Source: Pseudovibrio ascidiaceicola (lineage in GTDB: Bacteria > Pseudomonadota > Alphaproteobacteria > Rhizobiales > Stappiaceae). Taken from it: a DNA stretch of 64,000 nt. Position numbers and translations under genes: made by a program. The number at the start of each line of letters is the position of its first letter. The first letter of the stretch is position 1. The notes beneath the pieces were generated by a model, which worked only from the letters and a program-made list of their open reading frames with translations, was not told where the DNA came from and made no database searches. Shown here piece by piece: positions 1 through 64,000 of this stretch. The stretch lies in NCBI RefSeq assembly GCF_900114245.1, contig NZ_FOSK01000005.1, forward strand, positions 1 to 64,000, in the 5' to 3' direction.

Positions 1-231
1 CGTTTTATTTTCGCTGGCTGGAAGGGCTTTGCCTTTGCGGCAACCCAGTCTTTTTCTCGCTTCTCCCGTATCCTCAAAATGCTAGAAAAAAGACAAACTC
101 ACTGAAACACTTATGAAATTTCTTAAAGCACAGCATTGCGTTTAGAAGTGTGCTGCTTTGCTTTGCCATCGTGAAACTTACGTTGTTAAGACAAGTCTAT
201 CTGTAATTGCTGAACAAAATACAGCAAACTT
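1..231. other. Left-edge segment without a recognisable gene
   Basis: No open frame with a plausible start, ribosome site and length was found on either strand. The stretch is relatively A+T rich and lies downstream of the large minus-strand operon. It may contain the promoter or the end of a gene outside the window, but nothing specific can be supported. Confidence 0.5.
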
Positions 232-255
232 AGAGTGAGGCCGAAGCCTCACTCT
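232..255 (-). terminator. Hairpin terminator of the giant-protein operon
   Basis: A perfect 10-bp inverted repeat (AGAGTGAGGC / GCCTCACTCT) encloses a 4-base loop, which reads TTCG on the minus strand. It begins 6 bases after the stop codon of the 1250-codon gene. The run of T after it is poor (AAGTTT), so it is a weak intrinsic terminator or a transcript-stabilising 3' hairpin. The perfect stem and the position support a role at the operon end. Confidence 0.7.
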
Positions 256-261
256 GTTCCG

Positions 262-3200
262 TTACTTCTCGACATTGGGCATGGAGAGCCAGCCGTCCCG
301 GATGACGGCGGGGGCGCTGCCGAGTTGTGGGCTGGTGTCCGGGGTGAGCAAATGAGAAGTTACCTCCCAGCCAGTGCCTTTGACCTCCACCCACTGCCAT
401 TGTCCCTGTGTACCGCCGGGCAGGGGTAGGCTGATCGCATCTGCTGGCGTCAGGATCGGACCAACCCGGAAGTTGGCAGACATGTTTTGCAGGGCAGGGG
501 CGATCATTTGCGGGGTGAGTTGAGCCCAGTTTGCAGGAAGCAATGTGGATGTCACCGGGATCTGACCGCGTGGATCAACCAGCAGAACCAGTTCAACATA
601 CGCGGGAGCCTGTGTGCTGCTCACTGTGATGGGAATATCCGCACCGGAGTTGATGTAGGTTCCCGTTGTCTCAGGTGTTGATCGGGTCAGTGTTTGCTTC
701 ACCGACTCTGCTAAGGCATTTGTCAGTTCCTGCTGATAGTTCTTTGCCGTGATTAGCTGGCTGAAATCGCCATTGACATAGCTGCCCAGAACACCGGAGG
801 CTGCCAGTTCAAAGTCGCCAATGGAACAGGTCGTCTGATACCCTTGTACCGGAGATGAGGGTAAGCTGGTCTCGGTGAGATCAGCAGGGTCCAAAATCAG
901 CGGGCCTTGCTGTGTTAATGCCAATCTGGCGCTGACCACGGCGATGGGAGTTCCCAGCATTTCCTGTAGATTGCCATTCAGCGGCTGACCGCCTTTGGCG
1001 CTCATAGCCCAGCTGTTGAGCGCTGCAAGTTGCAACAGCCCTTCCAGTGCGGCGTCACTTTCTGAGAGCTGGGTTGCCAGCAAGCCGGTCAGCATCTCTT
1101 CAAACCGTGGGTTTTGAACTGTTGGAGGCGTTCCCAGAGAGATCGGCTGTCCGGGGGCACTTTCCCAACGCAAACCAGCGCTGTTTTCAGAGTAGATGGA
1201 CCGCACTGTGCCTGCGGGAGTGCCGTCGGCTTCGAACACCATCATGGACTGTTCCAGCCGGTTTGGCAGAAGCCAGCCGATGATGGGGGTAGAGGCACTG
1301 GCAGAGTTGACAGGGACGGAGACTGAGGTCTCCTCAGAGTCGTTAAAGGTTGCTGCGCTCATCAGCGTGAGATCAAGCTTTGCCGGTTGCGGCAAAGCTG
1401 GCTCCAATGCAGCGAAGTTCGCGCCGGAATCTGAGTGCAGTGCCGGTGGAATTGTCACTGTCGGATTGGTCGTCTCGCCATCATCAATCACGTTCAGAAC
1501 CTGACCAAAGGCGTCTGCGATGTAAACGCCGGTAAACTCAAAACGCCCCGCTCTTAAAGGTGCATACAGTTCCGTATTTGTTGGAACAGCAGAGGATGCC
1601 GAGAGGATTGCCTGCCGAATGTCAGGGTCATCAGAGGTGAGCATGGACATTTCCTGCTTGCGGCCCAAAAACGCCTCTTCAAAACCACTCATGGTCTGAA
1701 TGAGCACGTCAAAGCCAGTGCCCGTTGCTTCGGCATCAGTCAGGAACGATTGTTCCTCTGCAGTTAGCTTGCTGAACTGCGGTGACGACTTGATGAAGTT
1801 TTGCAGTCTGGAGGAAAAGACACCAAAAGCGGTGCCATTCAGGATTGTCTGGCCGCTCAGCTCAAACGGGCCGCTGCCTGTAGACCCTAAAGACTGTGAT
1901 GTGTCCGGGTACCAGTTTGCTTTCCAATCCAGAACCAAAGGGATCCATGGTGCTGAGTAAGACAGGTTCACACCAACCTCAGAAGGGACGACACCAGCAA
2001 AGTACTGGGGAGCCTTGGCAACCGGATCGTGATCTTCATCGCTGCCGGTGGTTGGATAAATCGTTTGCAGTGCGGTGATGATCGCATTACCGAATGTTTC
2101 CAGCTCGCTGGCCGTAAGCTCTTGTCCGGCTTCACTTGCAATTAAGCTCGCAATGTATTGAGCATTGCCCGGATTGAGCAGGATCGCTTCTGCCAGAAGC
2201 CATTGATACTCAACGGGAAGAAGCGAGGAACTGGTAATCCCGAGGTCGCTAAACAAGGTAGAGGCTGACACGCTTCCAGAGATGGGATTGCTGCTGTAAT
2301 CCGATGTCCAGGAGAATGTGAATTTGCTCAGGGTTTCTCCCGTTACCCGCACCTCCAGCATGGTTTTCTGGGTTGCTGAAGCTGCGGTGACTAAGGTCTG
2401 GCCTGCGATCCCTTTGCCTGCAACAATCACTGTCGGGTCATTGGGAGACATGAACTGTGAAAGCGGGCTCTGCAAAACCTGAAATGTAGAACCAACGCTG
2501 GTTTCCAGCTGACCTTTGTGATCATTTACGGACTTGGTTGCGTTTGTAAGTTTGGTGTTTTGATCATCCACTTCAGACTTAAAGGCAGCCAAAGCAGTTG
2601 TGTAAGGGGTTGCGTCAAACCCGTTGTTGTTTGCTGTTTTTGCTTGTTCTTCAAGGTAGGCAACCGCAAAAATCCTCCAGTTTAGATCTGCAATGTACTT
2701 AGAGATTTGGTCTACCTCTGCCTGTGACTGGTTGAGCTCTACCAGAAGCGAGACCTGAGCATCAGTAAGATTTACGGAAATGGCGGAGCTGCTTGCAGGC
2801 AATGTGCCGGGAGCTGCATTGTTAGCGTTGGCGGGGCGAACAACCCACTGGGTTCCTCCGGGTTTGGGAGAGAAGATGGCGGCTTGAGCCGTGGCATCAA
2901 AGTTGACGGTGCTGCTGTACGTATCGGCTGGAAAATTGCCGAACACGGACGTCAGGAGATCATTCTTCTGAGTGCTTGTAACTGCTGTTGAGGCCGTTGT
3001 TTCGCTTGCTGTGTTTGCTGCAAGCAATGCTGCCAAAGCCTGACTGGAGCTTTGCCCGACAGACAAAGCCAGATCCGTGACCCCGGAAGACCCAGGAGTG
3101 TAATCGTGGTCTTTGCCCTGCCACGGCAGATTTAGGTAGACGCTGTTACACAGCATCTGGCTGGGGTAGATCCATTCTGTGGTTGCTGAGGAAGGGTATT

Positions 3201-4014
3201 CTGCGGCAAGCCACTTTTCCCAATCCTGTTTTGCTTCGGTCTCGCCGCCTGCAAGTGTCCAGGCAAACTCGGTCATGATCTGCTGCCACAGAGCTTCCGC
3301 ATCCTCTGCAGTCGACTTTTGGGAAACACCCGCGAAGGGGTCCTGCGTGACAGGCTGATACCAACCAATCACCATGTAGCCTACAGTTACGCTTTCCGCA
3401 TCATAGTTTGTCAGCGGATCATGGAAGGAGAGCACGTTTTGTGTGCCGCTGTAAGCCGCCGCCCACCGGATGGAACCGGGGGCACTTGCAGTGATATCAG
3501 CGGCATCAGAAAGCGGGTCGGCATTCCATTCAGCCAATGGCATCGCGCGGCCCAGACCTTTGGCCACGAGCTGAGGTGTGTCTTTTGAGTTGGCAGCTGT
3601 GTTGAGCAGCCATTGTGCCTCCGTTTGCGGTGTGACCTCACTTAGATAGTCGCTTTCGATGATCCAGGAGGCCAACTCAGGCTTTGCAGCCGAAGATGTC
3701 GAGAGAATGCGCGTAACCAGCCAACGGTTTGGCAGGTCTGGATAGCTCATCACCCCTTCTTCGTTTTGCGTGCCATGGCGCAGTGCCTTAGGTACGGTGA
3801 AGTGCAGGTGTGCACCTGTTTCCAATGCGTAATTTGGAGAAACTTCGGTTGTGATGGCGGACTTGCCGTTCAGCAGGTCGTCATAGTTCAGGCCCAGCTT
3901 GGCCCAGTTTACCTTTTGATTGGGCGTGCCAACCAGCAAACAATCCATCTGCATTGGAACAATCATGCGTGGTCCGCTTACCACGGGAGAGACTGCGGTT
4001 TCATTGTACGTCAT
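262..4014 (-). CDS. Large uncharacterised protein (1250 aa), third gene of the giant operon
   Basis: I do not recognise a named family or function. The start overlaps the stop of the preceding 700-codon gene as ATGA, so the two are probably translationally coupled. No signal peptide, membrane helix or enzyme motif is visible. The first ~110 residues contain blocks (HLHFTVPKAL, then PNRWLVTRI) that I remember from other large uncharacterised bacterial proteins, often written there as LHWALP and PNRWLV; this is recollection, not a search. Around residues 420-500 there is a heptad-like, charged stretch that could be coiled coil. The rest is Ser/Thr/Ala-rich and looks beta-rich, with long low-charge segments. 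The strict gene order suggests that it works with the DUF6603-type giant and the 700-aa protein, perhaps as subunits of one assembly, but that is inference. Confidence 0.9.
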   Translation of the reverse strand: MTYNETAVSPVVSGPRMIVPMQMDCLLVGTPNQKVNWAKLGLNYDDLLNGKSAITTEVSPNYALETGAHLHFTVPKALRHGTQNEEGVMSYPDLPNRWLVTRILSTSSAAKPELASWIIESDYLSEVTPQTEAQWLLNTAANSKDTPQLVAKGLGRAMPLAEWNADPLSDAADITASAPGSIRWAAAYSGTQNVLSFHDPLTNYDAESVTVGYMVIGWYQPVTQDPFAGVSQKSTAEDAEALWQQIMTEFAWTLAGGETEAKQDWEKWLAAEYPSSATTEWIYPSQMLCNSVYLNLPWQGKDHDYTPGSSGVTDLALSVGQSSSQALAALLAANTASETTASTAVTSTQKNDLLTSVFGNFPADTYSSTVNFDATAQAAIFSPKPGGTQWVVRPANANNAAPGTLPASSSAISVNLTDAQVSLLVELNQSQAEVDQISKYIADLNWRIFAVAYLEEQAKTANNNGFDATPYTTALAAFKSEVDDQNTKLTNATKSVNDHKGQLETSVGSTFQVLQSPLSQFMSPNDPTVIVAGKGIAGQTLVTAASATQKTMLEVRVTGETLSKFTFSWTSDYSSNPISGSVSASTLFSDLGITSSSLLPVEYQWLLAEAILLNPGNAQYIASLIASEAGQELTASELETFGNAIITALQTIYPTTGSDEDHDPVAKAPQYFAGVVPSEVGVNLSYSAPWIPLVLDWKANWYPDTSQSLGSTGSGPFELSGQTILNGTAFGVFSSRLQNFIKSSPQFSKLTAEEQSFLTDAEATGTGFDVLIQTMSGFEEAFLGRKQEMSMLTSDDPDIRQAILSASSAVPTNTELYAPLRAGRFEFTGVYIADAFGQVLNVIDDGETTNPTVTIPPALHSDSGANFAALEPALPQPAKLDLTLMSAATFNDSEETSVSVPVNSASASTPIIGWLLPNRLEQSMMVFEADGTPAGTVRSIYSENSAGLRWESAPGQPISLGTPPTVQNPRFEEMLTGLLATQLSESDAALEGLLQLAALNSWAMSAKGGQPLNGNLQEMLGTPIAVVSARLALTQQGPLILDPADLTETSLPSSPVQGYQTTCSIGDFELAASGVLGSYVNGDFSQLITAKNYQQELTNALAESVKQTLTRSTPETTGTYINSGADIPITVSSTQAPAYVELVLLVDPRGQIPVTSTLLPANWAQLTPQMIAPALQNMSANFRVGPILTPADAISLPLPGGTQGQWQWVEVKGTGWEVTSHLLTPDTSPQLGSAPAVIRDGWLSMPNVEK

Positions 4015-6113
4015 GCTGCTTCTCCATTGGTGTTATTCTGGGAAGTTGAGGACCAGCTGAAGGTGAAACTGCCAGCAGGCTTGATCAGCTGAATAGCAAA
4101 CTGACCGGATGTCAGGTCTGAAGTGTCTTGCAATATGCTGTCGTTTGCGGCGATGACTGCAGCCAACTGCCGGGCAGTTGCATCCACGCTCACCACGCCT
4201 GTGCTGCCTGTGCGCATGGACACAGCAACGTCGTCAGCACCGGTGCTTTCACCTGGAATTTCACTTCCGGCATTGGAGCCGGAAATGTAGCGGGCGGGAA
4301 TCACATATCCGTCGTTGTGAGAGAAAATCCCGAACTGCAAATGTCGTTCTGGTTGAGTGAAGCTGACACTCTTCGGGACGCCATAAAACATACCAAAAGC
4401 AACTGAGCTGGAAAGGTTCTGCTTTTGCAGGCAGACAAGAGGATTATTGTTGGCAGCTTTTGCTGAAACGGTCATCTTTGGAAAGTCAGTGACGAGTTTG
4501 GAGCGAAGCAGGTACCCTGTGATGGGCTCAACCCAACCTTCTCCATTGTTCGCCTGTGTCATGGCCTGCGTGACAGTGGTGTGCGCGCTGCCCTGATGAT
4601 GTGCGAGGGAGCTGTCTTCCAAAATCCCAACACTCAACGCACCCATGAGGAAGTAGTAGATCCAGTTCTGGTCCACGATGAAGAAACGCAATTGCTCAGC
4701 GTCCAGTATGCTCGCATTCGGAACCAGATAGGAAAATGGCAGGCCGGTGAGCTGCGCCTGACGGGCCAGCCAGTTTTGAATGCTGACCGGTGGAGGAGGA
4801 GGTGTGCTCTCAGAAGATGTTGCTCCACCAGAACTGAGATAATCCCGCGCTTCGCTATACGCGTTGTTGGTGAGGTCCAGCGCTTGACTGACTGCATCAG
4901 AACGCCAGCCTGCAATCTGCGTCAGATATGAGGGAGATGACAGCGCCAGCAGGCGGCCAACTTCAAAGGCTGCAGCGTATGAAACGTCAAAGATGCCATT
5001 TGACTGATTGTATCGCAGCAGCTGATCACTATGCAAAACAGCAGGCAGGATGCCGGAGGTTTGCGGCGGTACGATCAAGTCTTCTTTTGTGGCAACGGGC
5101 GCAAAGGGGCCGCGATACCATGCTGTCATGGTTTCGCCAGAACGCATGTTCCAGGTGAGGGGGACAAAACCCTGCTCCAGAATTGTCCCGGCTTGCCCTT
5201 CAAGACTACTGTCAATCTTGAGCATGCCGGTACTGCCGTTTTCAGAGATCTCCTGAAAGTTCGAGCAAAAATCACCGGTGTCTGTGACTGTGCCCATTTG
5301 CCAGGAGTAAAGCACAGCGACCCGCACAGCGGTTTTAGCCTGCGCAATGCTTTGGCTGCCACCTGGCAAGTAATCACCAAGACCTTCAAGGCTGATCAGA
5401 AAGACAGAGTTGTTCTTACCGGTTTGAGGGAGCCGGTTTGCGACGATGACGGAGTAGGTTTCTGTACCAGCTTCTCCAGTTGCGGTGCCATCATCGGTGC
5501 TTGTTCTACGCACATGAGCAAGAAGCCTCATGTCCGCTGCAGAGGGCATGTTGGCCGTAAACACATCCTTTGGAATGTCGAGCATCTGGATCTTTTCTTC
5601 CTGCTCCTGTGTGGTTGGGGCAGGAGAGATGACAGGCGCCAGAATGTCTGCCGAAGACGGGTTGATGAGTGTGCCGACAGTGCCGGAAGTAACAGGCTGA
5701 CCAGCCCCGCCGAGTTCGTCCTCGGTCAACACCACAAGCGCCAGCCACGGTGCATTTTCCGATGTGTTTGGTACTGTCAGCTCACTTTCCCACGGAAGAG
5801 TAGGAGAGCTGAGCGTGATGTAGGGCAGTGTTTCCTGCCAGGCACCGGGGGAGCGGGATGGAGGAAAGACCTCCACCACCTGATCCGTGCTCATGGAGAG
5901 CTTGGGGCCTGTGACAGAAAAATCTAGCGATGTGGAGTAGGCTGTACATTGATCGTCGTTCGACGAGCTGACTGCACAGGTTCCATCCTGCTTCACGGCT
6001 TGATCAACCGTCAGAGTGTAGTTGCCCGATGGAAGGGCTGGTGCATCCTTGTCGTAGATTTCAACTTGTCCAGCAGTCAGGCCAGACGAGGTGTTGGAGT
6101 CTTGTTCTTGCAT
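4011..6113 (-). CDS. Uncharacterised protein (700 aa), second gene of the giant operon
   Basis: No named family could be assigned. It begins 27 bases after the 3060-codon gene and ends overlapping the next start by 4 bases, so it lies centrally in a tight operon. It has no signal peptide or membrane span. The N-terminal third shows a beta-rich domain with a GPKLSM block, a VFPPSRSPG block and a LPWE block (residues ~70-130). Near residues 440-490 is a stretch with the blocks LPFSYLVPN, QLRFFIVDQNW and GALSVG. I recall an equivalent pattern (FNYLVP, ESIRFF, GALSIG) in uncharacterised proteins of myxobacteria, cyanobacteria and actinobacteria, without a function. The proline-rich PPPPP run at ~430 probably separates domains. 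A structural or binding role beside the giant protein is more likely than catalysis, because no catalytic motif stands out. Confidence 0.9.
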   Translation of the reverse strand: MQEQDSNTSSGLTAGQVEIYDKDAPALPSGNYTLTVDQAVKQDGTCAVSSSNDDQCTAYSTSLDFSVTGPKLSMSTDQVVEVFPPSRSPGAWQETLPYITLSSPTLPWESELTVPNTSENAPWLALVVLTEDELGGAGQPVTSGTVGTLINPSSADILAPVISPAPTTQEQEEKIQMLDIPKDVFTANMPSAADMRLLAHVRRTSTDDGTATGEAGTETYSVIVANRLPQTGKNNSVFLISLEGLGDYLPGGSQSIAQAKTAVRVAVLYSWQMGTVTDTGDFCSNFQEISENGSTGMLKIDSSLEGQAGTILEQGFVPLTWNMRSGETMTAWYRGPFAPVATKEDLIVPPQTSGILPAVLHSDQLLRYNQSNGIFDVSYAAAFEVGRLLALSSPSYLTQIAGWRSDAVSQALDLTNNAYSEARDYLSSGGATSSESTPPPPPVSIQNWLARQAQLTGLPFSYLVPNASILDAEQLRFFIVDQNWIYYFLMGALSVGILEDSSLAHHQGSAHTTVTQAMTQANNGEGWVEPITGYLLRSKLVTDFPKMTVSAKAANNNPLVCLQKQNLSSSVAFGMFYGVPKSVSFTQPERHLQFGIFSHNDGYVIPARYISGSNAGSEIPGESTGADDVAVSMRTGSTGVVSVDATARQLAAVIAANDSILQDTSDLTSGQFAIQLIKPAGSFTFSWSSTSQNNTNGEAA

Positions 6114-6140
6114 TGGAAAATTCCTTTTCTTCGTCTGGTT

Positions 6141-9100
6141 CTAGTCAGCGCTGCGCGTCAGCGCGATCTGGCCTGCCGCTTTGCTCTTCGCCTTACCTGA
6201 GACAGGAGCGGCGAATGAACCGAGGGACTGCTTGGACCAGGTGGCTTTGAGCTCTGACGGAGACTGCGTGCTGGCAAACACGCCCTTGATGGTCGGGCTT
6301 GCTGTTGTACGTAGACGCACCGGCTGATCAGTTGTGCCTTCAAAGAAGAAGACTTTCGCCTCACCCAGATCGAGCGTTTGCGAAGGCGTGGCCGGTTTCC
6401 AGCCGCCAACCTGAGTGCCATGCTTGATCAGGATGTCTTGCACAGACACCTCACCAGCTCCAACCGTGATCGCGATGGACCGTGCGCCGCTCGGGAAGCA
6501 GGTCTCAAGAGTGCCATTGATGCTTGTGCCATTCACGTGCTCCAGCACGTCTGCATTGATGACATTCTTCATCAGAACGGGACCGAGCTTGAACCGAGTG
6601 GTTTGCTCAAAGGCTCCGCGGGTGAAGACCGTGCAACCTTCGCCGATCAAGCGACCGTCTCCGGCCAGCATCAGCTTTTGATCGATCATCCAGCCATCAA
6701 GGTGGAATGGAGCGCTACCCTGACCAGCTTCACAGAACACCGCTACACGGTATGTCTTAGCTGGCAAGGCCATAGACTGACCGCGGGTTTCTGTTTCAAG
6801 CAGAACACGGCCCGCCCGATCCAATGCAACAACTCTGAGCGATACGCCATTGAACTCGCTGAGATCGAGGTGCAGCGGTGATGTGTTCTTTGACGCCTGA
6901 AAGAGGTAAGCACGACCTGACTCTGCGGAGACCTCAGGTATCCTGTAGTGGAACGGTGTTAGACTGCGCCATGTCCAACGGACACGTTTTCTGGATGGCA
7001 AACCGCCAGAAGCTTCAGTTACTCCACGAAGTTCTCGTAAACTGCCATATGCAACCAGATCCACGCTGCCTTTTCCTGTGTGCTCCAAGACCTCCGATGA
7101 GCCAGAGGTGTCGGTGGAAGGTTGGGCAATTGCCGGCGGTGTACTGGAGGCCACCGGCGGTGTGTCCACATAAGTGCCGATGGTTGCCAGCTGTGGAGGC
7201 GCAATCATGATCTGATCGGCATACTCCTTCATGATACTCAGATCCGGGTTGTCTATGGCAGTCAGATTCACACTGTTCAGTGCCGTGCTGATTGCGGATC
7301 TGGTCTGCTCAACACTTGTCGATGCGATGGTCGACTGGATGACATCAAACGCATTGTCCTGTGCTTCCGGCTGATCTCCGTTGATCTGCGGAATATCCGC
7401 AAATGACAGCGGCGCATCCGAGCTTTGTGCACAGGTTGGCTTGTAAGCCGAACTCATCGTGATTGGGCCTACACCACCAGTTGGTTGAGACACAGTGGTA
7501 CCGATGGCCAGTCCAACAATTGCGTCTTTGATGACTGCATCTTCGTCAGATGAACCAGCTGTCGAACTGCCATCAGACCAGAGAGCGGACGGCACGCCAT
7601 TGGTGATTGTCTCCACAGTAAAACCAGATGTTTCTTCTGTTCCGTCTGCTGATGTGATGGAAACGGTCAGCTCCGTATCTACGCTGTCTTTCCAACCCAC
7701 AGGCTTCACGCCGATAGGAGCAGAACCGTTGAAGGTCTGGGAGGTGTTCGTGAACGTGGCCGAGGTCGCCGGAATAGCCGAGGTGATCTTGAACTCTGCG
7801 GTCTTGGCCTGCACCGTATTGGCCGCTGCACCTGACACCTGACCTGCCTGAACAGCCGCAATCAGTGGGACGATCTCGTCGTCTTTTTGAGCATTCTTAG
7901 GCAGAAATTTTTGTGCAAATGCATCCCACGACAAGGCTGCCTGACTGCTTGATCCACCATCTCCAAACGGAATGGAGAAGGAAATGATCACCCAGTCTAC
8001 ATAGACCGAACCTCCAGTTTGTGGGCCATACAGGTTCAGACCAGCTCCGAGAGATGCAGAGAAAGTTGAGGAACCGATCCAGTAGTCGATGGTGTAGGAA
8101 ACACCTACATCCACGTGCACATCAATGTTGTAGTAGAACGGCGCCCAACTGATCAGGAAGTCCGCACCAGCATCAAACCAGGCATGAAGTTCACCGGAAT
8201 GGAACTGTGCACTTAGATCAGCACCGGCCATGATGGCACTTGGGGTGAGGGCAAAATAGGTGCCCCCGGTGATGGATGTGTCATCATTGATGCGCCAGTC
8301 AAAACCAACCCGTGGCACAGCTGGATAGTAATCCGGCGGTGTGAAAGCAGGTGAGTATCCGCCCAGAGTGATGACAAAATCACCGGCATTCTCGTTGTCG
8401 CCAAACCATGCTCTGACCGCAAAACCACCGGTCAAATGACAGTCATGAGAGAGCAGGAACGAGCTTGGAGAGAGCTGGCCTGTGAGTGCAAACTCACCGT
8501 CAGAGGGATCAAAGCTCATGGTGACGCCCAGCTCGATATAGGCCAGAGCCTTATCGAAGGAGGCGTTTGGCGGCATGGTCGCCTTTGCCAGACCAATTGC
8601 ATCAAATGAGAAGCTGGCGCCAAAGTTCGCAATGAGCATGGCAAAGGTATCCACCAGCTCAAAGCTGGAGACATTCATGCCAGCTGCGCCCCAGTAATTA
8701 CCGATTTGGGGAGGGATGACCTCATCAAATTTGGCCAGCACCTGACCTAGGGAACTTCCCTCCGCTATGAATGTGGGATCAGAGACCGCCTGAATGAGAG
8801 GGAAGCTGTCCACTTCACTCACATCCGGCAATGTCAGGCCACGGTTGACTGAAAAGCCACCGGCAAAGCCTTGAATGGAGAAGGCTGGCGGTCCGCCAAG
8901 CGCGCCACCGGTGCGTACGTCACCAAACACAAACAGTGACGTGGTTTGGGTTTCTCCATCTGTTGGATTGGCAGGCATGAGGGCATAGGAGCCAACCGCT
9001 GTAAGACCCAGAAGACTGGTGGACGCGTTGATCTCGCCGTCATAGCTGATGATGTTGTCACGGGTTTGCTTCAGCAGATCACCGGAAAGGGAAACCGTGC

Positions 9101-12100
9101 CACCTTTGAAGGCTAATGCAAGGCCGGAAAGATCCAGACCATACCCATCGAAGTTGGTTGGGTCCGTGATGGGAATAGTAATATCAAGTCCCATCACCTC
9201 CAGCGTCACAGCCGTGGTTTCAATGCCGCCATCAAACAGCATCCCGAGGCTATGTGTGTCGGCGTGCCAATCGGCACCGATACCATCCACTTGCAAGGGA
9301 CCAAAACTACGTTGAACTGGCAGGTAAATTTCTGAAACTGGTTTGCCGTCTTGTTCTAGTGCGGCGCCAAAGGTGCCGTCTGAGATCCAACCCAAAGTTG
9401 CATCAAACGCGGGGTTTACAGCAGGTTTAGCGCCTTGAGCACTTGAGGACGAAGACCCTAGCAAGTTTTGAGCAACTGGGTTTGCACTGGAACCTGTGAC
9501 GGAACCGGGGCTGAGTGCAAATGCAATGTTGACCAGATCACCTCCGGCGCCATAGCTTTCAACAGGATCACCTTGTCCAAACTTCAGAGCAAGAAGACCC
9601 TGAGCGGTGATACCTCCTAGAGAAAAACGCGAGAGGTCAATGAGTGGTTTGCCGTTTTTCCCATCCAGAGACGCACCAATATAGGCCGCTGAAAACTGCA
9701 TGTGCTCAAAATCTGGCCCGTCATCAGGTACACTGAGCGTGACGGCCAGACCGGGCTTGTAGTCGTCAGTGTTGGATTTTCCGGCCTGCTTAATCCAGTC
9801 ACCTGCTTCTGAGTTACCAAGCTGAAGGGCAACACCGCTGTTTTTGATCGAAATACTCGGGACCACGAGTGATAAAGTGTACTCTGATGTTGTCTCCGAA
9901 CCGTCACTGGTGTCTGAACTGATTTGCAGTTTGCCGTCATCTGGTAAGGATACAAGAGTAAGTGGAGCACCAGCAGTTAATGTGCCTAAAATTGAGTTGA
10001 TCAAAGAGCTAAGTACGCTGCTGACCGTTTTATCTGCCATTGCCTCCGGAGATGCGGGTATGTAGAGGCCATCATCCTCGCTGATCAATCCTATGGACCT
10101 CAGAATAGTGCCGGGAGCTGGGATCTTTCCACCCAATAGCTTTTGAGTGAGCCACGCCTTTGTGACACTTGCGTTGAGCAAACCAAGTGCTGCGTAACGC
10201 GGCAGAACATGTAAGGCCAGATCTTCTAGCCATGCATCTATACCACCGCCTGCAGTTCCATCTGCACCGGGGAATGGCACGGGCAGAAGTTGTGCATTGT
10301 ACACCTCATAGGCACTACCAGCTCCAATGGGATTGAAGATAAGAGAGAAACTCTTGCTGTTAGACCAGTCCACCGCGATGCGCGGACCGGTGTTACTAAA
10401 CAGGTCAGCTTCTACACTCAGCCCCATATCGAATTGAATGTCACCACCGGTCGCAAGGGGATAGCCAACTCCGGTTTCAGAGAGTGTAACCTGAATACCC
10501 GATCCGGCATCAAATCCAGCCATAGCCCAAAGACCAACCAGACCATCTTTACTACCAAAAGAAATCTGAGAGGAACCACTCTGATCCAGTTTGTAAATGA
10601 CCAACCCGTCATGCGCGGACACTCCTTCCAACTCAGTAGAGAGGAGTGTGGCAACCGCTTGTGCTGTAGCTGAAGCATTTACGGTAGACAGCCTCTGCTT
10701 GATCCATTCGATCGCAATTTCTTCCAGAGACTGGCCGCTATCTGCTTCAGTCGCTGACTGGATCAATTCATCAACAAGTTCAGAAATTTGAAGAGCTTCC
10801 GCAGCGGTTTCGAGTTTGTTGATAAAGTCTGCAGCACCGCTAGTTTTCAGTTTACATAGCAACTCGGTTGTTGCCTCTAAAATGAGGTTTTGGGCCGCTT
10901 GTGCTGCTACATCCTCTGCAAACTCCATCCAGCCGTTAAAGGGGATAAGACTCAAGGTTGGGCCTTCATGCCGCCCTACAGACAACATGAAGGTGTTATC
11001 AAAGCCGGCGGTCAGTTCGAATTGAGGAGCCGTACTTGAGATAGAACCAGACAACGCGATCTGAGCTGTCGGAACCGGAACCAAATCAGGCGTTAAAGCC
11101 AGCCCGAATGAGAGTTCTGAGATTGAGAAGTCATCAGAAAGCTGCAGTTCTTCCGCCAACCGTGGTGAGATAGAAAACTGATTGGCATCTACATCTGCGG
11201 TAAATACCAGTTCAAGATTGTATGGCAGGCCTGCAACCGTTACGCCGTTATCTGCGGGCCTCAGATAAATGCCGGAACCGGGTGTACCCTCTGCTGGAAG
11301 TTGCGAAAGCAAACGGCTCAGGCCTTCCACATTAAAGACGCCGTTGAGGCCTATTTGAGTTTTCTCCAGCAGCCAATCACTAGGATTTTCAATGAACTGT
11401 ATTGGCAATGTGATGTAAGTACGATCATCTTCACCTGTTTTGGTAAGGCCGAGGGTATCGGCAACACCCATTGCAACGGGATGAGTACTGAGGACCGTGT
11501 CTAAAGCGTCCGCAACGACACGACCCAGCAACATGGCTGGAACAGTTTTTTCAAGATCCTGTAAGAAGGTGTTCGCATCAAATGGATAAAGAGTGACAAG
11601 TGTCGGCTTCAGTGAGCCCTCAGAGGAACCAAGCATTACAGCGGCTGAAAATTCAGCACTTTCAAAACTGTTGCTAGAAAGGGAGAGCGTCAAACCACTC
11701 TCGATCTGGGGTGTGATTAGATCCACTGATGAGGTCAAACTTTCACTGGTCAAATCGAAATTGATGGATCCACCCAACTGAAGGGAGGAACCGAATGCGA
11801 CCGGACTGGAAAACTCCAATTTAAAGTCATTTGCATTCAGGACCGTCAGTTCCAGTGGACCAAAACTTGCTGTGGCTGTGGATTGACCAAAAGCAGCAGC
11901 TAGAGCAGCTCTTTTCTCTGAACTGTTCATCAACGCAGAAAGTTGCGTTGGGAGGAACAATGCAGGATTTGAAATCAATGCCAGAATTGAGTTCGGGACA
12001 GGGAGGTAGCCATCCTCCTTGGAGGTGATCAGGTCAAGAGCTGCTAGAACAGCCAGCAGTTCCTCTGGAACACTAGGCCATTCAAGTCCGGACACAGACT

Positions 12101-15100
12101 TGATGAGGTTGATCAGATCCTCTCGTTGCTCAACCTGCTCCAGCAGATAATTTCCCGCCTCTTTAAAGAACGAAGTCGGAGCGGCTGTGAGTTGCAGCCA
12201 TGCTTGAGCGTTCAAAGCGAACTGTCCATCCACCATTACTGCAAGGCCAGCTGTTTCCAGTAGTCCGCCTAGCTTGGAGAGTGTTTCATTACCGCCATAA
12301 GCGCCCACAAGTGCTGCAACGCCTTTGTTCAATAGGGTTAGCAGTACTTCGCTATGGACGGCTGAAAGAACGGTTGCTGGATTGTCAAAATCTATTCTGA
12401 TGGGCGTATTCTCATCAGCAGGGGTCACCGACAAAATTGGCGCCATAGCCGGGCCCTCTGAGGTGAGCACCAATGTGAGACCTATCTGGGCGGAGCTCAA
12501 TGTGTTCTGGATGAGATCTCCATTTAGACCCGTCAAACCGGCAAGAAGGGTGACAGAAGGCGTGTGGGAGTCAGTCGAAGTCGAGCTGGAGTACAGCTCA
12601 GCAGAAGTCTCAACGGAGATAACAATGTCGCCCAGAGTCTCTGGAGAAAAAGTCCGTTGCAAACCAACGATAACACCGTCTCCTGCGTCCTCCTTGTCCC
12701 AGATAGCCAGATTTATGCCCGTGGACGTCGGCAATGGGACAAGGTAGGGATCACCATTGCTTGAAGTTGAGATCTGCGGCGCGGTTGCATCATCACTTAA
12801 AGCCCAGCCAAGTAAAGACAGTGCGGCTTGTGCCTGTGTTTGCTCAGAAAGCAGACTATTAATCTGCCGGTTGATCGCCTCCAATGGATTGGTGAGGATA
12901 TCAGCGCCAACGCGTGGCATACCTTCAGGCCACGTGATGCCCGTAGGCATGTTCTGTGCAGTTGCTCCGCCAAGCAGACCTAACCACCCATCCAGCAGCA
13001 AGCCTGCGCGTGTGCCTGTGCGCAGCAAAGCCAAACCGCTAATCCCAGCGAGCAAAGGAGCAAAAGTGGCTGCACCCGCACCGGATAATTTATCGACCCA
13101 GGACACACCTTGTGCGAATTCCAGGTTGCTGCCACTTGCGACAACCGTGTCACCGTCTTTCAACTGAGATTGAGCCACATTGATCTGCCAGCCAAACCCA
13201 TTTTCTGATGACCAGCTGACCTGCGCATCAGCCCCTTCAATACCAAGGGTAATGCCGGAGACCGCGGAGGTGGTGACGCCTTCTGGCAATGCAATCTGAA
13301 AGCTCAACGTATTGAAAGCATTTGCGCCTGACAGTACTTGATCGGCGCTGGAAGTTTCCAATGTGAGAAGGTCGGCACCAAGCGAGATGTTCAGCGGGGT
13401 TTCAGAACTCAGTTCAAAATCTGCTCCGACCTGAAGTCCGACAATCAGATTTGCATCTTCTGTATAGGCACGCAGATAAGCTTTGATCTGAGCGCCCATG
13501 AGCGGGAATAGCCAGGGATCCTGCGAAGTTCCGGCTGCAGATGATATCGAGACCGCTTGTGAACCACTGGTCATCAAGGTTGCTATCATCTGCGCAATCC
13601 ATTGGGCAGGTAGTGCACCAGAGATTGATTGATCCGCATTAAGGACCGCATAATACCACTTCTGCAGAGCTCCTAAGGGATCTGTAATGTTACTTGCAAA
13701 CTCATCCGTGCTGAGAGGAGGTGCAAGATCCTGCGCCCAACCACTGCTGGTGGGAGCAGCAAGGCCTATCAAGACAGAAAGAGCAAAACCAGGTGTACCC
13801 GCAGATGTGCCCAGTAAATCGTGGAGCTTTTCGCTCACCGCAGATGCCAGATCACCAGCAACGACACTTGCAACCTTCTCCGGCTGCAACAGATTGAGAG
13901 AGGCGTGTGAGGAGCCGGCAATTTCAACGGAAACAAGCTCAAACTTCGGCAAGAGGTTTACATTCTCACCGGATGGAGTGAGTTCAATCCCCAGCTCCAG
14001 TGATCCAACCGCAAAGGCTTTGCCATCATATATCGCACTGATGAGGTCCGAGCCTTGGGTTTTGCTCTCAAGGGTAAGCTGAGCAGCAAATGGTGCAGGT
14101 GCAACAGAAAGGGCACCGCTGTTGAAACCAAGATCAACAAACGTGAGCGAAGCCGACGGAACAAGTTGAGCTTCCGATGTTCCCAAAGCGACGGCATCTG
14201 CATCAAACGCCAAACCTGGCAGCAAGTGAGTTGTGCCATCATTACTAGTCGTTGCCTGAAGTATCAGGTATAGCGTTCCAACGCTTCCGAAGGTCTGGAG
14301 GGCATACTGATAGGGGGCTGCTGGAGTTCCTTCGCCAGAGGCCTGTGTAATTGTGCCAGTGATCAAGCCAGTCAATGCAGCGCCCCAAGCATTGAGCGTT
14401 TTGGTATCACTAGAAATTTGCAGGAGCCAATCGACGAAGGGCTTGGTCAGGTCTTCACTGTTCTCAAGCAACGAGAGCCAGTCAAGGGCAGGGACCTCTC
14501 CGATATCAGCAACCTGTCCGCCAAAGCCTATTGCAGGGAACAGTAAGGATATCTCAGGCGAGTCTGCTGGCATGACCTGCGCCACCGCCGCGATGAGAAG
14601 CCCTCGTACAGCTCCCATAATTTCTTCATTAGAAACGGCTTGGAAATCGGCTAGGTTAACATCGTTGGCCTGTGCCTCTCCTGGAATCTTAAGTTGAAGA
14701 ATTTCAAGACTAATGTCGACGGGAGAACCTGTTGTATTCGCAGGAGCCATAGCGACGCTCATTTGAAGGCCATCTAATGAAAAGCCTGCGACTTCGACAA
14801 TCGGTCCCGATGAACTGGCAATCTCGACACCCAGCACAATACTCTCGTCCGGATCTGTCAGCGCCACCTCAGGCGATCCATTCACAATGATAATCGGAAG
14901 CAGGCCCCAAATTCTGGCCTGCAGATCGGTGGAGATATTTTGAACTGTCTGGAAACCCACCCCATATGTCAGTCCGCCCTGAGTTGCTGGTCTGGAAATG
15001 AGGTATGGGCCGGACACATCTGCTGTAGTTTCTGCATCATTTGCTTGCAGCAGCGGATACCAGGTGCCGAGGCTATCTGTTGAAGCACTGGGAACATTGA

Positions 15101-15323
15101 GAGTAGCACCACTGCGTGAACCAATAAGTTTTTTGATCAAGGCAGGTAGATTGCTCTGGGGATTTTTAAGACCGTCAGCAAGATGAGAGATTGGATCAGA
15201 AAACCAGTCCTCCACCAGCGAGTATTCAGAGGAACCTTCCTCTGTTTGGATGAGTAAACCGGCGAGTACAGCCAGTTGCAGTGTGGCAGCATCTAGGTCT
15301 TTTTCATTTATTGTTATTGTCAC
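6141..15323 (-). CDS. Giant DUF6603-type protein (3060 aa), first gene of the operon
   Basis: One uninterrupted frame encodes about 3060 residues, far larger than any other protein here. There is no signal peptide or transmembrane helix. The first ~1,200 residues contain degenerate modules made of an amphipathic helix pair followed by beta-rich segments; equivalent positions fall at about W299, W556 and Q820. Roughly residues 2000-2450 match my recollection of DUF6603: blocks GFAGGFSVNRGLTLP (~2155), FELVDTFAML, YFALTPSAIMAG and WFDAGADFLISWAPF (~2380). A SALW block near residue 2580 also recurs in that group. The last ~260 residues look like small beta domains. The function of DUF6603 is unknown. 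The ribosome site before the ATG is poor, so low or regulated expression is possible. Alternatives such as a surface adhesin are weakened by the absence of any export signal. Confidence 0.92.
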   Translation of the reverse strand: MTITINEKDLDAATLQLAVLAGLLIQTEEGSSEYSLVEDWFSDPISHLADGLKNPQSNLPALIKKLIGSRSGATLNVPSASTDSLGTWYPLLQANDAETTADVSGPYLISRPATQGGLTYGVGFQTVQNISTDLQARIWGLLPIIIVNGSPEVALTDPDESIVLGVEIASSSGPIVEVAGFSLDGLQMSVAMAPANTTGSPVDISLEILQLKIPGEAQANDVNLADFQAVSNEEIMGAVRGLLIAAVAQVMPADSPEISLLFPAIGFGGQVADIGEVPALDWLSLLENSEDLTKPFVDWLLQISSDTKTLNAWGAALTGLITGTITQASGEGTPAAPYQYALQTFGSVGTLYLILQATTSNDGTTHLLPGLAFDADAVALGTSEAQLVPSASLTFVDLGFNSGALSVAPAPFAAQLTLESKTQGSDLISAIYDGKAFAVGSLELGIELTPSGENVNLLPKFELVSVEIAGSSHASLNLLQPEKVASVVAGDLASAVSEKLHDLLGTSAGTPGFALSVLIGLAAPTSSGWAQDLAPPLSTDEFASNITDPLGALQKWYYAVLNADQSISGALPAQWIAQMIATLMTSGSQAVSISSAAGTSQDPWLFPLMGAQIKAYLRAYTEDANLIVGLQVGADFELSSETPLNISLGADLLTLETSSADQVLSGANAFNTLSFQIALPEGVTTSAVSGITLGIEGADAQVSWSSENGFGWQINVAQSQLKDGDTVVASGSNLEFAQGVSWVDKLSGAGAATFAPLLAGISGLALLRTGTRAGLLLDGWLGLLGGATAQNMPTGITWPEGMPRVGADILTNPLEAINRQINSLLSEQTQAQAALSLLGWALSDDATAPQISTSSNGDPYLVPLPTSTGINLAIWDKEDAGDGVIVGLQRTFSPETLGDIVISVETSAELYSSSTSTDSHTPSVTLLAGLTGLNGDLIQNTLSSAQIGLTLVLTSEGPAMAPILSVTPADENTPIRIDFDNPATVLSAVHSEVLLTLLNKGVAALVGAYGGNETLSKLGGLLETAGLAVMVDGQFALNAQAWLQLTAAPTSFFKEAGNYLLEQVEQREDLINLIKSVSGLEWPSVPEELLAVLAALDLITSKEDGYLPVPNSILALISNPALFLPTQLSALMNSSEKRAALAAAFGQSTATASFGPLELTVLNANDFKLEFSSPVAFGSSLQLGGSINFDLTSESLTSSVDLITPQIESGLTLSLSSNSFESAEFSAAVMLGSSEGSLKPTLVTLYPFDANTFLQDLEKTVPAMLLGRVVADALDTVLSTHPVAMGVADTLGLTKTGEDDRTYITLPIQFIENPSDWLLEKTQIGLNGVFNVEGLSRLLSQLPAEGTPGSGIYLRPADNGVTVAGLPYNLELVFTADVDANQFSISPRLAEELQLSDDFSISELSFGLALTPDLVPVPTAQIALSGSISSTAPQFELTAGFDNTFMLSVGRHEGPTLSLIPFNGWMEFAEDVAAQAAQNLILEATTELLCKLKTSGAADFINKLETAAEALQISELVDELIQSATEADSGQSLEEIAIEWIKQRLSTVNASATAQAVATLLSTELEGVSAHDGLVIYKLDQSGSSQISFGSKDGLVGLWAMAGFDAGSGIQVTLSETGVGYPLATGGDIQFDMGLSVEADLFSNTGPRIAVDWSNSKSFSLIFNPIGAGSAYEVYNAQLLPVPFPGADGTAGGGIDAWLEDLALHVLPRYAALGLLNASVTKAWLTQKLLGGKIPAPGTILRSIGLISEDDGLYIPASPEAMADKTVSSVLSSLINSILGTLTAGAPLTLVSLPDDGKLQISSDTSDGSETTSEYTLSLVVPSISIKNSGVALQLGNSEAGDWIKQAGKSNTDDYKPGLAVTLSVPDDGPDFEHMQFSAAYIGASLDGKNGKPLIDLSRFSLGGITAQGLLALKFGQGDPVESYGAGGDLVNIAFALSPGSVTGSSANPVAQNLLGSSSSSAQGAKPAVNPAFDATLGWISDGTFGAALEQDGKPVSEIYLPVQRSFGPLQVDGIGADWHADTHSLGMLFDGGIETTAVTLEVMGLDITIPITDPTNFDGYGLDLSGLALAFKGGTVSLSGDLLKQTRDNIISYDGEINASTSLLGLTAVGSYALMPANPTDGETQTTSLFVFGDVRTGGALGGPPAFSIQGFAGGFSVNRGLTLPDVSEVDSFPLIQAVSDPTFIAEGSSLGQVLAKFDEVIPPQIGNYWGAAGMNVSSFELVDTFAMLIANFGASFSFDAIGLAKATMPPNASFDKALAYIELGVTMSFDPSDGEFALTGQLSPSSFLLSHDCHLTGGFAVRAWFGDNENAGDFVITLGGYSPAFTPPDYYPAVPRVGFDWRINDDTSITGGTYFALTPSAIMAGADLSAQFHSGELHAWFDAGADFLISWAPFYYNIDVHVDVGVSYTIDYWIGSSTFSASLGAGLNLYGPQTGGSVYVDWVIISFSIPFGDGGSSSQAALSWDAFAQKFLPKNAQKDDEIVPLIAAVQAGQVSGAAANTVQAKTAEFKITSAIPATSATFTNTSQTFNGSAPIGVKPVGWKDSVDTELTVSITSADGTEETSGFTVETITNGVPSALWSDGSSTAGSSDEDAVIKDAIVGLAIGTTVSQPTGGVGPITMSSAYKPTCAQSSDAPLSFADIPQINGDQPEAQDNAFDVIQSTIASTSVEQTRSAISTALNSVNLTAIDNPDLSIMKEYADQIMIAPPQLATIGTYVDTPPVASSTPPAIAQPSTDTSGSSEVLEHTGKGSVDLVAYGSLRELRGVTEASGGLPSRKRVRWTWRSLTPFHYRIPEVSAESGRAYLFQASKNTSPLHLDLSEFNGVSLRVVALDRAGRVLLETETRGQSMALPAKTYRVAVFCEAGQGSAPFHLDGWMIDQKLMLAGDGRLIGEGCTVFTRGAFEQTTRFKLGPVLMKNVINADVLEHVNGTSINGTLETCFPSGARSIAITVGAGEVSVQDILIKHGTQVGGWKPATPSQTLDLGEAKVFFFEGTTDQPVRLRTTASPTIKGVFASTQSPSELKATWSKQSLGSFAAPVSGKAKSKAAGQIALTRSAD

Positions 15324-15407
15324 GGCGCCTGTTCCTCACATCTTGAGTTGCATTCAAGTCTGTGAGGGAAGACGGGCGACAAAGGCCCGCGTGAGTAAGG
15401 CTAAGTA

Positions 15408-15950
15408 TCAAGAAAGAACGTGGTTAATGAAGGTCTTAAATTTGGGTCTCAAAGATCTTCCCAAATCAACCTTCTCCATCCTTGTTCTTAAAATGCGATC
15501 ATATAGTGTCTCCTTGCGGATCATTTCATAACCAAAATGGGTGTAAAGCTGGCGAGCTCAGGTGTTATGGGCTGTGACTGTGATGAGGGCGATGGTGTGG
15601 CCAGCGTTTTGGATTTCTGCTTCTAGGGCCATGAGCGAAGTTGTGGCGACGCCTTTGCCTTCAAAGAGGGGACAGACCCAGAGATCGGTGATGCGGTTAT
15701 CGTTGAATTCTCTTGCTGCAAAACCAGCAATGTTATCACCGAGTTGAGCAACTAAAATATGCTCAATGCAGGCATGAACGAAGGGCTGGAAAGGGTTGTT
15801 TGCGTCCACATCCTCCGCACAAAAAGCGGGGAGGAGAGGTTTGATGCCTTTTCGCCAGGCATCCAGCCCGATTGCAGCCAACAGATCAACCTCTGTGGCT
15901 TTGGCTGGGCGTATGTTGATGGCTAGTGAAGGTTGCTGAGTAAGGTCCAT
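15408..15950 (-). pseudogene. GNAT N-acetyltransferase interrupted by an in-frame TGA
   Basis: From an ATG at 15950 the frame encodes a GNAT domain: an N-terminal strand (INIRPA), a central LWVCPLFEGKGVATTSLM segment that fits the acetyl-CoA-binding motif A, and a strand ending ITVTAHNT. There a TGA (15558-15560) stops translation. The same frame continues without a break as ARQLYTHFGYEMIRKE, exactly the C-terminal helix and strand expected of a GNAT fold, to a second stop at 15408-15410. A single change of CGA to TGA would explain this. Without the last ~50 residues the fold should be incomplete, so the gene is probably inactive unless the stop is read through or is a sequencing error. An upstream extension of the frame exists but is Pro/Ala-rich and overlaps the preceding gene, so it was not used. 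Confidence 0.8.
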
Positions 15951-15978
15951 GGCAATCGGTGAGGGGGCTTGGGCTGGC

Positions 15979-16353
15979 CTATTTTGAACGTTTGAAGCTT
16001 TGGAAGCCTTTGCAGGCTGGGGGGCTTGGGGCGTTGGGTTGGCTGAGTTCACTACAGGTCTTTTTTGTGACTGAGGATGCGCAGGCAATTGCCTTTCTTT
16101 TCTGAGTATTTGTTGTTGCCGCACTGGTGAAATCTGCTTTGATCAGTGCACAGGCCTGATTGACGCTGTTGTTGATGGCAGTCGCTTTCGGGGTCTGCTT
16201 TGAGGCAGCGTTGATGCCCACTTGCTGGAATGCGCAGGTCTTCAGTTTCTCGCACATATTCGCGATGGCAGAGTTGAGATCAGAAGTCATTCCGGCAGAG
16301 GCAATGCTGGACGAGGCAATGAGAAGCGAAACTGCCAGGCTGAGGTTTTTCAT
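15979..16353 (-). CDS. Small secreted six-cysteine protein
   Basis: The frame starting at 16353 encodes 124 residues and is preceded by a GAGTG-type ribosome site. Residues 1-20 (MKN then a hydrophobic stretch ending ASA) form a good Sec signal peptide with cleavage after the ASA. The mature part has six cysteines (34, 40, 68, 91, 100, 114), an even number consistent with three disulfides in the periplasm. No family is recognised. A longer frame starts upstream at 16503, but that adds residues before the signal peptide and is unlikely. The gene ends 28 bases before the broken GNAT gene, on the same strand, so they may have been co-transcribed. Confidence 0.6.
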   Translation of the reverse strand: MKNLSLAVSLLIASSSIASAGMTSDLNSAIANMCEKLKTCAFQQVGINAASKQTPKATAINNSVNQACALIKADFTSAATTNTQKRKAIACASSVTKKTCSELSQPNAPSPPACKGFQSFKRSK

Positions 16354-16508
16354 AGGACACTCAGATTTGTATTGGTCACATGAGCATTGTGAGTTGCTGC
16401 CATGACCAATACAAGCACCAAGATCTGTGGGCTTTACCTCAGGTTTTGCGTTGCTGCTGTGCTGAAAATTTGCCCGCTTGCCCGTCCTCGCAAGCTGGTT
16501 CAAGCACT

Positions 16509-16841
16509 TTATTTCAGGATAGAAACTTTGCCGCGCAAAATGTCGAAGAACATCACAAAGTCGCCAAGCAGGCTGTAAAACGGAAACTTGAATGTGGCTG
16601 GTTTGTTCTTTTCAAAAAAGAAATGCCCAACCCAAGCAAAGCCATAGCCAACGATTGGGACCGCAAGCAGCAGCGTCCATAGGCCGAATGAGATGATATA
16701 AGTGAGCAGCGAAAGCACCAGCGCGGTTCCCACAAAATGCAATCGGCGGCTGACGACATTCCCATGTTCTGCCAGATAAAATGGATAGAACTCTTTGAAA
16801 CTGCCAAACTGCTGGTTATGGCTATTGTTTGCTTCACTCAT
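16509..16841 (-). CDS. Mpo1-like (DUF962) membrane protein
   Basis: The 110-residue product matches the DUF962/Mpo1 family: FYPFYLAEH (His26), RRLHFVG (His35), two hydrophobic membrane segments (about 38-54 and 55-71), then GHFFFEKNKPATFKFP (His73) and a SLLGDFVMF tail. Yeast Mpo1 is an iron-dependent dioxygenase that shortens 2-hydroxy fatty acids by one carbon in alpha-oxidation, and the conserved histidines are its proposed metal ligands. The gene starts 4 bases after the PhyH-type oxygenase gene, so the two are in one operon. This pairing suggests consecutive steps on the same lipid substrate. The family assignment is confident; the reaction in this organism is inferred. Confidence 0.85.
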   Translation of the reverse strand: MSEANNSHNQQFGSFKEFYPFYLAEHGNVVSRRLHFVGTALVLSLLTYIISFGLWTLLLAVPIVGYGFAWVGHFFFEKNKPATFKFPFYSLLGDFVMFFDILRGKVSILK

Positions 16842-16845
16842 TGCG

Positions 16846-17751
16846 TTATCCCCCCTTGATTTGCCGGTAGTATGTTAGCAGTACCCCGGCTTGACGCGTG
16901 ATGAACAATCTTGCGCGCTCTCCCAATCCTGCCTCTTTTTGTGGAAGAAGCATAGACCTGACCAAATTGCGCATGGCGCGGGCGTGTTCACGATAGCGCT
17001 GTGTTGGGTTCAAGTCCTTCGCACGTTTCTCCATGATGATGCTTGTGTGGTTTTGCCCGCGCACCAGCAATGCAGATTGGTTATCGGCGCTTACATTACT
17101 CTTGGCGGCCACATAACGGATTGCAAAGCCAATGCGGCGATCGCTTGTGGTGTTAGCATCAGAGCCATGCACGAGTTTGAAATGGTGCAGCGACATCTCA
17201 CCGGGTTTCAGCTCCATATAGATCTGATTTTCCGGTTCCAGCTCTTCCTCCGGGATCTCCTGTCCGCGGGTGAGAAGGTTGTCTTTGGCGTAGGTGTTGA
17301 TTTGCGTGCGGATGGATTTGTGACTGCCAGGCTCCACCTTCATCACACCTGATTGGGCGGTGGCCGGGCTCAACGCGACCCATGCGGTGACCACATCATC
17401 AGCGTCTACGCCCCAATAGGCTGCGTCCTGATGCATGGAAACGTAGGAACTGCTGCCTGCCTCCTTGGTGAACAGGTTGGTCATCAGGCATAAGATGTCC
17501 GGCCCGATCAGTTGCTCAACCGCGTCGAGAATAACCGGATGATGGACGAGTTCATCTGCCCAGTCATACAGAAGGTAAGACTTGTTGCACTGCGCTTTGT
17601 CCATGGGACGCCCTTGCAGCTTCTCAATTGCTTCAAGTTCTGCACGCATGCGGATGGCATTGTCTGGTCCAAGCACTTTGATGGGAAACAGGTATCCATC
17701 CTTTTGGTAGGACCCTGTATCAATTGTGTTAGCGGTATCTGTCAGTGTCAT
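16846..17751 (-). CDS. PhyH-family Fe(II)/2-oxoglutarate dioxygenase
   Basis: The 301-residue product has the phytanoyl-CoA dioxygenase fold signature. The iron-binding facial triad is intact: HQD (His107, Asp109) and the distal His195 in LVHGSDANTT, followed by an arginine (about 206-212) for 2-oxoglutarate. Because the aspartate is present, it is a hydroxylase rather than a SyrB2-type halogenase. Family members hydroxylate the alpha carbon of fatty acyl-CoA or other small substrates. The ATG at 17751 overlaps the stop of the preceding membrane-protein gene as ATGA; a longer frame upstream merely runs through that gene and was rejected. With the downstream Mpo1-like gene it could make 2-hydroxy acyl chains that Mpo1 then cleaves. 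The substrate is unknown. Confidence 0.88.
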   Translation of the reverse strand: MTLTDTANTIDTGSYQKDGYLFPIKVLGPDNAIRMRAELEAIEKLQGRPMDKAQCNKSYLLYDWADELVHHPVILDAVEQLIGPDILCLMTNLFTKEAGSSSYVSMHQDAAYWGVDADDVVTAWVALSPATAQSGVMKVEPGSHKSIRTQINTYAKDNLLTRGQEIPEEELEPENQIYMELKPGEMSLHHFKLVHGSDANTTSDRRIGFAIRYVAAKSNVSADNQSALLVRGQNHTSIIMEKRAKDLNPTQRYREHARAMRNLVRSMLLPQKEAGLGERARLFITRQAGVLLTYYRQIKGG

Positions 17752-18110
17752 GCTGGAACCATCCTTGAAATGAGTGTTGCGAAGGTTGCAACAAGACCGA
17801 TTGAGGCTGCACCAAGAAGAATTGAGAGAGCTGGTATGCGTTCGCGGGTTCCCGTTTGCGGGTCGAGCCGCGTAAACAGCATTGCATAGAGGTTGCCAGA
17901 CATGAATGCCCAGGCGCAGAGCATGAGAGCGATGCCCATTGTGCTTTCGAAAATCAAAGCAGAAAAGATGAGTAAACCGCATGCGAGATAGTCGTCGATA
18001 GACAACGGCCAATATTTATCGGTTCTGACTAAAATGAGCGTTTCGCCGACACTGAGTATAACAGCGAGAACCACTGCGTAAATTGGCAGATAAGTTTGAA
18101 ACTCCCCCAA
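17748..18110 (-). CDS. Small integral membrane protein, first gene of the PhyH/Mpo1 operon
   Basis: The product is 120 residues with about four hydrophobic segments and no recognised family. The start codon is TTG at 18110, supported by a strong AGGAGG site 7 bases upstream. Its stop overlaps the PhyH start by 4 bases, which implies translational coupling and a shared task. It could anchor the oxygenase at the membrane or help move a lipid substrate, but the sequence itself does not show this. The promoter lies in the intergenic region shared with the divergent TetR gene, where an FNR-type box is centred about 70 bases upstream of this start. Confidence 0.75.
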   Translation of the reverse strand: MGEFQTYLPIYAVVLAVILSVGETLILVRTDKYWPLSIDDYLACGLLIFSALIFESTMGIALMLCAWAFMSGNLYAMLFTRLDPQTGTRERIPALSILLGAASIGLVATFATLISRMVPA

Positions 18111-18171
18111 AGTTCTCCCTCCTGAATTTATGGAAACAGCGTTACCGAGTTTTATTGTTGTGTCAAGTTAT

Positions 18172-18185
18172 TTGATCTTGATCAA
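18172..18185. promoter_or_regulatory. FNR/FnrL-type operator in a divergent promoter region
   Basis: The 14-mer TTGATCTTGATCAA is a perfect match to the FNR-family consensus TTGAT-N4-ATCAA. It lies between the TetR gene and the membrane-protein/PhyH/Mpo1 operon, 62 bases upstream of the operon start and 93 bases upstream of the TetR start. Other Crp/Fnr-family regulators bind near-identical sites, so which protein acts here is open. Confidence 0.7.
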
Positions 18186-18278
18186 AACTGGAGTGTTTTT
18201 CGGTACATGAGGGGACAAGGCGACTAGGAGACAGTCGAAAACCAGATACAATGGCAAAAATTGGGGGAGCCAATCGGA

Positions 18279-18872
18279 ATGACCGTTGATGTTGACCGCA
18301 GAGCAATAAAGCCAGAAGCACTTGAAACACTTCGCCGAACCATTCTGGAGATCTTCTCCTCCGGGATGTATCAGGATGTAGGGATACGGCAGATCTGTCA
18401 GCAGGCTCGGGTGAGCCCACAAACGGTCTACAAATACTTTGGCAATAAGGAAGAGATGCTCTACGCCTGCATTAAAGGAGATCTTGATAACCTTTATGCA
18501 GAAGCAATGGCTGCCGCTGGTACTGCTGATAACACGGTTGATAAGTGTCTGGTCTTTCTGGATGTCTGGTGTGAGTTCTATTTTGCCAACCCAGGCATAG
18601 CGCGTGTTGTATTTTTGAACATCCCACAGGCTTACTGGATGGGTAAGACCCAGTTCACTCATGTTGCTTTACACGATGAAACCACCCGTACAATTGCACA
18701 TGGTCAAAGTGAAGGATCAGTCTGGGATGAAACTTCCGCTGAACTGTTAGGGCAGGCGATTATGGGCATGGCGCATAGGTTGCTTACACGCTGGCTCATG
18801 ACAGAGAACGCAGATAGCGCGGAAACGAAACAAGCTCTGGCGAGGAGCATCCGAAAACTTCTGCAGCCCTAA
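18279..18872 (+). CDS. TetR-family transcriptional regulator
   Basis: The 197-residue protein has a typical TetR N-terminal helix-turn-helix: the IRQICQQARVSPQTVYKYFGNKEEM region at about residues 35-57, with the characteristic T-x-Y-x-Y-F core. The C-terminal helical part would bind a ligand and dimerise. The ATG at 18279 is preferred to an in-frame TTG at 18261 because the GGGGGAG site lies about 9 bases before it. The gene is divergent from the PhyH/Mpo1 operon, and TetR regulators often repress the divergent neighbour, so a lipid-like inducer is a reasonable guess. It converges with the coiled-coil gene, 15 bases away. Confidence 0.9.
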   Translation: MTVDVDRRAIKPEALETLRRTILEIFSSGMYQDVGIRQICQQARVSPQTVYKYFGNKEEMLYACIKGDLDNLYAEAMAAAGTADNTVDKCLVFLDVWCEFYFANPGIARVVFLNIPQAYWMGKTQFTHVALHDETTRTIAHGQSEGSVWDETSAELLGQAIMGMAHRLLTRWLMTENADSAETKQALARSIRKLLQP

Positions 18873-18887
18873 ACCGCAATGCGGAGG

Positions 18888-20519
18888 TTAGTCCAGTTCA
18901 ATATCTGAGGCATGAGAGATCAGACGCTTTAGGCTGGTCATGCCTTCATCGACGGATTTTTGTGCCTGTATTGCCTTGCCGCTTTCAATATGGCCTGCTG
19001 CGCTGTCGAAGTGATTTCTCACGTTTTCTGCTTCTTTTTCATAGGCGTCGAAGCTTTGTCTGGCATTTTCATCTGATTGGCTGATGAGCTTGAGGTCTTT
19101 GCGACGATCAAGCCAGGAACTGGCATCGTCTTTTAGCTGAGTAAGCTGCTTTTCAACCCACTGAACCTGCTCCTTGGCCTTATGGGTCAGACTGTAAAGT
19201 TGGAAGCGGATTTTTCGGAGTGGCAGGACCTTTTCTTCCGCGTCTTCAATTCTTCCGGAAATCAGATCTGATTGAGCTGAAGTGAGCAATGTCTTCAGTG
19301 ATTTGCATTCAGCTTCATATTGATGGGCATTCGGCAGGGAAGCTTTGATAAAGGGCAACCGTTCATAGGCTTGCTCCAATGCACGGCGCAGGTTTTCAAT
19401 CTTCTTGCGCGTCGGGATTGGCTTGCCTTTCTCGATGGGCTGATCCGCTTCCCCATCTGCCGTGGTCGCATTGCTAAACCAGAGCTGCTGCATCTGGAAC
19501 AGTGCGCCTTCGTTGTCGTGCAAAATGGCTGCTGCACCTTGATAATCGCCGGTGCTTAAAGCTTGCTGCCCTTTTGGAGTGGAAGTCGCAACCTTTTCAA
19601 AAGCTGCGGTAAACTGTGTGAGCGCTTCGGGCGAGTGTTCAAGCTCTGGCGCACGTTTGTTTAAGGATGTGGCGTCAGCAAGTGTTTTATCCAGTTGTTG
19701 CTGCGCCTCTTCTTTGTTTTTCTCGATCTGCTCCTTGGCATCATCATAGGCCTTTACAAAGGCTTCTTTCTTGCCAGCAATCTTACCCAGCATGAACTTC
19801 AGGCCCTGATAACTATGATCAGAGATCGCCTTTTGCATGCGCAAGAGCGGAAGGTTTGCAATACGGTGAGCCTTATCGAAGTCAGTGGTATCAACGCCCC
19901 ATTGCGTCAACTCATCGCGATGCTTGAAAGTGTCTTCAACGGTGTTTTGGTAGGCCTCGACAGCTGGCATCTCCTTGGCAATCATCGCATCAGCGTGCTC
20001 ACATCCCTGCTGCAGAACCTTCTTTCCCTCGGTGATGTGATACTGGACCTTATCCAGCAAGGTCTTGAGCACGCTTATAGTTCCGGCATCAGGTCGCTGC
20101 TGGCCAGAAAAATTCTTGTTAAACTGCTTGAAGGTGTTGCTGATCTTTTCGATCTGTACTTTGAAGAGATCAATATGCTCTTTTGTCACGAGCTGTTTGC
20201 GGGCCTGCGCGTCCAGCTTTTGTGCATTTGTTGCCAGCGCCTGGTATCTATTGGAGAGCTGCGTAATTTCAGCTTTAAACTCAGTTGCCGCGCGTGCTGC
20301 CTGTTCCTGATGTGCAGCTGTACTGTCTTTAGAAACCAATACGCGAGCACGCCGTGCTCCAGGTTGCCCCGGATTCACTTCATTGGGACGCTTGTCGTGC
20401 TCTGTATTGTCAGAATGCGTTTCGTCCAGTTGAACCTCATCCACATTCTTTAAATTCAAGTGCTTAAGGACCTGATCAGTCCATTTTTTCTGTTCGGGAG
20501 TGAGGCCAGACTTCGGCAT
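18888..20519 (-). CDS. Uncharacterised coiled-coil protein (543 aa)
   Basis: No family is recognised. The sequence is highly charged, rich in Gln, Lys, Glu and Ala, and helical almost throughout, with heptad-like stretches (for example around residues 70-130, 240-300 and 370-520). There is no signal peptide or membrane segment, so it should be cytosolic. The N-terminus has an LTPEQKKW block and an acidic linker (residues ~28-45) before the helical part. The ATG at 20519 has a GGAG site 9 bases upstream. The gene stands alone, convergent with the TetR gene and divergent from the hydrolase gene, so the neighbourhood gives no functional hint. A scaffold or structural role would fit the composition, but this is inference only. 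Confidence 0.8.
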   Translation of the reverse strand: MPKSGLTPEQKKWTDQVLKHLNLKNVDEVQLDETHSDNTEHDKRPNEVNPGQPGARRARVLVSKDSTAAHQEQAARAATEFKAEITQLSNRYQALATNAQKLDAQARKQLVTKEHIDLFKVQIEKISNTFKQFNKNFSGQQRPDAGTISVLKTLLDKVQYHITEGKKVLQQGCEHADAMIAKEMPAVEAYQNTVEDTFKHRDELTQWGVDTTDFDKAHRIANLPLLRMQKAISDHSYQGLKFMLGKIAGKKEAFVKAYDDAKEQIEKNKEEAQQQLDKTLADATSLNKRAPELEHSPEALTQFTAAFEKVATSTPKGQQALSTGDYQGAAAILHDNEGALFQMQQLWFSNATTADGEADQPIEKGKPIPTRKKIENLRRALEQAYERLPFIKASLPNAHQYEAECKSLKTLLTSAQSDLISGRIEDAEEKVLPLRKIRFQLYSLTHKAKEQVQWVEKQLTQLKDDASSWLDRRKDLKLISQSDENARQSFDAYEKEAENVRNHFDSAAGHIESGKAIQAQKSVDEGMTSLKRLISHASDIELD

Positions 20520-20866
20520 CGAGATGCTCCAATCGAATGCGCATATTTTTGCTTCTTACTTACCTATAAGACCAAAATACTGAGCAATCTTAAGGGAGAT
20601 GGCGTGAAACGCGTCGTTGAGTTAATCGAGAATTGAAGAAGGGCAAAGATTTTATTGTAATTTTCAGAGAGGACGGATGAAAGTGTAACTCTGGCCTTCG
20701 AAGCTACTGAAAATGTGACGGTCATCACAGAAGTGCTGCTGGCGCACATAATTTACAGTTTGCGTCTGGTATGTACACTTGCAGCTCCCTAATTTAAGCA
20801 GCGAGAAATGGGCAAGATGAGCAGGCTGTGTGCCTCAAGCTCGCATGTAAGAGATTGCAAAAGCGA
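20520..20866. other. Divergent intergenic region
   Basis: This 347-base stretch separates the coiled-coil gene (minus) from the metallo-beta-lactamase-fold gene (plus). It should carry both promoters. A 61-codon open frame inside it has no ribosome site or family resemblance and was not accepted. No convincing operator or RNA gene was seen. Confidence 0.5.
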
Positions 20867-22084
20867 ATGATTAAGAAGATTGCGGGTGGCGTGCTAGGTG
20901 TGATGGTGATCGGCGTTGGTACGATTTACGCCAGCGCCTACACGAACATGGGGCAAAAACCAGATGATGACCACAAAGCGCAGCTAACGCAGTCCAAGCA
21001 ATGGGGTGATGATAGTTTCGCAAACGAGTTGCCAATGGTGCGCGGGCCGTTAAGTGAGATTTTCCGCCAGTTTGTTCTGGAACCAACCGACCACAATCGA
21101 CCGCAGCAAGACATTCCTGTCGAGACAATTGGTGATCGCCTCAATGTAGCACCGGAATCCGGGGCTCGCGTAACATGGTTTGGTCACTCCACGCTCTTGG
21201 TCGAGATGGATGAAACGCGCATTTTGATTGATCCGGTCTGGAGTAAACGCGCCTCTCCAGTGCCATGGGTGGGCGTTGAGCGCTTCTATGATCCGGTGAT
21301 CGCTTTGGAAGACCTGCCTGAGCTCAATGCTGTTGTGATCTCCCATGACCATTATGACCATCTGGATATGGAGACGGTTCAGAGACTGGCGCGGCAGCAG
21401 GTACAATGGATCGTGCCGCTTGGGGTTGAGTCTCATCTGGAATATTGGGGTGTTTCCAAGTCCAGTATTACCGAACTCGATTGGTGGCAATCTGTGCAAG
21501 TTGAGGAGACAACTGTTACGGCCACCCCTTCACGGCACCGATCAGGCCGCTCTGTCACGTTTAGCGATGTGAATGCAACCCTCTGGGCAGGCTGGGCCTT
21601 TAACGGACCGGAGCACTCAGTTTTCTATTCTGGCGATACTGGCATGCATGATCGCTTTGAAGAGATTGGCGAACGCCTTGGGCCATTTGATCTGACCGTG
21701 ATTGAAACGGGCGCTTACAATCCGCTTTGGAAAGACACTCATCTGGGACCAGAACAGGCTGTTTTGGTGCACAAACTGGTGAAGGGCAAAACAATGCTGC
21801 CAGTGCACTGGGGGCTGTTTGATCTGTCCTCCCACAACTGGACTGAGCCTGTTGAACGCGTCAAGGTAGCTGCAGAAAAGTACGGCGTTGATGTCGCCAT
21901 ACCGCTGCCGGGTGGTTCTGTCGAACCGGGACAAGTCATCTCTACGAAAGCCTGGTGGCCAAAAGTGCCTTGGAAAAATGCCGAGGAACGTCCGATCTGG
22001 GCAACACAGGTGGAAGACGCGGTAAAGCGCGCCAAGGAGATGAAGGGGAGTACCCCTCAAAGTGTAGCAACACCCTCCAGCTAA
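20867..22084 (+). CDS. Membrane-anchored metallo-beta-lactamase-fold hydrolase (UlaG/NAPE-PLD-like)
   Basis: The 405-residue product begins with a hydrophobic segment (about residues 5-24) that could be a signal anchor, so the enzyme is probably periplasmic. The core is an MBL fold: FGHSTLLVEMD near residue 106, the metal motif SHDHYDHLD (His160, His162, Asp164, His165), and later YSGDTGMHD and LPVHWGLFDLS with further ligands. This arrangement matches the UlaG/NAPE-PLD-like branch, whose members hydrolyse lactones or phosphodiester lipids; the substrate here cannot be told. The ATG at 20867 was chosen over an upstream in-frame GTG because it places the hydrophobic segment directly at the N-terminus. 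A hairpin terminator follows. Confidence 0.85.
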   Translation: MIKKIAGGVLGVMVIGVGTIYASAYTNMGQKPDDDHKAQLTQSKQWGDDSFANELPMVRGPLSEIFRQFVLEPTDHNRPQQDIPVETIGDRLNVAPESGARVTWFGHSTLLVEMDETRILIDPVWSKRASPVPWVGVERFYDPVIALEDLPELNAVVISHDHYDHLDMETVQRLARQQVQWIVPLGVESHLEYWGVSKSSITELDWWQSVQVEETTVTATPSRHRSGRSVTFSDVNATLWAGWAFNGPEHSVFYSGDTGMHDRFEEIGERLGPFDLTVIETGAYNPLWKDTHLGPEQAVLVHKLVKGKTMLPVHWGLFDLSSHNWTEPVERVKVAAEKYGVDVAIPLPGGSVEPGQVISTKAWWPKVPWKNAEERPIWATQVEDAVKRAKEMKGSTPQSVATPSS

Positions 22085-22096
22085 CGACCGGAAGAC

Positions 22097-22125
22097 AGGG
22101 AGAGCCGATGAATGCCGCTCTCCTT
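22097..22125. terminator. Hairpin between convergent hydrolase and cyclase genes
   Basis: The arms AGGGAGAGC and GCTCTCCTT pair over nine positions (one G-T) with an 11-base loop, 12 bases after the hydrolase stop. It is followed by TTCTCGCCTTT, a weak T-rich tail on the plus strand. It lies between two convergent genes and could serve both. Confidence 0.55.
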
Positions 22126-22132
22126 CTCGCCT

Positions 22133-22966
22133 TTAATAAACCGCGAGGACACGGCCCGGCCCACCTGTTCCACCTTTGAACTTTGGTGCGCCAGCAATGA
22201 TTGTCGCACCTGCCAGCGGTACTTGATCCAAGTTGGTCAGATTCTCGATGCCATATCGGCCAGATCCCAACCACAGATAATGCACGGGAAAGTCTTTTGT
22301 TGGCCCGTAATCAATGGACAGGGTGTCCACGCCAAGTCCGTAGACATTGCGCTCATCAATCAGGAACTTAGCCGTATCCTCGTGAAACCCGGGGAAGTGC
22401 AGAACACCCTTGCCATCTTCTCCCCGGTACTTATCTGTGCCTACAAATTGCGGCCAGCCAGAAAGCATCGCAGCACAGGCTCTGTCAGGAATGGGCCCAT
22501 GCTGCTGCTCGTAATTCAGAATGTCTTCTGGTGTAACACGGTAGTCAGGATTATTTGCCGTCTGATCGCGCACATCGATCACGGCCAACGGGCAAACGAA
22601 CTTCTCAACCGAGATCTCATCAATAGACTGGCCGTCTTTGCTGAAATGGATCGGTGCATCGAAATGTGTTCCCACATGCTCATGATAGCGGAGGGTTTTC
22701 AGGTTCAACCCGTCCTTGGCAAAGGTAAACTCATAGCTCTCCTCAAACGCAGGACCACCCTCAAACGTTGGAAAATCCGGTGTCAGTGTCTGGGTAAGAT
22801 CCACTACGTTTGAAAATGAAACAGCATCGGGAAGTACATTTGCCGTCGCCGCCAAAGCAGATGCACTTAGCACGGCGCCACTCGCCACCGAGGCCACTGC
22901 TCCGCACAAAAATCCTCGGCGCGACAACCGTTCCCTCACCAACTGCACAACACACGCATCACACAT
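22133..22966 (-). CDS. Tat-exported cyclase-family hydrolase (kynurenine formamidase-like)
   Basis: The 277-residue product contains the cyclase-family metal signature HEHVGTHFDAPIHF (His95, His97, His101, Asp103, His107), as in bacterial kynurenine formamidase KynB and related amidohydrolases. The N-terminus has a twin-arginine motif, SRRGFL, followed by a hydrophobic Ala-rich stretch, so export through Tat is predicted; an exported member is less usual than the cytosolic KynB. The ATG at 22966 has an AGAGGGA ribosome site; the frame extends further upstream but without such support. The gene is monocistronic, with a terminator upstream of it that ends the pts operon. The natural substrate is not shown by context, as no tryptophan catabolic genes are nearby. 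Confidence 0.85.
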   Translation of the reverse strand: MCDACVVQLVRERLSRRGFLCGAVASVASGAVLSASALAATANVLPDAVSFSNVVDLTQTLTPDFPTFEGGPAFEESYEFTFAKDGLNLKTLRYHEHVGTHFDAPIHFSKDGQSIDEISVEKFVCPLAVIDVRDQTANNPDYRVTPEDILNYEQQHGPIPDRACAAMLSGWPQFVGTDKYRGEDGKGVLHFPGFHEDTAKFLIDERNVYGLGVDTLSIDYGPTKDFPVHYLWLGSGRYGIENLTNLDQVPLAGATIIAGAPKFKGGTGGPGRVLAVY

Positions 22967-23082
22967 ATCCGTCCCTCTGTAGTTTTGCTCAAAAGCGTAT
23001 GTGAGAAGGGTTAAGGAGGGTTGAGCGGCGTTAACAGGCAAGGAAGAAGCTCCTACCCTAAACGGTACAGCTTCCCAAACAC

Positions 23083-23120
23083 AAAAAAGCAGCACTCGCC
23101 GGGCGGGGAGTGCTGCTTTT
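23083..23120. terminator. Strong bidirectional intrinsic terminator after the pts operon
   Basis: A 9-bp perfect stem (GCAGCACTC / GAGTGCTGC) with a 10-base G+C-rich loop is flanked by AAAAAA on the left and TTTT on the right. For transcripts from ptsG on the minus strand this gives a hairpin followed by six U residues. It lies 68 bases beyond the ptsG stop. Confidence 0.88.
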
Positions 23121-23187
23121 GGTGGTGGGTGCCCCTGAAGGTTCGGGAGGAGGGTAAACCTCCAAAGGCACCTTGGGTCTCTGTCAG

Positions 23188-24897
23188 TTAGATCTGAGCA
23201 GAGAGATCCTTGGCGAGGGTGGTGTACTTTTCGCCAACGATGAGGTGGAGCGCTTTGTCTCCGGCTTTCATGACCTGAACACCTGCCTGGGACAGGTCCG
23301 GCATGGACACACCAGCGATGTCGCGCAGTTCAACGCGCACGCGGGTGTTTGCCACAGCTTCAACAGCTACCACGTTATCCTTGCCGCCAAGCTGACTAAA
23401 GATCGCGGCTGCATCGAGAGCTTGTTCTGCTGCTGGTTTTGCGGAAGCACCGCCGCCTTGCAGGTAGATCTCCATGTCGGTTTTCAGGTTCTCAGAGGCA
23501 GTGCCGAAGATGGCCTGTGCACCGTTGCCAACGCGGATCACACCGCGGGCGCCGAGGGCTTTCAGGGCAGCATCGTCAACCTTGGAAACATCAGCGGTGC
23601 TGACGCGCAGGCGGGTGATGCATGCGTCCAGGTTGGTGATGTTGTCTGCACCGCCAAAGGCTTTAACCAGTGCTGCGGACATCGCGTCTTCATCACCGGA
23701 GGCAACAGCAGCAGATGCTTCAGTCGCAGCTTCGCGGCCAGGTGTTTTCAGGTTCAGGGCTACAATGAGAACACGGAACACAGCGTAGTACAGAGCCGCA
23801 TAACCCAGACCGAATACCACCAGCATCCAGCCGTTAGAGGAAAGTGGGTAAAGCAGAACGTAATCGATGAAGCCGTGTGAGAAGGTCATGCCGTGCTTGA
23901 TGCCGAGCATGATCATCAAAGAGTAGCCAACACCTGCCAGAATTGCGTGTGCGATGTAAAGAACTGGCGCTACGAACAGGAACGCGAATTCAATTGGCTC
24001 AGTGATACCAGTCAGGAAGGAGGTCAGCGCTGCGGAGATCATGATACCGCCAACCATGGTGCGGTTTTCAGGCTTCGCGCAGTGCCAGATTGCCAGTGCA
24101 GCAGCAGGCAGACCCCACATTTTGAAGAGGTAGCCACCAGCCATGTTACCAGCAGTCGGATCGCCAGCAAGGTAGCGCTGGATTTCGCCGGTGACAGCCT
24201 GACCAGTTGCTGGATCGATGTAAGAACCAGCTTCGAAGAAGAATGGAACGTTCCAGATGTGGTGCAGGCCGAATGGGATCAGCGCACGCTCGATCACACC
24301 GTAGATGAAGAATGCAACTTCCGGGTTTTCTTCCGCTGCCCAACGGGAGAACGCGTTGATGGCACCGCCGACTGGAGGCCATACGAATGACAGGATAACA
24401 CCCAGGAAAATACAGGCAAACGCAGTGATGATCGGCACAAATCGCTTACCCGCGAAGAAGCCTAGATAATCCGGCAACTTGATGCGGAAAAACTTATTGA
24501 ACATGAACGCAGCCAGCGCGCCCACGAGGATGCCGCCAAACACCCCGGTATCGATGGAAGTGATGCCGAGGATCGGCTTGGTTTCGATCGCAAGTGTTTC
24601 TGCAACAACGCCCATTGTTGCGAGAAGAACACCGTAACCAACCACAGCAGCGAGGCCTGCAACACCGTCGTTTTTAGCGAAGCCGAGTGCAACGGCAACT
24701 GCGAAGATGATAGGCAGGTTACCGAAGATCGAACCACCAGCCTGAGCCATCAGGTGGTTGATGAATTCCGGAATGAATGGCAGGTCAGCTGCGCCGACGC
24801 CGAGAAGGATACCAGCAGCTGGAAGAACCGACACTGGTAGCATCAGGGACTTACCAACCTTCTGTAAGGCTCCGAATGCGTTTGAGAATGTACTCAT
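23188..24897 (-). CDS. ptsG: PTS glucose-type permease EIICB with an extra degenerate EIIB domain
   Basis: The 569-residue product closely follows enteric PtsG: the EIIC membrane part (residues ~1-380) includes [28 protein letters not shown] and [10 protein letters not shown], the linker NLKTPGRE follows, and the EIIB domain has [12 protein letters not shown] with the phosphorylated Cys426. It should take up and phosphorylate glucose or a close hexose. Unusually, residues ~495-569 form a second EIIB-like domain ([11 protein letters not shown]) in which the cysteine position is alanine (Ala516). The start at 24897 has a GGGGGA site; an in-frame upstream extension lacks one. The gene follows the EIIA-HPr-EI fusion gene by 101 bases on the same strand, giving a complete phosphorelay in two genes. 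Confidence 0.93.
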
Positions 24898-24998
24898 TGT
24901 TTTTCCCCCAGAGTTGCATGGTGTGCGAACACGCCATGCCCCCTGACTTTTGTTAGGTATTCCCGACTGGAACACCAACTCCCACATTTACTCCTGCA

Positions 24999-27554
24999 TC
25001 ACTGCTGTGATTTGAGGAGATCTTTCACGTCACTGGTATCCGCGCAGTCCAAAGCTGCTTGCGCGAGCTTGCGGGACTCCTCCATGGATACAGTGCGAAC
25101 TTTGTGTTTCACTTCCGGCAACGCAGGTACGCTGACAGAGAGTTCCTTGATGCCGAGGCCGATGAGAACGGGCACCGCCTCTACCTGACTGGCCAGGCCA
25201 CCACAGACGCCGACCCATTTGCCTACATCGTCTGCTGCTCTGACGGTCAGCTCGATCATGCGCAGCACGGCTGGATGCAGAGCGTCGGCGCGGGACGCGA
25301 GGCCGGGATGGCCGCGGTCGATCGCCATAACGTATTGGGTGAGGTCATTGGTGCCGATGGAGAAGAAATCCACTTCCGATGCAAGCTTGTCGGCCATAAG
25401 AGCAGCGGAGGGCACCTCGATCATGATACCGACTTCAACATGCTCTACACCAAGGTTCTTCTGCTCTTCGCGCACCAGAGCGTTGACGGCACGCAGCTCA
25501 TCCAGTGCACTGATCATCGGGTACATGATGCGTGCATGACCCTTGTGTGCCTGAGAAAGAATGGCGCGGACCTGTCGGCGCAGGATGCTTGGGCGCTCGA
25601 TGCCGATGCGTACACCGCGGACGCCGAGGAACGGGTTCTCTTCATGCGGCATAGGCATGTAAGGCAAAGGCTTGTCGCCGCCCACATCCAGCGTGCGGAT
25701 GATGACAGGGCGTTCCTTGCCCATAACCTCAAGGATTGCGCCAACCTTTTCTGCCTGCTCTTCTTCCGTCGGCTCGTTGAGGCGCTCCATGTAGAGGAAC
25801 TCGGAACGCAGCAGACCAACGGCTTCTGCACCAGCTGCAACAGCTTTTTCAGCATCTTCGACGCTGCCGATGTTGGCCGCAACTTCCACCCGGAAACCGT
25901 CTTTGGTGATGGCCGGCTTGTGGGCGTCGCGCTGGTATTCTTCAGCTTGCTTGGCTGCGTTTTCAATCTTCTTGGTAAAGGCAGCTTGCTCTTCGTCAGT
26001 CGGAGAAACTTTGATTTTTCCGCGCTTTGCGTCCAGAAGCAGCACGGTGCTGTCTTCCAGATCCTTCATGGCTTCTTCGACATTGACGAGATATGGCAGG
26101 TCGTTGGAGCGGGCGATGATGGCTGCGTGAGAAGATGAACCGCCATGAGTGGTACACAAACCGACAATCTTGGTGAGATCCAGAGCAACGATTTCGGAAG
26201 GGGTGACGTCTTCCTGAAGAAGGATGGTGCCTTCCTCCAGAATTTCACCACCGTCATCAACGCCAAGCAGTTTCTTCAGAACCCGCAGACCAATATCGCG
26301 CACGTCAACAGCACGGCCAGCCAACAGCGGGTCGTCCATTTTGGCGAGGGTTTCTGCCTGGGCTTCGTAAGCCAGTTTCCAACTCCAGGCTGCGCCTTGG
26401 CCCTTCGCGATGTCGGCCAGTGGCTTCTCGGAGAGTTCCGGATCGGAGAGCAGCTCGATATGGGCGTTGAAGACTTCTGCCAGTTCTTCCTGACTGTTCT
26501 TGTTCAGGCGATCTATGATGCTTTGCAGGTCTGCAATGCTGGATTTGACGGAGGCTTTGAACGCCGCACGTTCTTCAGCAGGGCCGATGCTTTCGCGGGT
26601 AACTTCCGGTAGAGCTTTGTTGTGCTTGACCAATTTGCCGATGGCGCGGCCCGGAGATGCGGTGAAGCCGATGAGAACACCTTCTTCGCCTGATTTGACC
26701 TGAAGCAGAGGCGCTTCTTCAATCACGTCTTCCTTTGGGGCCTCAGAGAAACTGGTGATTTCTTCGCCAAGACCAGCTTTCACAGCAGCGATAACATCAG
26801 CCACCACTTGCTGCGCATCCGGACCAACAGCTTCAATCTCCAGCTCGTCACCAAGCTTTGTTTTCAAAGACATAATGCCGGTAACAGAAGAGCCGCTGCA
26901 GGTTTTGCCGTTGACCGTAAAGGTCACTTTTGCATCCGCTTTACGCACTTCAACAGCCAGACGGGCGGCTGGACGGGCGTGGAGACCGGTGGCGTTGGGG
27001 ATCTTGACGGAGCCAGTGATCGCAGGGCCGGTTGGCTCAGCAGCAGTTTCCTGCGCTGGAGCAATTGTGCCTTGCGGATCGTTGCTGCTTGGGACGGTGA
27101 AGACGACCTGATTGAGGTCTGTCTGAGCGCTGCCGAAGGGAGCAACTGTTGTGATTTCCTGACCGCTGGTGATGACAACTGCGGACTGAACGGAAACACA
27201 TTCGCGGGCGATGAGGTCGACGTCGAAGGTGATAAGGGGTTGACCTTGCTCGACCTGATCTCCCTCTGCGACGTGCAGTTCAAAGCCGCGGCCTTTCAGG
27301 GCGACGGTGTCGAGACCGATGTGCATCAACAGTTCAACGTCACCTTGTTGCAGTGTAACTGCATGATGTGAATTGTGAATTTGAGTTATCTGGCCAGCAA
27401 ACGGGGCGTAAAGAACATTGTCTGTCGGGTCGATGGCAACACCATCACCCATCATCTTTTCGGCAAACACCGGATCGGGCAGGTCGGTGACAGCCTGAAC
27501 AATGCCCTTCAAAGGCAAATTGATGGAAAATTTGTTTTTTGGATCCTTCACCAT
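24999..27554 (-). CDS. Multiphosphoryl transfer fusion protein EIIA(Glc)-HPr-EI
   Basis: The 851-residue cytosolic protein fuses three PTS components. Residues ~15-150 are a glucose-type EIIA with SHHAV (His64) and the phospho-acceptor His78 in LLMHIGLDTV. Residues ~178-262 are HPr with GLHARPAARL (His192). Residues ~290-850 are enzyme I with GGSSSHAAI (His476), a PEP-binding barrel containing LRSEFLYMER and GTNDLTQY, and the C-terminal VCGGLAS cysteine. It would pass phosphate from PEP to the PtsG EIIB domain encoded downstream. The ATG at 27554 has a GGGAGA ribosome site. The upstream gene-free region holds three spaced TGTTAC repeats that may bind a regulator. FruB-type fusions are known; this one has the glucose EIIA and acts with PtsG. 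Confidence 0.94.
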   Translation of the reverse strand: MVKDPKNKFSINLPLKGIVQAVTDLPDPVFAEKMMGDGVAIDPTDNVLYAPFAGQITQIHNSHHAVTLQQGDVELLMHIGLDTVALKGRGFELHVAEGDQVEQGQPLITFDVDLIARECVSVQSAVVITSGQEITTVAPFGSAQTDLNQVVFTVPSSNDPQGTIAPAQETAAEPTGPAITGSVKIPNATGLHARPAARLAVEVRKADAKVTFTVNGKTCSGSSVTGIMSLKTKLGDELEIEAVGPDAQQVVADVIAAVKAGLGEEITSFSEAPKEDVIEEAPLLQVKSGEEGVLIGFTASPGRAIGKLVKHNKALPEVTRESIGPAEERAAFKASVKSSIADLQSIIDRLNKNSQEELAEVFNAHIELLSDPELSEKPLADIAKGQGAAWSWKLAYEAQAETLAKMDDPLLAGRAVDVRDIGLRVLKKLLGVDDGGEILEEGTILLQEDVTPSEIVALDLTKIVGLCTTHGGSSSHAAIIARSNDLPYLVNVEEAMKDLEDSTVLLLDAKRGKIKVSPTDEEQAAFTKKIENAAKQAEEYQRDAHKPAITKDGFRVEVAANIGSVEDAEKAVAAGAEAVGLLRSEFLYMERLNEPTEEEQAEKVGAILEVMGKERPVIIRTLDVGGDKPLPYMPMPHEENPFLGVRGVRIGIERPSILRRQVRAILSQAHKGHARIMYPMISALDELRAVNALVREEQKNLGVEHVEVGIMIEVPSAALMADKLASEVDFFSIGTNDLTQYVMAIDRGHPGLASRADALHPAVLRMIELTVRAADDVGKWVGVCGGLASQVEAVPVLIGLGIKELSVSVPALPEVKHKVRTVSMEESRKLAQAALDCADTSDVKDLLKSQQ

Positions 27555-27683
27555 TTTATCTCCCGATTATATTAGGTGAATGCGCGCCTTCTTAAGCTTC
27601 CACTAAGTCTTGAAGGGACAAGAGGCGATTTTTACGCGAGGATCATTTGCGTAAGGCCGCACAACAATACGTAAAAAGACTAG

Positions 27684-27709
27684 TGTTACGGGGTGTTACG
27701 AATTGTTAC
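27684..27709 (-). promoter_or_regulatory. Three TGTTAC repeats at exact 10-base spacing
   Basis: TGTTAC begins at 27684, 27694 and 27704 on the plus strand (GTAACA on the minus strand, the sense of the pts operon). A spacing of one helical turn places the three copies on one face of the DNA, as for tandem sites of OmpR-family regulators. The array ends 130 bases upstream of the EIIA-HPr-EI start codon. Confidence 0.5.
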
Positions 27710-27878
27710 AAAGGGAAATATTTCTCATTACATAGAGAATGACTTACTGATGGATATCAGTGCTAATCGACTTGATGTATAGATAAGATTAACTCGAATT
27801 ATATACTAATATACATCATGCAATTACATGCAGTCGGAGGCGCCCTTCCATACATTTGCAACAATGCTGTAACAACAG

Positions 27879-27893
27879 CTTGATACATTACAG
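27879..27893. promoter_or_regulatory. Shared 15-base motif, copy 1 (pts upstream region)
   Basis: CTTGATACATTACAG here differs by a single base from CTTGTTACATTACAG at 30201-30215, upstream of the PfkB-family kinase gene. Both lie in gene-free DNA in the same orientation relative to minus-strand sugar genes, so a common regulator is possible. Confidence 0.35.
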
Positions 27894-28130
27894 AGCGGCC
27901 AATTCGGGCAGTTTCACTTGTAAAAAGGATCAGCACGCGCTCTAGCATCCCGAAATCGCAAAAGCGCCCATGTCTGAAGGGACCACGGGACCGGATTTCA
28001 GTCTGCGTTTTTCTTTGCGTTGTTTTGTGATTTTTGCGTTCAAAGCGCTTTTTGGTGCGTGCTTATGTGCTGAACCGCGAGGAGAGGAGCCCGCGGCAGC
28101 AGAGAGCCGCCACAGGTCAAGTTTCGATCT

Positions 28131-29171
28131 TCAGAGCAAGACAGTTCTGGCTTCTTTGTTGCTCAGATAAGCTGCTTCAATGATGCGGATGGTCTGCATC
28201 GCGTCACGTGGGGAGACTGGTACTGCGGTATCATTGCGAATGGCGTCCCGCATACCTGCGTAGAACCGTTCGTATCCACCTTTCTGGCTTGGTACGCGCG
28301 TACCTTCACCCGTCTCGTTATACAGCGTGCCCCAGTCGTCTTCAGCTTCAATGCCCCAGGTCGGGCTTGCAGGTCCACCGCCAGCCTTCAACATGTCCTC
28401 TTGCGGGTCCATGCCATAGGTGATGTAGGTGGCTTTATCCCCGCTCACCTGAAAGCGTGGACCTTGCTCTGTGCTTAGACAGTTGCCGTGCAGGACGACA
28501 TCGCAGTCGTTATAGCCAAGCACAAGATGGAAGTGATCCACCGCTGCTGCCTCTTTACGCTGAACGCGCAGTTTCGCCTGAACGGATTTCGGCGTGCCAA
28601 ACAAACTCAGCGCCTGATCAATGCCGTGGGCACCCAGGTCATAAAGAATACCAGCACCGGGAATGTCCTGCTCGCGCCAGCGGCCTTTAATGTCCGGGCG
28701 GTAGCGATTGTAGTTGCACAGGTAAGAGTGCACTTTGCCGAGCTTGCCGGTTTCCATGAGGTCCTGAACCGTCAGGAAATCACAGTCGAACCGGCGATTA
28801 TGATAGACTGAGAGCTTCAGGTCTTTCTGCTCTGCAATGTCGATCAGCTCTTCAGCTTCCGCACTGGTGATGGTGAATGGCTTTTCAACCACCACATGCT
28901 TGCCAGCGAGCAGTGCCTTTTTGGCATGGTCGTAGTGCAAGGTGTTGGGCAGGCTGAGAACGACAAGCTCGATCTCCGGTTGCTCCAACAGCTCATCAAA
29001 GGAGGTGTACGGCGTGCAATCGGGCAACTTGCCTTTGACGAGATCCGGCTTGCTGGAAACCACCGCGGCAAGGTCGATCCCTTCCACAAATGTCAGCAGG
29101 GGTGCGTGGAAGCTTTGGCCAGAAACACCAAAGCCCACAAGAGCCGTTTTAACGGGCTGAACAGAACTCAT
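28131..29171 (-). CDS. Gfo/Idh/MocA-family oxidoreductase
   Basis: The 346-residue product has the N-terminal NAD(P)-binding Rossmann motif GFGVSG (about residues 13-18), the family signature VVEKPFT (about residues 95-101), and a C-terminal domain with YHNRRFD and GAGILYDLGAHGIDQ that provides the conserved active-site histidine. Members oxidise or reduce sugars and inositols, and some act on biliverdin or trans-dihydrodiols. The ATG at 29171 is only 1 base after the stop of the kinase gene, so the two are co-translated; a longer frame upstream merely overlaps that gene. Lying between the PTS and glucose ABC genes, it probably acts on a hexose derivative, but the exact substrate is not shown. 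Confidence 0.88.
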   Translation of the reverse strand: MSSVQPVKTALVGFGVSGQSFHAPLLTFVEGIDLAAVVSSKPDLVKGKLPDCTPYTSFDELLEQPEIELVVLSLPNTLHYDHAKKALLAGKHVVVEKPFTITSAEAEELIDIAEQKDLKLSVYHNRRFDCDFLTVQDLMETGKLGKVHSYLCNYNRYRPDIKGRWREQDIPGAGILYDLGAHGIDQALSLFGTPKSVQAKLRVQRKEAAAVDHFHLVLGYNDCDVVLHGNCLSTEQGPRFQVSGDKATYITYGMDPQEDMLKAGGGPASPTWGIEAEDDWGTLYNETGEGTRVPSQKGGYERFYAGMRDAIRNDTAVPVSPRDAMQTIRIIEAAYLSNKEARTVLL

Positions 29172-29172
29172 A

Positions 29173-30069
29173 TTATGCATCACTTGCTGGAAAATTCTTC
29201 TGTACGTTGTCGAGGTCAAGAACGGTCGGCAGGGAGGCCTCGTTGCCGAGGAACTGAATGGCGTGTGCGGAGGCCGCGCGCGCTGTTTTGAAGTGATCTT
29301 CCCAACTGCCTTTTGGGTCTGCCAGATACGCATAGACGTAAGCACCGTGGAAGGTATCACCCGCTCCGTTGGTGTCGATGACGCGCTCTTTTGGCACTTT
29401 CAGAGCTGGTAAACGTTTGATCGGGCATTTGTCTTCGTACCACAGCAGGCCTTCTTCGCCTTGCGTGACACCGCCGACCTTCACGCCTTTGGCACGCAAG
29501 TATTCCAGCGTGTCTTCCGGGGATTTGCCAAGTTGCTCACAGAACAGCTCGGATACGATGGCTACATCAATGTAGTCGAGAAGTTCCTCGGTGTTCTCGC
29601 GAACAGCACCACCATCCAGAGACGTCAGGATGCCGTGTTTGCGGCAAAGTTTGGCGTAGTGCAAAGCGGCATGAGGAATGTGACCATCTACATGCAGCGC
29701 CTGACAACCAGCCAGGTTAAGCTCAGGAACCGGGTGCAGAAAATCGTTGTCACGACAACGCACAATAGCCCGTTTGCCGTCCTTCGGCATGATGAAGGAG
29801 AGGGAACTTTCCTTCACTTTGCAGCTATGGATTGGAATGGAGTATTTGGCCGCCATATCGCGGAACATGCGGGAGAGCCAATCGTCTGCCATGGAGCACA
29901 ACAGGTCAGGTGAAATGCCCAGCTTTGCGCAGACGAAAGCCGCGGTGACAGCGTTGCCACCAAAACTGACAGCGTAATCCTGTGCAATTGCCTTCTCATC
30001 ACCCTCTGGCATGATCTCTGACAAAAAGGTCACGTCAATATAAGACTGACCAATGAATAACGCTTTCAT
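29173..30069 (-). CDS. PfkB-family carbohydrate kinase
   Basis: The 298-residue product is a ribokinase/PfkB-family sugar kinase. The N-terminal part has the glycine-rich SFGGNAVTAA motif and the C-terminal part the DTNGAGDTFHGAY signature with the catalytic aspartate and anion hole. It phosphorylates a sugar with ATP; whether this is a fructose, ketogluconate or other derivative cannot be told. The ATG at 30069 with a TGGAG site is preferred to an upstream in-frame start at 30186 that would add 39 unrelated residues. It is the first gene of a two-gene operon with the Gfo/Idh/MocA dehydrogenase; together they could oxidise and phosphorylate one imported sugar. Confidence 0.88.
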   Translation of the reverse strand: MKALFIGQSYIDVTFLSEIMPEGDEKAIAQDYAVSFGGNAVTAAFVCAKLGISPDLLCSMADDWLSRMFRDMAAKYSIPIHSCKVKESSLSFIMPKDGKRAIVRCRDNDFLHPVPELNLAGCQALHVDGHIPHAALHYAKLCRKHGILTSLDGGAVRENTEELLDYIDVAIVSELFCEQLGKSPEDTLEYLRAKGVKVGGVTQGEEGLLWYEDKCPIKRLPALKVPKERVIDTNGAGDTFHGAYVYAYLADPKGSWEDHFKTARAASAHAIQFLGNEASLPTVLDLDNVQKNFPASDA

Positions 30070-30200
30070 CCTGTACTCCATTAAAGTCCGGGTCACACTG
30101 CCAAGTGCAGCGATGGTACCTTCCGCTTTTAACGACGGATTTCTAAATGATGTCCTAGGGAAATCATGAAAGTGCCTTGCTCGCAAACCTGATGTATCAA

Positions 30201-30215
30201 CTTGTTACATTACAG
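30201..30215. promoter_or_regulatory. Shared 15-base motif, copy 2 (kinase upstream region)
   Basis: CTTGTTACATTACAG lies 132 bases upstream of the kinase start. It also contains the TGTTAC hexamer seen three times before the pts operon, and sits inside an imperfect inverted repeat with outer arms AACCTG and CAGGTT (30186-30218). Confidence 0.35.
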
Positions 30216-30284
30216 GTTGTTTTTGCGGGTCTTTCCCCAAAATGGCTGGTGGTATGAGGAAAACTACGCAGAGTGCGGCTGTGC

Positions 30285-31697
30285 CTACAACTCACGCGGC
30301 AGTTTCACAAAAATGCAAAACTTGCCTTCTGCCGTTTCGCCAAGGCTGATCTCTCCGCCATGGGCGTTGATGATCTGTTTGACGATGGACAGGCCAAGGC
30401 CAACGCTGGAAGAGCGGGTGCGCTCTACACTGTCATTGCGGAAGAAAGGCTCAAACACCTTTTCGTGCAGATGGTCGGGAATGCCGGGGCCGGGATCGCT
30501 GATGGAAACAAGCAGCTGATCATTCTCAAGATTTTGCATCTCCACAGTGGCTGCGCCACCATATTTGAGCGCATTATCAATGAGATTGCTAAAGGCTCGG
30601 CGCAGGGCCGTCGGTTGGCCATTCATGACAGCGCGGCCTTCAACTTCCAGCTCAACTTCACCGCCACCACCAAAGATATTGCGGCTTTGGTCCGTCAGCT
30701 TATGGCGTTGAGGCACGAACACAACATCATTGCCCGTGTCCATGTAGTCATCACAAAGAGACTGAAGCAGCGCCGCAAGGGAGAGGTGTTGAGGCTCTTC
30801 CAGCAAGGCGTTGAAGCGGAGGAAATCAAGGGAGGCCGCGATGAGGCGGGTCATCTCTTCCACATCATGCAGCATGCGATTGCGCAGGGTGGTGGATTCG
30901 ATCTGTTCCAGCCGCAGGCGTAGTCGGGTGGCAGGTGTACGCAGATCATGACTGATGGAGGCCAGCATGCGTTTTTGCTCTTCCAGCAGCTGTGCGCGGG
31001 CTTCCTGCTCTCGCACCAGTGTATCCTGCAGGGCAACGGCTTCCTCCGTGTCCCACGGTTTCAGCTCAGCTCGCTCATACTTGGCGAGGGAACGGAACGG
31101 CGCAGCTGTGTAATGCACGAGACTGCGGGCCAGCACGAACACCAGCGTGATGCAAAGGGCCGCGAGGATGAAGAGCACCGGCTCTGTCATCCGGTTTTGC
31201 CAGAGCTCTGGGAACGTTATCAGGCGTACACCTTGCTGATTTGGAAGAGCCAGATAGAGCTGAGCGTTTTTGTCCTGACGTGTTACGGCCAAAACGAAAG
31301 TACCAAGATTATCAACTTGATATGTTGGTTTAGATTGATCTTGAATGATCAGATCGGCCCGAGGCAGCGCACCTTCAAACATCAGAGTTGCGGTTAGGGA
31401 TGAGCCTTCATCGTTAATGCTTATTGGAAGGGACGAAGCTCCGTCTGATGGTGTTGGTTGGACAGCTTGAACGGCCTGCAGATATTTGCCTGCAAAAGGA
31501 GCTGGTGCAGAGCCGCGAATGTATTGGCTCAGTTCCGCATCCGCCTCAAAAGAGTTCGCCAGTGCCAATTCGCGAGTGTTGTAAGCATTGAGCGTGAGCC
31601 CCAGCACCACGAAAACCGAGAGCACGGCGGTGATGAGAACCACAACCATACGGCGTTCAAGGGATCTGGGCAGGAGGCTCAGGATCAATCCTGACAT
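30285..31697 (-). CDS. Sensor histidine kinase, GtrS-like, of the glucose locus
   Basis: The 470-residue membrane kinase has a first transmembrane segment at about residues 17-37, a periplasmic domain to ~170, a second at ~172-190, then HAMP-like and dimerisation regions with the H-box SISHDLRTPATRLR (His250), an N-box (NLIDNALKYG), and G-boxes (DPGPGIPDH, GLGLSIVKQI). It would autophosphorylate and pass phosphate to the response regulator encoded 27 bases upstream. Gene order, with the pair divergent from a gts-type glucose importer, resembles gltR-gtrS/gtsABCD of Pseudomonas, so a sugar or sugar acid signal is likely. The ATG at 31697 is preferred to a GTG at 31703 because of the spacing to AAAGAG. 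Confidence 0.88.
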   Translation of the reverse strand: MSGLILSLLPRSLERRMVVVLITAVLSVFVVLGLTLNAYNTRELALANSFEADAELSQYIRGSAPAPFAGKYLQAVQAVQPTPSDGASSLPISINDEGSSLTATLMFEGALPRADLIIQDQSKPTYQVDNLGTFVLAVTRQDKNAQLYLALPNQQGVRLITFPELWQNRMTEPVLFILAALCITLVFVLARSLVHYTAAPFRSLAKYERAELKPWDTEEAVALQDTLVREQEARAQLLEEQKRMLASISHDLRTPATRLRLRLEQIESTTLRNRMLHDVEEMTRLIAASLDFLRFNALLEEPQHLSLAALLQSLCDDYMDTGNDVVFVPQRHKLTDQSRNIFGGGGEVELEVEGRAVMNGQPTALRRAFSNLIDNALKYGGAATVEMQNLENDQLLVSISDPGPGIPDHLHEKVFEPFFRNDSVERTRSSSVGLGLSIVKQIINAHGGEISLGETAEGKFCIFVKLPREL

Positions 31698-31724
31698 AGC
31701 CACGCTCTTTTCAGTGCCATGGAC

Positions 31725-32444
31725 CTACACTCGCGTTACGCTTTGAGAAAACAGATAGCCCTGATGGCGCACTGTTGTGATGAAGTCCGTGCTTGGGTCC
31801 GTCTGTGCCAGCTTTTTGCGCAGGCGGCTGATCAGAATATCGATGCTGCGATCGTGAGAATCCACCTTAGCCCCGCGCAGTACACGCCCCAACGTGTCGC
31901 GAGAGATTGGCTTTTGCGGCGCTTTCACAAAGGTCAGCAGAGCATCAAACTCAGAGGAGCTGAGGTGCACCAGCACACCGTCCGGTGCGGTCAGGTGGCG
32001 GGTTGCTTCATCCAGCTTCCAGCCGCTGAATTCAAAGCGCTGCGCTTTGGGCGCAGCTGCTGTTTCCACGTCTTCCGTGCGGCGGAAGATAGCAAAGATG
32101 CGGGCTTGTAACTCTCTCGGATTGAACGGCTTTTCCAGATAATCATCGGCGCCCAGTTCCAGCCCGACAATGCGTTCTGTATCACCCGTAATAGCGGAGA
32201 TGATGATGATCGGCATCTTGGAGGTCTGGCGCACGCGCTGGCACAGGGTCAGCCCGTTTTCTCCCGGCAGCATGATGTCCAGAACCATCAGATCAATGTG
32301 GTTGGTGTCCAGAAGCTCAATCGCTTCCTCCGCAGAGTTGGCGGTGAACACGGTGTACCCACGATCTTTCAGGAAGTCTGCCGTCAGGCTGGCGATTTCC
32401 TCATCATCGTCAACAATCAGCAGTGTTTTGTTCGAGAGCATCAT
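31725..32444 (-). CDS. OmpR-family response regulator, GltR-like
   Basis: The 239-residue protein has a receiver domain (acidic pocket VDDDEE, phospho-acceptor Asp56 in LDIMLPGENG, Lys in YLEKPFNP) and a C-terminal winged helix (about residues 135-235, with SHDRSIDILISRLRKKL as the recognition part). It is the partner of the downstream kinase. Divergent orientation to the glucose ABC genes suggests that it controls them, as GltR does in pseudomonads. Two adjacent ATG codons (32444 and 32441) follow a CGAGG site; the second has the better spacing, so the true start may be one residue shorter. Confidence 0.9.
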   Translation of the reverse strand: MMLSNKTLLIVDDDEEIASLTADFLKDRGYTVFTANSAEEAIELLDTNHIDLMVLDIMLPGENGLTLCQRVRQTSKMPIIIISAITGDTERIVGLELGADDYLEKPFNPRELQARIFAIFRRTEDVETAAAPKAQRFEFSGWKLDEATRHLTAPDGVLVHLSSSEFDALLTFVKAPQKPISRDTLGRVLRGAKVDSHDRSIDILISRLRKKLAQTDPSTDFITTVRHQGYLFSQSVTRV

Positions 32445-32546
32445 ACCTCGGTGTACCCATTTCAATCCCAACCAGCTCACTCTGGCTCAGTGCTGTATAA
32501 CAAAACATTTGGCCGTCGCGAGAGGAATGTGTATGCGTCAGGTTGT

Positions 32547-32560
32547 CTTGCACGTGCAAG
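32547..32560. promoter_or_regulatory. Perfect 14-bp palindrome upstream of the glucose ABC operon
   Basis: CTTGCACGTGCAAG is fully self-complementary with a central CG, as is usual for LacI/GalR-family operators. It lies 85 bases upstream of the binding-protein start and 102 bases upstream of the divergent response-regulator start. The neighbouring regulator is OmpR-type, which usually binds direct repeats, so a second, unlinked regulator may act here. Confidence 0.55.
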
Positions 32561-32645
32561 TTCATTGGATTGTGTGTTTATACGCGATAAATTGAAGAAA
32601 GAGTTTGCTAGAAGCGTCCTTGAGAATACCCATCGGGAGAATGTA

Positions 32646-33893
32646 ATGGGCAGCCCGCGTCTCAGCTTGGTCGCACTTGCTGTTTTATTCGGTAGCATAA
32701 CGGCACAAGCCGCACCAACCGCTGAAGTTCTGCATTTCTGGACATCAGGCGGAGAAGCACGTGCAGCCCTTTCCCTCAAACAGGCGTTTGAGGCCCGTGG
32801 CGGTGTGTGGGATGACGCACCTGTTGCTGGCGGAGGCGGAGACGCCATGGCAGCCGTCTTGCGTGCCCGCGCGTTGGCCAGAGTGCCGCCTTCCGTTGCC
32901 CAGATCAAAGGCCAGAACATTCAGGAATGGGCCGAAGTGGGCGCGCTTGAAGGGCTCGATGCTATTGCACAGCAGCAGAACTGGGATGAGCTGCTGCCAG
33001 ACCTTTTGAAAGAAACCGTTCAGTATCAGGGTAAATATGTTGCTGTGCCTTTGAACATCCACCGTGTGGATTGGATCTGGGCCAACCCGAGAGTGCTGGA
33101 TCAGGTCGGCGTCACACCTCCGCAAACATGGGAAGAGTTCAACGAGGTCGCAGAAAAGATCAAGGCCGCAGGCATTATCCCGCTCGCCCATGGTGGCCAG
33201 CCCTGGCAGGACGTTACCCTGTTTGAAGTGGTGTTGCTGGGGATCGGCGGCGCGGATTTTTACAAGAAGGTCTATCTGGATCTGGATCAGGAGGCCTTGC
33301 ACTCCGACACTATGATCAAGGTGTTTGACCAGATGCGCAAGCTCAGCACCTATGTGGACCCCGGCGCTCCGGGCCGCGAATGGAACCTTGCCACCGCCAT
33401 GGTGATGCGCGGTGAGGCGGCCATGCAGATTATGGGCGATTGGGCCAAGGCCGAATTTCTGACGGCAGGTCTTGAGTACGGTGAAGACTTCATCTGCGTC
33501 TCGTCCCCCTCCAAGGGAGGGTACATCATCAACTCCGACAGCTTTGCCATGTTCAAAGTCTCAGACCCAGATCAGAAAGCCGGACAGCAGCTGATGGCCT
33601 CTACGCTGCTGGATGAACAGGTGCAGAAGGACTTCAACCTGCTGAAAGGCTCTATTCCCGCCAGACTTGGCGTAAGCCTTGATGGCTTTGATGAATGCGC
33701 CATGAAATCCAGCGAAGACCTTCTTCTCAATGAGGCCCGCGGCACCGTGGTTGGATCCATCGCTCACGAGCTAGTACAGTCCGGCGCCGTGCGTGGGGCG
33801 TTTCTGGATGTGGTCACAGAGCATTTCAATACGGATATGTCTTCGCAAGAGGCTGTCAATCAACTTGCCGAGACCGTAATCCTAGCAGATTGA
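32646..33893 (+). CDS. gtsA: Glucose/mannose-type ABC transporter periplasmic binding protein
   Basis: The 415-residue protein closely resembles pseudomonad GtsA: HFWTSGGE at the mature N-terminus, VAGGGGDAM, VAQIKGQNIQEW, VAVPLNIHRVDW, LAHGGQPWQD and QIMGDWAKAEF follow in the same order. A Sec signal peptide with cleavage after AQA (about residue 21) places it in the periplasm. It would bind glucose or a related hexose for the GtsBC permease. The ATG at 32646 with GGGAGA upstream is the start; the frame is open much further upstream but that part crosses the regulator gene and lacks sense. It is the first gene of the gts-like operon, with a 72-base gap before the next gene. Confidence 0.9.
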   Translation: MGSPRLSLVALAVLFGSITAQAAPTAEVLHFWTSGGEARAALSLKQAFEARGGVWDDAPVAGGGGDAMAAVLRARALARVPPSVAQIKGQNIQEWAEVGALEGLDAIAQQQNWDELLPDLLKETVQYQGKYVAVPLNIHRVDWIWANPRVLDQVGVTPPQTWEEFNEVAEKIKAAGIIPLAHGGQPWQDVTLFEVVLLGIGGADFYKKVYLDLDQEALHSDTMIKVFDQMRKLSTYVDPGAPGREWNLATAMVMRGEAAMQIMGDWAKAEFLTAGLEYGEDFICVSSPSKGGYIINSDSFAMFKVSDPDQKAGQQLMASTLLDEQVQKDFNLLKGSIPARLGVSLDGFDECAMKSSEDLLLNEARGTVVGSIAHELVQSGAVRGAFLDVVTEHFNTDMSSQEAVNQLAETVILAD

Positions 33894-33965
33894 TTTCCCT
33901 AGGGCAGTCAGAGTAAAGCGTAGATCCTGATAAGACCGCAGCACCCAGTGAGCAAAGAGAACCCT

Positions 33966-34877
33966 ATGTCCAACCCCCAGCAGCGCAAGCAGCAGATGTC
34001 TGTTTTAGACAGATTGCAGCGATATTTGCCGCAGCTGGTGATCGCTCCGCCGTTCCTGCTCCTCGTGTTCTTTGTGTACGGCTTCATCGCGTGGACCGGC
34101 ATCATCTCGCTCACCAACTCTCGCATGCTGCCCACTTTCGATGTTCAGGGCATCCAGCAATATGTGCGCTTGCTGGCTATGGATCGCTGGAATGTGGCGT
34201 TCGATAACCTGCTGATTTTCGGCAGTCTCTACATCCTGTTCTCAATCACCATTGGCTGCGTGCTGGCCGTTCTGCTGGACCAGCGTATCCGCGCTGAGGG
34301 TGCGCTGCGCACGATCTATCTGTACCCCATGGCGATCAGCTTCATCGTGACGGGCACAGCATGGAAATGGATCCTGAACCCGTCCCTCGGCATTGAAAGC
34401 TACATGCAAAAACTGGGGTGGGAGAGTTTCCAGTTCGACTGGATCGTCAACCGCGACATGGCAATTTATGTGGTGGTCCTCGCCGCTGTCTGGCAGGCCT
34501 CAGGCTTTGTGATGGCCCTGTTCCTCTCCGCTCTACGCACCGTTGATGAGGATATCATCCGCGCCGCTCATCTGGACGGCGCCAGCACCACACGCATCTA
34601 CTTCGGCATCATCTTGCCCTCGCTGAGACCTGTGTTCCTCTCTGCCTTCGTCATTCTCGCGCACCTATCCATCAAGAGCTTCGACCTTGTGGTGGCGCTG
34701 ACAAACGGCGGTCCGGGCTATTCTTCCACGCTGCCCGCCAATTTCATGTATGAGATGGCCTTTCGCCGTAACCAGATCGGCCTTGGTGCCGCCTCCGCCA
34801 TGATGATGCTGGCCACCGTTGCCGCAATCATCGTGCCCTATCTTTATTCAGAGTTGAGGGCAAAGCGACATGGCTGA
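33966..34877 (+). CDS. gtsB: Sugar ABC transporter permease, GtsB-like
   Basis: The 303-residue protein has six hydrophobic segments and the inner-membrane permease EAA-type loop, here RAAHLDGASTTRIYFGIILP. A cytosolic N-terminus (to about residue 25) precedes the first span. The ATG at 33966 with an AAAGAGAA site is preferred to a GTG at 33948. It overlaps the next permease gene by 8 bases, so the two are coupled and should form the heterodimeric channel of the glucose importer. The family is MalF/UgpA-like; the assignment to glucose rests on the adjacent GtsA-like protein. Confidence 0.88.
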   Translation: MSNPQQRKQQMSVLDRLQRYLPQLVIAPPFLLLVFFVYGFIAWTGIISLTNSRMLPTFDVQGIQQYVRLLAMDRWNVAFDNLLIFGSLYILFSITIGCVLAVLLDQRIRAEGALRTIYLYPMAISFIVTGTAWKWILNPSLGIESYMQKLGWESFQFDWIVNRDMAIYVVVLAAVWQASGFVMALFLSALRTVDEDIIRAAHLDGASTTRIYFGIILPSLRPVFLSAFVILAHLSIKSFDLVVALTNGGPGYSSTLPANFMYEMAFRRNQIGLGAASAMMMLATVAAIIVPYLYSELRAKRHG

Positions 34878-35757
34878 GCCCAAAACACTCCCCGGCGCCA
34901 ACGGCAAACGCCACCTGCTTGGCCGCATCTTCATCTGGACCCTGCTGCTCGCCGCTGCGGTTCTCTATCTGGGCCCAATTTACGTGGTGCTCTCTACCTC
35001 GCTGAAGGATCTCGCGGAAATCCGGGCAGGGGCTTTGCTGGATTTGCCGCACGAGCTCAACTTCACCGCCTGGCGTGAGGCATGGTCCAGCGCCTGCATC
35101 GGTGTGCGCTGTGAGGGCTTGCGTCCGTACTTCCTCAACTCGGTGATCATGTCCGTGCCATCGGTAGCGATCTCAACCCTGATCGGCGCCTTGAGCGGCT
35201 ACGCCCTGTCGCTCTTCCGCTTCCGCGGTGCCAACATCATCTTCGCCCTGATGCTGTTCGGCTGCTTCATCCCGTTCCAGATCGTCATCCTGCCCATGGC
35301 GCAAACGCTTGGTTATCTGGGCATTGCCAACTCCATCACCGGCCTCATCGTGGTGCACACCATCTACGGCATCAGCTTCACCACGCTGTTCTTCCGCAAC
35401 TACTACGTCTCCGTTCCGCAAGAGCTGGTACGCGCAGCCACCATGGATGGGGCAGGGTTCTTTCGCATCTTCTGGCACATCATGCTGCCGCTCTCGATCC
35501 CAATCATCGTTGTCTCTGTCATCTGGCAGTTCACGCAGGTGTGGAACGAGTTCCTCTTTGGCGCCAGCTTCACCTCAGGCGGGTCTCAGCCGGTCACAGT
35601 CGCACTCAACAATCTCATCAACTCAACGACCAGCGTAAAGCAATACAACGTGGACATGGCCGCAGCCCTCATAGCGGCAGCGCCGACCCTTGTTGTCTAC
35701 ATCATCGCTGGACGTTTCTTCGTGCGCGGGCTCACCGCCGGCGCGGTCAAAGGCTAA
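34870..35757 (+). CDS. gtsC: Sugar ABC transporter permease, GtsC-like
   Basis: The 295-residue protein has about six membrane segments and the permease loop RAATMDGAGFFRIFWHIMLPLS at residues ~190-210. It belongs to the MalG/UgpE type and pairs with the preceding permease. Between residues ~65 and 90 it has a periplasmic loop with two cysteines (SACIGVRCEG), as in GtsC-type proteins. The start at 34870 lies within the end of gtsB, and the ATPase gene begins 10 bases after the stop, so the operon is compact. Composition at the third codon position is noticeably C-rich, here and in gtsB and gtsD, compared with the 3-gene operon at the left end. Confidence 0.88.
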   Translation: MAEPKTLPGANGKRHLLGRIFIWTLLLAAAVLYLGPIYVVLSTSLKDLAEIRAGALLDLPHELNFTAWREAWSSACIGVRCEGLRPYFLNSVIMSVPSVAISTLIGALSGYALSLFRFRGANIIFALMLFGCFIPFQIVILPMAQTLGYLGIANSITGLIVVHTIYGISFTTLFFRNYYVSVPQELVRAATMDGAGFFRIFWHIMLPLSIPIIVVSVIWQFTQVWNEFLFGASFTSGGSQPVTVALNNLINSTTSVKQYNVDMAAALIAAAPTLVVYIIAGRFFVRGLTAGAVKG

Positions 35758-35767
35758 AGGCTCATTT

Positions 35768-36880
35768 ATGGCGACCATATCCATCGAACATGCGTCCAAG
35801 TCCTTTGGCTCAACTGACGTCCTGAAGGACATTTCACTTGATGTAAAAGATGGTGAGTTCCTCGTCCTGCTGGGAGCCTCCGGCTGCGGAAAGTCGACAC
35901 TGCTCAACATCATCGCCGGTCTGGAACCAATAGCTGACGGCATCATTCGGCTGGATGGGGAGGTGGTCAACGACGTTCACCCCAAAAACCGCGACATCGC
36001 CATGGTGTTCCAAAGCTATGCGCTCTACCCAAACATGACAGTGGAGCGCAACATCGCGTTCGGGCTGGAAATGCGCAAAATCAGCAAGGCAGAACGCAAA
36101 GCCACCGTCCGCGAGGTTGCAAGTACGCTGCAGATCGAACACCTGCTCTCCCGAAAACCATCGCAATTATCAGGCGGGCAGCGTCAGCGCGTGGCTATGG
36201 GGCGTGCCCTTGTACGCCGGCCCAAAATCTTCCTGTTCGACGAGCCACTCTCCAATCTGGACGCCAAATTGCGCGGCGAAATGCGCACAGAGATCAAGAA
36301 GCTCCACCAAACCCTAAAAGCCACGATGGTCTATGTCACTCACGACCAGATAGAGGCCATGACGCTGGCAGACCGCATCGCCATCATGAAAGACGGTGAG
36401 ATCCAGCAAATCGGCACCCCGCAAGAGATCTACAGCAAACCAGCAAACATGTACGTCGCCGGTTTCGTCGGCGCACCACCAATGAACTTTGTAGACGTGG
36501 ATCTGGTGAAACGAGAGGAACAACTCGGTGTCATCCTGCCTGCCGTCCTGAGGGGCAAGCCAGTAGACTACTTCCTACCGCTCCCAAATTCTGAGCAGCT
36601 GCACGCCCGTGAAAACACAAAAATCATCCTCGGCCTGCGCCCCGAAATGATCACCCACAACGCCTTCACGCAGACCGTGAATCCGGAAATTGCATGCGAC
36701 GTCGAGCTCCTGGAACCCACCGGCGCCGACACCCTCTGCCTCATCCGCCTAGCAAACCACCCCGCCAAAGCCCGCATCTCCCCCTTATTTGCGTGTACCC
36801 CAGGAGAGAGCATGACCTTCACCATCGACATGGCGCGAGTGTGTTTGTTTGATGCGGAGAGTGAGGAGTTGATTGGGTAG
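35768..36880 (+). CDS. gtsD: Sugar ABC transporter ATPase, GtsD/MalK-like
   Basis: The 370-residue ATPase shows Walker A GASGCGKST (about residues 36-44), Q-loop FQSYALYPNMTV, signature LSGGQRQRVAMGRAL, Walker B IFLFDEPLSNLDAKLR and the switch histidine VTHDQIEAMT. A C-terminal regulatory TOBE-like domain (from ~240) is present, as in MalK and UgpC. It would energise the GtsBC channel from the cytosolic side. The ATG at 35768 follows gtsC by 10 bases with an AAAGG site; a longer open frame extends back into gtsC and was not used. It is the last gene of the operon. Confidence 0.92.
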   Translation: MATISIEHASKSFGSTDVLKDISLDVKDGEFLVLLGASGCGKSTLLNIIAGLEPIADGIIRLDGEVVNDVHPKNRDIAMVFQSYALYPNMTVERNIAFGLEMRKISKAERKATVREVASTLQIEHLLSRKPSQLSGGQRQRVAMGRALVRRPKIFLFDEPLSNLDAKLRGEMRTEIKKLHQTLKATMVYVTHDQIEAMTLADRIAIMKDGEIQQIGTPQEIYSKPANMYVAGFVGAPPMNFVDVDLVKREEQLGVILPAVLRGKPVDYFLPLPNSEQLHARENTKIILGLRPEMITHNAFTQTVNPEIACDVELLEPTGADTLCLIRLANHPAKARISPLFACTPGESMTFTIDMARVCLFDAESEELIG

Positions 36881-37000
36881 GCTAAAACTTCGAGGAGTAT
36901 AGTGTGAATTTCTTGACAGGGTCGCTCATTCCAATAAGTGCAGCAATTCTGGAAGGTTACGGGTCTAAAATACCGTTCTTCTATGCAAAAGTCGGATAAT

Positions 37001-37024
37001 GTGAATTATGGAACCACAATTCAC
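37001..37024. terminator. Inverted repeat between gtsD and the MFS gene
   Basis: The outer arms GTGAATT and AATTCAC pair perfectly and the inner TGG/CCA extends the stem after one mismatch. It lies 4 bases beyond the stop of the minus-strand MFS gene and 120 bases beyond gtsD. No T-run follows on either strand, so it may be a weak terminator or an operator; position favours a terminator. Confidence 0.45.
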
Positions 37025-37028
37025 AACT

Positions 37029-38261
37029 TTAAATCTCCAACGTTCCTTTCACCCAAAGTAGTGAGTTTAGAGTGAGTAGGGCGATGAAGGTGGTGAAGAG
37101 GAGTGTGGGGTTATTTTGCTCTAGGAGGATTCCAGTGAGGAATAGGCCTAGGGGGACGCCGGTGTAGCGTAGGGAGGAGAAGGCGGAGAAGACTGTGCCG
37201 CGTTTGTCTTCGGGGACGAGTTTTTGAAGCACGGTCGCATCCACGACGCTACCAACGCCCAGGTTCACACCATACACAAACATTCCCAGTGAAATGACGA
37301 TTGCCGCGGTCTCCACATTGGCGCTTGTCCAATCCGTACTGATCATCCAGAGCAGCAAGGCTAGGCCAAGTGCTTGGCCTATGGGTGTGAGTTGCAGAAG
37401 CCTGAGCGATGATACTCTGTGGCCCAGAAACGTGTAGGCCAGTGTTGTGAGCGTGGTTCCGCAGGCAAAGCATGTGAGCCAGATTCCAAGCCAGACCGCT
37501 TGCTTGTCATTTGAGTTTGCCAGAACCGGTAAGGTCAATGATAGCAAGGAGACGGCCACTGTGTTGATGATCAAGTCATAAAGGCCGAGCTTCAAGATGC
37601 CCGGTGTTGACAGCATCCATTTCCAGACTTCTTTCGTTGGTTGTTTATTTGTATTAGCTGCGTGCTGCTGACGAGTGGCCTTGATGCCTATGGATACGAT
37701 CATAAGCGCCATCAGGAAGCTCAGGGAGTCCAGGATCAGCACAGTGGTTGCGCCAAATGCTGCGATCAGGATACCAGCCATAGATGGGGTTAGAAGGTCT
37801 GCCACAGTCTCAAGCAGCGAGTTCATTCCGTTTACACGTTCGCGAGGCAACCCTTCCTGATCAATTAAGGCTGGGATCATAACGCTTTTTGCTGTTTGGC
37901 CCGGAACATCGATAACTTGAGAAAGGAAGACCAGAAAACCAAGGAGGGCGAGATCCAGCAGGTTAACAGAGTACAAGAGCGGTATTAGAAGCACAGCAAA
38001 GGCGTTCACGGCATCGCAGAAAATACTCGTGGTTCTGGCGGAGAACCTGTCGATCAACGGCCCGCTGAAAAGACCGACAACGATGTTTGGAAGCTGTCCG
38101 GCAATGGCGATTGTTGCTGTGATGACAGCGTTGCCCGTCAGGTCATAGACAAACCAAGGTATTGCAATGGCAGACAAGCCATTTCCCAACAAAGACAGAA
38201 AATTGGCTGAAAACAGGAGGCTGATCTGTCCCCATTTAGCCTTCAAGGTAGTATCAGACAA
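37029..38261 (-). CDS. MFS transporter, probable drug/metabolite exporter
   Basis: The 410-residue protein has about 11-12 membrane segments and the features of the MFS_3-type exporters: FLSLLGNGLSAIAIPWFVYDLTG in the first segment and LFSGPLIDRFSARTT in the loop between segments 2 and 3. Relatives export siderophores or macrolides, but the substrate cannot be deduced. The start is TTG at 38261, with a TGAGG site 5 bases before it; no better ATG exists near the first membrane segment. The gene is monocistronic and is tail-to-tail with the glucose operon. Confidence 0.85.
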   Translation of the reverse strand: MSDTTLKAKWGQISLLFSANFLSLLGNGLSAIAIPWFVYDLTGNAVITATIAIAGQLPNIVVGLFSGPLIDRFSARTTSIFCDAVNAFAVLLIPLLYSVNLLDLALLGFLVFLSQVIDVPGQTAKSVMIPALIDQEGLPRERVNGMNSLLETVADLLTPSMAGILIAAFGATTVLILDSLSFLMALMIVSIGIKATRQQHAANTNKQPTKEVWKWMLSTPGILKLGLYDLIINTVAVSLLSLTLPVLANSNDKQAVWLGIWLTCFACGTTLTTLAYTFLGHRVSSLRLLQLTPIGQALGLALLLWMISTDWTSANVETAAIVISLGMFVYGVNLGVGSVVDATVLQKLVPEDKRGTVFSAFSSLRYTGVPLGLFLTGILLEQNNPTLLFTTFIALLTLNSLLWVKGTLEI

Positions 38262-38478
38262 AACAGCCTCACTCTGCGAAATGTGCTATAAATTCAATAA
38301 TTTGGGTGTGCGTAGTCACTACTATTGGAAGCAATTTTCAAAATCATTCTTATCTTATAGTGATAAAAGCGAGTGCTTGGGAGTGCAACTCAAAGTCGGT
38401 CAGTTATTCGATTTTGAGCCTGCTGCAGACATGACACCACGTGAATATCGCAGGAACTCTAGTGGGTGTCGTTAGGCT

Positions 38479-38952
38479 TTACGCGGCCAAGGTCTTTGTC
38501 ATGAGAAAGTTTGTGAGCGCTACCCCTCGAACAACGGGTGCTTGCTCGCGCTCAACCTGCCAGCCGTGGTGAAGGAAGAAGGCTTTTGCAGCTATGCTTA
38601 TATCTGCTGAGAGGGTGGAGATGTTGCGCTGTTCTGCCCAGCTTTGCAGCTGGTCATAGATAGCGGTGCCGACACCTTGGCGGGTGTGATAAGGGCTGGT
38701 GAAGGCGAACTCCACATAGCCTTTTGTGTCGATGGTCATGAAACCGATTACAGAGTTGTCTTTGACAGCAACAAAGCCAGCCATATCGTGGAGTTTGGCA
38801 GACCAACGCTCAGGTGCGGGTGCAGGCCCAGCCCATGCGGCGAGCTGCTCTTCCGAATAGTACTCCTTTGCTCCGATTGTGACGGCATCATAAAATACGC
38901 GTGCGCAGTCTGGAGCATCTGAATTCTTCAGTGGGCGGATCTCTATAGGCAT
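38479..38952 (-). CDS. GNAT-family N-acetyltransferase
   Basis: The 157-residue product is a complete GNAT domain: IRPLKNSDAPDCARVFY at the N-terminus, the strand GFMTIDTKGYVEFAFTSPYHT, the acetyl-CoA motif RQGVGTAIYDQL (about residues 94-105), and a C-terminal AFFLHHGWQ segment. It resembles the YafP-like subgroup, but the acyl acceptor is unknown. Unlike the broken GNAT near 15.6 kb, this one is intact. The ATG at 38952 has a GAGAG site upstream. It is followed after 107 bases (on the plus coordinate) by the end of the unrelated tct binding-protein gene on the same strand. Confidence 0.88.
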   Translation of the reverse strand: MPIEIRPLKNSDAPDCARVFYDAVTIGAKEYYSEEQLAAWAGPAPAPERWSAKLHDMAGFVAVKDNSVIGFMTIDTKGYVEFAFTSPYHTRQGVGTAIYDQLQSWAEQRNISTLSADISIAAKAFFLHHGWQVEREQAPVVRGVALTNFLMTKTLAA

Positions 38953-39059
38953 TTGTGGCTCTCACTCAGCTGAGTTTGGAGGCAGCCTCTTGCCACAAAC
39001 TCTGACAAGGTGAAAGAGGATTGAGCGACAAAACCCTCCACCTGCTGATTTGGTTGGTC

Positions 39060-40097
39060 TCACTGCTGAATGATCGCGTTTTGCCATTCCTGGAGGAAGT
39101 GTTGGCGTTTGAGATTGTCTTGATAAACCAGAAGGCCAGGGCCAAGGCGGATGGCGCGTAGCGATAGGTTCGGGGCAATCTCATTGCGGTTGAGTTTTGG
39201 ATAGGGGTAGTAGTCAGCCCCCTCCTCGCTCCAGGATGCTGTGATCAGATGATCTATAAACGTGCCGGCAATTTCGGGTTGCTCGGCTCCAGCTGGGATG
39301 ATGGCGGAGCGCAGCATGAGTGTTGTGAAATCTTCCAGTTCCAGAATACCGATATCAGGATCACTGGCGGCCCGTGCAGAGGCGTAAGAGCCGAGCACGT
39401 TATAAGCAATTGCCAGATTGCCCTTTGTGATGTCAGAAATCATGTCAGCGGAGCAGCAGTAGAGACGGGCGTTCAGAGAGCCCATCACCTCGTTCAGACG
39501 CCAGAAAGTGTCGGATGTGCGGGCATCTTGCGTGGCAAACAGAAAGCCAAGGCCGCTCTGGCGGATGTCATAGGTGCCGACTTTGTTGAGGAAGCGTTCC
39601 GGATGGTTGCGCAGAGTTGAAATCAGATTTTGCCGTGATGTTGGAACTTCCAATCCAGCAAATGCGGATTTGGAGTAGACCACTGATGCTGGCTCCTGCG
39701 TGAAGGCAAACACATGATTGCGCCAGCGGGCCCAATCCGGCATCAAGCCAGCGACTGGGGAGTTATGCGGCAAGGTGAAACCGTCGTTTGCCAGCTTCAC
39801 CTGCAGGTCCATGGCGGATGAGATGGCAACGTCAAAAACCTGCTTCTCATCATAAAGGGCTGTCATCAACTCGGTGCTGCTGACAACGGTATAGTCTATG
39901 GAAACGCTCGGGTACTTGCGTTGAAATGCTTCCACCATAGGCGAGAAAATGTCGATGTCAGAGTTGGATATAATGCGCAGGTTTGCCCCCTCTTGCGGAG
40001 CGGGAAACACTTTGTGCTGTTCAATCTCATAGGCACCTACCGAAAGCAGAGACGCCAACAACATGATCAGGACTGAGGGAAATAGAAGGATACGCAT
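39060..40097 (-). CDS. Periplasmic binding protein co-encoded with the TctD/TctE sensor pair
   Basis: The 345-residue protein has a signal peptide or anchor (about residues 5-22) followed by a type II periplasmic-binding fold: LRIISNSDIDIFSPMVEAFQRKYPSV, then VVSSTELMTALYDE, resembling the ferric-iron/AfuA-like extracellular solute-binding group. Its start overlaps the end of the tctE gene by 31 bases, and no permease or ATPase gene accompanies it. It therefore more probably helps the kinase to sense a ligand than imports one. Comparable genes accompany tct-type two-component systems in other proteobacteria. A two-cysteine motif (YCCSAD, ~residue 213) is notable. The ligand is unknown. Confidence 0.82.
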   Translation of the reverse strand: MRILLFPSVLIMLLASLLSVGAYEIEQHKVFPAPQEGANLRIISNSDIDIFSPMVEAFQRKYPSVSIDYTVVSSTELMTALYDEKQVFDVAISSAMDLQVKLANDGFTLPHNSPVAGLMPDWARWRNHVFAFTQEPASVVYSKSAFAGLEVPTSRQNLISTLRNHPERFLNKVGTYDIRQSGLGFLFATQDARTSDTFWRLNEVMGSLNARLYCCSADMISDITKGNLAIAYNVLGSYASARAASDPDIGILELEDFTTLMLRSAIIPAGAEQPEIAGTFIDHLITASWSEEGADYYPYPKLNRNEIAPNLSLRAIRLGPGLLVYQDNLKRQHFLQEWQNAIIQQ

Positions 40098-41452
40098 GCG
40101 CCTCTGACGTTTGTTCTGTTTGAAAGTTTCAGGTGTCCACCATGAGCTTGCGTCACCTCTTCGGCAATTGTAAGCCCAAGCCCGGAACCGACCGTATCTT
40201 CGGCGTTTTTGCCCCGCGAGAACCGCTCCGTCAACTGGTCAATGTCTTCTGGAGCAAAACCGGGGCCTTGATCGTAAACGGACAAAACCACCCAGTCGTC
40301 TTCGTGCGTTACGATAACTTGCACGTCCTCGCCTTTTGGAGCGTATTTGATGGCATTGTCCAAAATATTGCTCAGTGCATTTTGGATAAGGATTGCGTCC
40401 CCTGAAATTGGCGGCGGCTCATCTCCGTGCAAGCTCAGGGTTTTATCCTGCATCTCTGCCAGTGGACGCAGCCGTTCAAGGGTTTCCTCTGCCAGATCCA
40501 GCAGGTTGATGTCCTTCACCTCCAGATGGTCGGTGCGGAAAGAAACCATGGCGTGGTCCAGCAGTTGGCCTGCTGCGCGTGAGCTCTCATCAATGGCTCG
40601 GATCATCTCTTTCAAAGCCGCTCTGTTCTCTGGTCGCTCCACGCGGCGCAAAGCAATTTCCGCTTGCGTTCGCAGCACGGCAAGCGGCGTGCGGATGCGG
40701 TGAGCAGCTTCTGCGATGAACTCTTCGGAGCGCGTGAGTGACTTCTTAAGTCGCGCCATGAACCGATTGAGTGCTACCACAAGCGGCGCCATCTCGCCCG
40801 GCACTGGGGCTTGTACTGCCCTCAGATCCTGCGGCCCTCTTTTAGAGACAGAGTTTGCCAGTGTCTGGACAGGACGCACGGCAGATTGCGCTGTCAATAC
40901 ACCCAGCACGGCAGCTGCAATAAAGAACCCGAAGCCGAGATAGGCGGCATTTGCGGAGATGCGTTCCAAGGTTTCTCGCTGACGCTTTAGTGTTTGAGCG
41001 ACAGACACGGTGACTTCGACAGGGCCGGATGCATTGGAAAGGCGGCGTGTGGCGGAGACCATACGAATGCTTTCACCCAGATAATGAGAGGTGATGAACC
41101 GATGGCTGTCCTGCCCTTTTGATGCCTTGGCAATGGGCAAGCTTTCATATCCGGTGAGATACTTTCCATTGACGACAACGCGGTAAAACACGCGGTCATC
41201 ACTCACATTGCCAAGCATGGAGAGTGCGGAATATGGAATATCGACAGTCACCTCCCCACTCTGAATTGCTGCACTGTCCAAAATGGATGTGGCGGATGCT
41301 GACAGGATGTTATCCTGAGATTCTTCTGCGACTTGCTTGGCATAAGTCATCACCATCACAAACAGCAGGGCTGCAAGCACGGCAGCAATGCCGAGGAGCT
41401 GCAAGGTCAGGCGGCGACGGATCGAGCCGGATATGTTGGCACCAGAGTTCAT
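40067..41452 (-). CDS. tctE: Sensor histidine kinase, TctE-like
   Basis: The 461-residue kinase has a transmembrane segment at about residues 14-36, a periplasmic domain to ~165, a second segment at ~170-190, a HAMP-like linker, then EAAHRIRTPLAVLRTQ with the phospho-acceptor His251, an N-box NILDNAIKYAP, DQGPGFAPEDID and GSGLGLTIAEE. It matches TctE, which senses tricarboxylates such as citrate and signals to TctD. Its ATG overlaps the tctD stop by 4 bases, and its 3' end overlaps the binding-protein gene by 31 bases, so the three are transcribed as one unit divergent from tctCBA. Confidence 0.88.
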   Translation of the reverse strand: MNSGANISGSIRRRLTLQLLGIAAVLAALLFVMVMTYAKQVAEESQDNILSASATSILDSAAIQSGEVTVDIPYSALSMLGNVSDDRVFYRVVVNGKYLTGYESLPIAKASKGQDSHRFITSHYLGESIRMVSATRRLSNASGPVEVTVSVAQTLKRQRETLERISANAAYLGFGFFIAAAVLGVLTAQSAVRPVQTLANSVSKRGPQDLRAVQAPVPGEMAPLVVALNRFMARLKKSLTRSEEFIAEAAHRIRTPLAVLRTQAEIALRRVERPENRAALKEMIRAIDESSRAAGQLLDHAMVSFRTDHLEVKDINLLDLAEETLERLRPLAEMQDKTLSLHGDEPPPISGDAILIQNALSNILDNAIKYAPKGEDVQVIVTHEDDWVVLSVYDQGPGFAPEDIDQLTERFSRGKNAEDTVGSGLGLTIAEEVTQAHGGHLKLSNRTNVRGACVSFYFPQS

Positions 41453-42114
41453 GTCAGGCTTAACCGATACCCCAGTCCACGCACGGTGATGATCTGGACC
41501 GAGGAGGAGGAAATATGCCTGCGTAAACGGGCAACATAGACCTCAATGGCATTTTCCGAGACGTCTTCGTCGTAAGAAAATAATCTGTCTACAAGCTTGG
41601 TTTTTGAGAAAATAACGTCCGGTGCACCGAAAAATATCTCCAAAAGACGCAGTTCTTTGTTGCGCAGGCTCACTGTTTTGCTGCCAATTTTGAGTGTGCC
41701 AGCCAGTGAATCAAACACCAGATCGCCGAATCGCTTAGCATTTGTCACGCCGCCGGACCTGCGCCGGATAACAGCACGGCATCTTGCCTCTAACTCTGAG
41801 AAATCAAAGGGTTTTGTGATGTAATCATCGGCCCCTAGATCGAGCACCCCTACCCTGTCTGACACTTCTGAGCGAGCTGTCAAAACGATCACCGGAGTGT
41901 CATCCTGACGGCCCCGATGTTCATTTAGAAAATCTCGCCCATCACCATCTGGAAGCATGATATCGAGCAAAATCATGTCGTAATCTGCTGTCGAGATGTA
42001 GTCCTCGGCAGTGGAAATTTCAGCAGCGTGATCAACGACATGACCATCCAGTGTCAAACGCTCGACAATGGATGTCGCCAGCTTGGCGTTATCTTCTACG
42101 AGAAGAAATCTCAT
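41449..42114 (-). CDS. tctD: OmpR-family response regulator, TctD-like
   Basis: The 221-residue protein has a receiver domain (VEDNAKL, phospho-acceptor Asp51 in LDIMLPDGDG, KPFDFSELEA) and a C-terminal winged helix with SENAIEVYVARLRRHI. It is the partner of TctE and should activate the divergent tctCBA operon. The ATG at 42114 with a GGGGAAG site 6 bases upstream is preferred to an in-frame TTG at 42129. The 108 bases between this start and tctC contain two CAGGTTT direct repeats one helical turn apart, a plausible binding site. Confidence 0.9.
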   Translation of the reverse strand: MRFLLVEDNAKLATSIVERLTLDGHVVDHAAEISTAEDYISTADYDMILLDIMLPDGDGRDFLNEHRGRQDDTPVIVLTARSEVSDRVGVLDLGADDYITKPFDFSELEARCRAVIRRRSGGVTNAKRFGDLVFDSLAGTLKIGSKTVSLRNKELRLLEIFFGAPDVIFSKTKLVDRLFSYDEDVSENAIEVYVARLRRHISSSSVQIITVRGLGYRLSLT

Positions 42115-42143
42115 CTTTTGCTTCCCCAAAAAATCAAGGAGGT

Positions 42144-42163
42144 GACAGGTTTGTGTCAGGTTT
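42144..42163 (+). promoter_or_regulatory. Tandem CAGGTTT repeats in the tctD-tctC intergenic region
   Basis: CAGGTTT occurs at 42146-42152 and again at 42157-42163, 11 bases apart, with similar flanks (GACAGGTTT and GTCAGGTTT). OmpR-family regulators usually bind such tandem half-sites, so this may be the TctD site. It lies 60 bases upstream of the tctC start. Confidence 0.5.
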
Positions 42164-42222
42164 CCGTGTTTTCACGTAAGTCATGGGTGACAAATGCTGC
42201 CCTTGTCAAATGGGAGGACACA

Positions 42223-43206
42223 ATGAGTTTTATTCGGGCGCGCCGCGTGGTTGCGGCAGCGGCTTTGGCTGCGATGACATTTTCCATGCCAACGGCTTCA
42301 ATTGCGGAGCCTGTGGTTGATAGCATTCACTTCCTCATTCCAGGCGGTGCTGGTGGTGGTTGGGACGGCACTGCACGCGGTACAGGCGAAGCACTGACCA
42401 AGTCCGGCCTTGCAGGCACGGCCTCTTTCGAAAACATGTCCGGTGGTGGCGGTGGTAAGGCCATCGGTTATCTGATCGAGAACGCTGCAAGCCAGCACGG
42501 TACGTTGATGGTGAATTCTACGCCAATCGTGATCCGCTCACTGACTGGCGTATTCCCACACAACTTCCGTGATCTGACATTGGTTGCCGGCACCATTGGT
42601 GATTATGCAGCCATCGTGGTTGGTAAGGACAGCCCAATCAACTCCATGAGTGACCTGCTTGCAGCTTATAAAGCTGACAAACGCGGCACCGCAATTGGTG
42701 GCGGTTCTGTACCGGGCGGTATGGATCACCTTGTTGCGGCCATGGTGATGGAAGCAGCTGGCGAAGATGCAACCATGGTGAAGTACATTCCGTATGATGC
42801 GGGCGGTAAGGCCATGGCAGCGCTGCTTTCCGGCGAAATCTCCGCGCTTTCTACCGGCTTCTCTGAAGCGATTGATCTTGCAAATGCGGGTGAAGTGAAA
42901 ATCATCGGTGTGACTGCTGATGAGCGTGTTGCAGCCTACAAAGATGCGCCAACCATGAAGGAACAGGGCATCGACACCACCTTCGTCAACTGGCGTGGTT
43001 TCTTCGGCGCACCGGGCCTGCCAGAGGCACAGGTGGCTACCTATCAGGAAGCTCTTGCGAAGATGTACGATACCCCTGAGTGGGAAGAAGTGCGCGCACG
43101 CAACGGCTGGGTCAACATCCATAACTCTGGTGAAGACTTCCACGCGTTCCTCGAAGGTCAGGAAAAGGCCATCGGAGATCTCATGAAGAAGCTGGGCTTC
43201 CTCTAA
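42223..43206 (+). CDS. tctC: Tripartite tricarboxylate transporter binding protein
   Basis: The 327-residue protein is a Bug/TctC-family periplasmic receptor. A signal peptide (residues ~1-26, ending SIA) precedes IHFLIPGGAGGGWDGTARGTGEAL, the signature loop that holds carboxylated ligands through water molecules. Later blocks include GTAIGGGSVPGGMDHLVAA and VKYIPYDAGGKAMAALLSGEI. It delivers a di- or tricarboxylate to the TctAB membrane parts encoded next. The ATG at 42223 has a GGGAGGA ribosome site. First gene of the tctCBA operon, divergent from tctD. Confidence 0.93.
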   Translation: MSFIRARRVVAAAALAAMTFSMPTASIAEPVVDSIHFLIPGGAGGGWDGTARGTGEALTKSGLAGTASFENMSGGGGGKAIGYLIENAASQHGTLMVNSTPIVIRSLTGVFPHNFRDLTLVAGTIGDYAAIVVGKDSPINSMSDLLAAYKADKRGTAIGGGSVPGGMDHLVAAMVMEAAGEDATMVKYIPYDAGGKAMAALLSGEISALSTGFSEAIDLANAGEVKIIGVTADERVAAYKDAPTMKEQGIDTTFVNWRGFFGAPGLPEAQVATYQEALAKMYDTPEWEEVRARNGWVNIHNSGEDFHAFLEGQEKAIGDLMKKLGFL

Positions 43207-43272
43207 ATCAATAAAAATAAACGGATGCGCTCATCGCAGCGCATCCACTTGCCATGCCAACGGGAGGGGATA

Positions 43273-43758
43273 ATGGCACTGGACCGATGGATCGCACTTG
43301 TCATTTTGGCAGTGAGCCTAAGTTACGGATACACCGCGTTTTTTATGATGGACGCAGGTCTGCCGCCGTTTATGCGGTTTAACCCAATCTGGCCGAGCAC
43401 GTTTCCGAAAGTCATTGCGGTTTTGGCTGCAATCACAAGCCTCGCCATTTTGCTTGGGTTCGAGAAAAAGCCTGCAGATTCAGATGCAGACGAGATCGAT
43501 TTCAGCAGACTGTGGGATTACAACATCGGTCAGGCCGTGTTCCTGCTGGTTCTGATGGCGGGATACGCTTTGTTGCTGCGCCCCGCTGGCTTCCTGCTCT
43601 CCACCCTGCTCTTTTTAGTGATCTCGGCCGCTCTGCTCGGTGAACGGCGTTTTGTGATCCTGGTGCCCGTTGCAGCTGTTGCCGCTGGTGGTGTCTGGTA
43701 TCTGGTTCAGCAAACACTGGGAATTTATCTCAGTCCTCTTCCAACATTCTTAAATTAG
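43273..43758 (+). CDS. tctB: Tripartite tricarboxylate transporter small membrane subunit
   Basis: The 161-residue protein has four hydrophobic segments (about 7-26, 43-62, 85-105 and 108-150, the last of which may be two helices), typical of the poorly conserved TctB subunit. It forms the membrane complex with TctA. The ATG at 43273 is preceded by GGGAGGGGA and follows tctC by 66 bases; tctA begins 9 bases after the stop. The order C-B-A is the usual one for this family. Confidence 0.88.
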   Translation: MALDRWIALVILAVSLSYGYTAFFMMDAGLPPFMRFNPIWPSTFPKVIAVLAAITSLAILLGFEKKPADSDADEIDFSRLWDYNIGQAVFLLVLMAGYALLLRPAGFLLSTLLFLVISAALLGERRFVILVPVAAVAAGGVWYLVQQTLGIYLSPLPTFLN

Positions 43759-43767
43759 GAGGCCACG

Positions 43768-45285
43768 ATGTTAGACGGTATTTGGGTTGGCCTCTCGACG
43801 GCTTTCTCGTTTTCTAATCTTTTAATGGTGATCGGCGGTTGTCTGATCGGCACGTTCATCGGCATGTTGCCGGGTCTTGGACCCATGTCCATCATCGCCA
43901 TCATGATCCCTGTGGCGATCTCTATCGGTGACCCTTCAGCAGCCTTGATCCTGCTCGCAGGTGTTTATTACGGCGCGATCTTTGGGGGCTCCACGTCCTC
44001 AATCCTCATCAACGCCCCGGGCGTGGCATCCACTGTTGCAACAAGCTTCGATGGATACCCTTTGGCGCGCCAAGGCAAGGCAGGCAAAGCGCTGACAGTT
44101 GCGGCGATTGCTTCTTTCGCGGGTGGCAGCATCGGCGCAATCCTGCTGATGATTTTTGCACCTGCGCTCGCATCCGTCGCGCTGCTCTTCCACTCAGCTG
44201 AATACTTTGCTCTGATGGTCGTCGGCCTTTCCGCAATCGCTGCTTTTGCGGGCAGTGGACAGGTGGGCAAAGCCTTGCTCATGACGCTTGTTGGTCTGAT
44301 GATGGCAACCGTTGGCGAAGGGGCGTTGTTCAACCAACCGCGCTTCACTATGGGTATCTTAGACCTACAATCCGGATTCGGATTCATCACGCTGGCCATG
44401 GCCATGTTCGCCCTGCCTGAAGCTCTGTTCCTCGTGTTAGACCCATCCCGTTCCAATTCTGGTGGAAGTAGCGGCGACATCAAGGACCTGCGCATCACAA
44501 AGGCAGAGGCCAAGAAAATAGCGCCGGTAATTGGTCGCCAGTCTATCCAAGGCTTCCTGATTGGGGTTCTTCCGGGAGCCGGTGCAACAATCGCCTCTTT
44601 CCTCGGCTATGCGGTAGAACGCAACATCGCGCCAAAAGAAGAGCAGGCGGAGTTTGGCAAGGGGTCTGTCAAAGGCCTTGCAGCTCCAGAGTCCGCTAAC
44701 AACGCGGCATGTACTGGTTCTTTTGTGCCTTTGCTGACGCTCGGGATACCGGGCTCGGGGACAACTGCGATCCTGCTCGGTGCACTGATAGCCTTGAACG
44801 TTTCCCCGGGACCGCGTCTTATGATTGATCAGCCAGAAATTTTTTGGTCCGTGATCATCTCCATGTATGTGGGCAATGTGATCTTGTTGATCCTGAATCT
44901 GCCGCTCATCCCCTACATCGCCAAGGTGCTGGCTGTTCCACGCAACTATCTCATTCCGTTCATTCTGTTTTTCACCCTTATGGGCGCTTATATTGGACAG
45001 AACAATGCAACGGAACTGCTGATGCTTGTTGGCTTTGGTGTGTGTGCAACGCTCCTGCGTTTTGCCAACTATCCGCTGGCTCCGCTGTTGATCGGCTTCA
45101 TTCTGGGCAGCATGCTGGAAGATAACTTCTCCCGGTCTATGCAGCTTTATGATGGGATTGGCTTTATCATGGAACGCCCGATGACCATGGGCCTGCTGGC
45201 TCTGGCTGTTATTCTGGTTGTTTTGCCAACCATCCGTGCACGTCGTGTTCGCAAGCAGGAATTGGAAGCCGCTGAAAGCGACTGA
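43768..45285 (+). CDS. tctA: Tripartite tricarboxylate transporter large membrane subunit
   Basis: The 505-residue protein with about 11-12 membrane segments has the TctA motifs: GTFIGMLPGLGPMS near residues 32-45, YYGAIFGGSTSSILINAPG near 72-90, and a second GVLPGAGATIASFLGYAVE with LGIPGSGTTAILLGAL further on. These two glycine-rich repeats are the substrate/Na+ path. The ATG at 43768 has a TAGGAGG site. It should use the ion gradient to import the carboxylate bound by TctC. It is followed after 26 bases by the AbrB-family gene. Confidence 0.94.
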   Translation: MLDGIWVGLSTAFSFSNLLMVIGGCLIGTFIGMLPGLGPMSIIAIMIPVAISIGDPSAALILLAGVYYGAIFGGSTSSILINAPGVASTVATSFDGYPLARQGKAGKALTVAAIASFAGGSIGAILLMIFAPALASVALLFHSAEYFALMVVGLSAIAAFAGSGQVGKALLMTLVGLMMATVGEGALFNQPRFTMGILDLQSGFGFITLAMAMFALPEALFLVLDPSRSNSGGSSGDIKDLRITKAEAKKIAPVIGRQSIQGFLIGVLPGAGATIASFLGYAVERNIAPKEEQAEFGKGSVKGLAAPESANNAACTGSFVPLLTLGIPGSGTTAILLGALIALNVSPGPRLMIDQPEIFWSVIISMYVGNVILLILNLPLIPYIAKVLAVPRNYLIPFILFFTLMGAYIGQNNATELLMLVGFGVCATLLRFANYPLAPLLIGFILGSMLEDNFSRSMQLYDGIGFIMERPMTMGLLALAVILVVLPTIRARRVRKQELEAAESD

Positions 45286-45311
45286 TCAAACCGCAGCTGG
45301 GAAACTGAGTT

Positions 45312-46367
45312 TTGGTGATTGAGAAGAAAGACTGGTCCAATCTGTCCATAACGCTCGCTATTGCAGGCGCAGGGGCTGGTCTTTTTTCCTTCCTCGGATT
45401 CCCGGCAGCCCCCCTCACCGGCTCAGCTCTCGCCGTTTCGCTCGGTGGCTTGCTTGGCGCTCCCGTTATCGTTCCCCTTTGGTTGCGCACACTCTGTTTC
45501 ATTGTTTTGGGTACGAGCATAGGTTCTGGTGTAACTCCCGCTGTTATCGATGCCGCGATTACGTGGCCTGCGAGCTTCTTGGCGTTGGGGATCAGTCTTA
45601 TCCTGAGTATGCTGATCAGCCGTGCGATCTTGGTACGGTTTTTCGGGTTTGATGCTTATAACGCTTCACTCGCCTCCTCTCCGGGGCACTTGAGCTACAT
45701 CCTCAGCATGGCGGCAGACAGCAAAGCGGACGTTACCCGCATTGGACTTGCACAAAGCACGCGGGTCTTGTTCCTCACCATCTGCGTTCCGCTGTTTATC
45801 TCGCTGCTTTTTGAGGAAACGGACGTTTCTTTTCTACCAGCACAAAACATCAACCTCCTCTCTGCGGTCTACCTGTTGCTCGGGGCAGCTGTGGTTGGAA
45901 CCATCTTCCTGAAGCTGAAACTTCCCGCTGCCTACCTACTCGGTGGGATGCTAGTGTCGTCTCTGGGGCACGTGAGTGCACTCACACCCGGCAAGATGCC
46001 GGATTGGGCCACGCTCAGCTCGTTTCTGGTGATGGGGGCTTTGATTGGCACTCGCTTTAAAGGCGTCAGTCTTGATCTTTTCGCTAAAGCCGTAGGCGCG
46101 GGCGTTGTTGTCACGCTCATTACGGTTGGCATGGCAATCCTTGGAGTTGTGTTGGTGATGCCGCTGGTTGGCCTGGACCCAAGCCTGTTGTTCGTCGCCT
46201 TCGCTCCGGGCGGAGTAGAGGCCATGGCTGCAATCGCTGTGCAAAGTGGTCTCGACCCCACCTTCGTCGCCGCCCACCACGTCTTCCGCCTACTTCTGCT
46301 GACCTTTGTTGTGCCTTTGATGTTGAGGCGCTCAAAGACCGCTCTCCCCGCAAATGGCCAGCCGTGA
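45312..46367 (+). CDS. AbrB-family (ammonia monooxygenase-like) membrane protein
   Basis: The 351-residue product has about ten hydrophobic segments in two similar halves, matching the AbrB/PF05145 membrane family: FPAAPLTGSALAVSLGG and LKLPAAYLLGGMLVSSLGH occupy equivalent positions, with SPGHLSYILSMAADSKAD and APGGVEAMAAIAVQSGLDP as the second conserved pair. It has no relation to real ammonia monooxygenase subunits despite the older name. These genes commonly lie beside tct operons, and the gene is 26 bases after tctA, so it is probably co-transcribed and may influence transport or expression. The start is uncertain: TTG at 45312 or GTG at 45315. Confidence 0.85.
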   Translation: MVIEKKDWSNLSITLAIAGAGAGLFSFLGFPAAPLTGSALAVSLGGLLGAPVIVPLWLRTLCFIVLGTSIGSGVTPAVIDAAITWPASFLALGISLILSMLISRAILVRFFGFDAYNASLASSPGHLSYILSMAADSKADVTRIGLAQSTRVLFLTICVPLFISLLFEETDVSFLPAQNINLLSAVYLLLGAAVVGTIFLKLKLPAAYLLGGMLVSSLGHVSALTPGKMPDWATLSSFLVMGALIGTRFKGVSLDLFAKAVGAGVVVTLITVGMAILGVVLVMPLVGLDPSLLFVAFAPGGVEAMAAIAVQSGLDPTFVAAHHVFRLLLLTFVVPLMLRRSKTALPANGQP

Positions 46368-46559
46368 ATCTACGTAGTATATGAGCTGAAAAGTGCATTA
46401 CGAATAGGTTAGGCGGAAGTATTTTCCTTAAATTCGATCAAAGCTCAAAAATTTCCCTTATTCATGAAGGTATATCAGTTGGCTCAAGAGATTAATTCTC
46501 AAGGCAACCTGATAGCCTCGCGGAATAAAAATATTCCAATGAAACCGACGGGGAGTTTA

Positions 46560-48959
46560 ATGAGCGCAGCTTCACTGGATACTTTGGGTACGCTGGAAAG
46601 CCGAGTGCGATGGCTTGCCTCCTGGACCATTCACAATGCCAACCATCTCCGCGGTTCTGACGTTGGTGATGTGAAAGTGGGCGGCCATCAGGCGTCTTGT
46701 GCCTCTATCAGCACCATAATGACTGCGCTTTACTTCCACACTCTAAGCCCTCAGGACCGGGTGGCGGTGAAGCCGCATGCCGGACCAATCTTCCATGCCA
46801 TTCAGTATCTGGCCGGGAACCAGACCCTGGAGAAGTTGCAGAACTTTCGTGGGTTTCATGGTGCTCAATCTTACCCCTCTCGCACCAAGGACATTGATGA
46901 CGTTGATTTTTCAACTGGCTCTGTTGGACTTGGTGTCGCGCAGACGCTGTTTTCGTCACTGGTGCAAGACTATGTGAAGGCGCATGGCGGGCTTAACAAA
47001 GCGCCGGAAGGTCGTATGATCTCGCTGGTTGGCGATGCGGAAATGGATGAGGGGAACATCTATGAGGCATTGCTGGAGGGATGGAAACATGGCCTGCGCA
47101 ATTGCTGGTGGATCGTGGATTATAACCGCCAGTCATTGGATGCGGTGATCCGCGAAGGCCTTTGGGAGAAGTTTGAGAGCATCTTCCGCAATTTCGGGTG
47201 GGAAGTTGTCACTCTTAAATACGGTAGCCTGCAGGAAGAAGCCTTCAAAGAACCGGGTGGCAACAAGCTGCGCGACTGGATCGATCTGTGCCCCAATCAG
47301 CTTTATTGTGCGCTTGCTTATCAAGGCGGTGCAGCATGGCGTAAGCGATTGCTGGATGATTTGGGAGATCAGGGCGAAGTCAACGAATTGATCAATCGGC
47401 GCAGTGATGCAGAGCTGTCCAAGCTCATGTGCAATCTTGGCGGTCATGACCTACCTTCCCTGATTGATGCATTTGAGCATGCCAAGACCCATGATCGCCC
47501 GGTCTTGTTCCTGTGCTATACGGTGAAGGGCTTTGGCTTGCCGTTGGCAGGGCACAAAGACAACCATGCTGGCCTGATGACCTCCAAACAGATGGAAGAC
47601 TACCGTCAGATGGAAGGCATCCGCGAGGGGCATGAGTGGGACAAATGGGAAAGTACATCTGATCCGCAAAGCCTTCAGGCCTTCGTGACTGGGGCTCCGT
47701 TCTTTTCAAAAGGCAACCGACGATATTCTGCAAAGACTGTACCGGTTCCCGCGCAATTACCTGCACCCAATGCAGCAGAAAAGATGCTCTCAACTCAGAT
47801 GGGTTTTGGGCAAATTCTCCACGAAATCTCCAAGCAGGATGAAGAGCTTGCAAAGCACATTGTGACAACCGCACCAGACGTCACGGTCTCCACCAACCTT
47901 GGTCCATGGGTCAACCAGCGTGGACTGTTCGCGAAGGAAGAACTGGCGGATACATTTAAGGCAGAGCGGATACCCTCTACTTTCAAATGGGCGTTTTCTC
48001 CGCAAGGCCAGCATATTGAGCTGGGTATTGCAGAATCCAACCTGTTCCTCCTTCTTTCTGCACTTGGGCTGTCACACAGCATCAACGGTCAGCGGCTGCT
48101 GCCGATTGGCACTGTTTATGATCCCTTCATTTTGCGAGCAGCAGATCAGCTCAACTACGCCTGTTATCAGGATGCGCGCTTCATGCTGGTGGCAACACCA
48201 TCCGGTGTGACACTGGCACCGGAAGGTGGGGCACACCAGTCCATCAGCACGCCGTTGATTGGTATGGCTCAGGATGGATTGGCCGCATTTGAACCAGCCT
48301 TCGTTGATGAGCTGGCGACCATTATGCGCTTTGGGTTTGATTATATGCAGCGTGATGGTGAGGGTGACCCGGACGAGCGTACATGGTTGCGGGATCAGAC
48401 CGGTGGCTCCATTTACCTGCGTCTTTCAACCCGCCCATTAGAACAGCCACTGCGGACCTTCACGCCTGAAGAAGAGCAGGACATTGTCGATGGTGCTTAT
48501 TGGCTGCGCAAGCCGGGACCCAATGCGGAAATCGTGATTGCGTACACGGGAGCCGTTGCGCCCGAGGCTATCAACGCCGTTGGGATGATGGCGGAAGACC
48601 GCCGTGATGTCGGGCTGCTGGCAATCACATCTGCTGATCGCCTTAATGCAGGGTGGACAGCTGCACAACGCGCTCGGGACCGTGGGGCAATGCATGCGCG
48701 CAGCCATATTGAGCGTCTGTTTGACGATGTGCCTGACAATTGCTCACTTATTACAGTGCTGGATGGACACCCCGCTACTCTTGCGTGGCTTGGTGCGGTG
48801 AAAGGCAATACGATCCGCACTCTTGGTGTAGAGCATTTTGGTCAGACTGGCACCATTGCCGATCTTTATGCTCATTACGGCATCGACACCCAATCCATTT
48901 TGCGGGCGGCTGAAACGATTTCGACAGGTGGCAAGATTCGCTACATTAAGGCGAGTTAG
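46560..48959 (+). CDS. AceE/transketolase-like thiamine-diphosphate enzyme
   Basis: The 799-residue protein resembles the homodimeric pyruvate dehydrogenase E1 (AceE) more than ordinary transketolase. The ThDP/metal motif is VGDAEMDEGN ... YNRQSLD (about residues 155-183), followed by FRNFGWEVVTLKYG. The pyrimidine part has FSPQGQHIELGIAESN, with the catalytic Glu. The usual AceE N-terminal segment is short or missing, and no E2/E3 genes are adjacent, so it may decarboxylate another 2-oxo acid or transfer a two-carbon unit. The ATG at 46560 with GGGGAG upstream is preferred to an earlier in-frame ATG (46464) that lacks a good site. It precedes a BhcC-like aldolase by 97 bases, on the same strand. 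Confidence 0.85.
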   Translation: MSAASLDTLGTLESRVRWLASWTIHNANHLRGSDVGDVKVGGHQASCASISTIMTALYFHTLSPQDRVAVKPHAGPIFHAIQYLAGNQTLEKLQNFRGFHGAQSYPSRTKDIDDVDFSTGSVGLGVAQTLFSSLVQDYVKAHGGLNKAPEGRMISLVGDAEMDEGNIYEALLEGWKHGLRNCWWIVDYNRQSLDAVIREGLWEKFESIFRNFGWEVVTLKYGSLQEEAFKEPGGNKLRDWIDLCPNQLYCALAYQGGAAWRKRLLDDLGDQGEVNELINRRSDAELSKLMCNLGGHDLPSLIDAFEHAKTHDRPVLFLCYTVKGFGLPLAGHKDNHAGLMTSKQMEDYRQMEGIREGHEWDKWESTSDPQSLQAFVTGAPFFSKGNRRYSAKTVPVPAQLPAPNAAEKMLSTQMGFGQILHEISKQDEELAKHIVTTAPDVTVSTNLGPWVNQRGLFAKEELADTFKAERIPSTFKWAFSPQGQHIELGIAESNLFLLLSALGLSHSINGQRLLPIGTVYDPFILRAADQLNYACYQDARFMLVATPSGVTLAPEGGAHQSISTPLIGMAQDGLAAFEPAFVDELATIMRFGFDYMQRDGEGDPDERTWLRDQTGGSIYLRLSTRPLEQPLRTFTPEEEQDIVDGAYWLRKPGPNAEIVIAYTGAVAPEAINAVGMMAEDRRDVGLLAITSADRLNAGWTAAQRARDRGAMHARSHIERLFDDVPDNCSLITVLDGHPATLAWLGAVKGNTIRTLGVEHFGQTGTIADLYAHYGIDTQSILRAAETISTGGKIRYIKAS

Positions 48960-49056
48960 ACTTGCAGGCGGAAACGGTGTGTGGTGCATTGTTTCTGCCG
49001 TTCCAACTGTTCAGTCTCGTTCTTACTGACCTCATGCCTGCTGCAAGGACTTCGCC

Positions 49057-50208
49057 GTGACCTCAGATCTTTCCCAGTACACGATTGGCTATGACATCCC
49101 TGCCCTACCGGGAATGAAGCTGGACGACGTGCAAACGCCTGCTTTGATTGTTGATCTTGATGCTTTTGATCATAACCTGCTGAAAATGCGTGATGAGATT
49201 GCCAAGTATGGTGTTCGCCATCGGGCGCACTGTAAAATGCATAAGTCAGCTGAGATTGCTAAACTGCAGATAGAACAAGGTAATGCTTGCGGTGTGTGCT
49301 GCCAAAAGGTGAGTGAAGCAGAGGCGCTGGCCAGAGCGGGCCTCACGGACATTATGGTGTCCAACGAGGTGTGCGACCCTTACAAGATTGATCGTTTGGC
49401 ACAGCTGCCCAAGCTTGGCGCACGTATCCTTGTCTGTACGGACAATTTGGCAAACATTGCAGATCTCTCACAAGCCGCAGTCAAACACGCAACACAGCTG
49501 GAAGTTCTGGTGGAGCTGGATTGTGGAGGCGCTCGGTGCGGTGTGGCAGATAGTGCTGCTGTGTTGCAGCTGGTGACTGCAATCATCGCAGCCCCCAACT
49601 TACGGTTTGCGGGCATTCAGTCCTATCAGGGCGCTGCGCAACATGCCTACGATTACGCTGATCGAAAAGCGCTGCTGGATACGGCAATCACGATCACCAA
49701 GGATGCTGTAGATCTGCTAGAAAGCAAAGAGATCCACTGTGATATCGTTGGTGGTGCAGGGACAGGCTCATATCCGTTTGAAGCCGCATCCGGTGTGTTC
49801 AACGAGTTACAATGCGGGTCCTATCTCTTCATGGATGCGGACTACCGCAAAGTGAAAGACAAAGATGGCAAGCACTTATCTGCTTTTGAGCATGCCCTGT
49901 TCCTGCTGACTTCGATCATGTCCACTGACATCGATGGACAAGCCGTTTGCGATGCAGGGCTGAAGGCGCATAGCATAGATTCCGGTCCTCCAACTGTGTT
50001 TGAGCGACCTGACCTGCAAAGCCTTGATTATTCAGATGAGCATGGCGTCCTCAAGGATCCGCAGAACTCGCTGAAGCTCAACGACAAGATCAAGCTGGTT
50101 CCGGGGCATTGTGACCCGACCTGTAACCTGCATGACTGGTATGTGGGCGTGCGCAACGGTGTGGTGGAAACACTCTGGCACGTGACAGCACGCGGCAAAT
50201 TTTACTAG
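49057..50208 (+). CDS. D-threonine aldolase/3-hydroxyaspartate aldolase-type PLP enzyme (BhcC-like)
   Basis: The 383-residue product belongs to the alanine-racemase-fold D-threonine aldolase family. It begins with YDIPALPGMKLDDVQTP, has RHRAHCKMHKS with the probable PLP Lys60, a VCCQKVSEAE stretch, a GGAGTGSYPFE PLP-phosphate loop and the C-terminal metal site PGHCDPTCNLHDWYVGVRNG. The sequence is very like that of Paracoccus BhcC, which cleaves erythro-3-hydroxyaspartate to glycine and glyoxylate. The other genes of that cycle (bhcA, bhcB, bhcD) are absent here, so threonine or another 3-hydroxy amino acid is equally possible. The start is a GTG with an AAGGA site. Confidence 0.88.
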   Translation: MTSDLSQYTIGYDIPALPGMKLDDVQTPALIVDLDAFDHNLLKMRDEIAKYGVRHRAHCKMHKSAEIAKLQIEQGNACGVCCQKVSEAEALARAGLTDIMVSNEVCDPYKIDRLAQLPKLGARILVCTDNLANIADLSQAAVKHATQLEVLVELDCGGARCGVADSAAVLQLVTAIIAAPNLRFAGIQSYQGAAQHAYDYADRKALLDTAITITKDAVDLLESKEIHCDIVGGAGTGSYPFEAASGVFNELQCGSYLFMDADYRKVKDKDGKHLSAFEHALFLLTSIMSTDIDGQAVCDAGLKAHSIDSGPPTVFERPDLQSLDYSDEHGVLKDPQNSLKLNDKIKLVPGHCDPTCNLHDWYVGVRNGVVETLWHVTARGKFY

Positions 50209-50400
50209 GTGCGCGTAACCCCTGTTTGACAGCAACACCCATCCTCTGTAGGTTGCGCGGCAAGGGATCAGGCCCCTGCCGCTCGCAGAGCAATGCTCAT
50301 GGTGAAGCCTGACATAAAAGATGCGATTTCAGCCCAGACAAGCGGGTTGGTGGCAATGCGAGCTCCATCAAATTGATCCCGCATAGTTTGAGGCTATGAA

Positions 50401-50838
50401 ATGAACGGATCTCTTCCTTCCCTTACGGCGCTCAAAGCGCAAGCGAAGCAATTGCGTGCTGCGCTGGAAAAACGCGGCGAAACTATTTCGCACTCCCAAA
50501 CCCTTGAGCTTATTGCTCGCCAGCAAGGCTATAAGGATTGGAACACCCTTTACGCTGCCATTGGTAACCGTCCACCGGTGTTGTTCTTGCGGCCCGGCGA
50601 CCGGGTTGCCGGCAAGTATCTTGGACGACGGTTTGCAGCAGAAGTTCTTGGTGTTCAAAGCTCAGTCGCAGCCCACCGGGTGAGGCTGACATTACACTTT
50701 GATGAGCCGGTCGATGTGGTGAGTTTTGAGAGCTTCTCCTCTTACCGCCAACGGGTAACTTGCACCGTAAATGCCGATGGCATGACCAGCGAAAAGACCT
50801 CTGACGGTGAACCGCACATGGTTCTCATGGGCCTCTAG
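50401..50838 (+). CDS. Glyoxalase-related small protein
   Basis: The 145-residue protein starts with an N-terminal helical region (LKAQAKQLRAALEKRGETISHSQTLELIARQQGYKDWNTLYA, about residues 10-51) that I recognise as the 'glyoxalase-related' domain found in several proteobacteria. Its second half (about residues 60-145) is beta-rich, with FLRPGDRVAGKYLG and RLTLHFDEPVDVV. It is not a true glyoxalase with metal ligands in evidence. The function is unknown. An upstream gap of about 190 bases contains its promoter, and a strong hairpin terminator follows 15 bases after the stop. Confidence 0.75.
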   Translation: MNGSLPSLTALKAQAKQLRAALEKRGETISHSQTLELIARQQGYKDWNTLYAAIGNRPPVLFLRPGDRVAGKYLGRRFAAEVLGVQSSVAAHRVRLTLHFDEPVDVVSFESFSSYRQRVTCTVNADGMTSEKTSDGEPHMVLMGL

Positions 50839-50853
50839 GCTTTCATAAAAAAG

Positions 50854-50878
50854 ACCGGGAGACCTGAGGCCTCCCGGT
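50854..50878. terminator. Bidirectional intrinsic terminator
   Basis: The arms ACCGGGAG and CTCCCGGT pair perfectly, with inner CCT/AGG pairing across a single G. It is flanked by an A-run (50847-50852) on the left and TTT on the right. It lies between the convergent glyoxalase-related gene (plus) and glycosidase gene (minus), 25 bases beyond the stop of the latter, and can serve both directions. Confidence 0.85.
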
Positions 50879-50902
50879 TTGAAAGAGGATGCAATCATCC
50901 CG

Positions 50903-52930
50903 TCAGGCGTAACTCAATGGAACGACAGCATGTCCGTTGAGTTCGCCAATCAGGAGACGTTGGATACCGCTCACTGTGCTGAGCGTTACCTCGCCCGCAT
51001 CCACGCTCTCGGCACCTGTGATTGATCGGGGAAGCTTGAGATCCAGTGAGATGTCGCGCAGCCGGACTTTCTCCTGAATGACTTCAATATTGGTGCTCTT
51101 GTTTTGACCACGCAACCGAGGAGTTGAGAACAAGGTATGCAGCACATATCGCTTGAGCTCCGGCTGGTGGCGTAAGATCACCCTGAGACCGGGCATTGGC
51201 TCATGGGTGGTGCTGACCATCGGCTCTTCCAGCAAAGAGCCAATGAGATTTCGCAGGGCATCCAACAAAACCACTGGACCTTTATGCATGTAGATGGAAA
51301 ACACAGAATGGGCGAGGTAAGTGATTGGCCCTTTTGTGACGCCCACCGCATAACCAGATTTATCACGCCTGTTTGGTGTGTGCTGATGTCCGCAGAAGTG
51401 TTTGATAGAGCGGGCAAAGTAAGGCTCATAGACATCGCCCAATGAGATGCCATCAGTCACCTTAATCCTCTGTGATCCCTCATAAAAGCACACCGGAGTT
51501 TGGGGAACTTCACCAAACTCCGGTGCGGACAGCAGTGCATAGTCTACATCAAACGGACTGGTCCCGCAGTACTCAGCACCAACATCAAACAGGAAGCCGT
51601 CTTCATCAAGACCGCTTCTACCGGAAAGCAGAAGCTTGCCTCCGCTTGTCAGATAAATATTAAGCTTTGCTTTGAGGTCAGCATCCACTTGCACGTTGTC
51701 GGGCAGGATTAAGAGTTTGTAGGAGCTAATATCACAATTGCGGTCCAGAACATCAAACTGCATCTGACATTCCAGAAGCAAACGTACGACGCCCTCGTCT
51801 CCCGGTACATGCTTGGGCCATGTGCGGATTGTATAAGGATCATTGATCGCTTCGGCAGAAAGAATGCCGATCTCTGCTACCCCTTTACTGTCTTCGTGAT
51901 AAGTCTCGCGTTTTTCGATCAACTTGAACGCTTGCCCGATGCGCTCATAGGTGGTCTGGTCAATAATGCCGGAAGGGTGCAGCTGATCTCCGATGGAGCT
52001 GCCAGCTCCAAACGCCAGCATCATCGCGCTTTCCTGTTCCAGCGCTGCTCCCGGCTTGTAGGTGCCAAACTCACCCCAGAATGTGTGGAACTTGCCGGTC
52101 ATACCCAGATACTTAGCTCCAATTGTCTCTGCATAGCGTGCGGAAACTGGAAAGTGTTCGTAGCCCCATCCCCCTGTCGGCAGGCTTTCAATTTCCAAGT
52201 GACTGTCAAATCCGAGGATACGGCGGTCGCCCCGTGTAACGTGGCCATGATTGTGGAACACAGGTAGGTCTGCATGAACACAACGTGCAGCCTCTGTGGT
52301 TTTGCTCAGGAACTGCTCACGCATATCTGCTGCATGCTGCACAAGATGCTTGGTGTTTTGCCAATCCAACCCTTTGGCATGTAACGCATCTAGGCTTTGT
52401 GAACTGAGGCTGACATATTGATGGCAGATGTCGAGGAAGATGCCGTCGTTTTCTGGAAACAGCCGGGCGACCTCTTCAATCTGCGCGCAAAGGTAATCCA
52501 GATAGCTGGTTCCGAAGTCCAGAATGCCCCAGCTTGGGCCTTGCAAATGATCGACCCCGCCTGTGGTGATCCACTTGCCGTCCTCATCGACCACGCGCCA
52601 TTCCGGGTGCTCATGGCAGGCCAGCTCATCCCAGGCGCAGCTCAGGTAGATGGGCGTTGCTATGCCGCGTACTTTACAGGCATCAATCTGACGGCGCAGC
52701 AGGTTTGTCTTCAGGTTTGGGTGAGGTTTGCCGACTTCGGTTGGATGGTAGGAATAGCCGTGGTGGCACTTGGCGAAGAGCGTGATGGACTGTACGCCTG
52801 CTTTCAGCAACGTATCGCCAAATTCGTTCTCATCAAAATGCAACCCGATATCAGGTACTTGTGGGCCGGTATGAAAATCCAGATGCACTTGCCGCAGCAA
52901 CAGCGGATCACTCAGTGTTCTTCTCGTCAT
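50903..52930 (-). CDS. GHL6-type glycoside hydrolase with beta-galactosidase-like trimerisation domain
   Basis: The 675-residue protein starts with a TIM-barrel domain of the 'hypothetical glycosyl hydrolase 6' type: LHFDENEFGDTLLKAGVQSITLFAKCHHGYSYHPT, then PSWGILDFGTSYLDYL and DGIFLDICHQY near residue 168, which carries the likely acidic residue. From about residue 360 it has a flavodoxin-like domain (VAEIGILSAEA..., LILPDNVQVDADL) of the beta-galactosidase trimerisation kind. There is no signal peptide, so the substrate is probably a small imported oligosaccharide or glycoside. The ATG shares its A with the stop TAA of the transporter ATPase gene, so it is translationally coupled to the importer; this supports cleavage of the imported sugar. 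The linkage is unknown. Confidence 0.85.
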   Translation of the reverse strand: MTRRTLSDPLLLRQVHLDFHTGPQVPDIGLHFDENEFGDTLLKAGVQSITLFAKCHHGYSYHPTEVGKPHPNLKTNLLRRQIDACKVRGIATPIYLSCAWDELACHEHPEWRVVDEDGKWITTGGVDHLQGPSWGILDFGTSYLDYLCAQIEEVARLFPENDGIFLDICHQYVSLSSQSLDALHAKGLDWQNTKHLVQHAADMREQFLSKTTEAARCVHADLPVFHNHGHVTRGDRRILGFDSHLEIESLPTGGWGYEHFPVSARYAETIGAKYLGMTGKFHTFWGEFGTYKPGAALEQESAMMLAFGAGSSIGDQLHPSGIIDQTTYERIGQAFKLIEKRETYHEDSKGVAEIGILSAEAINDPYTIRTWPKHVPGDEGVVRLLLECQMQFDVLDRNCDISSYKLLILPDNVQVDADLKAKLNIYLTSGGKLLLSGRSGLDEDGFLFDVGAEYCGTSPFDVDYALLSAPEFGEVPQTPVCFYEGSQRIKVTDGISLGDVYEPYFARSIKHFCGHQHTPNRRDKSGYAVGVTKGPITYLAHSVFSIYMHKGPVVLLDALRNLIGSLLEEPMVSTTHEPMPGLRVILRHQPELKRYVLHTLFSTPRLRGQNKSTNIEVIQEKVRLRDISLDLKLPRSITGAESVDAGEVTLSTVSGIQRLLIGELNGHAVVPLSYA

Positions 52931-54039
52931 TATGCAAATTCCTTGGTGAGCGCGATCGTTTGCTCGCGCTCGTCAAACAGATAAATAGCTTCGGGGTTTA
53001 AAGAGACGGTCCATGGTGTCCCGACGTCATGAAAATGCTGCCCGTTCTCCAAAACGGAGACGTATTGTTTGTTAGGCAACATCATGTGAGAGAGAGTTTC
53101 GCGGCCTAGTTGCTCCACGACACTAATCGTGCCTTGGAGAGTTGAAAGGCCGTGTTTGGTTTCGCTCACCTCATTGGGTCGGATACCAACACAAACTTTC
53201 TTCCCTTGTTGAGCCGCATCAAGCCCGTGCCAACGATTGGGGATCTCCAGTGCGATTCCGCCCCCTAGATCCAAATGCAGGCGTTGCTCGGTGACAGAGG
53301 TGATATGGCCGTGCAGAAAGTTCATCTTTGGTGTGCCGATGAAACCAGCGACGAACTTATTGCAAGGTGAGTTGAATAACTCGATGGGCGTGCCGACTTG
53401 CTCGATCACACCGTCTCGCATCACGACAATCTTGTCGGCCATGGTCAACGCTTCCACCTGATCGTGGGTCACGTAGATCATTGTGGCCTTGAGCCTGTTA
53501 TGCAGCTTCATCAGCTCCAGACGCATCTGTACGCGCAGCTCGGCATCCAGATTGGAGAGCGGTTCATCGAACAGGAATACGTCCGGATCGCGAACAATGG
53601 CACGGCCAATAGCAACACGTTGACGCTGGCCACCGGAAAGCTCTCCCGGTTTACGGTTCAGGAGCGGCTTGATCTGCAATGTCTGCGCAACGTCTTGCAC
53701 TTTCTCTTGAATGAGGGCTGAGGGTTGTCGCGCCACGCGCAAGCAAAAGCCGATGTTCTGCTCCACACTCATGTGCGGGTAGAGCGCGTAGGATTGGAAC
53801 ACCATGGCGATGCCACGCTTGTCTGCCTCAACATTGTTGATGACACGTTCCCCAATTTGGATGGTGCCTTGGACGATGTCTTCGAGGCCGGCAATCAGCC
53901 TCAGGAGAGTTGATTTTCCGCAGCCGCTTGGTCCTACAAGCACAACAAACTCACCGCTTTGGACAGCCAGATTGATGTCATGCAACACGTCCACATCACC
54001 GAAACTCTTACAAAGATTAGAAATAGTTAGCGTCGTCAT
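52930..54039 (-). CDS. Sugar ABC transporter ATPase (UgpC/MalK-like)
   Basis: The 369-residue ATPase has Walker A GPSGCGKST, FQSYALYPHMSV, the signature LSGGQRQRVAIGRAI, Walker B VFLFDEPLSNLDAELR and the switch VTHDQVEALT. A C-terminal TOBE-like regulatory part (from ~235) is present. It begins directly after the stop of the second permease gene, with no gap, and its stop overlaps the glycosidase start by one base. It should energise the importer made with the two permeases and the binding protein of this cassette. It is distinct from the gts-like ATPase in the middle of the window. Confidence 0.93.
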   Translation of the reverse strand: MTTLTISNLCKSFGDVDVLHDINLAVQSGEFVVLVGPSGCGKSTLLRLIAGLEDIVQGTIQIGERVINNVEADKRGIAMVFQSYALYPHMSVEQNIGFCLRVARQPSALIQEKVQDVAQTLQIKPLLNRKPGELSGGQRQRVAIGRAIVRDPDVFLFDEPLSNLDAELRVQMRLELMKLHNRLKATMIYVTHDQVEALTMADKIVVMRDGVIEQVGTPIELFNSPCNKFVAGFIGTPKMNFLHGHITSVTEQRLHLDLGGGIALEIPNRWHGLDAAQQGKKVCVGIRPNEVSETKHGLSTLQGTISVVEQLGRETLSHMMLPNKQYVSVLENGQHFHDVGTPWTVSLNPEAIYLFDEREQTIALTKEFA

Positions 54040-54864
54040 TTATTTTCCCATTCCTGTAAGAGAACGAACAAAATGCTTTTGCATGGCCAGATAAAGCGCA
54101 ACGATAGGCAAGGCGGAAAGCAGCACCGCAGCCATGATCGCCCCCCAGTCGCTGGAGTACTGTCCTTGAAAGGAAGTTAACCCCAGTGGTAGTGTCTTCA
54201 CCCCCTTTGAGGTGAGGATCAGCAGGGCGATAAGGAACTCATTCCACACAAAGACCACCTGAAAGATTGCTGCGCTGAGCAATGCAGGTTTGGAGAGCGG
54301 CAACACGATGGAAAACACTGTGCGCAGCTGAGAACAGCCGTCCAGTTTTGCAGCTTCCTCAAGGTCTTTGGGGAACTCCAGAAAGAACGCATAGAGCAGG
54401 ATGACGGTAAACGGGATGCCGAAGGCGATGTAAGGCAGTATCAAACCTGCCAGCGTGTTGAGTAGACCAAAGCCATCCAGCAACTGGAACATGGGCACCA
54501 GCACAGCATGCAGCGGCACCGCATAAGAGGCCACGATAAGCATATAGACCCACATGCGTCCCTTGAATGGAATGCGCGCCAACGCATAGGCAGCAAGGGT
54601 TGAGATCGCGACAATGCCAGTGACTGAGAACACCGAGGTGATGAGTGAATTGAGGAAGTAAGTTCCAATCCCGGAAGAGAACACCCGCTCAAAGTTGCCG
54701 AAGTAAAGTTCGCTCGGCAAGCCAGATGGATTGGCGAAAATCTCACTACGTTTCTTAAATGCGGTGAAGACCATCCAGCTGAGCGGCGTGAGAATGAACA
54801 CGCAGTAGCCTCCAATGAAGACGTACATCATGAGCCGAAGCGTTTTGAAGGGCATCCTGATCAT
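54040..54864 (-). CDS. Sugar ABC transporter permease (MalG/UgpE-like)
   Basis: The 274-residue protein has six membrane segments and the permease loop EEAAKLDGCSQLRTVFSIVLPLS (about residues 168-190) that contacts the ATPase. It begins inside the end of the preceding permease gene (ATGA, 4-base overlap) and is followed without a gap by the ATPase gene. It belongs to the carbohydrate uptake CUT1 type. Its partner is the 308-residue permease. Confidence 0.9.
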   Translation of the reverse strand: MIRMPFKTLRLMMYVFIGGYCVFILTPLSWMVFTAFKKRSEIFANPSGLPSELYFGNFERVFSSGIGTYFLNSLITSVFSVTGIVAISTLAAYALARIPFKGRMWVYMLIVASYAVPLHAVLVPMFQLLDGFGLLNTLAGLILPYIAFGIPFTVILLYAFFLEFPKDLEEAAKLDGCSQLRTVFSIVLPLSKPALLSAAIFQVVFVWNEFLIALLILTSKGVKTLPLGLTSFQGQYSSDWGAIMAAVLLSALPIVALYLAMQKHFVRSLTGMGK

Positions 54865-55787
54865 TTGTCCCTCCGACTGGTGTGCAGCTGAACAAGGCCG
54901 AGGCCAAGAGCGATCACGAGCAGAACGACTGAGACAGCATTGGCGTATCCCATCCGCCCGATGGTGAAGGCATTTTGAACGATATATGAGCCCATCACCT
55001 GAGTTGAGTTACCAGGCCCGCCAGAGGTGAGAACGTAAACAAGATCAAAGACTTTGAAGGCACTGATCACTGTGATCAGAACGCATACGATCAGCACATT
55101 GCGCAGCTCTGGCAAAGTCACATTGAAGAAACTCAGGATCGGGCCGGCGCCATCCAGTTTGGCAGCTTCATACAGCTCCCGCGGGATGCCCTGCATGGCG
55201 GCAAGCAGGATGATCATCATGAAACCGGTGTACTGCCAGAAGCCCACGAAGATAATGGCGTAAAGGGCGATATCAGGATCACCCAGCCAGCCACGCATGG
55301 GTGTTGACCAACCCATGTTGAAGAACAACTCTTCAATCATGCCCGTGTTGGGATCAAACACCAGTCGCCACAAAAGACCAATGGCAATAGTGGAGATGAC
55401 GATGGGCATGAAGATGATCGCGCTGATCACGCTCTTCCCGCGTTTAATGCCGCGATCCAGAATGGCGGCCAACAGCAAGCCCACGCCAATCTGTAAGATG
55501 ATGCCGGTGATGGCGATGATGATGTTGTTTTCAAAAGCGATCCAGAACACATCGTCCTGCACGATCTCAATGTAGTGAGAGAAACCAACGAACTGTTTGG
55601 TGGGCGACGTGAGCCCGAATTTGTAGAGCGAGTAAATGAGTGTCTGGATAAACGGCACGAGGATGAACAGGGCGAACAGGCTGAGTGCCGGTAACACCAT
55701 GATCCATCCGAAAATGGTACTCGTGCCGAAGATAGAGGATGGAGTGGCGCGGTGGGCCGCGCTCTCCTGTTCCAAAAGTACTGTCAT
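54861..55787 (-). CDS. Sugar ABC transporter permease (MalF/UgpA-like)
   Basis: The 308-residue protein has a cytosolic N-terminus, six membrane segments and the loop YEAAKLDGAGPILSFFNVTLPEL (about residues 212-234) typical of CUT1 permeases. The gene lies 31 bases after the binding-protein gene and overlaps the next permease by 4 bases. The combination of binding protein, two permeases, one ATPase and a glycosidase indicates uptake of an oligosaccharide or glycoside that is then hydrolysed. Confidence 0.9.
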   Translation of the reverse strand: MTVLLEQESAAHRATPSSIFGTSTIFGWIMVLPALSLFALFILVPFIQTLIYSLYKFGLTSPTKQFVGFSHYIEIVQDDVFWIAFENNIIIAITGIILQIGVGLLLAAILDRGIKRGKSVISAIIFMPIVISTIAIGLLWRLVFDPNTGMIEELFFNMGWSTPMRGWLGDPDIALYAIIFVGFWQYTGFMMIILLAAMQGIPRELYEAAKLDGAGPILSFFNVTLPELRNVLIVCVLITVISAFKVFDLVYVLTSGGPGNSTQVMGSYIVQNAFTIGRMGYANAVSVVLLVIALGLGLVQLHTSRRDK

Positions 55788-55818
55788 GCGTTAAGACTCT
55801 GCTGAAAGCGTGGAGGGT

Positions 55819-57102
55819 TTAGCCCTGTTGCTCTTTTGCTTTTTGAGCACGCGCACGGATTTCATCCATGGCTTGCTCGGGAGTCTTGGTTTCATTCAGC
55901 ACTTCCTGAATGATGCTGAGGTAATGCTCAGAAACAGACTTCTCCAACCCAACATCCAGAATAAGCACCAGACCGGCATAGCTGCCTGCATCCTTGGCGA
56001 TTTTGCGGAAAATTGGCGTGCCGTCTTCCTCACCCATATGAGAGGCATTAACGGGCAAACGACCGAAATCACGCGCACGCTTTGCTTGGGTTTCTCCAGA
56101 AATGAGGAAATTCACAAAGGTGGAGGCGGCATCCATGTTTTTCGTTCTGGCTGAGATCTGATAGCCTTCCAGCAGGGCAAAGTTATAGCCCTGATTGCCT
56201 TTGCCGTTTTCTGCTGCTGGGAAGCGGGCGAGATCATAACCGCCTTCAAGGCCTTCGCTGTCAAACGTGCCCGGACACCAGTTCCCGCAGTAAATCATAG
56301 CTGCCTGACCAGCCGCAAACAGGCTGCGGGAGGCATCTGCTGTGGTGGCGTTTGGTGCTTTGTTGAAGCAACCAGCCTGACTGAGATCTACGAGTGTTTG
56401 CAGCGCTTCCACATAACCTTGATCAGAGAACAGTTCAGAGGCTTCACCCTGCAACGCGTAGTCTTTCGCAACTTGCTCTTCGCCGACGATCTTCTGGTTC
56501 AGCGTAGAGATGTAGTGCACGCCTTTCCACTTTTCTGCGTTGCCCAGTGAAATAGGCGACATGCGCGGATTGATGTCGCGGATGGCTTTACAGGAGGCTT
56601 TCAGCTCACCAAGCGTGGTAGGAACGCTCAGATTGTTATCTGCAAAGAAGCTGGTGTTGTAGAACATGTACTTGGTGATCAGGTGCGTTGGTACGCCATG
56701 GATTTTTCCGTTCACCGAGAAAGCATCAAACATGCCCGGTGCAATCTTCTCGCCCCACATACCAGGTTTCGCGCCAATTTCCGTCAGGTCAGCAGTCAGG
56801 CCATTACGGGAAAGAACCGCAGCATCTTCGCCAGACCAGTTGAAGAAAATATCTGGTCCTGCGTTTGAAGCGAGCGCGACTTGCAAACCGGTCTTGTAGG
56901 CATCATTCGGAAAAGTCTCGTAGTTGATCGAGATGCCGGGATTGTTCTCCTCAAAGGTGGCGATCACCTCTTCCCAATGTTTGTTGACCGCATCAGAAGA
57001 ACTGGTCAGGTTCCAGACTTTGAGTTCTGTTTCCGCATTAGCGGATGAAAATGATGAAAACGCAAAAAGAGAAGCCGCTGCCGCGAGCCGAATTAATTTC
57101 AT
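55819..57102 (-). CDS. Sugar ABC transporter periplasmic binding protein
   Basis: The 427-residue protein has a signal peptide with cleavage after ANA (about residue 23) and a family 1 sugar-binding fold: ELKVWNLTSSSDAVNKHWEEVIATFEENNPGISINYE at the mature N-terminus, then PDIFFNWSG and IHGVPTHLITKYMFYNTSFF. The ligand is not evident. The ATG at 57102 has a GGGGGGA site; an earlier in-frame start lacks one. First gene of the glycosidase operon; a perfect-half-site palindrome 67 bases upstream is a likely LacI operator. Confidence 0.9.
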   Translation of the reverse strand: MKLIRLAAAASLFAFSSFSSANAETELKVWNLTSSSDAVNKHWEEVIATFEENNPGISINYETFPNDAYKTGLQVALASNAGPDIFFNWSGEDAAVLSRNGLTADLTEIGAKPGMWGEKIAPGMFDAFSVNGKIHGVPTHLITKYMFYNTSFFADNNLSVPTTLGELKASCKAIRDINPRMSPISLGNAEKWKGVHYISTLNQKIVGEEQVAKDYALQGEASELFSDQGYVEALQTLVDLSQAGCFNKAPNATTADASRSLFAAGQAAMIYCGNWCPGTFDSEGLEGGYDLARFPAAENGKGNQGYNFALLEGYQISARTKNMDAASTFVNFLISGETQAKRARDFGRLPVNASHMGEEDGTPIFRKIAKDAGSYAGLVLILDVGLEKSVSEHYLSIIQEVLNETKTPEQAMDEIRARAQKAKEQQG

Positions 57103-57168
57103 AATATCCCCCCAGACTAGCAGGTCCTCCCCCATCGAGACCCTGCGTCATACAGGAAGTTTTCCTTT

Positions 57169-57188
57169 AGTTGATACCGTTGTCAACT
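57169..57188. promoter_or_regulatory. LacI-type operator upstream of the glycosidase/importer operon
   Basis: AGTTGATACCGTTGTCAACT is a 20-base imperfect palindrome with perfect outer half-sites AGTTGA and TCAACT and a central CG, the usual form of a LacI/GalR-family operator. It lies between the binding-protein gene and the end of the lacI-type gene. Repression of the operon by the adjacent regulator is the simplest reading. Confidence 0.65.
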
Positions 57189-57296
57189 AATTTCAATATT
57201 TTCAACTTTGTTGCAAAGCGGCATATTTGCTTGGCACAGAACCTATGTTCTATGAAACAAAAGCACTTTCCCCTTCTCCAACCTCTGTGAAAAAAG

Positions 57297-58322
57297 TCAA
57301 AGCAAACGGGCGACGGAATCACGCAGGATCACATCACAGGAGACAGTCATTTTACGTGAGGAGGAGGAAATGCCATTGTTAAGCCGCGTCAACATCATCT
57401 CAACCAAGCGGGTTGCAATTACATCATGCGGCTGTGCAATTGCTGTGATGCTGGGGGTTAGCAAGCGGAAGAAATAGGGATCATCATAGCTGACCAATGA
57501 GAGGTCTTGGGCGACTTCCAATCCCATCTCTTTCATCGCTTCCAACACACCCATAGTCATCTCATAGTTGACTGAGAATAAAGCCGTTGGTCGTTCAGGT
57601 AAGGCCATCAACTGTTGAAGTGCGAAATATCCATCTGAAAGACGCCAGTCTCCTTCGTAGATGTATTCACCGCGTACCTGTAGACCGCCCTCTTCCATGG
57701 CATCACAAAAGCCCTGATAGCGCCCGCGTGAGGAAGACTGCAGATCACTGGCCTTAATGATCGCGATGCGCTCATGCCCCATCTCGATCATATGTTGCAC
57801 GGCCCGTTTGGAGGCTTCTCGATTGTTCACCAGCACTCGGTCAATATCGATGCCTGTGGATTCATCGTTGAACAGAACAATTGGCTTTTGCAAAGAGCGC
57901 AACTGATCCAGCGAGATGGTGTTGTTGAATGTGCCACTCATCACCACCCCGTCAAACTTGCGGGCGTTCATGATGGACAGAAGATTATCCAGCTCGCCTG
58001 GTTCGTTCTTAAGATGATAAGTGGTGACCTGATAGCCATGATCGAAAAACTGAGTGATGGCGTTGGAGAGCACCTGGGTGTGGAACTCATCAAACCCATC
58101 CATCACCACGGCGACTGTCTTGGTCACATCAGTTTTCATGGCCTGCGCGAAGGTGTTGGTTTGGTAACCCAGCTCCTTGATAGCTTCGCGAATGCGCATT
58201 TCGTTGGTTTTGCGCACCTCACGCCCGTTGATGAAACGCGACACCGTGCCTACGGCCACTCCAGCACGCTCAGCTACATCCACTATGGTGGCTGCCTGAC
58301 GGTCGTCTCTTGTTTCGCTCAT
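57297..58322 (-). CDS. LacI-family transcriptional regulator
   Basis: The 341-residue protein has a LacI helix-turn-helix at the N-terminus (IVDVAERAGVAVGTVSRFINGREVRKTNEMRIREAIKELGY, about residues 13-53), with VAVGTVSRFIN as the recognition part, and a periplasmic-binding-like ligand domain (about 66-335) with RAVQHMIEMGHERIAII and LSLVSYDDPYF. The ATG at 58322 with a GAGGAA site is preferred to a start at 58385. It is on the same strand as and just upstream of the importer operon, so it should control that operon through the palindrome at 57169-57188, with a sugar as effector. It is divergent from the cysteine-rich gene. Confidence 0.92.
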   Translation of the reverse strand: MSETRDDRQAATIVDVAERAGVAVGTVSRFINGREVRKTNEMRIREAIKELGYQTNTFAQAMKTDVTKTVAVVMDGFDEFHTQVLSNAITQFFDHGYQVTTYHLKNEPGELDNLLSIMNARKFDGVVMSGTFNNTISLDQLRSLQKPIVLFNDESTGIDIDRVLVNNREASKRAVQHMIEMGHERIAIIKASDLQSSSRGRYQGFCDAMEEGGLQVRGEYIYEGDWRLSDGYFALQQLMALPERPTALFSVNYEMTMGVLEAMKEMGLEVAQDLSLVSYDDPYFFRLLTPSITAIAQPHDVIATRLVEMMLTRLNNGISSSSRKMTVSCDVILRDSVARLL

Positions 58323-58541
58323 CCGGTTCCTCGTGACATGCTGTTGCAAGCTCCGGAGATTGCATGAGTTTGCCAGTGGACACAACCACCCTGTGTATCA
58401 ACGCAATTTCCGCAGCAAAATACTCTGCTAGTCGAAACTCCTGCTTGAACATCCATGCTGTATTAAACTATACTGTGATACTCATGTTTAAATTGCTGGC
58501 GGAGTAACACGAACGCCAGACGCACCAAAGAGGCGATACCC

Positions 58542-59027
58542 ATGGATGTTGGGGCAAATGATGTTTATCTGGAACGCCAACCAGAAAGACTGGTTCTTGA
58601 GGGATATCGCCGTTGGTCCTCTGGCTTTGAGACAGGTTCCATCACGCCTTGGGAGATGGCCTGGGACCTCTACAGTGAGGTGCTTGGTCATCAAAACGCC
58701 GGCGTGGCGCTTGCCAGTTTGTCCCAATATGTGCGGACACTAAAGCGCTGCGCAGCATGTCCGCTTCGCTCATACCCTTACGACTCTCAACATCTGTGCA
58801 TCGAAGAATGTTTGACCATGGGTCTGATCGCAGGTCTGCAACACGATGTTGATACGGTTGACCTCTGCCTGCAGCACATCACCTGCCCGCAAAGATGCGA
58901 AGAAGTTGAACAAGCTGCCTCAAACTTCGCCGAAACGCTTAAGTCCCTCGGTCAGGTCATGCTGCCCGTCCCATCCCACGTTCTGACTGATATTCTGAAG
59001 AAGAATTCAGGCGGAAGCGTGCATTAA
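58542..59027 (+). CDS. Uncharacterised cysteine-rich protein (161 aa)
   Basis: No named family is recognised. The protein has seven cysteines in two clusters (70, 73, 86, 90 and 109, 115, 119), with CAAC, CIEEC and CPQRC spacing that suggests metal or iron-sulfur binding in the cytosol. There is no signal peptide. The N-terminus is acidic and aromatic (YLERQPERLVLEGYRRWSSGFETGSITPWEMAW). The ATG at 58542 has a GAGG site 9 bases upstream. I have the impression that similar proteins occur in other alphaproteobacteria of this order, but cannot name a family. It is divergent from the lacI-type gene and may be unrelated to sugar uptake. Confidence 0.75.
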   Translation: MDVGANDVYLERQPERLVLEGYRRWSSGFETGSITPWEMAWDLYSEVLGHQNAGVALASLSQYVRTLKRCAACPLRSYPYDSQHLCIEECLTMGLIAGLQHDVDTVDLCLQHITCPQRCEEVEQAASNFAETLKSLGQVMLPVPSHVLTDILKKNSGGSVH

Positions 59028-59431
59028 GGTTGATGCAGGCAGCGCTTATAGGCTTGGGCTGGGCTGCAAAGACACAAACAGAAGACCATCATTCAGGTAT
59101 TGCCGTAGTTTCTTCTGCATTTACGAGCAATGGAGCTCAGATTGCTTAGGTTGGCGATTATGACTCATACGCACGTCATGCTGCGTGTTTGCAGGTGTTG
59201 TTGCTTCTGACAGGCCATGTTCTGCTGGCTTTCGCTCCCAAATCCCTCCTCTTCCTTACATTAATACCTCGAGCGTAGCTCGCTGATATCTCACAGTTTT
59301 CCTTTTGGGTGCGCTGCGATAAATCAAGGGTTGTGCACAGCTGATGTTTACAAGCGTAAAATCATGGCTCTAAAATTGGTCTGACGTCTGATGGCAGACA
59401 ATATGAAACGAACATCTGTGCGGAGCCTAAT
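59028..59431. other. Gene-free region upstream of the GntR regulator
   Basis: This 404-base stretch between the cysteine-rich gene and the GntR-type gene has no acceptable open frame. A partly symmetrical GTCTG/CAGAC element sits at its right end, just upstream of the regulator. Nothing else specific was found. Confidence 0.5.
59375..59402. promoter_or_regulatory. Possible GntR/FadR-type operator
   Basis: ATTGGTCTG at the left end and CAGACAAT at the right end are nearly complementary, and an inner GTCTG-ATGG-CAGAC is a perfect 14-base inverted repeat. FadR-subfamily regulators often bind TGGTC-type repeats, so the adjacent regulator (start 30 bases downstream) may bind here and control its own gene cluster. 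Confidence 0.4.
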
Positions 59432-60157
59432 GTGCCAAGCCCATCCAATAATAAAATTCGGCCAATCAAGACCGAGGACAGAAGCGATGCAATCCTGCAG
59501 TCGCTGACAGATTTCATCGTGGAGGAAGGCTTGCAGCCTGGTGACAAACTGCCCACGGAACGAGAGCTGATGAACGGCCTGAAGGTTGGCCGCTCGTCCA
59601 TTCGTGAGGTGATACGCCATTTGCAAGCATTGGGGATCGTGGAGATCCGCCGTGGATCCGGGACCTATTTGAAGCGCCCTCTCTCTGAGAAAACAGTTTA
59701 CTTGCCGCTGTCCATCGCAACCAAGCGCGATGGCTTGTTGCAGACGCTGGAAGTGCGCCGTGCGCTTGAAGTTGAAGCCTCAATTCTGGCAGCCAAGCGG
59801 GCAACGCCGGAAGAGATTGAAGAGATGCGCACCAAACTGGAGCACATGGAAGCGGTCCATCATCTCAACGGGACGGCTGGCCCGGAGGACCTTGAGTTTC
59901 ACCTGTCAATTTACCGTGCTGCAAGCAATCCGTTGTTTGAGCAGTTGCTGCAGCAGATGCGGGAATCTTTTGAGAGCTTTTTTGAGATGCCGTTCAACCG
60001 CAAGGACTTTGCCGGACGGTCTTTCCCATTTCACCGACAATTATTTGACGCCATCGCCGCTGGAGACACGGAGATGGCCCGCAAACATACCTTGGAAATT
60101 TTGGCTGTGGTTGAAGAAGATATTGTGCAGATGGCACAGGAAACGGATTTGGGATGA
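59432..60157 (+). CDS. FadR-subfamily GntR regulator
   Basis: The 241-residue protein has a GntR winged helix (LQPGDKLPTERELMNGLKVGRSSIREVIRHLQALGIVEIRRGSGTYL, about residues 35-80) followed by a helical FCD ligand domain (about 100-235) with metal-site histidines in EFHLSIYRAA and FHRQLFDAI. The start is GTG with a CGGAG site. Its stop overlaps the ATG of the PLP-enzyme gene (ATGA), so it is first gene of that operon and probably regulates it. The effector may be the transported compound or its product. Confidence 0.9.
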   Translation: MPSPSNNKIRPIKTEDRSDAILQSLTDFIVEEGLQPGDKLPTERELMNGLKVGRSSIREVIRHLQALGIVEIRRGSGTYLKRPLSEKTVYLPLSIATKRDGLLQTLEVRRALEVEASILAAKRATPEEIEEMRTKLEHMEAVHHLNGTAGPEDLEFHLSIYRAASNPLFEQLLQQMRESFESFFEMPFNRKDFAGRSFPFHRQLFDAIAAGDTEMARKHTLEILAVVEEDIVQMAQETDLG

Positions 60158-61317
60158 TCGATCTGTGGGGGGAGGACACAGCAACTATCGTAGCGCATGA
60201 TGAGACGTCCTTTGCGGATGCCGTTGTGCCGCCGATTTTTCAAAACTCGCTTTTCACGTTCTCCTCCTATCAGGAGATGTGTGACACCTTCTCGGGTAAG
60301 ATCAATCGCCCGGTTTACACGCGCGGTATCAATCCAACCGTTCGCGCCTTTGAGGAGAAGATCGCCAAGTTGGAAGGTGCTGAAGATGCGCTGGCGCTTT
60401 CCAGTGGGATGGCCGCCATCTCTTCAGCCATCTTGTCGGTGGTGAAGCCCGGTGACCGGATCCTGTCCGTCAAACATGTTTATCCGGACACCTTTCGCTT
60501 CTTTGAGATCTTCCTGCGCAAATTTGGTGTGAGCGTTGATTATATTGATGGCGGCAATCTCGCGACTGTTGAAGCCGGCCTTCCCGGGCATAGCCTGTTT
60601 TATCTGGAAAGTCCGACCAGCTGGATCATGGAGGCGCATGATGTGCAAGCATTGTGTGCTCGGGCGAAAGAGGCAGGTGTCCCCACAATCATCGACAACA
60701 GTTGGGCCTCGCCTATCTTCCAAAACCCGATCAAGTTGGGCTGCGATATTGTCGTGCATTCAGCGTCCAAGTACATCAGCGGCCATAGTGACGTGGTCGC
60801 GGGGGTGATCGCCACGTCAGCTGAACGCGTGGCGCAGATCCGCGGAGAAGTGACCCAATATCTGGGCGGCAAGATTGCGCCGTTTGAGGCATGGCTGCTG
60901 TTGCGCGGGTTGCGGACATTGCCAATCCGCATGAAAGCCCATGAGCAAGCGGGGCTGGAGATCGCCAAGCGACTGACTGAGCATCCTCGCGTGAAAACTG
61001 TTTTCCATCCGGCATTCCAGAACAAGACCCACCCGGGACTGCGCGGAACCTCCGGTCTCTTTTCCATTGAACTGACAGATAATGTCAGCGTCGAAGCACT
61101 GTGTAACCATCTGAAAATTTTCAAAATCGGTGTGAGTTGGGGCGGGCATGAAAGCCTGATTTGCCCTGCACAGGCCTCTCTCATTCAATCGGGAGGACCA
61201 AACTCAACCGCATTCTTTGGCGTGTCACCGCACGTCGTTCGCCTGAATGTTGGCCTTGAAGACCCTGAGGATCTCTGGGGGGACCTCGAAGAAGCGTTAG
61301 GGGCAGCATCAGAATAA
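60154..61317 (+). CDS. Cys/Met-metabolism PLP-dependent enzyme (MetC/MetB-like)
   Basis: The 387-residue product belongs to the cystathionine gamma-synthase/beta-lyase family. Typical parts are the N-terminal PPIFQNSLFTFSSYQEM, RPVYTRGINPTVRAFEEKIAKLEGAEDALALSSGMAA, the DNSWASPIFQ strand and VVHSASKYISGHSDVVAG with the PLP Lys206. Members catalyse beta- or gamma-elimination or replacement on sulfur amino acids. The start overlaps the GntR-type gene by 4 bases, and the sugar-type importer genes follow 22 bases after the stop. Such a pairing is unusual: it could act on a compound taken up by the importer, such as a cysteine conjugate. That link is inferred only from operon structure. Confidence 0.9.
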   Translation: MIDLWGEDTATIVAHDETSFADAVVPPIFQNSLFTFSSYQEMCDTFSGKINRPVYTRGINPTVRAFEEKIAKLEGAEDALALSSGMAAISSAILSVVKPGDRILSVKHVYPDTFRFFEIFLRKFGVSVDYIDGGNLATVEAGLPGHSLFYLESPTSWIMEAHDVQALCARAKEAGVPTIIDNSWASPIFQNPIKLGCDIVVHSASKYISGHSDVVAGVIATSAERVAQIRGEVTQYLGGKIAPFEAWLLLRGLRTLPIRMKAHEQAGLEIAKRLTEHPRVKTVFHPAFQNKTHPGLRGTSGLFSIELTDNVSVEALCNHLKIFKIGVSWGGHESLICPAQASLIQSGGPNSTAFFGVSPHVVRLNVGLEDPEDLWGDLEEALGAASE

Positions 61318-61339
61318 CATTGCTAGAGGAGAGGCAATT

Positions 61340-62605
61340 ATGAGTTTGAAAAAGTTATTGGCCGCAAGTCTTGTGGCAACAGCTATTGCAGGTCCGGCAG
61401 CTGCTGAAACCAATCTTCGACTGGTGGAGGTGATCACAAGCCCGGAGCGTACCAAGGTCTTGCAGAGTATTGTTTCAGAGTTTGAAGCAGAAAATCCGGG
61501 CACCAACGTCGAAATCATCTCGTTGCCTTGGGGGCAGGCGTTCGAGAAGTTCGCGACTATGGTTTCTGCTGGTCAGACGCCGGATGTGGTTGAAATGCCA
61601 GATACATGGGCCGCGCTTTATGCAAATAACGGCGCGCTGGAGAGCCTTGAGCCTTACCTGAAGAGCTGGGATGGCACCGAAAAACTGAACGCCCGCACCA
61701 TTGAGATGGCCCGCAGTGGTTCCGGTACTGCTTACATGCTGCCTTACGGCTTCTACCTGCGCGCCATGTTCTACAACAAGAAGCTCTTCAAGGAAGCGGG
61801 TGTTGAAAATCCACCTGTGACATTGGATGACTTCCGCGATGCAGCTGAAAAAGTATCGGCTCTTCCTGGCAAATACGGCTTCTGCCTGCGTGGTGGGTCC
61901 GGCGGTTTAAATGGCTGGGCTGTGTTTGGTGCAACAGCAGCTGGCACAGATCAGTTCTTCGATGAGGAAGGCAACAGCATCATGTCCACGGACGCGTGGA
62001 TCAAAGGTGCTCAGTTCATGGTGGATCTCTATCAGGATGGTCTTGCGCCAAAAGACAGCCTGAACTGGGGCTTCAACGAGATCGTGGCAGGCTTCTACTC
62101 CGGCACATGTGCGATGCTTGATCAGGATCCGGATGCGCTTATCGGTATTTCGCAACGCATGGACCCGAATGATTTTGGTGTAACCACCATGCCAAAAGGT
62201 CCAAACGGCAAGGCCTACCCAACCATCGGGTATGCGGGCTGGTCCATGTTTGCTGACAGCGAAGACAAAGACGCCTCCTGGAAACTGATTGCGAAGCTTC
62301 AAAGCCGCGATGCAAACTTGGAGTGGTCCAAGCGCGTAGGAACTCTGCCTATCTACAAAGATGCAGAAAGTGATCCGCACTACAACACACCACAATTTGC
62401 TGGCTGGTTTGAAGAGCTGTCCGATCCGGACGTCCACCCGCTGACAATGCCAACCCACTTGGAAGAGTTCGCGTTCTTCAAAGATTCCATCTCCATCCGC
62501 ACCAGTCAGGAAGCCCTGCTGGGTCGCAAGTCTGCGGAAGAGTTGGGCAAGGAGTGGGGAGATTACCTCACCACAGCACAGAAAAAGTGGCTGGCTAAAC
62601 AGTGA
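61340..62605 (+). CDS. Sugar-type ABC transporter periplasmic binding protein
   Basis: The 421-residue protein has a signal peptide (cleavage after AAA, about residue 21) and a family 1 sugar-binding fold (NLRLVEVITSPERTKVLQSIVSEFEAENPGTNVEII, then VVEMPDTWAALYANNGAL and GYAGWSMFADSEDKDASW). Although the fold is that of carbohydrate receptors, the operon partner is a PLP enzyme for sulfur amino acids, so the true ligand may be a modified or conjugated sugar. The ATG has a GAGGAGAGG-type site. The next gene overlaps the stop. Confidence 0.9.
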   Translation: MSLKKLLAASLVATAIAGPAAAETNLRLVEVITSPERTKVLQSIVSEFEAENPGTNVEIISLPWGQAFEKFATMVSAGQTPDVVEMPDTWAALYANNGALESLEPYLKSWDGTEKLNARTIEMARSGSGTAYMLPYGFYLRAMFYNKKLFKEAGVENPPVTLDDFRDAAEKVSALPGKYGFCLRGGSGGLNGWAVFGATAAGTDQFFDEEGNSIMSTDAWIKGAQFMVDLYQDGLAPKDSLNWGFNEIVAGFYSGTCAMLDQDPDALIGISQRMDPNDFGVTTMPKGPNGKAYPTIGYAGWSMFADSEDKDASWKLIAKLQSRDANLEWSKRVGTLPIYKDAESDPHYNTPQFAGWFEELSDPDVHPLTMPTHLEEFAFFKDSISIRTSQEALLGRKSAEELGKEWGDYLTTAQKKWLAKQ

Positions 62606-63543
62606 TGACAGCTGCCACAGACCTTGGAACACACCCTGCCAGTCGGCAGGGTGTGGCCTCCCGCAGATTCCTATCCCGATTTGAGCCTTACTTTTACGCC
62701 TCTCCAGCCATTGTATTGCTGGTGACGGTGATGATGGTGCCGCTGGTTGTTGGCCTGACTTACACGGTCAGAGACATCCGCATCCTCAACCCGTTCAGCG
62801 GTGGTTATGTGGGCTTTGCGCATTTTGAGGCGATCTGGCACGACCAGAACTTTCACAATGCCCTTTACAATACCTTCTGGTGGACAGTCACCTCACTGTT
62901 CTTTCAGTTCTTTCTGGGTTTAATGCTGGCTCTGCTGCTCAACCGTACGTTTCCGGGACGGCGCATCATCCAGTCGCTTGTTTTTCTGCCATGGGCGGTG
63001 CCTGCGTTCCTGTCTGGCCTCAACTGGGCGTGGATGTTCAATCCAGTCATCAGCCCCCTGCCCCAATGGCTGTTTGCGCTCGGTATCCTGAGCGAGCCGA
63101 CCAACATTCTGTCGGACCCTGACCTCGCCATGTGGGGACCAATCGTCGCCAACATCTGGTTCGGCATTCCGTTTTTTGCCATCACCTTGCTGGCTGCGCT
63201 TCAATCCATTCCGGGTGAGATTTATGAGGCTGCCTCCATTGATGGGGCAAGCCGCAGGCAGCAATTTGTCAGCATCACGCTGCCGTTTCTAGCGCCAACC
63301 ATCGCGATTACGCTGATGCTGCGCACCATCTGGATCGCCAACTTTGCGGATCTCATTATCGTCATGACCAATGGCGGACCGGCAGATTCAACCCAGATCG
63401 TGTCCAGTTACATCTTCACGCAGGCCTTCCGCCGTCTGGACTTTGGCTACGCCTCCGCAATTGCGGCTGTGCTGCTGGTTCTGTTGATGGCTTATGCGGT
63501 CTCCATCATCTTCATCAGACGCAGTCTGCTGCGCGAAACCTGA
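62605..63543 (+). CDS. ABC transporter permease (MalF/UgpA-like)
   Basis: The 312-residue protein has six membrane segments and the loop YEAASIDGASRRQQFVSITLPFL (about residues 210-232). Its ATG shares a base with the TGA of the binding-protein gene (TGATG), so translation is coupled; an alternative GTG lies one codon upstream. It begins with a Thr/Ala/Arg-rich cytosolic region. It forms the channel with the next permease. Confidence 0.9.
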   Translation: MTAATDLGTHPASRQGVASRRFLSRFEPYFYASPAIVLLVTVMMVPLVVGLTYTVRDIRILNPFSGGYVGFAHFEAIWHDQNFHNALYNTFWWTVTSLFFQFFLGLMLALLLNRTFPGRRIIQSLVFLPWAVPAFLSGLNWAWMFNPVISPLPQWLFALGILSEPTNILSDPDLAMWGPIVANIWFGIPFFAITLLAALQSIPGEIYEAASIDGASRRQQFVSITLPFLAPTIAITLMLRTIWIANFADLIIVMTNGGPADSTQIVSSYIFTQAFRRLDFGYASAIAAVLLVLLMAYAVSIIFIRRSLLRET

Positions 63544-63552
63544 GGCTCTGTC

Positions 63553-64000
63553 ATGGCATACTATGCAAAATCAAAGGGCCAGCGGGTGGCGGACTGGAGT
63601 GTTCATTACAGCCTGCTCGCCTGTTATCTGTTCTTTGCGCTGTTTCCGCTCTTCTGGCTGTTCAAGGTTGCGGTGACACCGACCAAACTGCTCTACTCTG
63701 AAGGTATCCGTATGTGGCCCTCGGAAATGACGTGGGCCAACTTCTCGCAGGTGATGACAGATACGGACTTTCCGCAGTTCTTCATCAACTCGGCCATCGT
63801 GTCAGGTTCAACGGCTGTCATTTCCACATTGATTGCAGCAGCGGCGGGCTATTCGTTTTCGCGGTTTCACTACCGGGGCAAGGCGGTCATCATCGTGTTG
63901 ATGCTGATCACCCAAATGTTCCCACTGGTCATGCTGATTGCGCCGATCTTCCGCATCCTCACGCCGCTGGGGCTGACGGACAGTCTGCTCGGCCTTGTGG
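63553..64000 (+). CDS. ABC transporter permease (MalG/UgpE-like), cut by the window end
   Basis: About 149 residues are visible. Residues ~20-40 form a membrane segment, then PSEMTWANFSQVMTDTDFPQFFINSAIVS and AAAGYSFSRFHYRGK match the CUT1 second-permease type. The start is 9 bases after the stop of the previous permease. The gene continues beyond base 64,000, so the ATPase contact loop cannot be seen. An ATPase gene is expected downstream. Confidence 0.88.
   Translation, partial: MAYYAKSKGQRVADWSVHYSLLACYLFFALFPLFWLFKVAVTPTKLLYSEGIRMWPSEMTWANFSQVMTDTDFPQFFINSAIVSGSTAVISTLIAAAAGYSFSRFHYRGKAVIIVLMLITQMFPLVMLIAPIFRILTPLGLTDSLLGLV

Follow-up and report, generated by a model that had tools for sequence, protein, structure and literature searches.

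Systems of biological conflict are commonly laid out as a fixed core with a modular recogniser and a modular enzyme, and enzymes of the metallo-beta-lactamase (MBL), nuclease, lipase and deaminase types are usual in toxin arsenals. The locus studied here contains a domain of a described protein family, DUF6603 (PF20248), whose Pfam entry gives no function and includes neither the two partner proteins (B and C) nor the two modules (D and E) described below. Our search of the open literature, with subscription journals and preprints outside its scope, returned no paper naming DUF6603 and, among the matches listed, none on a cassette of this kind. We call the trio of genes A, B and C an undescribed system, because neither B nor C falls into a named family and no known system is matched by the three together; a layout with scaffold, recogniser and effector is in itself familiar.

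The trio lies in the window, the 64,000 nucleotides of Pseudovibrio ascidiaceicola DNA that were analysed as a whole. Its features are the following.

6141-15323, minus strand: gene A, 3060 aa, GTG start, the DUF6603-bearing giant
4011-6113, minus strand: gene B, 700 aa, ATG start, without a Pfam entry
262-4014, minus strand: gene C, 1250 aa, ATG start, without a Pfam entry
7833-9317, minus strand: DUF6603 (PF20248) match in A, residues 2003-2497
7134-9506, minus strand: conserved core of A as modelled, residues 1940-2730, a predicted long beta-meander
12603-14561, minus strand: degenerate repeat region of A, residues 255-907
6144-7172, minus strand: C-terminal part of A, residues 2718-3060
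232-255, minus strand: hairpin just 3' of the C stop codon, 10-bp stem and 4-base loop

The three genes are co-directional, head to tail on the minus strand, with a gap of 27 bases between A and B (6114-6140) and an overlap of 4 bases between B and C. The ORF coordinates therefore agree with the sequence-only reading, which had given genes of 3060, 700 and 1250 codons with 27- and minus-4-base junctions. The same reading let the trio end in a hairpin, and a strong one is present at 232-255: its 58-nt piece has a folding energy of -24.8 kcal/mol (z -4.55), and none of 200 shuffles was equally stable. The hairpin has a poor T-run and is absent from the list of a terminator scan that found 16 sites against 15.7 expected. 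In P. axinellae (L002), a hairpin stands at the same place, as judged by eye. The hairpin at 232-255 is the probable end of the operon. The first base of the window is also the first of its contig, with only 261 bases between it and C, so that in this strain the sequence further 3' of C cannot be read and lies on another contig or is missing. The nearest named relatives of B and C are found in Pseudovibrio sp. Ad26 (89% and 95% identity, respectively), followed by those of P. axinellae (72% and 67%).

The membership of A in DUF6603, proposed in the sequence-only reading, is real: the match covers profile positions 1-469 of 502 with 452.7 bits (E 1.9e-135; 457.1 bits in a second search), far above the curated cut-off of 27 bits. 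At E up to 1, searches of A, B and C against Pfam, NCBIfam, PADLOC and PHROGs returned only this family and one sub-threshold Pfam match of C (E 0.21). The sequence blocks that had earlier been linked to large unnamed proteins were located as PNRWLV in C (residues 95-100) and as RFFIVDQNW and GALSVG in B. At least 2263 proteins have a region related to DUF6603, and B has at least 662 homologues; for C, 33 proteins were found directly, the query not counted, and further ones by profile in linked loci. A has a pI of 4.2 and a GRAVY of +0.16, with 4.3% Lys+Arg, 2 Cys per 1000 residues and high Ser+Thr. The sequence-only reading had placed the three proteins in the cytosol; the low Cys, low Lys+Arg and high Ser+Thr of A would also fit an extracellular site, as would the lectin and fibre ends of the linked D proteins. 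B and C have no 19-residue window above a Kyte-Doolittle value of 1.6, and A has two.

The core of A (residues 1940-2730) was predicted by AlphaFold2 as a long beta-meander with a mean pLDDT of 82.1, and had no sequence match to any solved chain. In Foldseek its best match was ApoB, at a low TM-score, with outer-membrane barrels also among the top matches. VIA-align gave a tie between ApoB (Z 13.2) and porins (Z 13.7), and the barrel-type row 5t3r_D has an rmsd of 9.1; what the prediction demonstrates is therefore only a long sheet. A two-faced pattern is clear in part of the core only, with 13 earlier strands differing by 0.05-1.18, and in a test of strand alternation C scored about as high as A. 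B was modelled at a pLDDT of 87.5, and its model had no significant structural match.

The A of the window is of a large type, with about 2000 residues before the core. Most other loci have roughly 20-1055 there, although some of these are truncated or divided. Five further genomes (G235, G277, G031, G070 and G246) also have DUF6603 within open frames of 3251-3518 codons. Part of the extension consists of degenerate repeats, spaced about 255-265 residues apart within residues 255-907; hhalign paired 255-418 with 509-679 and 543-653 with 807-907 (probability 96.9, E ~1e-10), and four of the 351 window pairs searched were above 80. At the other end, most homologues from outside Pseudovibrio do not align with residues 2718-3060: save for L002 and L046, the alignments reach no further than residue 2722. 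In Hormoscilla, a cyanobacterium, A seems to be divided between two ORFs, 945 and 665 aa long (L019:5033-9972).

The sequence-only reading had proposed that the trio is a conserved unit, which should recur side by side in unrelated genomes. Among 299 genomes drawn evenly from the Pseudomonadota, DUF6603, the B profile and the C profile were each detected in nine, and these were the identical nine genomes, with A, B and C as neighbours in all of them. A second sample of 321 genomes, from the class of G190 and sharing at least G190 and G031 with the first, was searched with the A and B profiles only. It contained six A carriers, five of which also had B, and B was in no other genome. One of these B matches (G496) is partial at a contig end (E 1.2e-7), and in the sixth A carrier (G565) a direct ORF search found a divergent B (E 7.3e-10) directly after A.

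A scan anchored on B, with a 28-row alignment and one genome per GTDB species, extended this picture. The best 80 loci of 106 relatives came from 13 phyla or candidate groups. Profiles run on all frames found all three genes in 67 of the 80 loci, A and B in six, B and C in five, and B alone in two. Many of the 13 incomplete loci, perhaps not all, are cut by a contig or flank end: B stands alone with 10 kb on either side in L038 and with 10 kb before it in L024, and L004 has no A within 10 kb before B. In all 78 loci holding more than one of the genes, all hits were on the same strand. The order in the 67 complete loci was A-B-C in 51 and C-A-B in 16, which is a rotation only, and the other cyclic order did not occur. 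Two loci (L034 and L073) read B-C-D-E, and L071 reads B-C-D-D followed by a beta-rich ORF that runs off the fetched end and may be the start of A. The same three families occur together in 67 of 80 loci and are adjacent in all nine carriers of the first sample; their homologues are not scattered, nor does each match a known unrelated function. That A, B and C form one inherited unit is well supported.

Within the genus Pseudovibrio, DUF6603 is present in two of 16 genomes, our own included. The B tree mixes phyla, with 29 label changes over 13 groups against a least possible 12, and with six changes for six Pseudomonadota rows. The Actinomycetota do cluster (5 changes, none of 500 shuffles as low), and three Myxococcota fall into a single clade; the tree was built by a quick method, and 25 of its 77 inner branches are open. 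The mixing of phyla together with the two carriers among 16 genomes indicates an accessory unit that probably travels between genomes. Neither B nor the A core was found in the viral contigs searched, and the A core was not found in phage records. Plasmids are among the carriers. On one from Paenibacillus polymyxa (L101:1-21382), about 8-9 kb separate a DUF6603 gene and B from genes for baseplate-V, DUF4280 and a GH-E nuclease, and the gene after B is a candidate C. A Streptomyces plasmid (L103:2969-18214) has a DUF6603 gene and B at a distance of about 5 kb from conflict-system genes of the CHAT and CATRA types.

In many carriers C is followed by a further gene, here called D. Of the 66 loci with enough sequence, 54 have an ORF of 200 aa or more on the strand of C that starts between -200 and +400 bases from the end of C; in L050 this candidate is A, and among the rest there are shadow frames and unrelated genes. 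An Ig-like domain of about 130 residues, often present twice, is common to 43 of the 54, a count that is not independent, as the profile was iterated on these same proteins. The ends of the D proteins are variable. Among 77 analysed members of the D cluster (of 79, two being dropped), the ends include Laminin_G_3 (8), Collar (8), Hemopexin (7) and Peptidase_S74 (5), in addition to Kelch and other propellers, and tail-fibre PHROGs match up to nine of the 77.

As far as the sequence is readable, neither D nor E was found beside the Pseudovibrio trio, and the D-domain profile had no match in our own genome. This profile is present in two of the ten proteobacterial carriers. Because it misses six of the eight other carriers of the first sample, its silence in our genome says little; in three of the missed carriers (G091, G235 and G070), the ORF after C is of a different kind. 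In P. axinellae, a hairpin (seen by eye) and then a convergent gene come after C, and there is no D. The ORF after C in G091 (L093:15178-17820) starts with what looks by eye like a Sec-like signal peptide, unlike the 54 D candidates. Furthermore, in one Treponema and two Bacillota (L049:9874-12260, L067:8443-10797 and L075:15413-17854) a radical SAM/SPASM protein either comes behind the gene next to C or is fused with it. PADLOC viperin models match three neighbour proteins.

A second linked gene, E, is often located just before A. In 39 of the 66 A genes that do not stand at an end, a same-strand ORF of at least 150 aa ends between -90 and +60 bases from the A start, and at least 27 of the 66 have no adjacent E. 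One of the 39 candidates is C (L050), two are D-like (L015 and L025) and three may be shadow frames (L028, L046 and L051). One E type consists of mutually related MBL-fold proteins directly before A in 11 loci (L005, L008 from Herpetosiphon aurantiacus, CP000875, L013, L017, L022, L047, L048, L055, L069, L076 and L079); in G190 an MBL-fold protein, there below the Pfam cut-off, precedes A as well. Other E proteins belong to Exo_endo_phos (narrowly over the cut-off in L003, under it in L060, and judged from the motif alone in L011 and L078), Lipase_3 (L052 and L064), the Bd3614-type deaminases (L020), Peptidase_M91 (L030) and PhoD (G565). Three (L012, L018 and L043) share one unnamed family. 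For the E proteins of L018, L042, L057 and L072, Pfam gave nothing at E up to 0.05, and for that of L068 a sub-threshold match only. In G385 (L112:2236-3786), many genes on the same strand continue behind the cassette, and one of them encodes a Lipase_3 protein (E 7.6e-21).

PADLOC was run on 82 neighbour proteins, chosen from 131 cassette-adjacent ORFs and including six members of the MBL cluster. LmuA and Avs1a each matched six of the 82, and RTasMBL matched five. A PHROG labelled only as "tail protein" matches six of the 82. No sheath, tube, holin, lysin or baseplate was among the Pfam families listed for these neighbours (25 of 63), with flanks of up to 10 kb. Export signals are scarce throughout: a crude signal-peptide test was positive for A in 0 of 67, B in 1 of 79, C in 1 of 60, D in 0 of 54 and E in 0 of 39 proteins, compared to 59 of 636 other ORFs.

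These genes, their co-inheritance and order, the modular D and E of other genomes and the predicted sheet in A suggest to us, with a probability of about 0.42, that A-B-C is the obligate core of a biological-conflict or delivery machine with a swappable recogniser D and an effector E, whose parts assemble into a particle that is released. From them we infer assembly, release, target, delivery, function and site of action as follows. A would be the giant scaffold, a long and partly two-faced beta-meander by prediction, extended in its large versions by the repeats of about 255-265 residues, and B and C would be its invariant partners. In many carriers, D may serve as a swappable recognition or tip protein, in which the Ig-like domain carries a variable lectin, propeller or tail-fibre-like end, and E, likewise in many carriers, as a swappable enzyme acting as the effector. 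The parts would assemble inside the producing cell into a particle, which could leave it without Sec export, for example by lysis. D would then bind the target, and the sheet of A may engage or cross a membrane, where E would act. The Pseudovibrio copy may be a minimal form, may use parts from elsewhere, or may have these roles in the additional stretches of its A. The outward-type ends of D, the toxin- or effector-type enzymes of E and the possibly lipid-engaging sheet of A speak for a released particle by which E is delivered or presented. Against delivery we count the near absence of export signals in A-E, the lack of D and E beside the Pseudovibrio trio and of an adjacent E in at least 27 of 66 A genes, the silence of the D profile in our own genome and its presence in two of ten proteobacterial carriers, the lack of a sheath, tube, holin or lysin among the Pfam families listed for the neighbours, the resemblance of the MBL-type neighbours to intracellular anti-phage effectors, and the two-faced pattern of A, which is partial and in strand alternation is about equalled by C. 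A bolder version seems doubtful to us: a new class of delivery particle, found in 13 or more phyla or candidate groups and having no kinship with phage tails, Tc toxins or the secretion systems known so far, in which a giant ApoB-like belt of A would form the vehicle with its invariant partners B and C, both lacking known relatives, while D would aim it and E would be the payload.

Because export signals are scarce and MBL-type neighbours match PADLOC models, we also consider an intracellular defence of the abortive-infection type, in which A-B-C would be a large sensor or scaffold, D would recognise an invader component and E would be unleashed inside the cell. Lamassu, Avs and CBASS likewise combine an invariant core with a neighbouring enzyme that varies, and the patchy presence (two of 16 in the genus, nine of 299 in the phylum) also speaks for defence. 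However, with E up to 1 PADLOC recognises none of A, B and C themselves, and they contain no ATPase or nucleotidyltransferase family, and the D ends are mostly of extracellular types (LamG, hemopexin, Kelch, tail collar). We regard this explanation as rather unlikely; the earlier suggestion of a defence-related complex gains some support from the PADLOC matches in neighbour genes.

The ApoB match of the A core lends some support to the lipid-handling role suggested earlier and, together with the Lipase-type E genes, keeps alive a carrier of lipid or hydrophobic cargo, with A as an apolipoprotein-like beta-belt, B and C as its cap, D addressing it and E processing the cargo. Deaminase, M91 and nuclease-like E genes are unfit for lipid processing, however, and no Vitellogenin_N domain was found by Pfam at E up to 1. 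As ApoB and porins tie in Z, with the rmsd of 5t3r_D at 9.1, and the 13 earlier strands of A differ by as little as 0.05 (up to 1.18), we consider such a carrier unlikely. The composition of the window's A, B and C and the lectin-like ends of D could also suit a surface or structural assembly, such as an S-layer-like sheath or adhesive coat with D as surface ligand and E as surface enzyme. The near lack of export signals in A-E, the absence of an anchor family in A-C, the patchy occurrence within the genus and the toxin-type E enzymes speak against it and make it very improbable.

With 9 carriers among 299 genomes and 6 among 321, this inherited block of about 15 kb is present in some 2-3% of the genomes sampled, yet in many phyla. 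As no function is assigned to it and two of its families lack a Pfam entry, it represents a sizeable blind spot. If the reading as a weapon or delivery device is true, contractile systems and Tc toxins would be joined by a further architecture, and a meaning could be given to many D and E genes that are now unassigned. If instead the lipid vehicle is true, apolipoprotein particles would have a bacterial counterpart. In both cases the conserved order A-B-C-D-E makes a testable system out of an unknown domain.

Compared to known systems, the cassette resembles several of them in single traits. Extracellular contractile injection systems (eCIS) have a variable effector gene beside an invariant core, as cassettes in other genomes may have with E, and some D ends, in other loci and none in the window, resemble the tail-collar, tail-fibre and S74 proteins of eCIS and phage tails; unlike these, A-C contain no tail family, and B and the A core are absent from the viral contigs searched. 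In Tc and other large toxin complexes, big core proteins are likewise encoded with a variable enzyme, but a Pfam search of the three core proteins at E up to 1 gave no Tc, RHS or VRP1 domain, and the enzyme of the cassette is a separate gene. Lamassu, Avs, CBASS and DRT differ in that none of the three core proteins is matched by PADLOC at E up to 1, whereas an MBL-fold enzyme beside a large conserved core (in other genomes, none in the window) is reminiscent of Lamassu, Avs and DRT, and the LmuA, Avs1a and RTasMBL models match cassette neighbour proteins. The beta-belt of ApoB, a large lipid transfer protein (LLTP), differs from the predicted A core in sequence, with about 10% identity in the structural alignment and no Vitellogenin_N found in A by Pfam at E up to 1, but resembles it as a long beta-sheet within a giant protein and is its best Foldseek match, at a low TM-score and with barrels tied in VIA-align.
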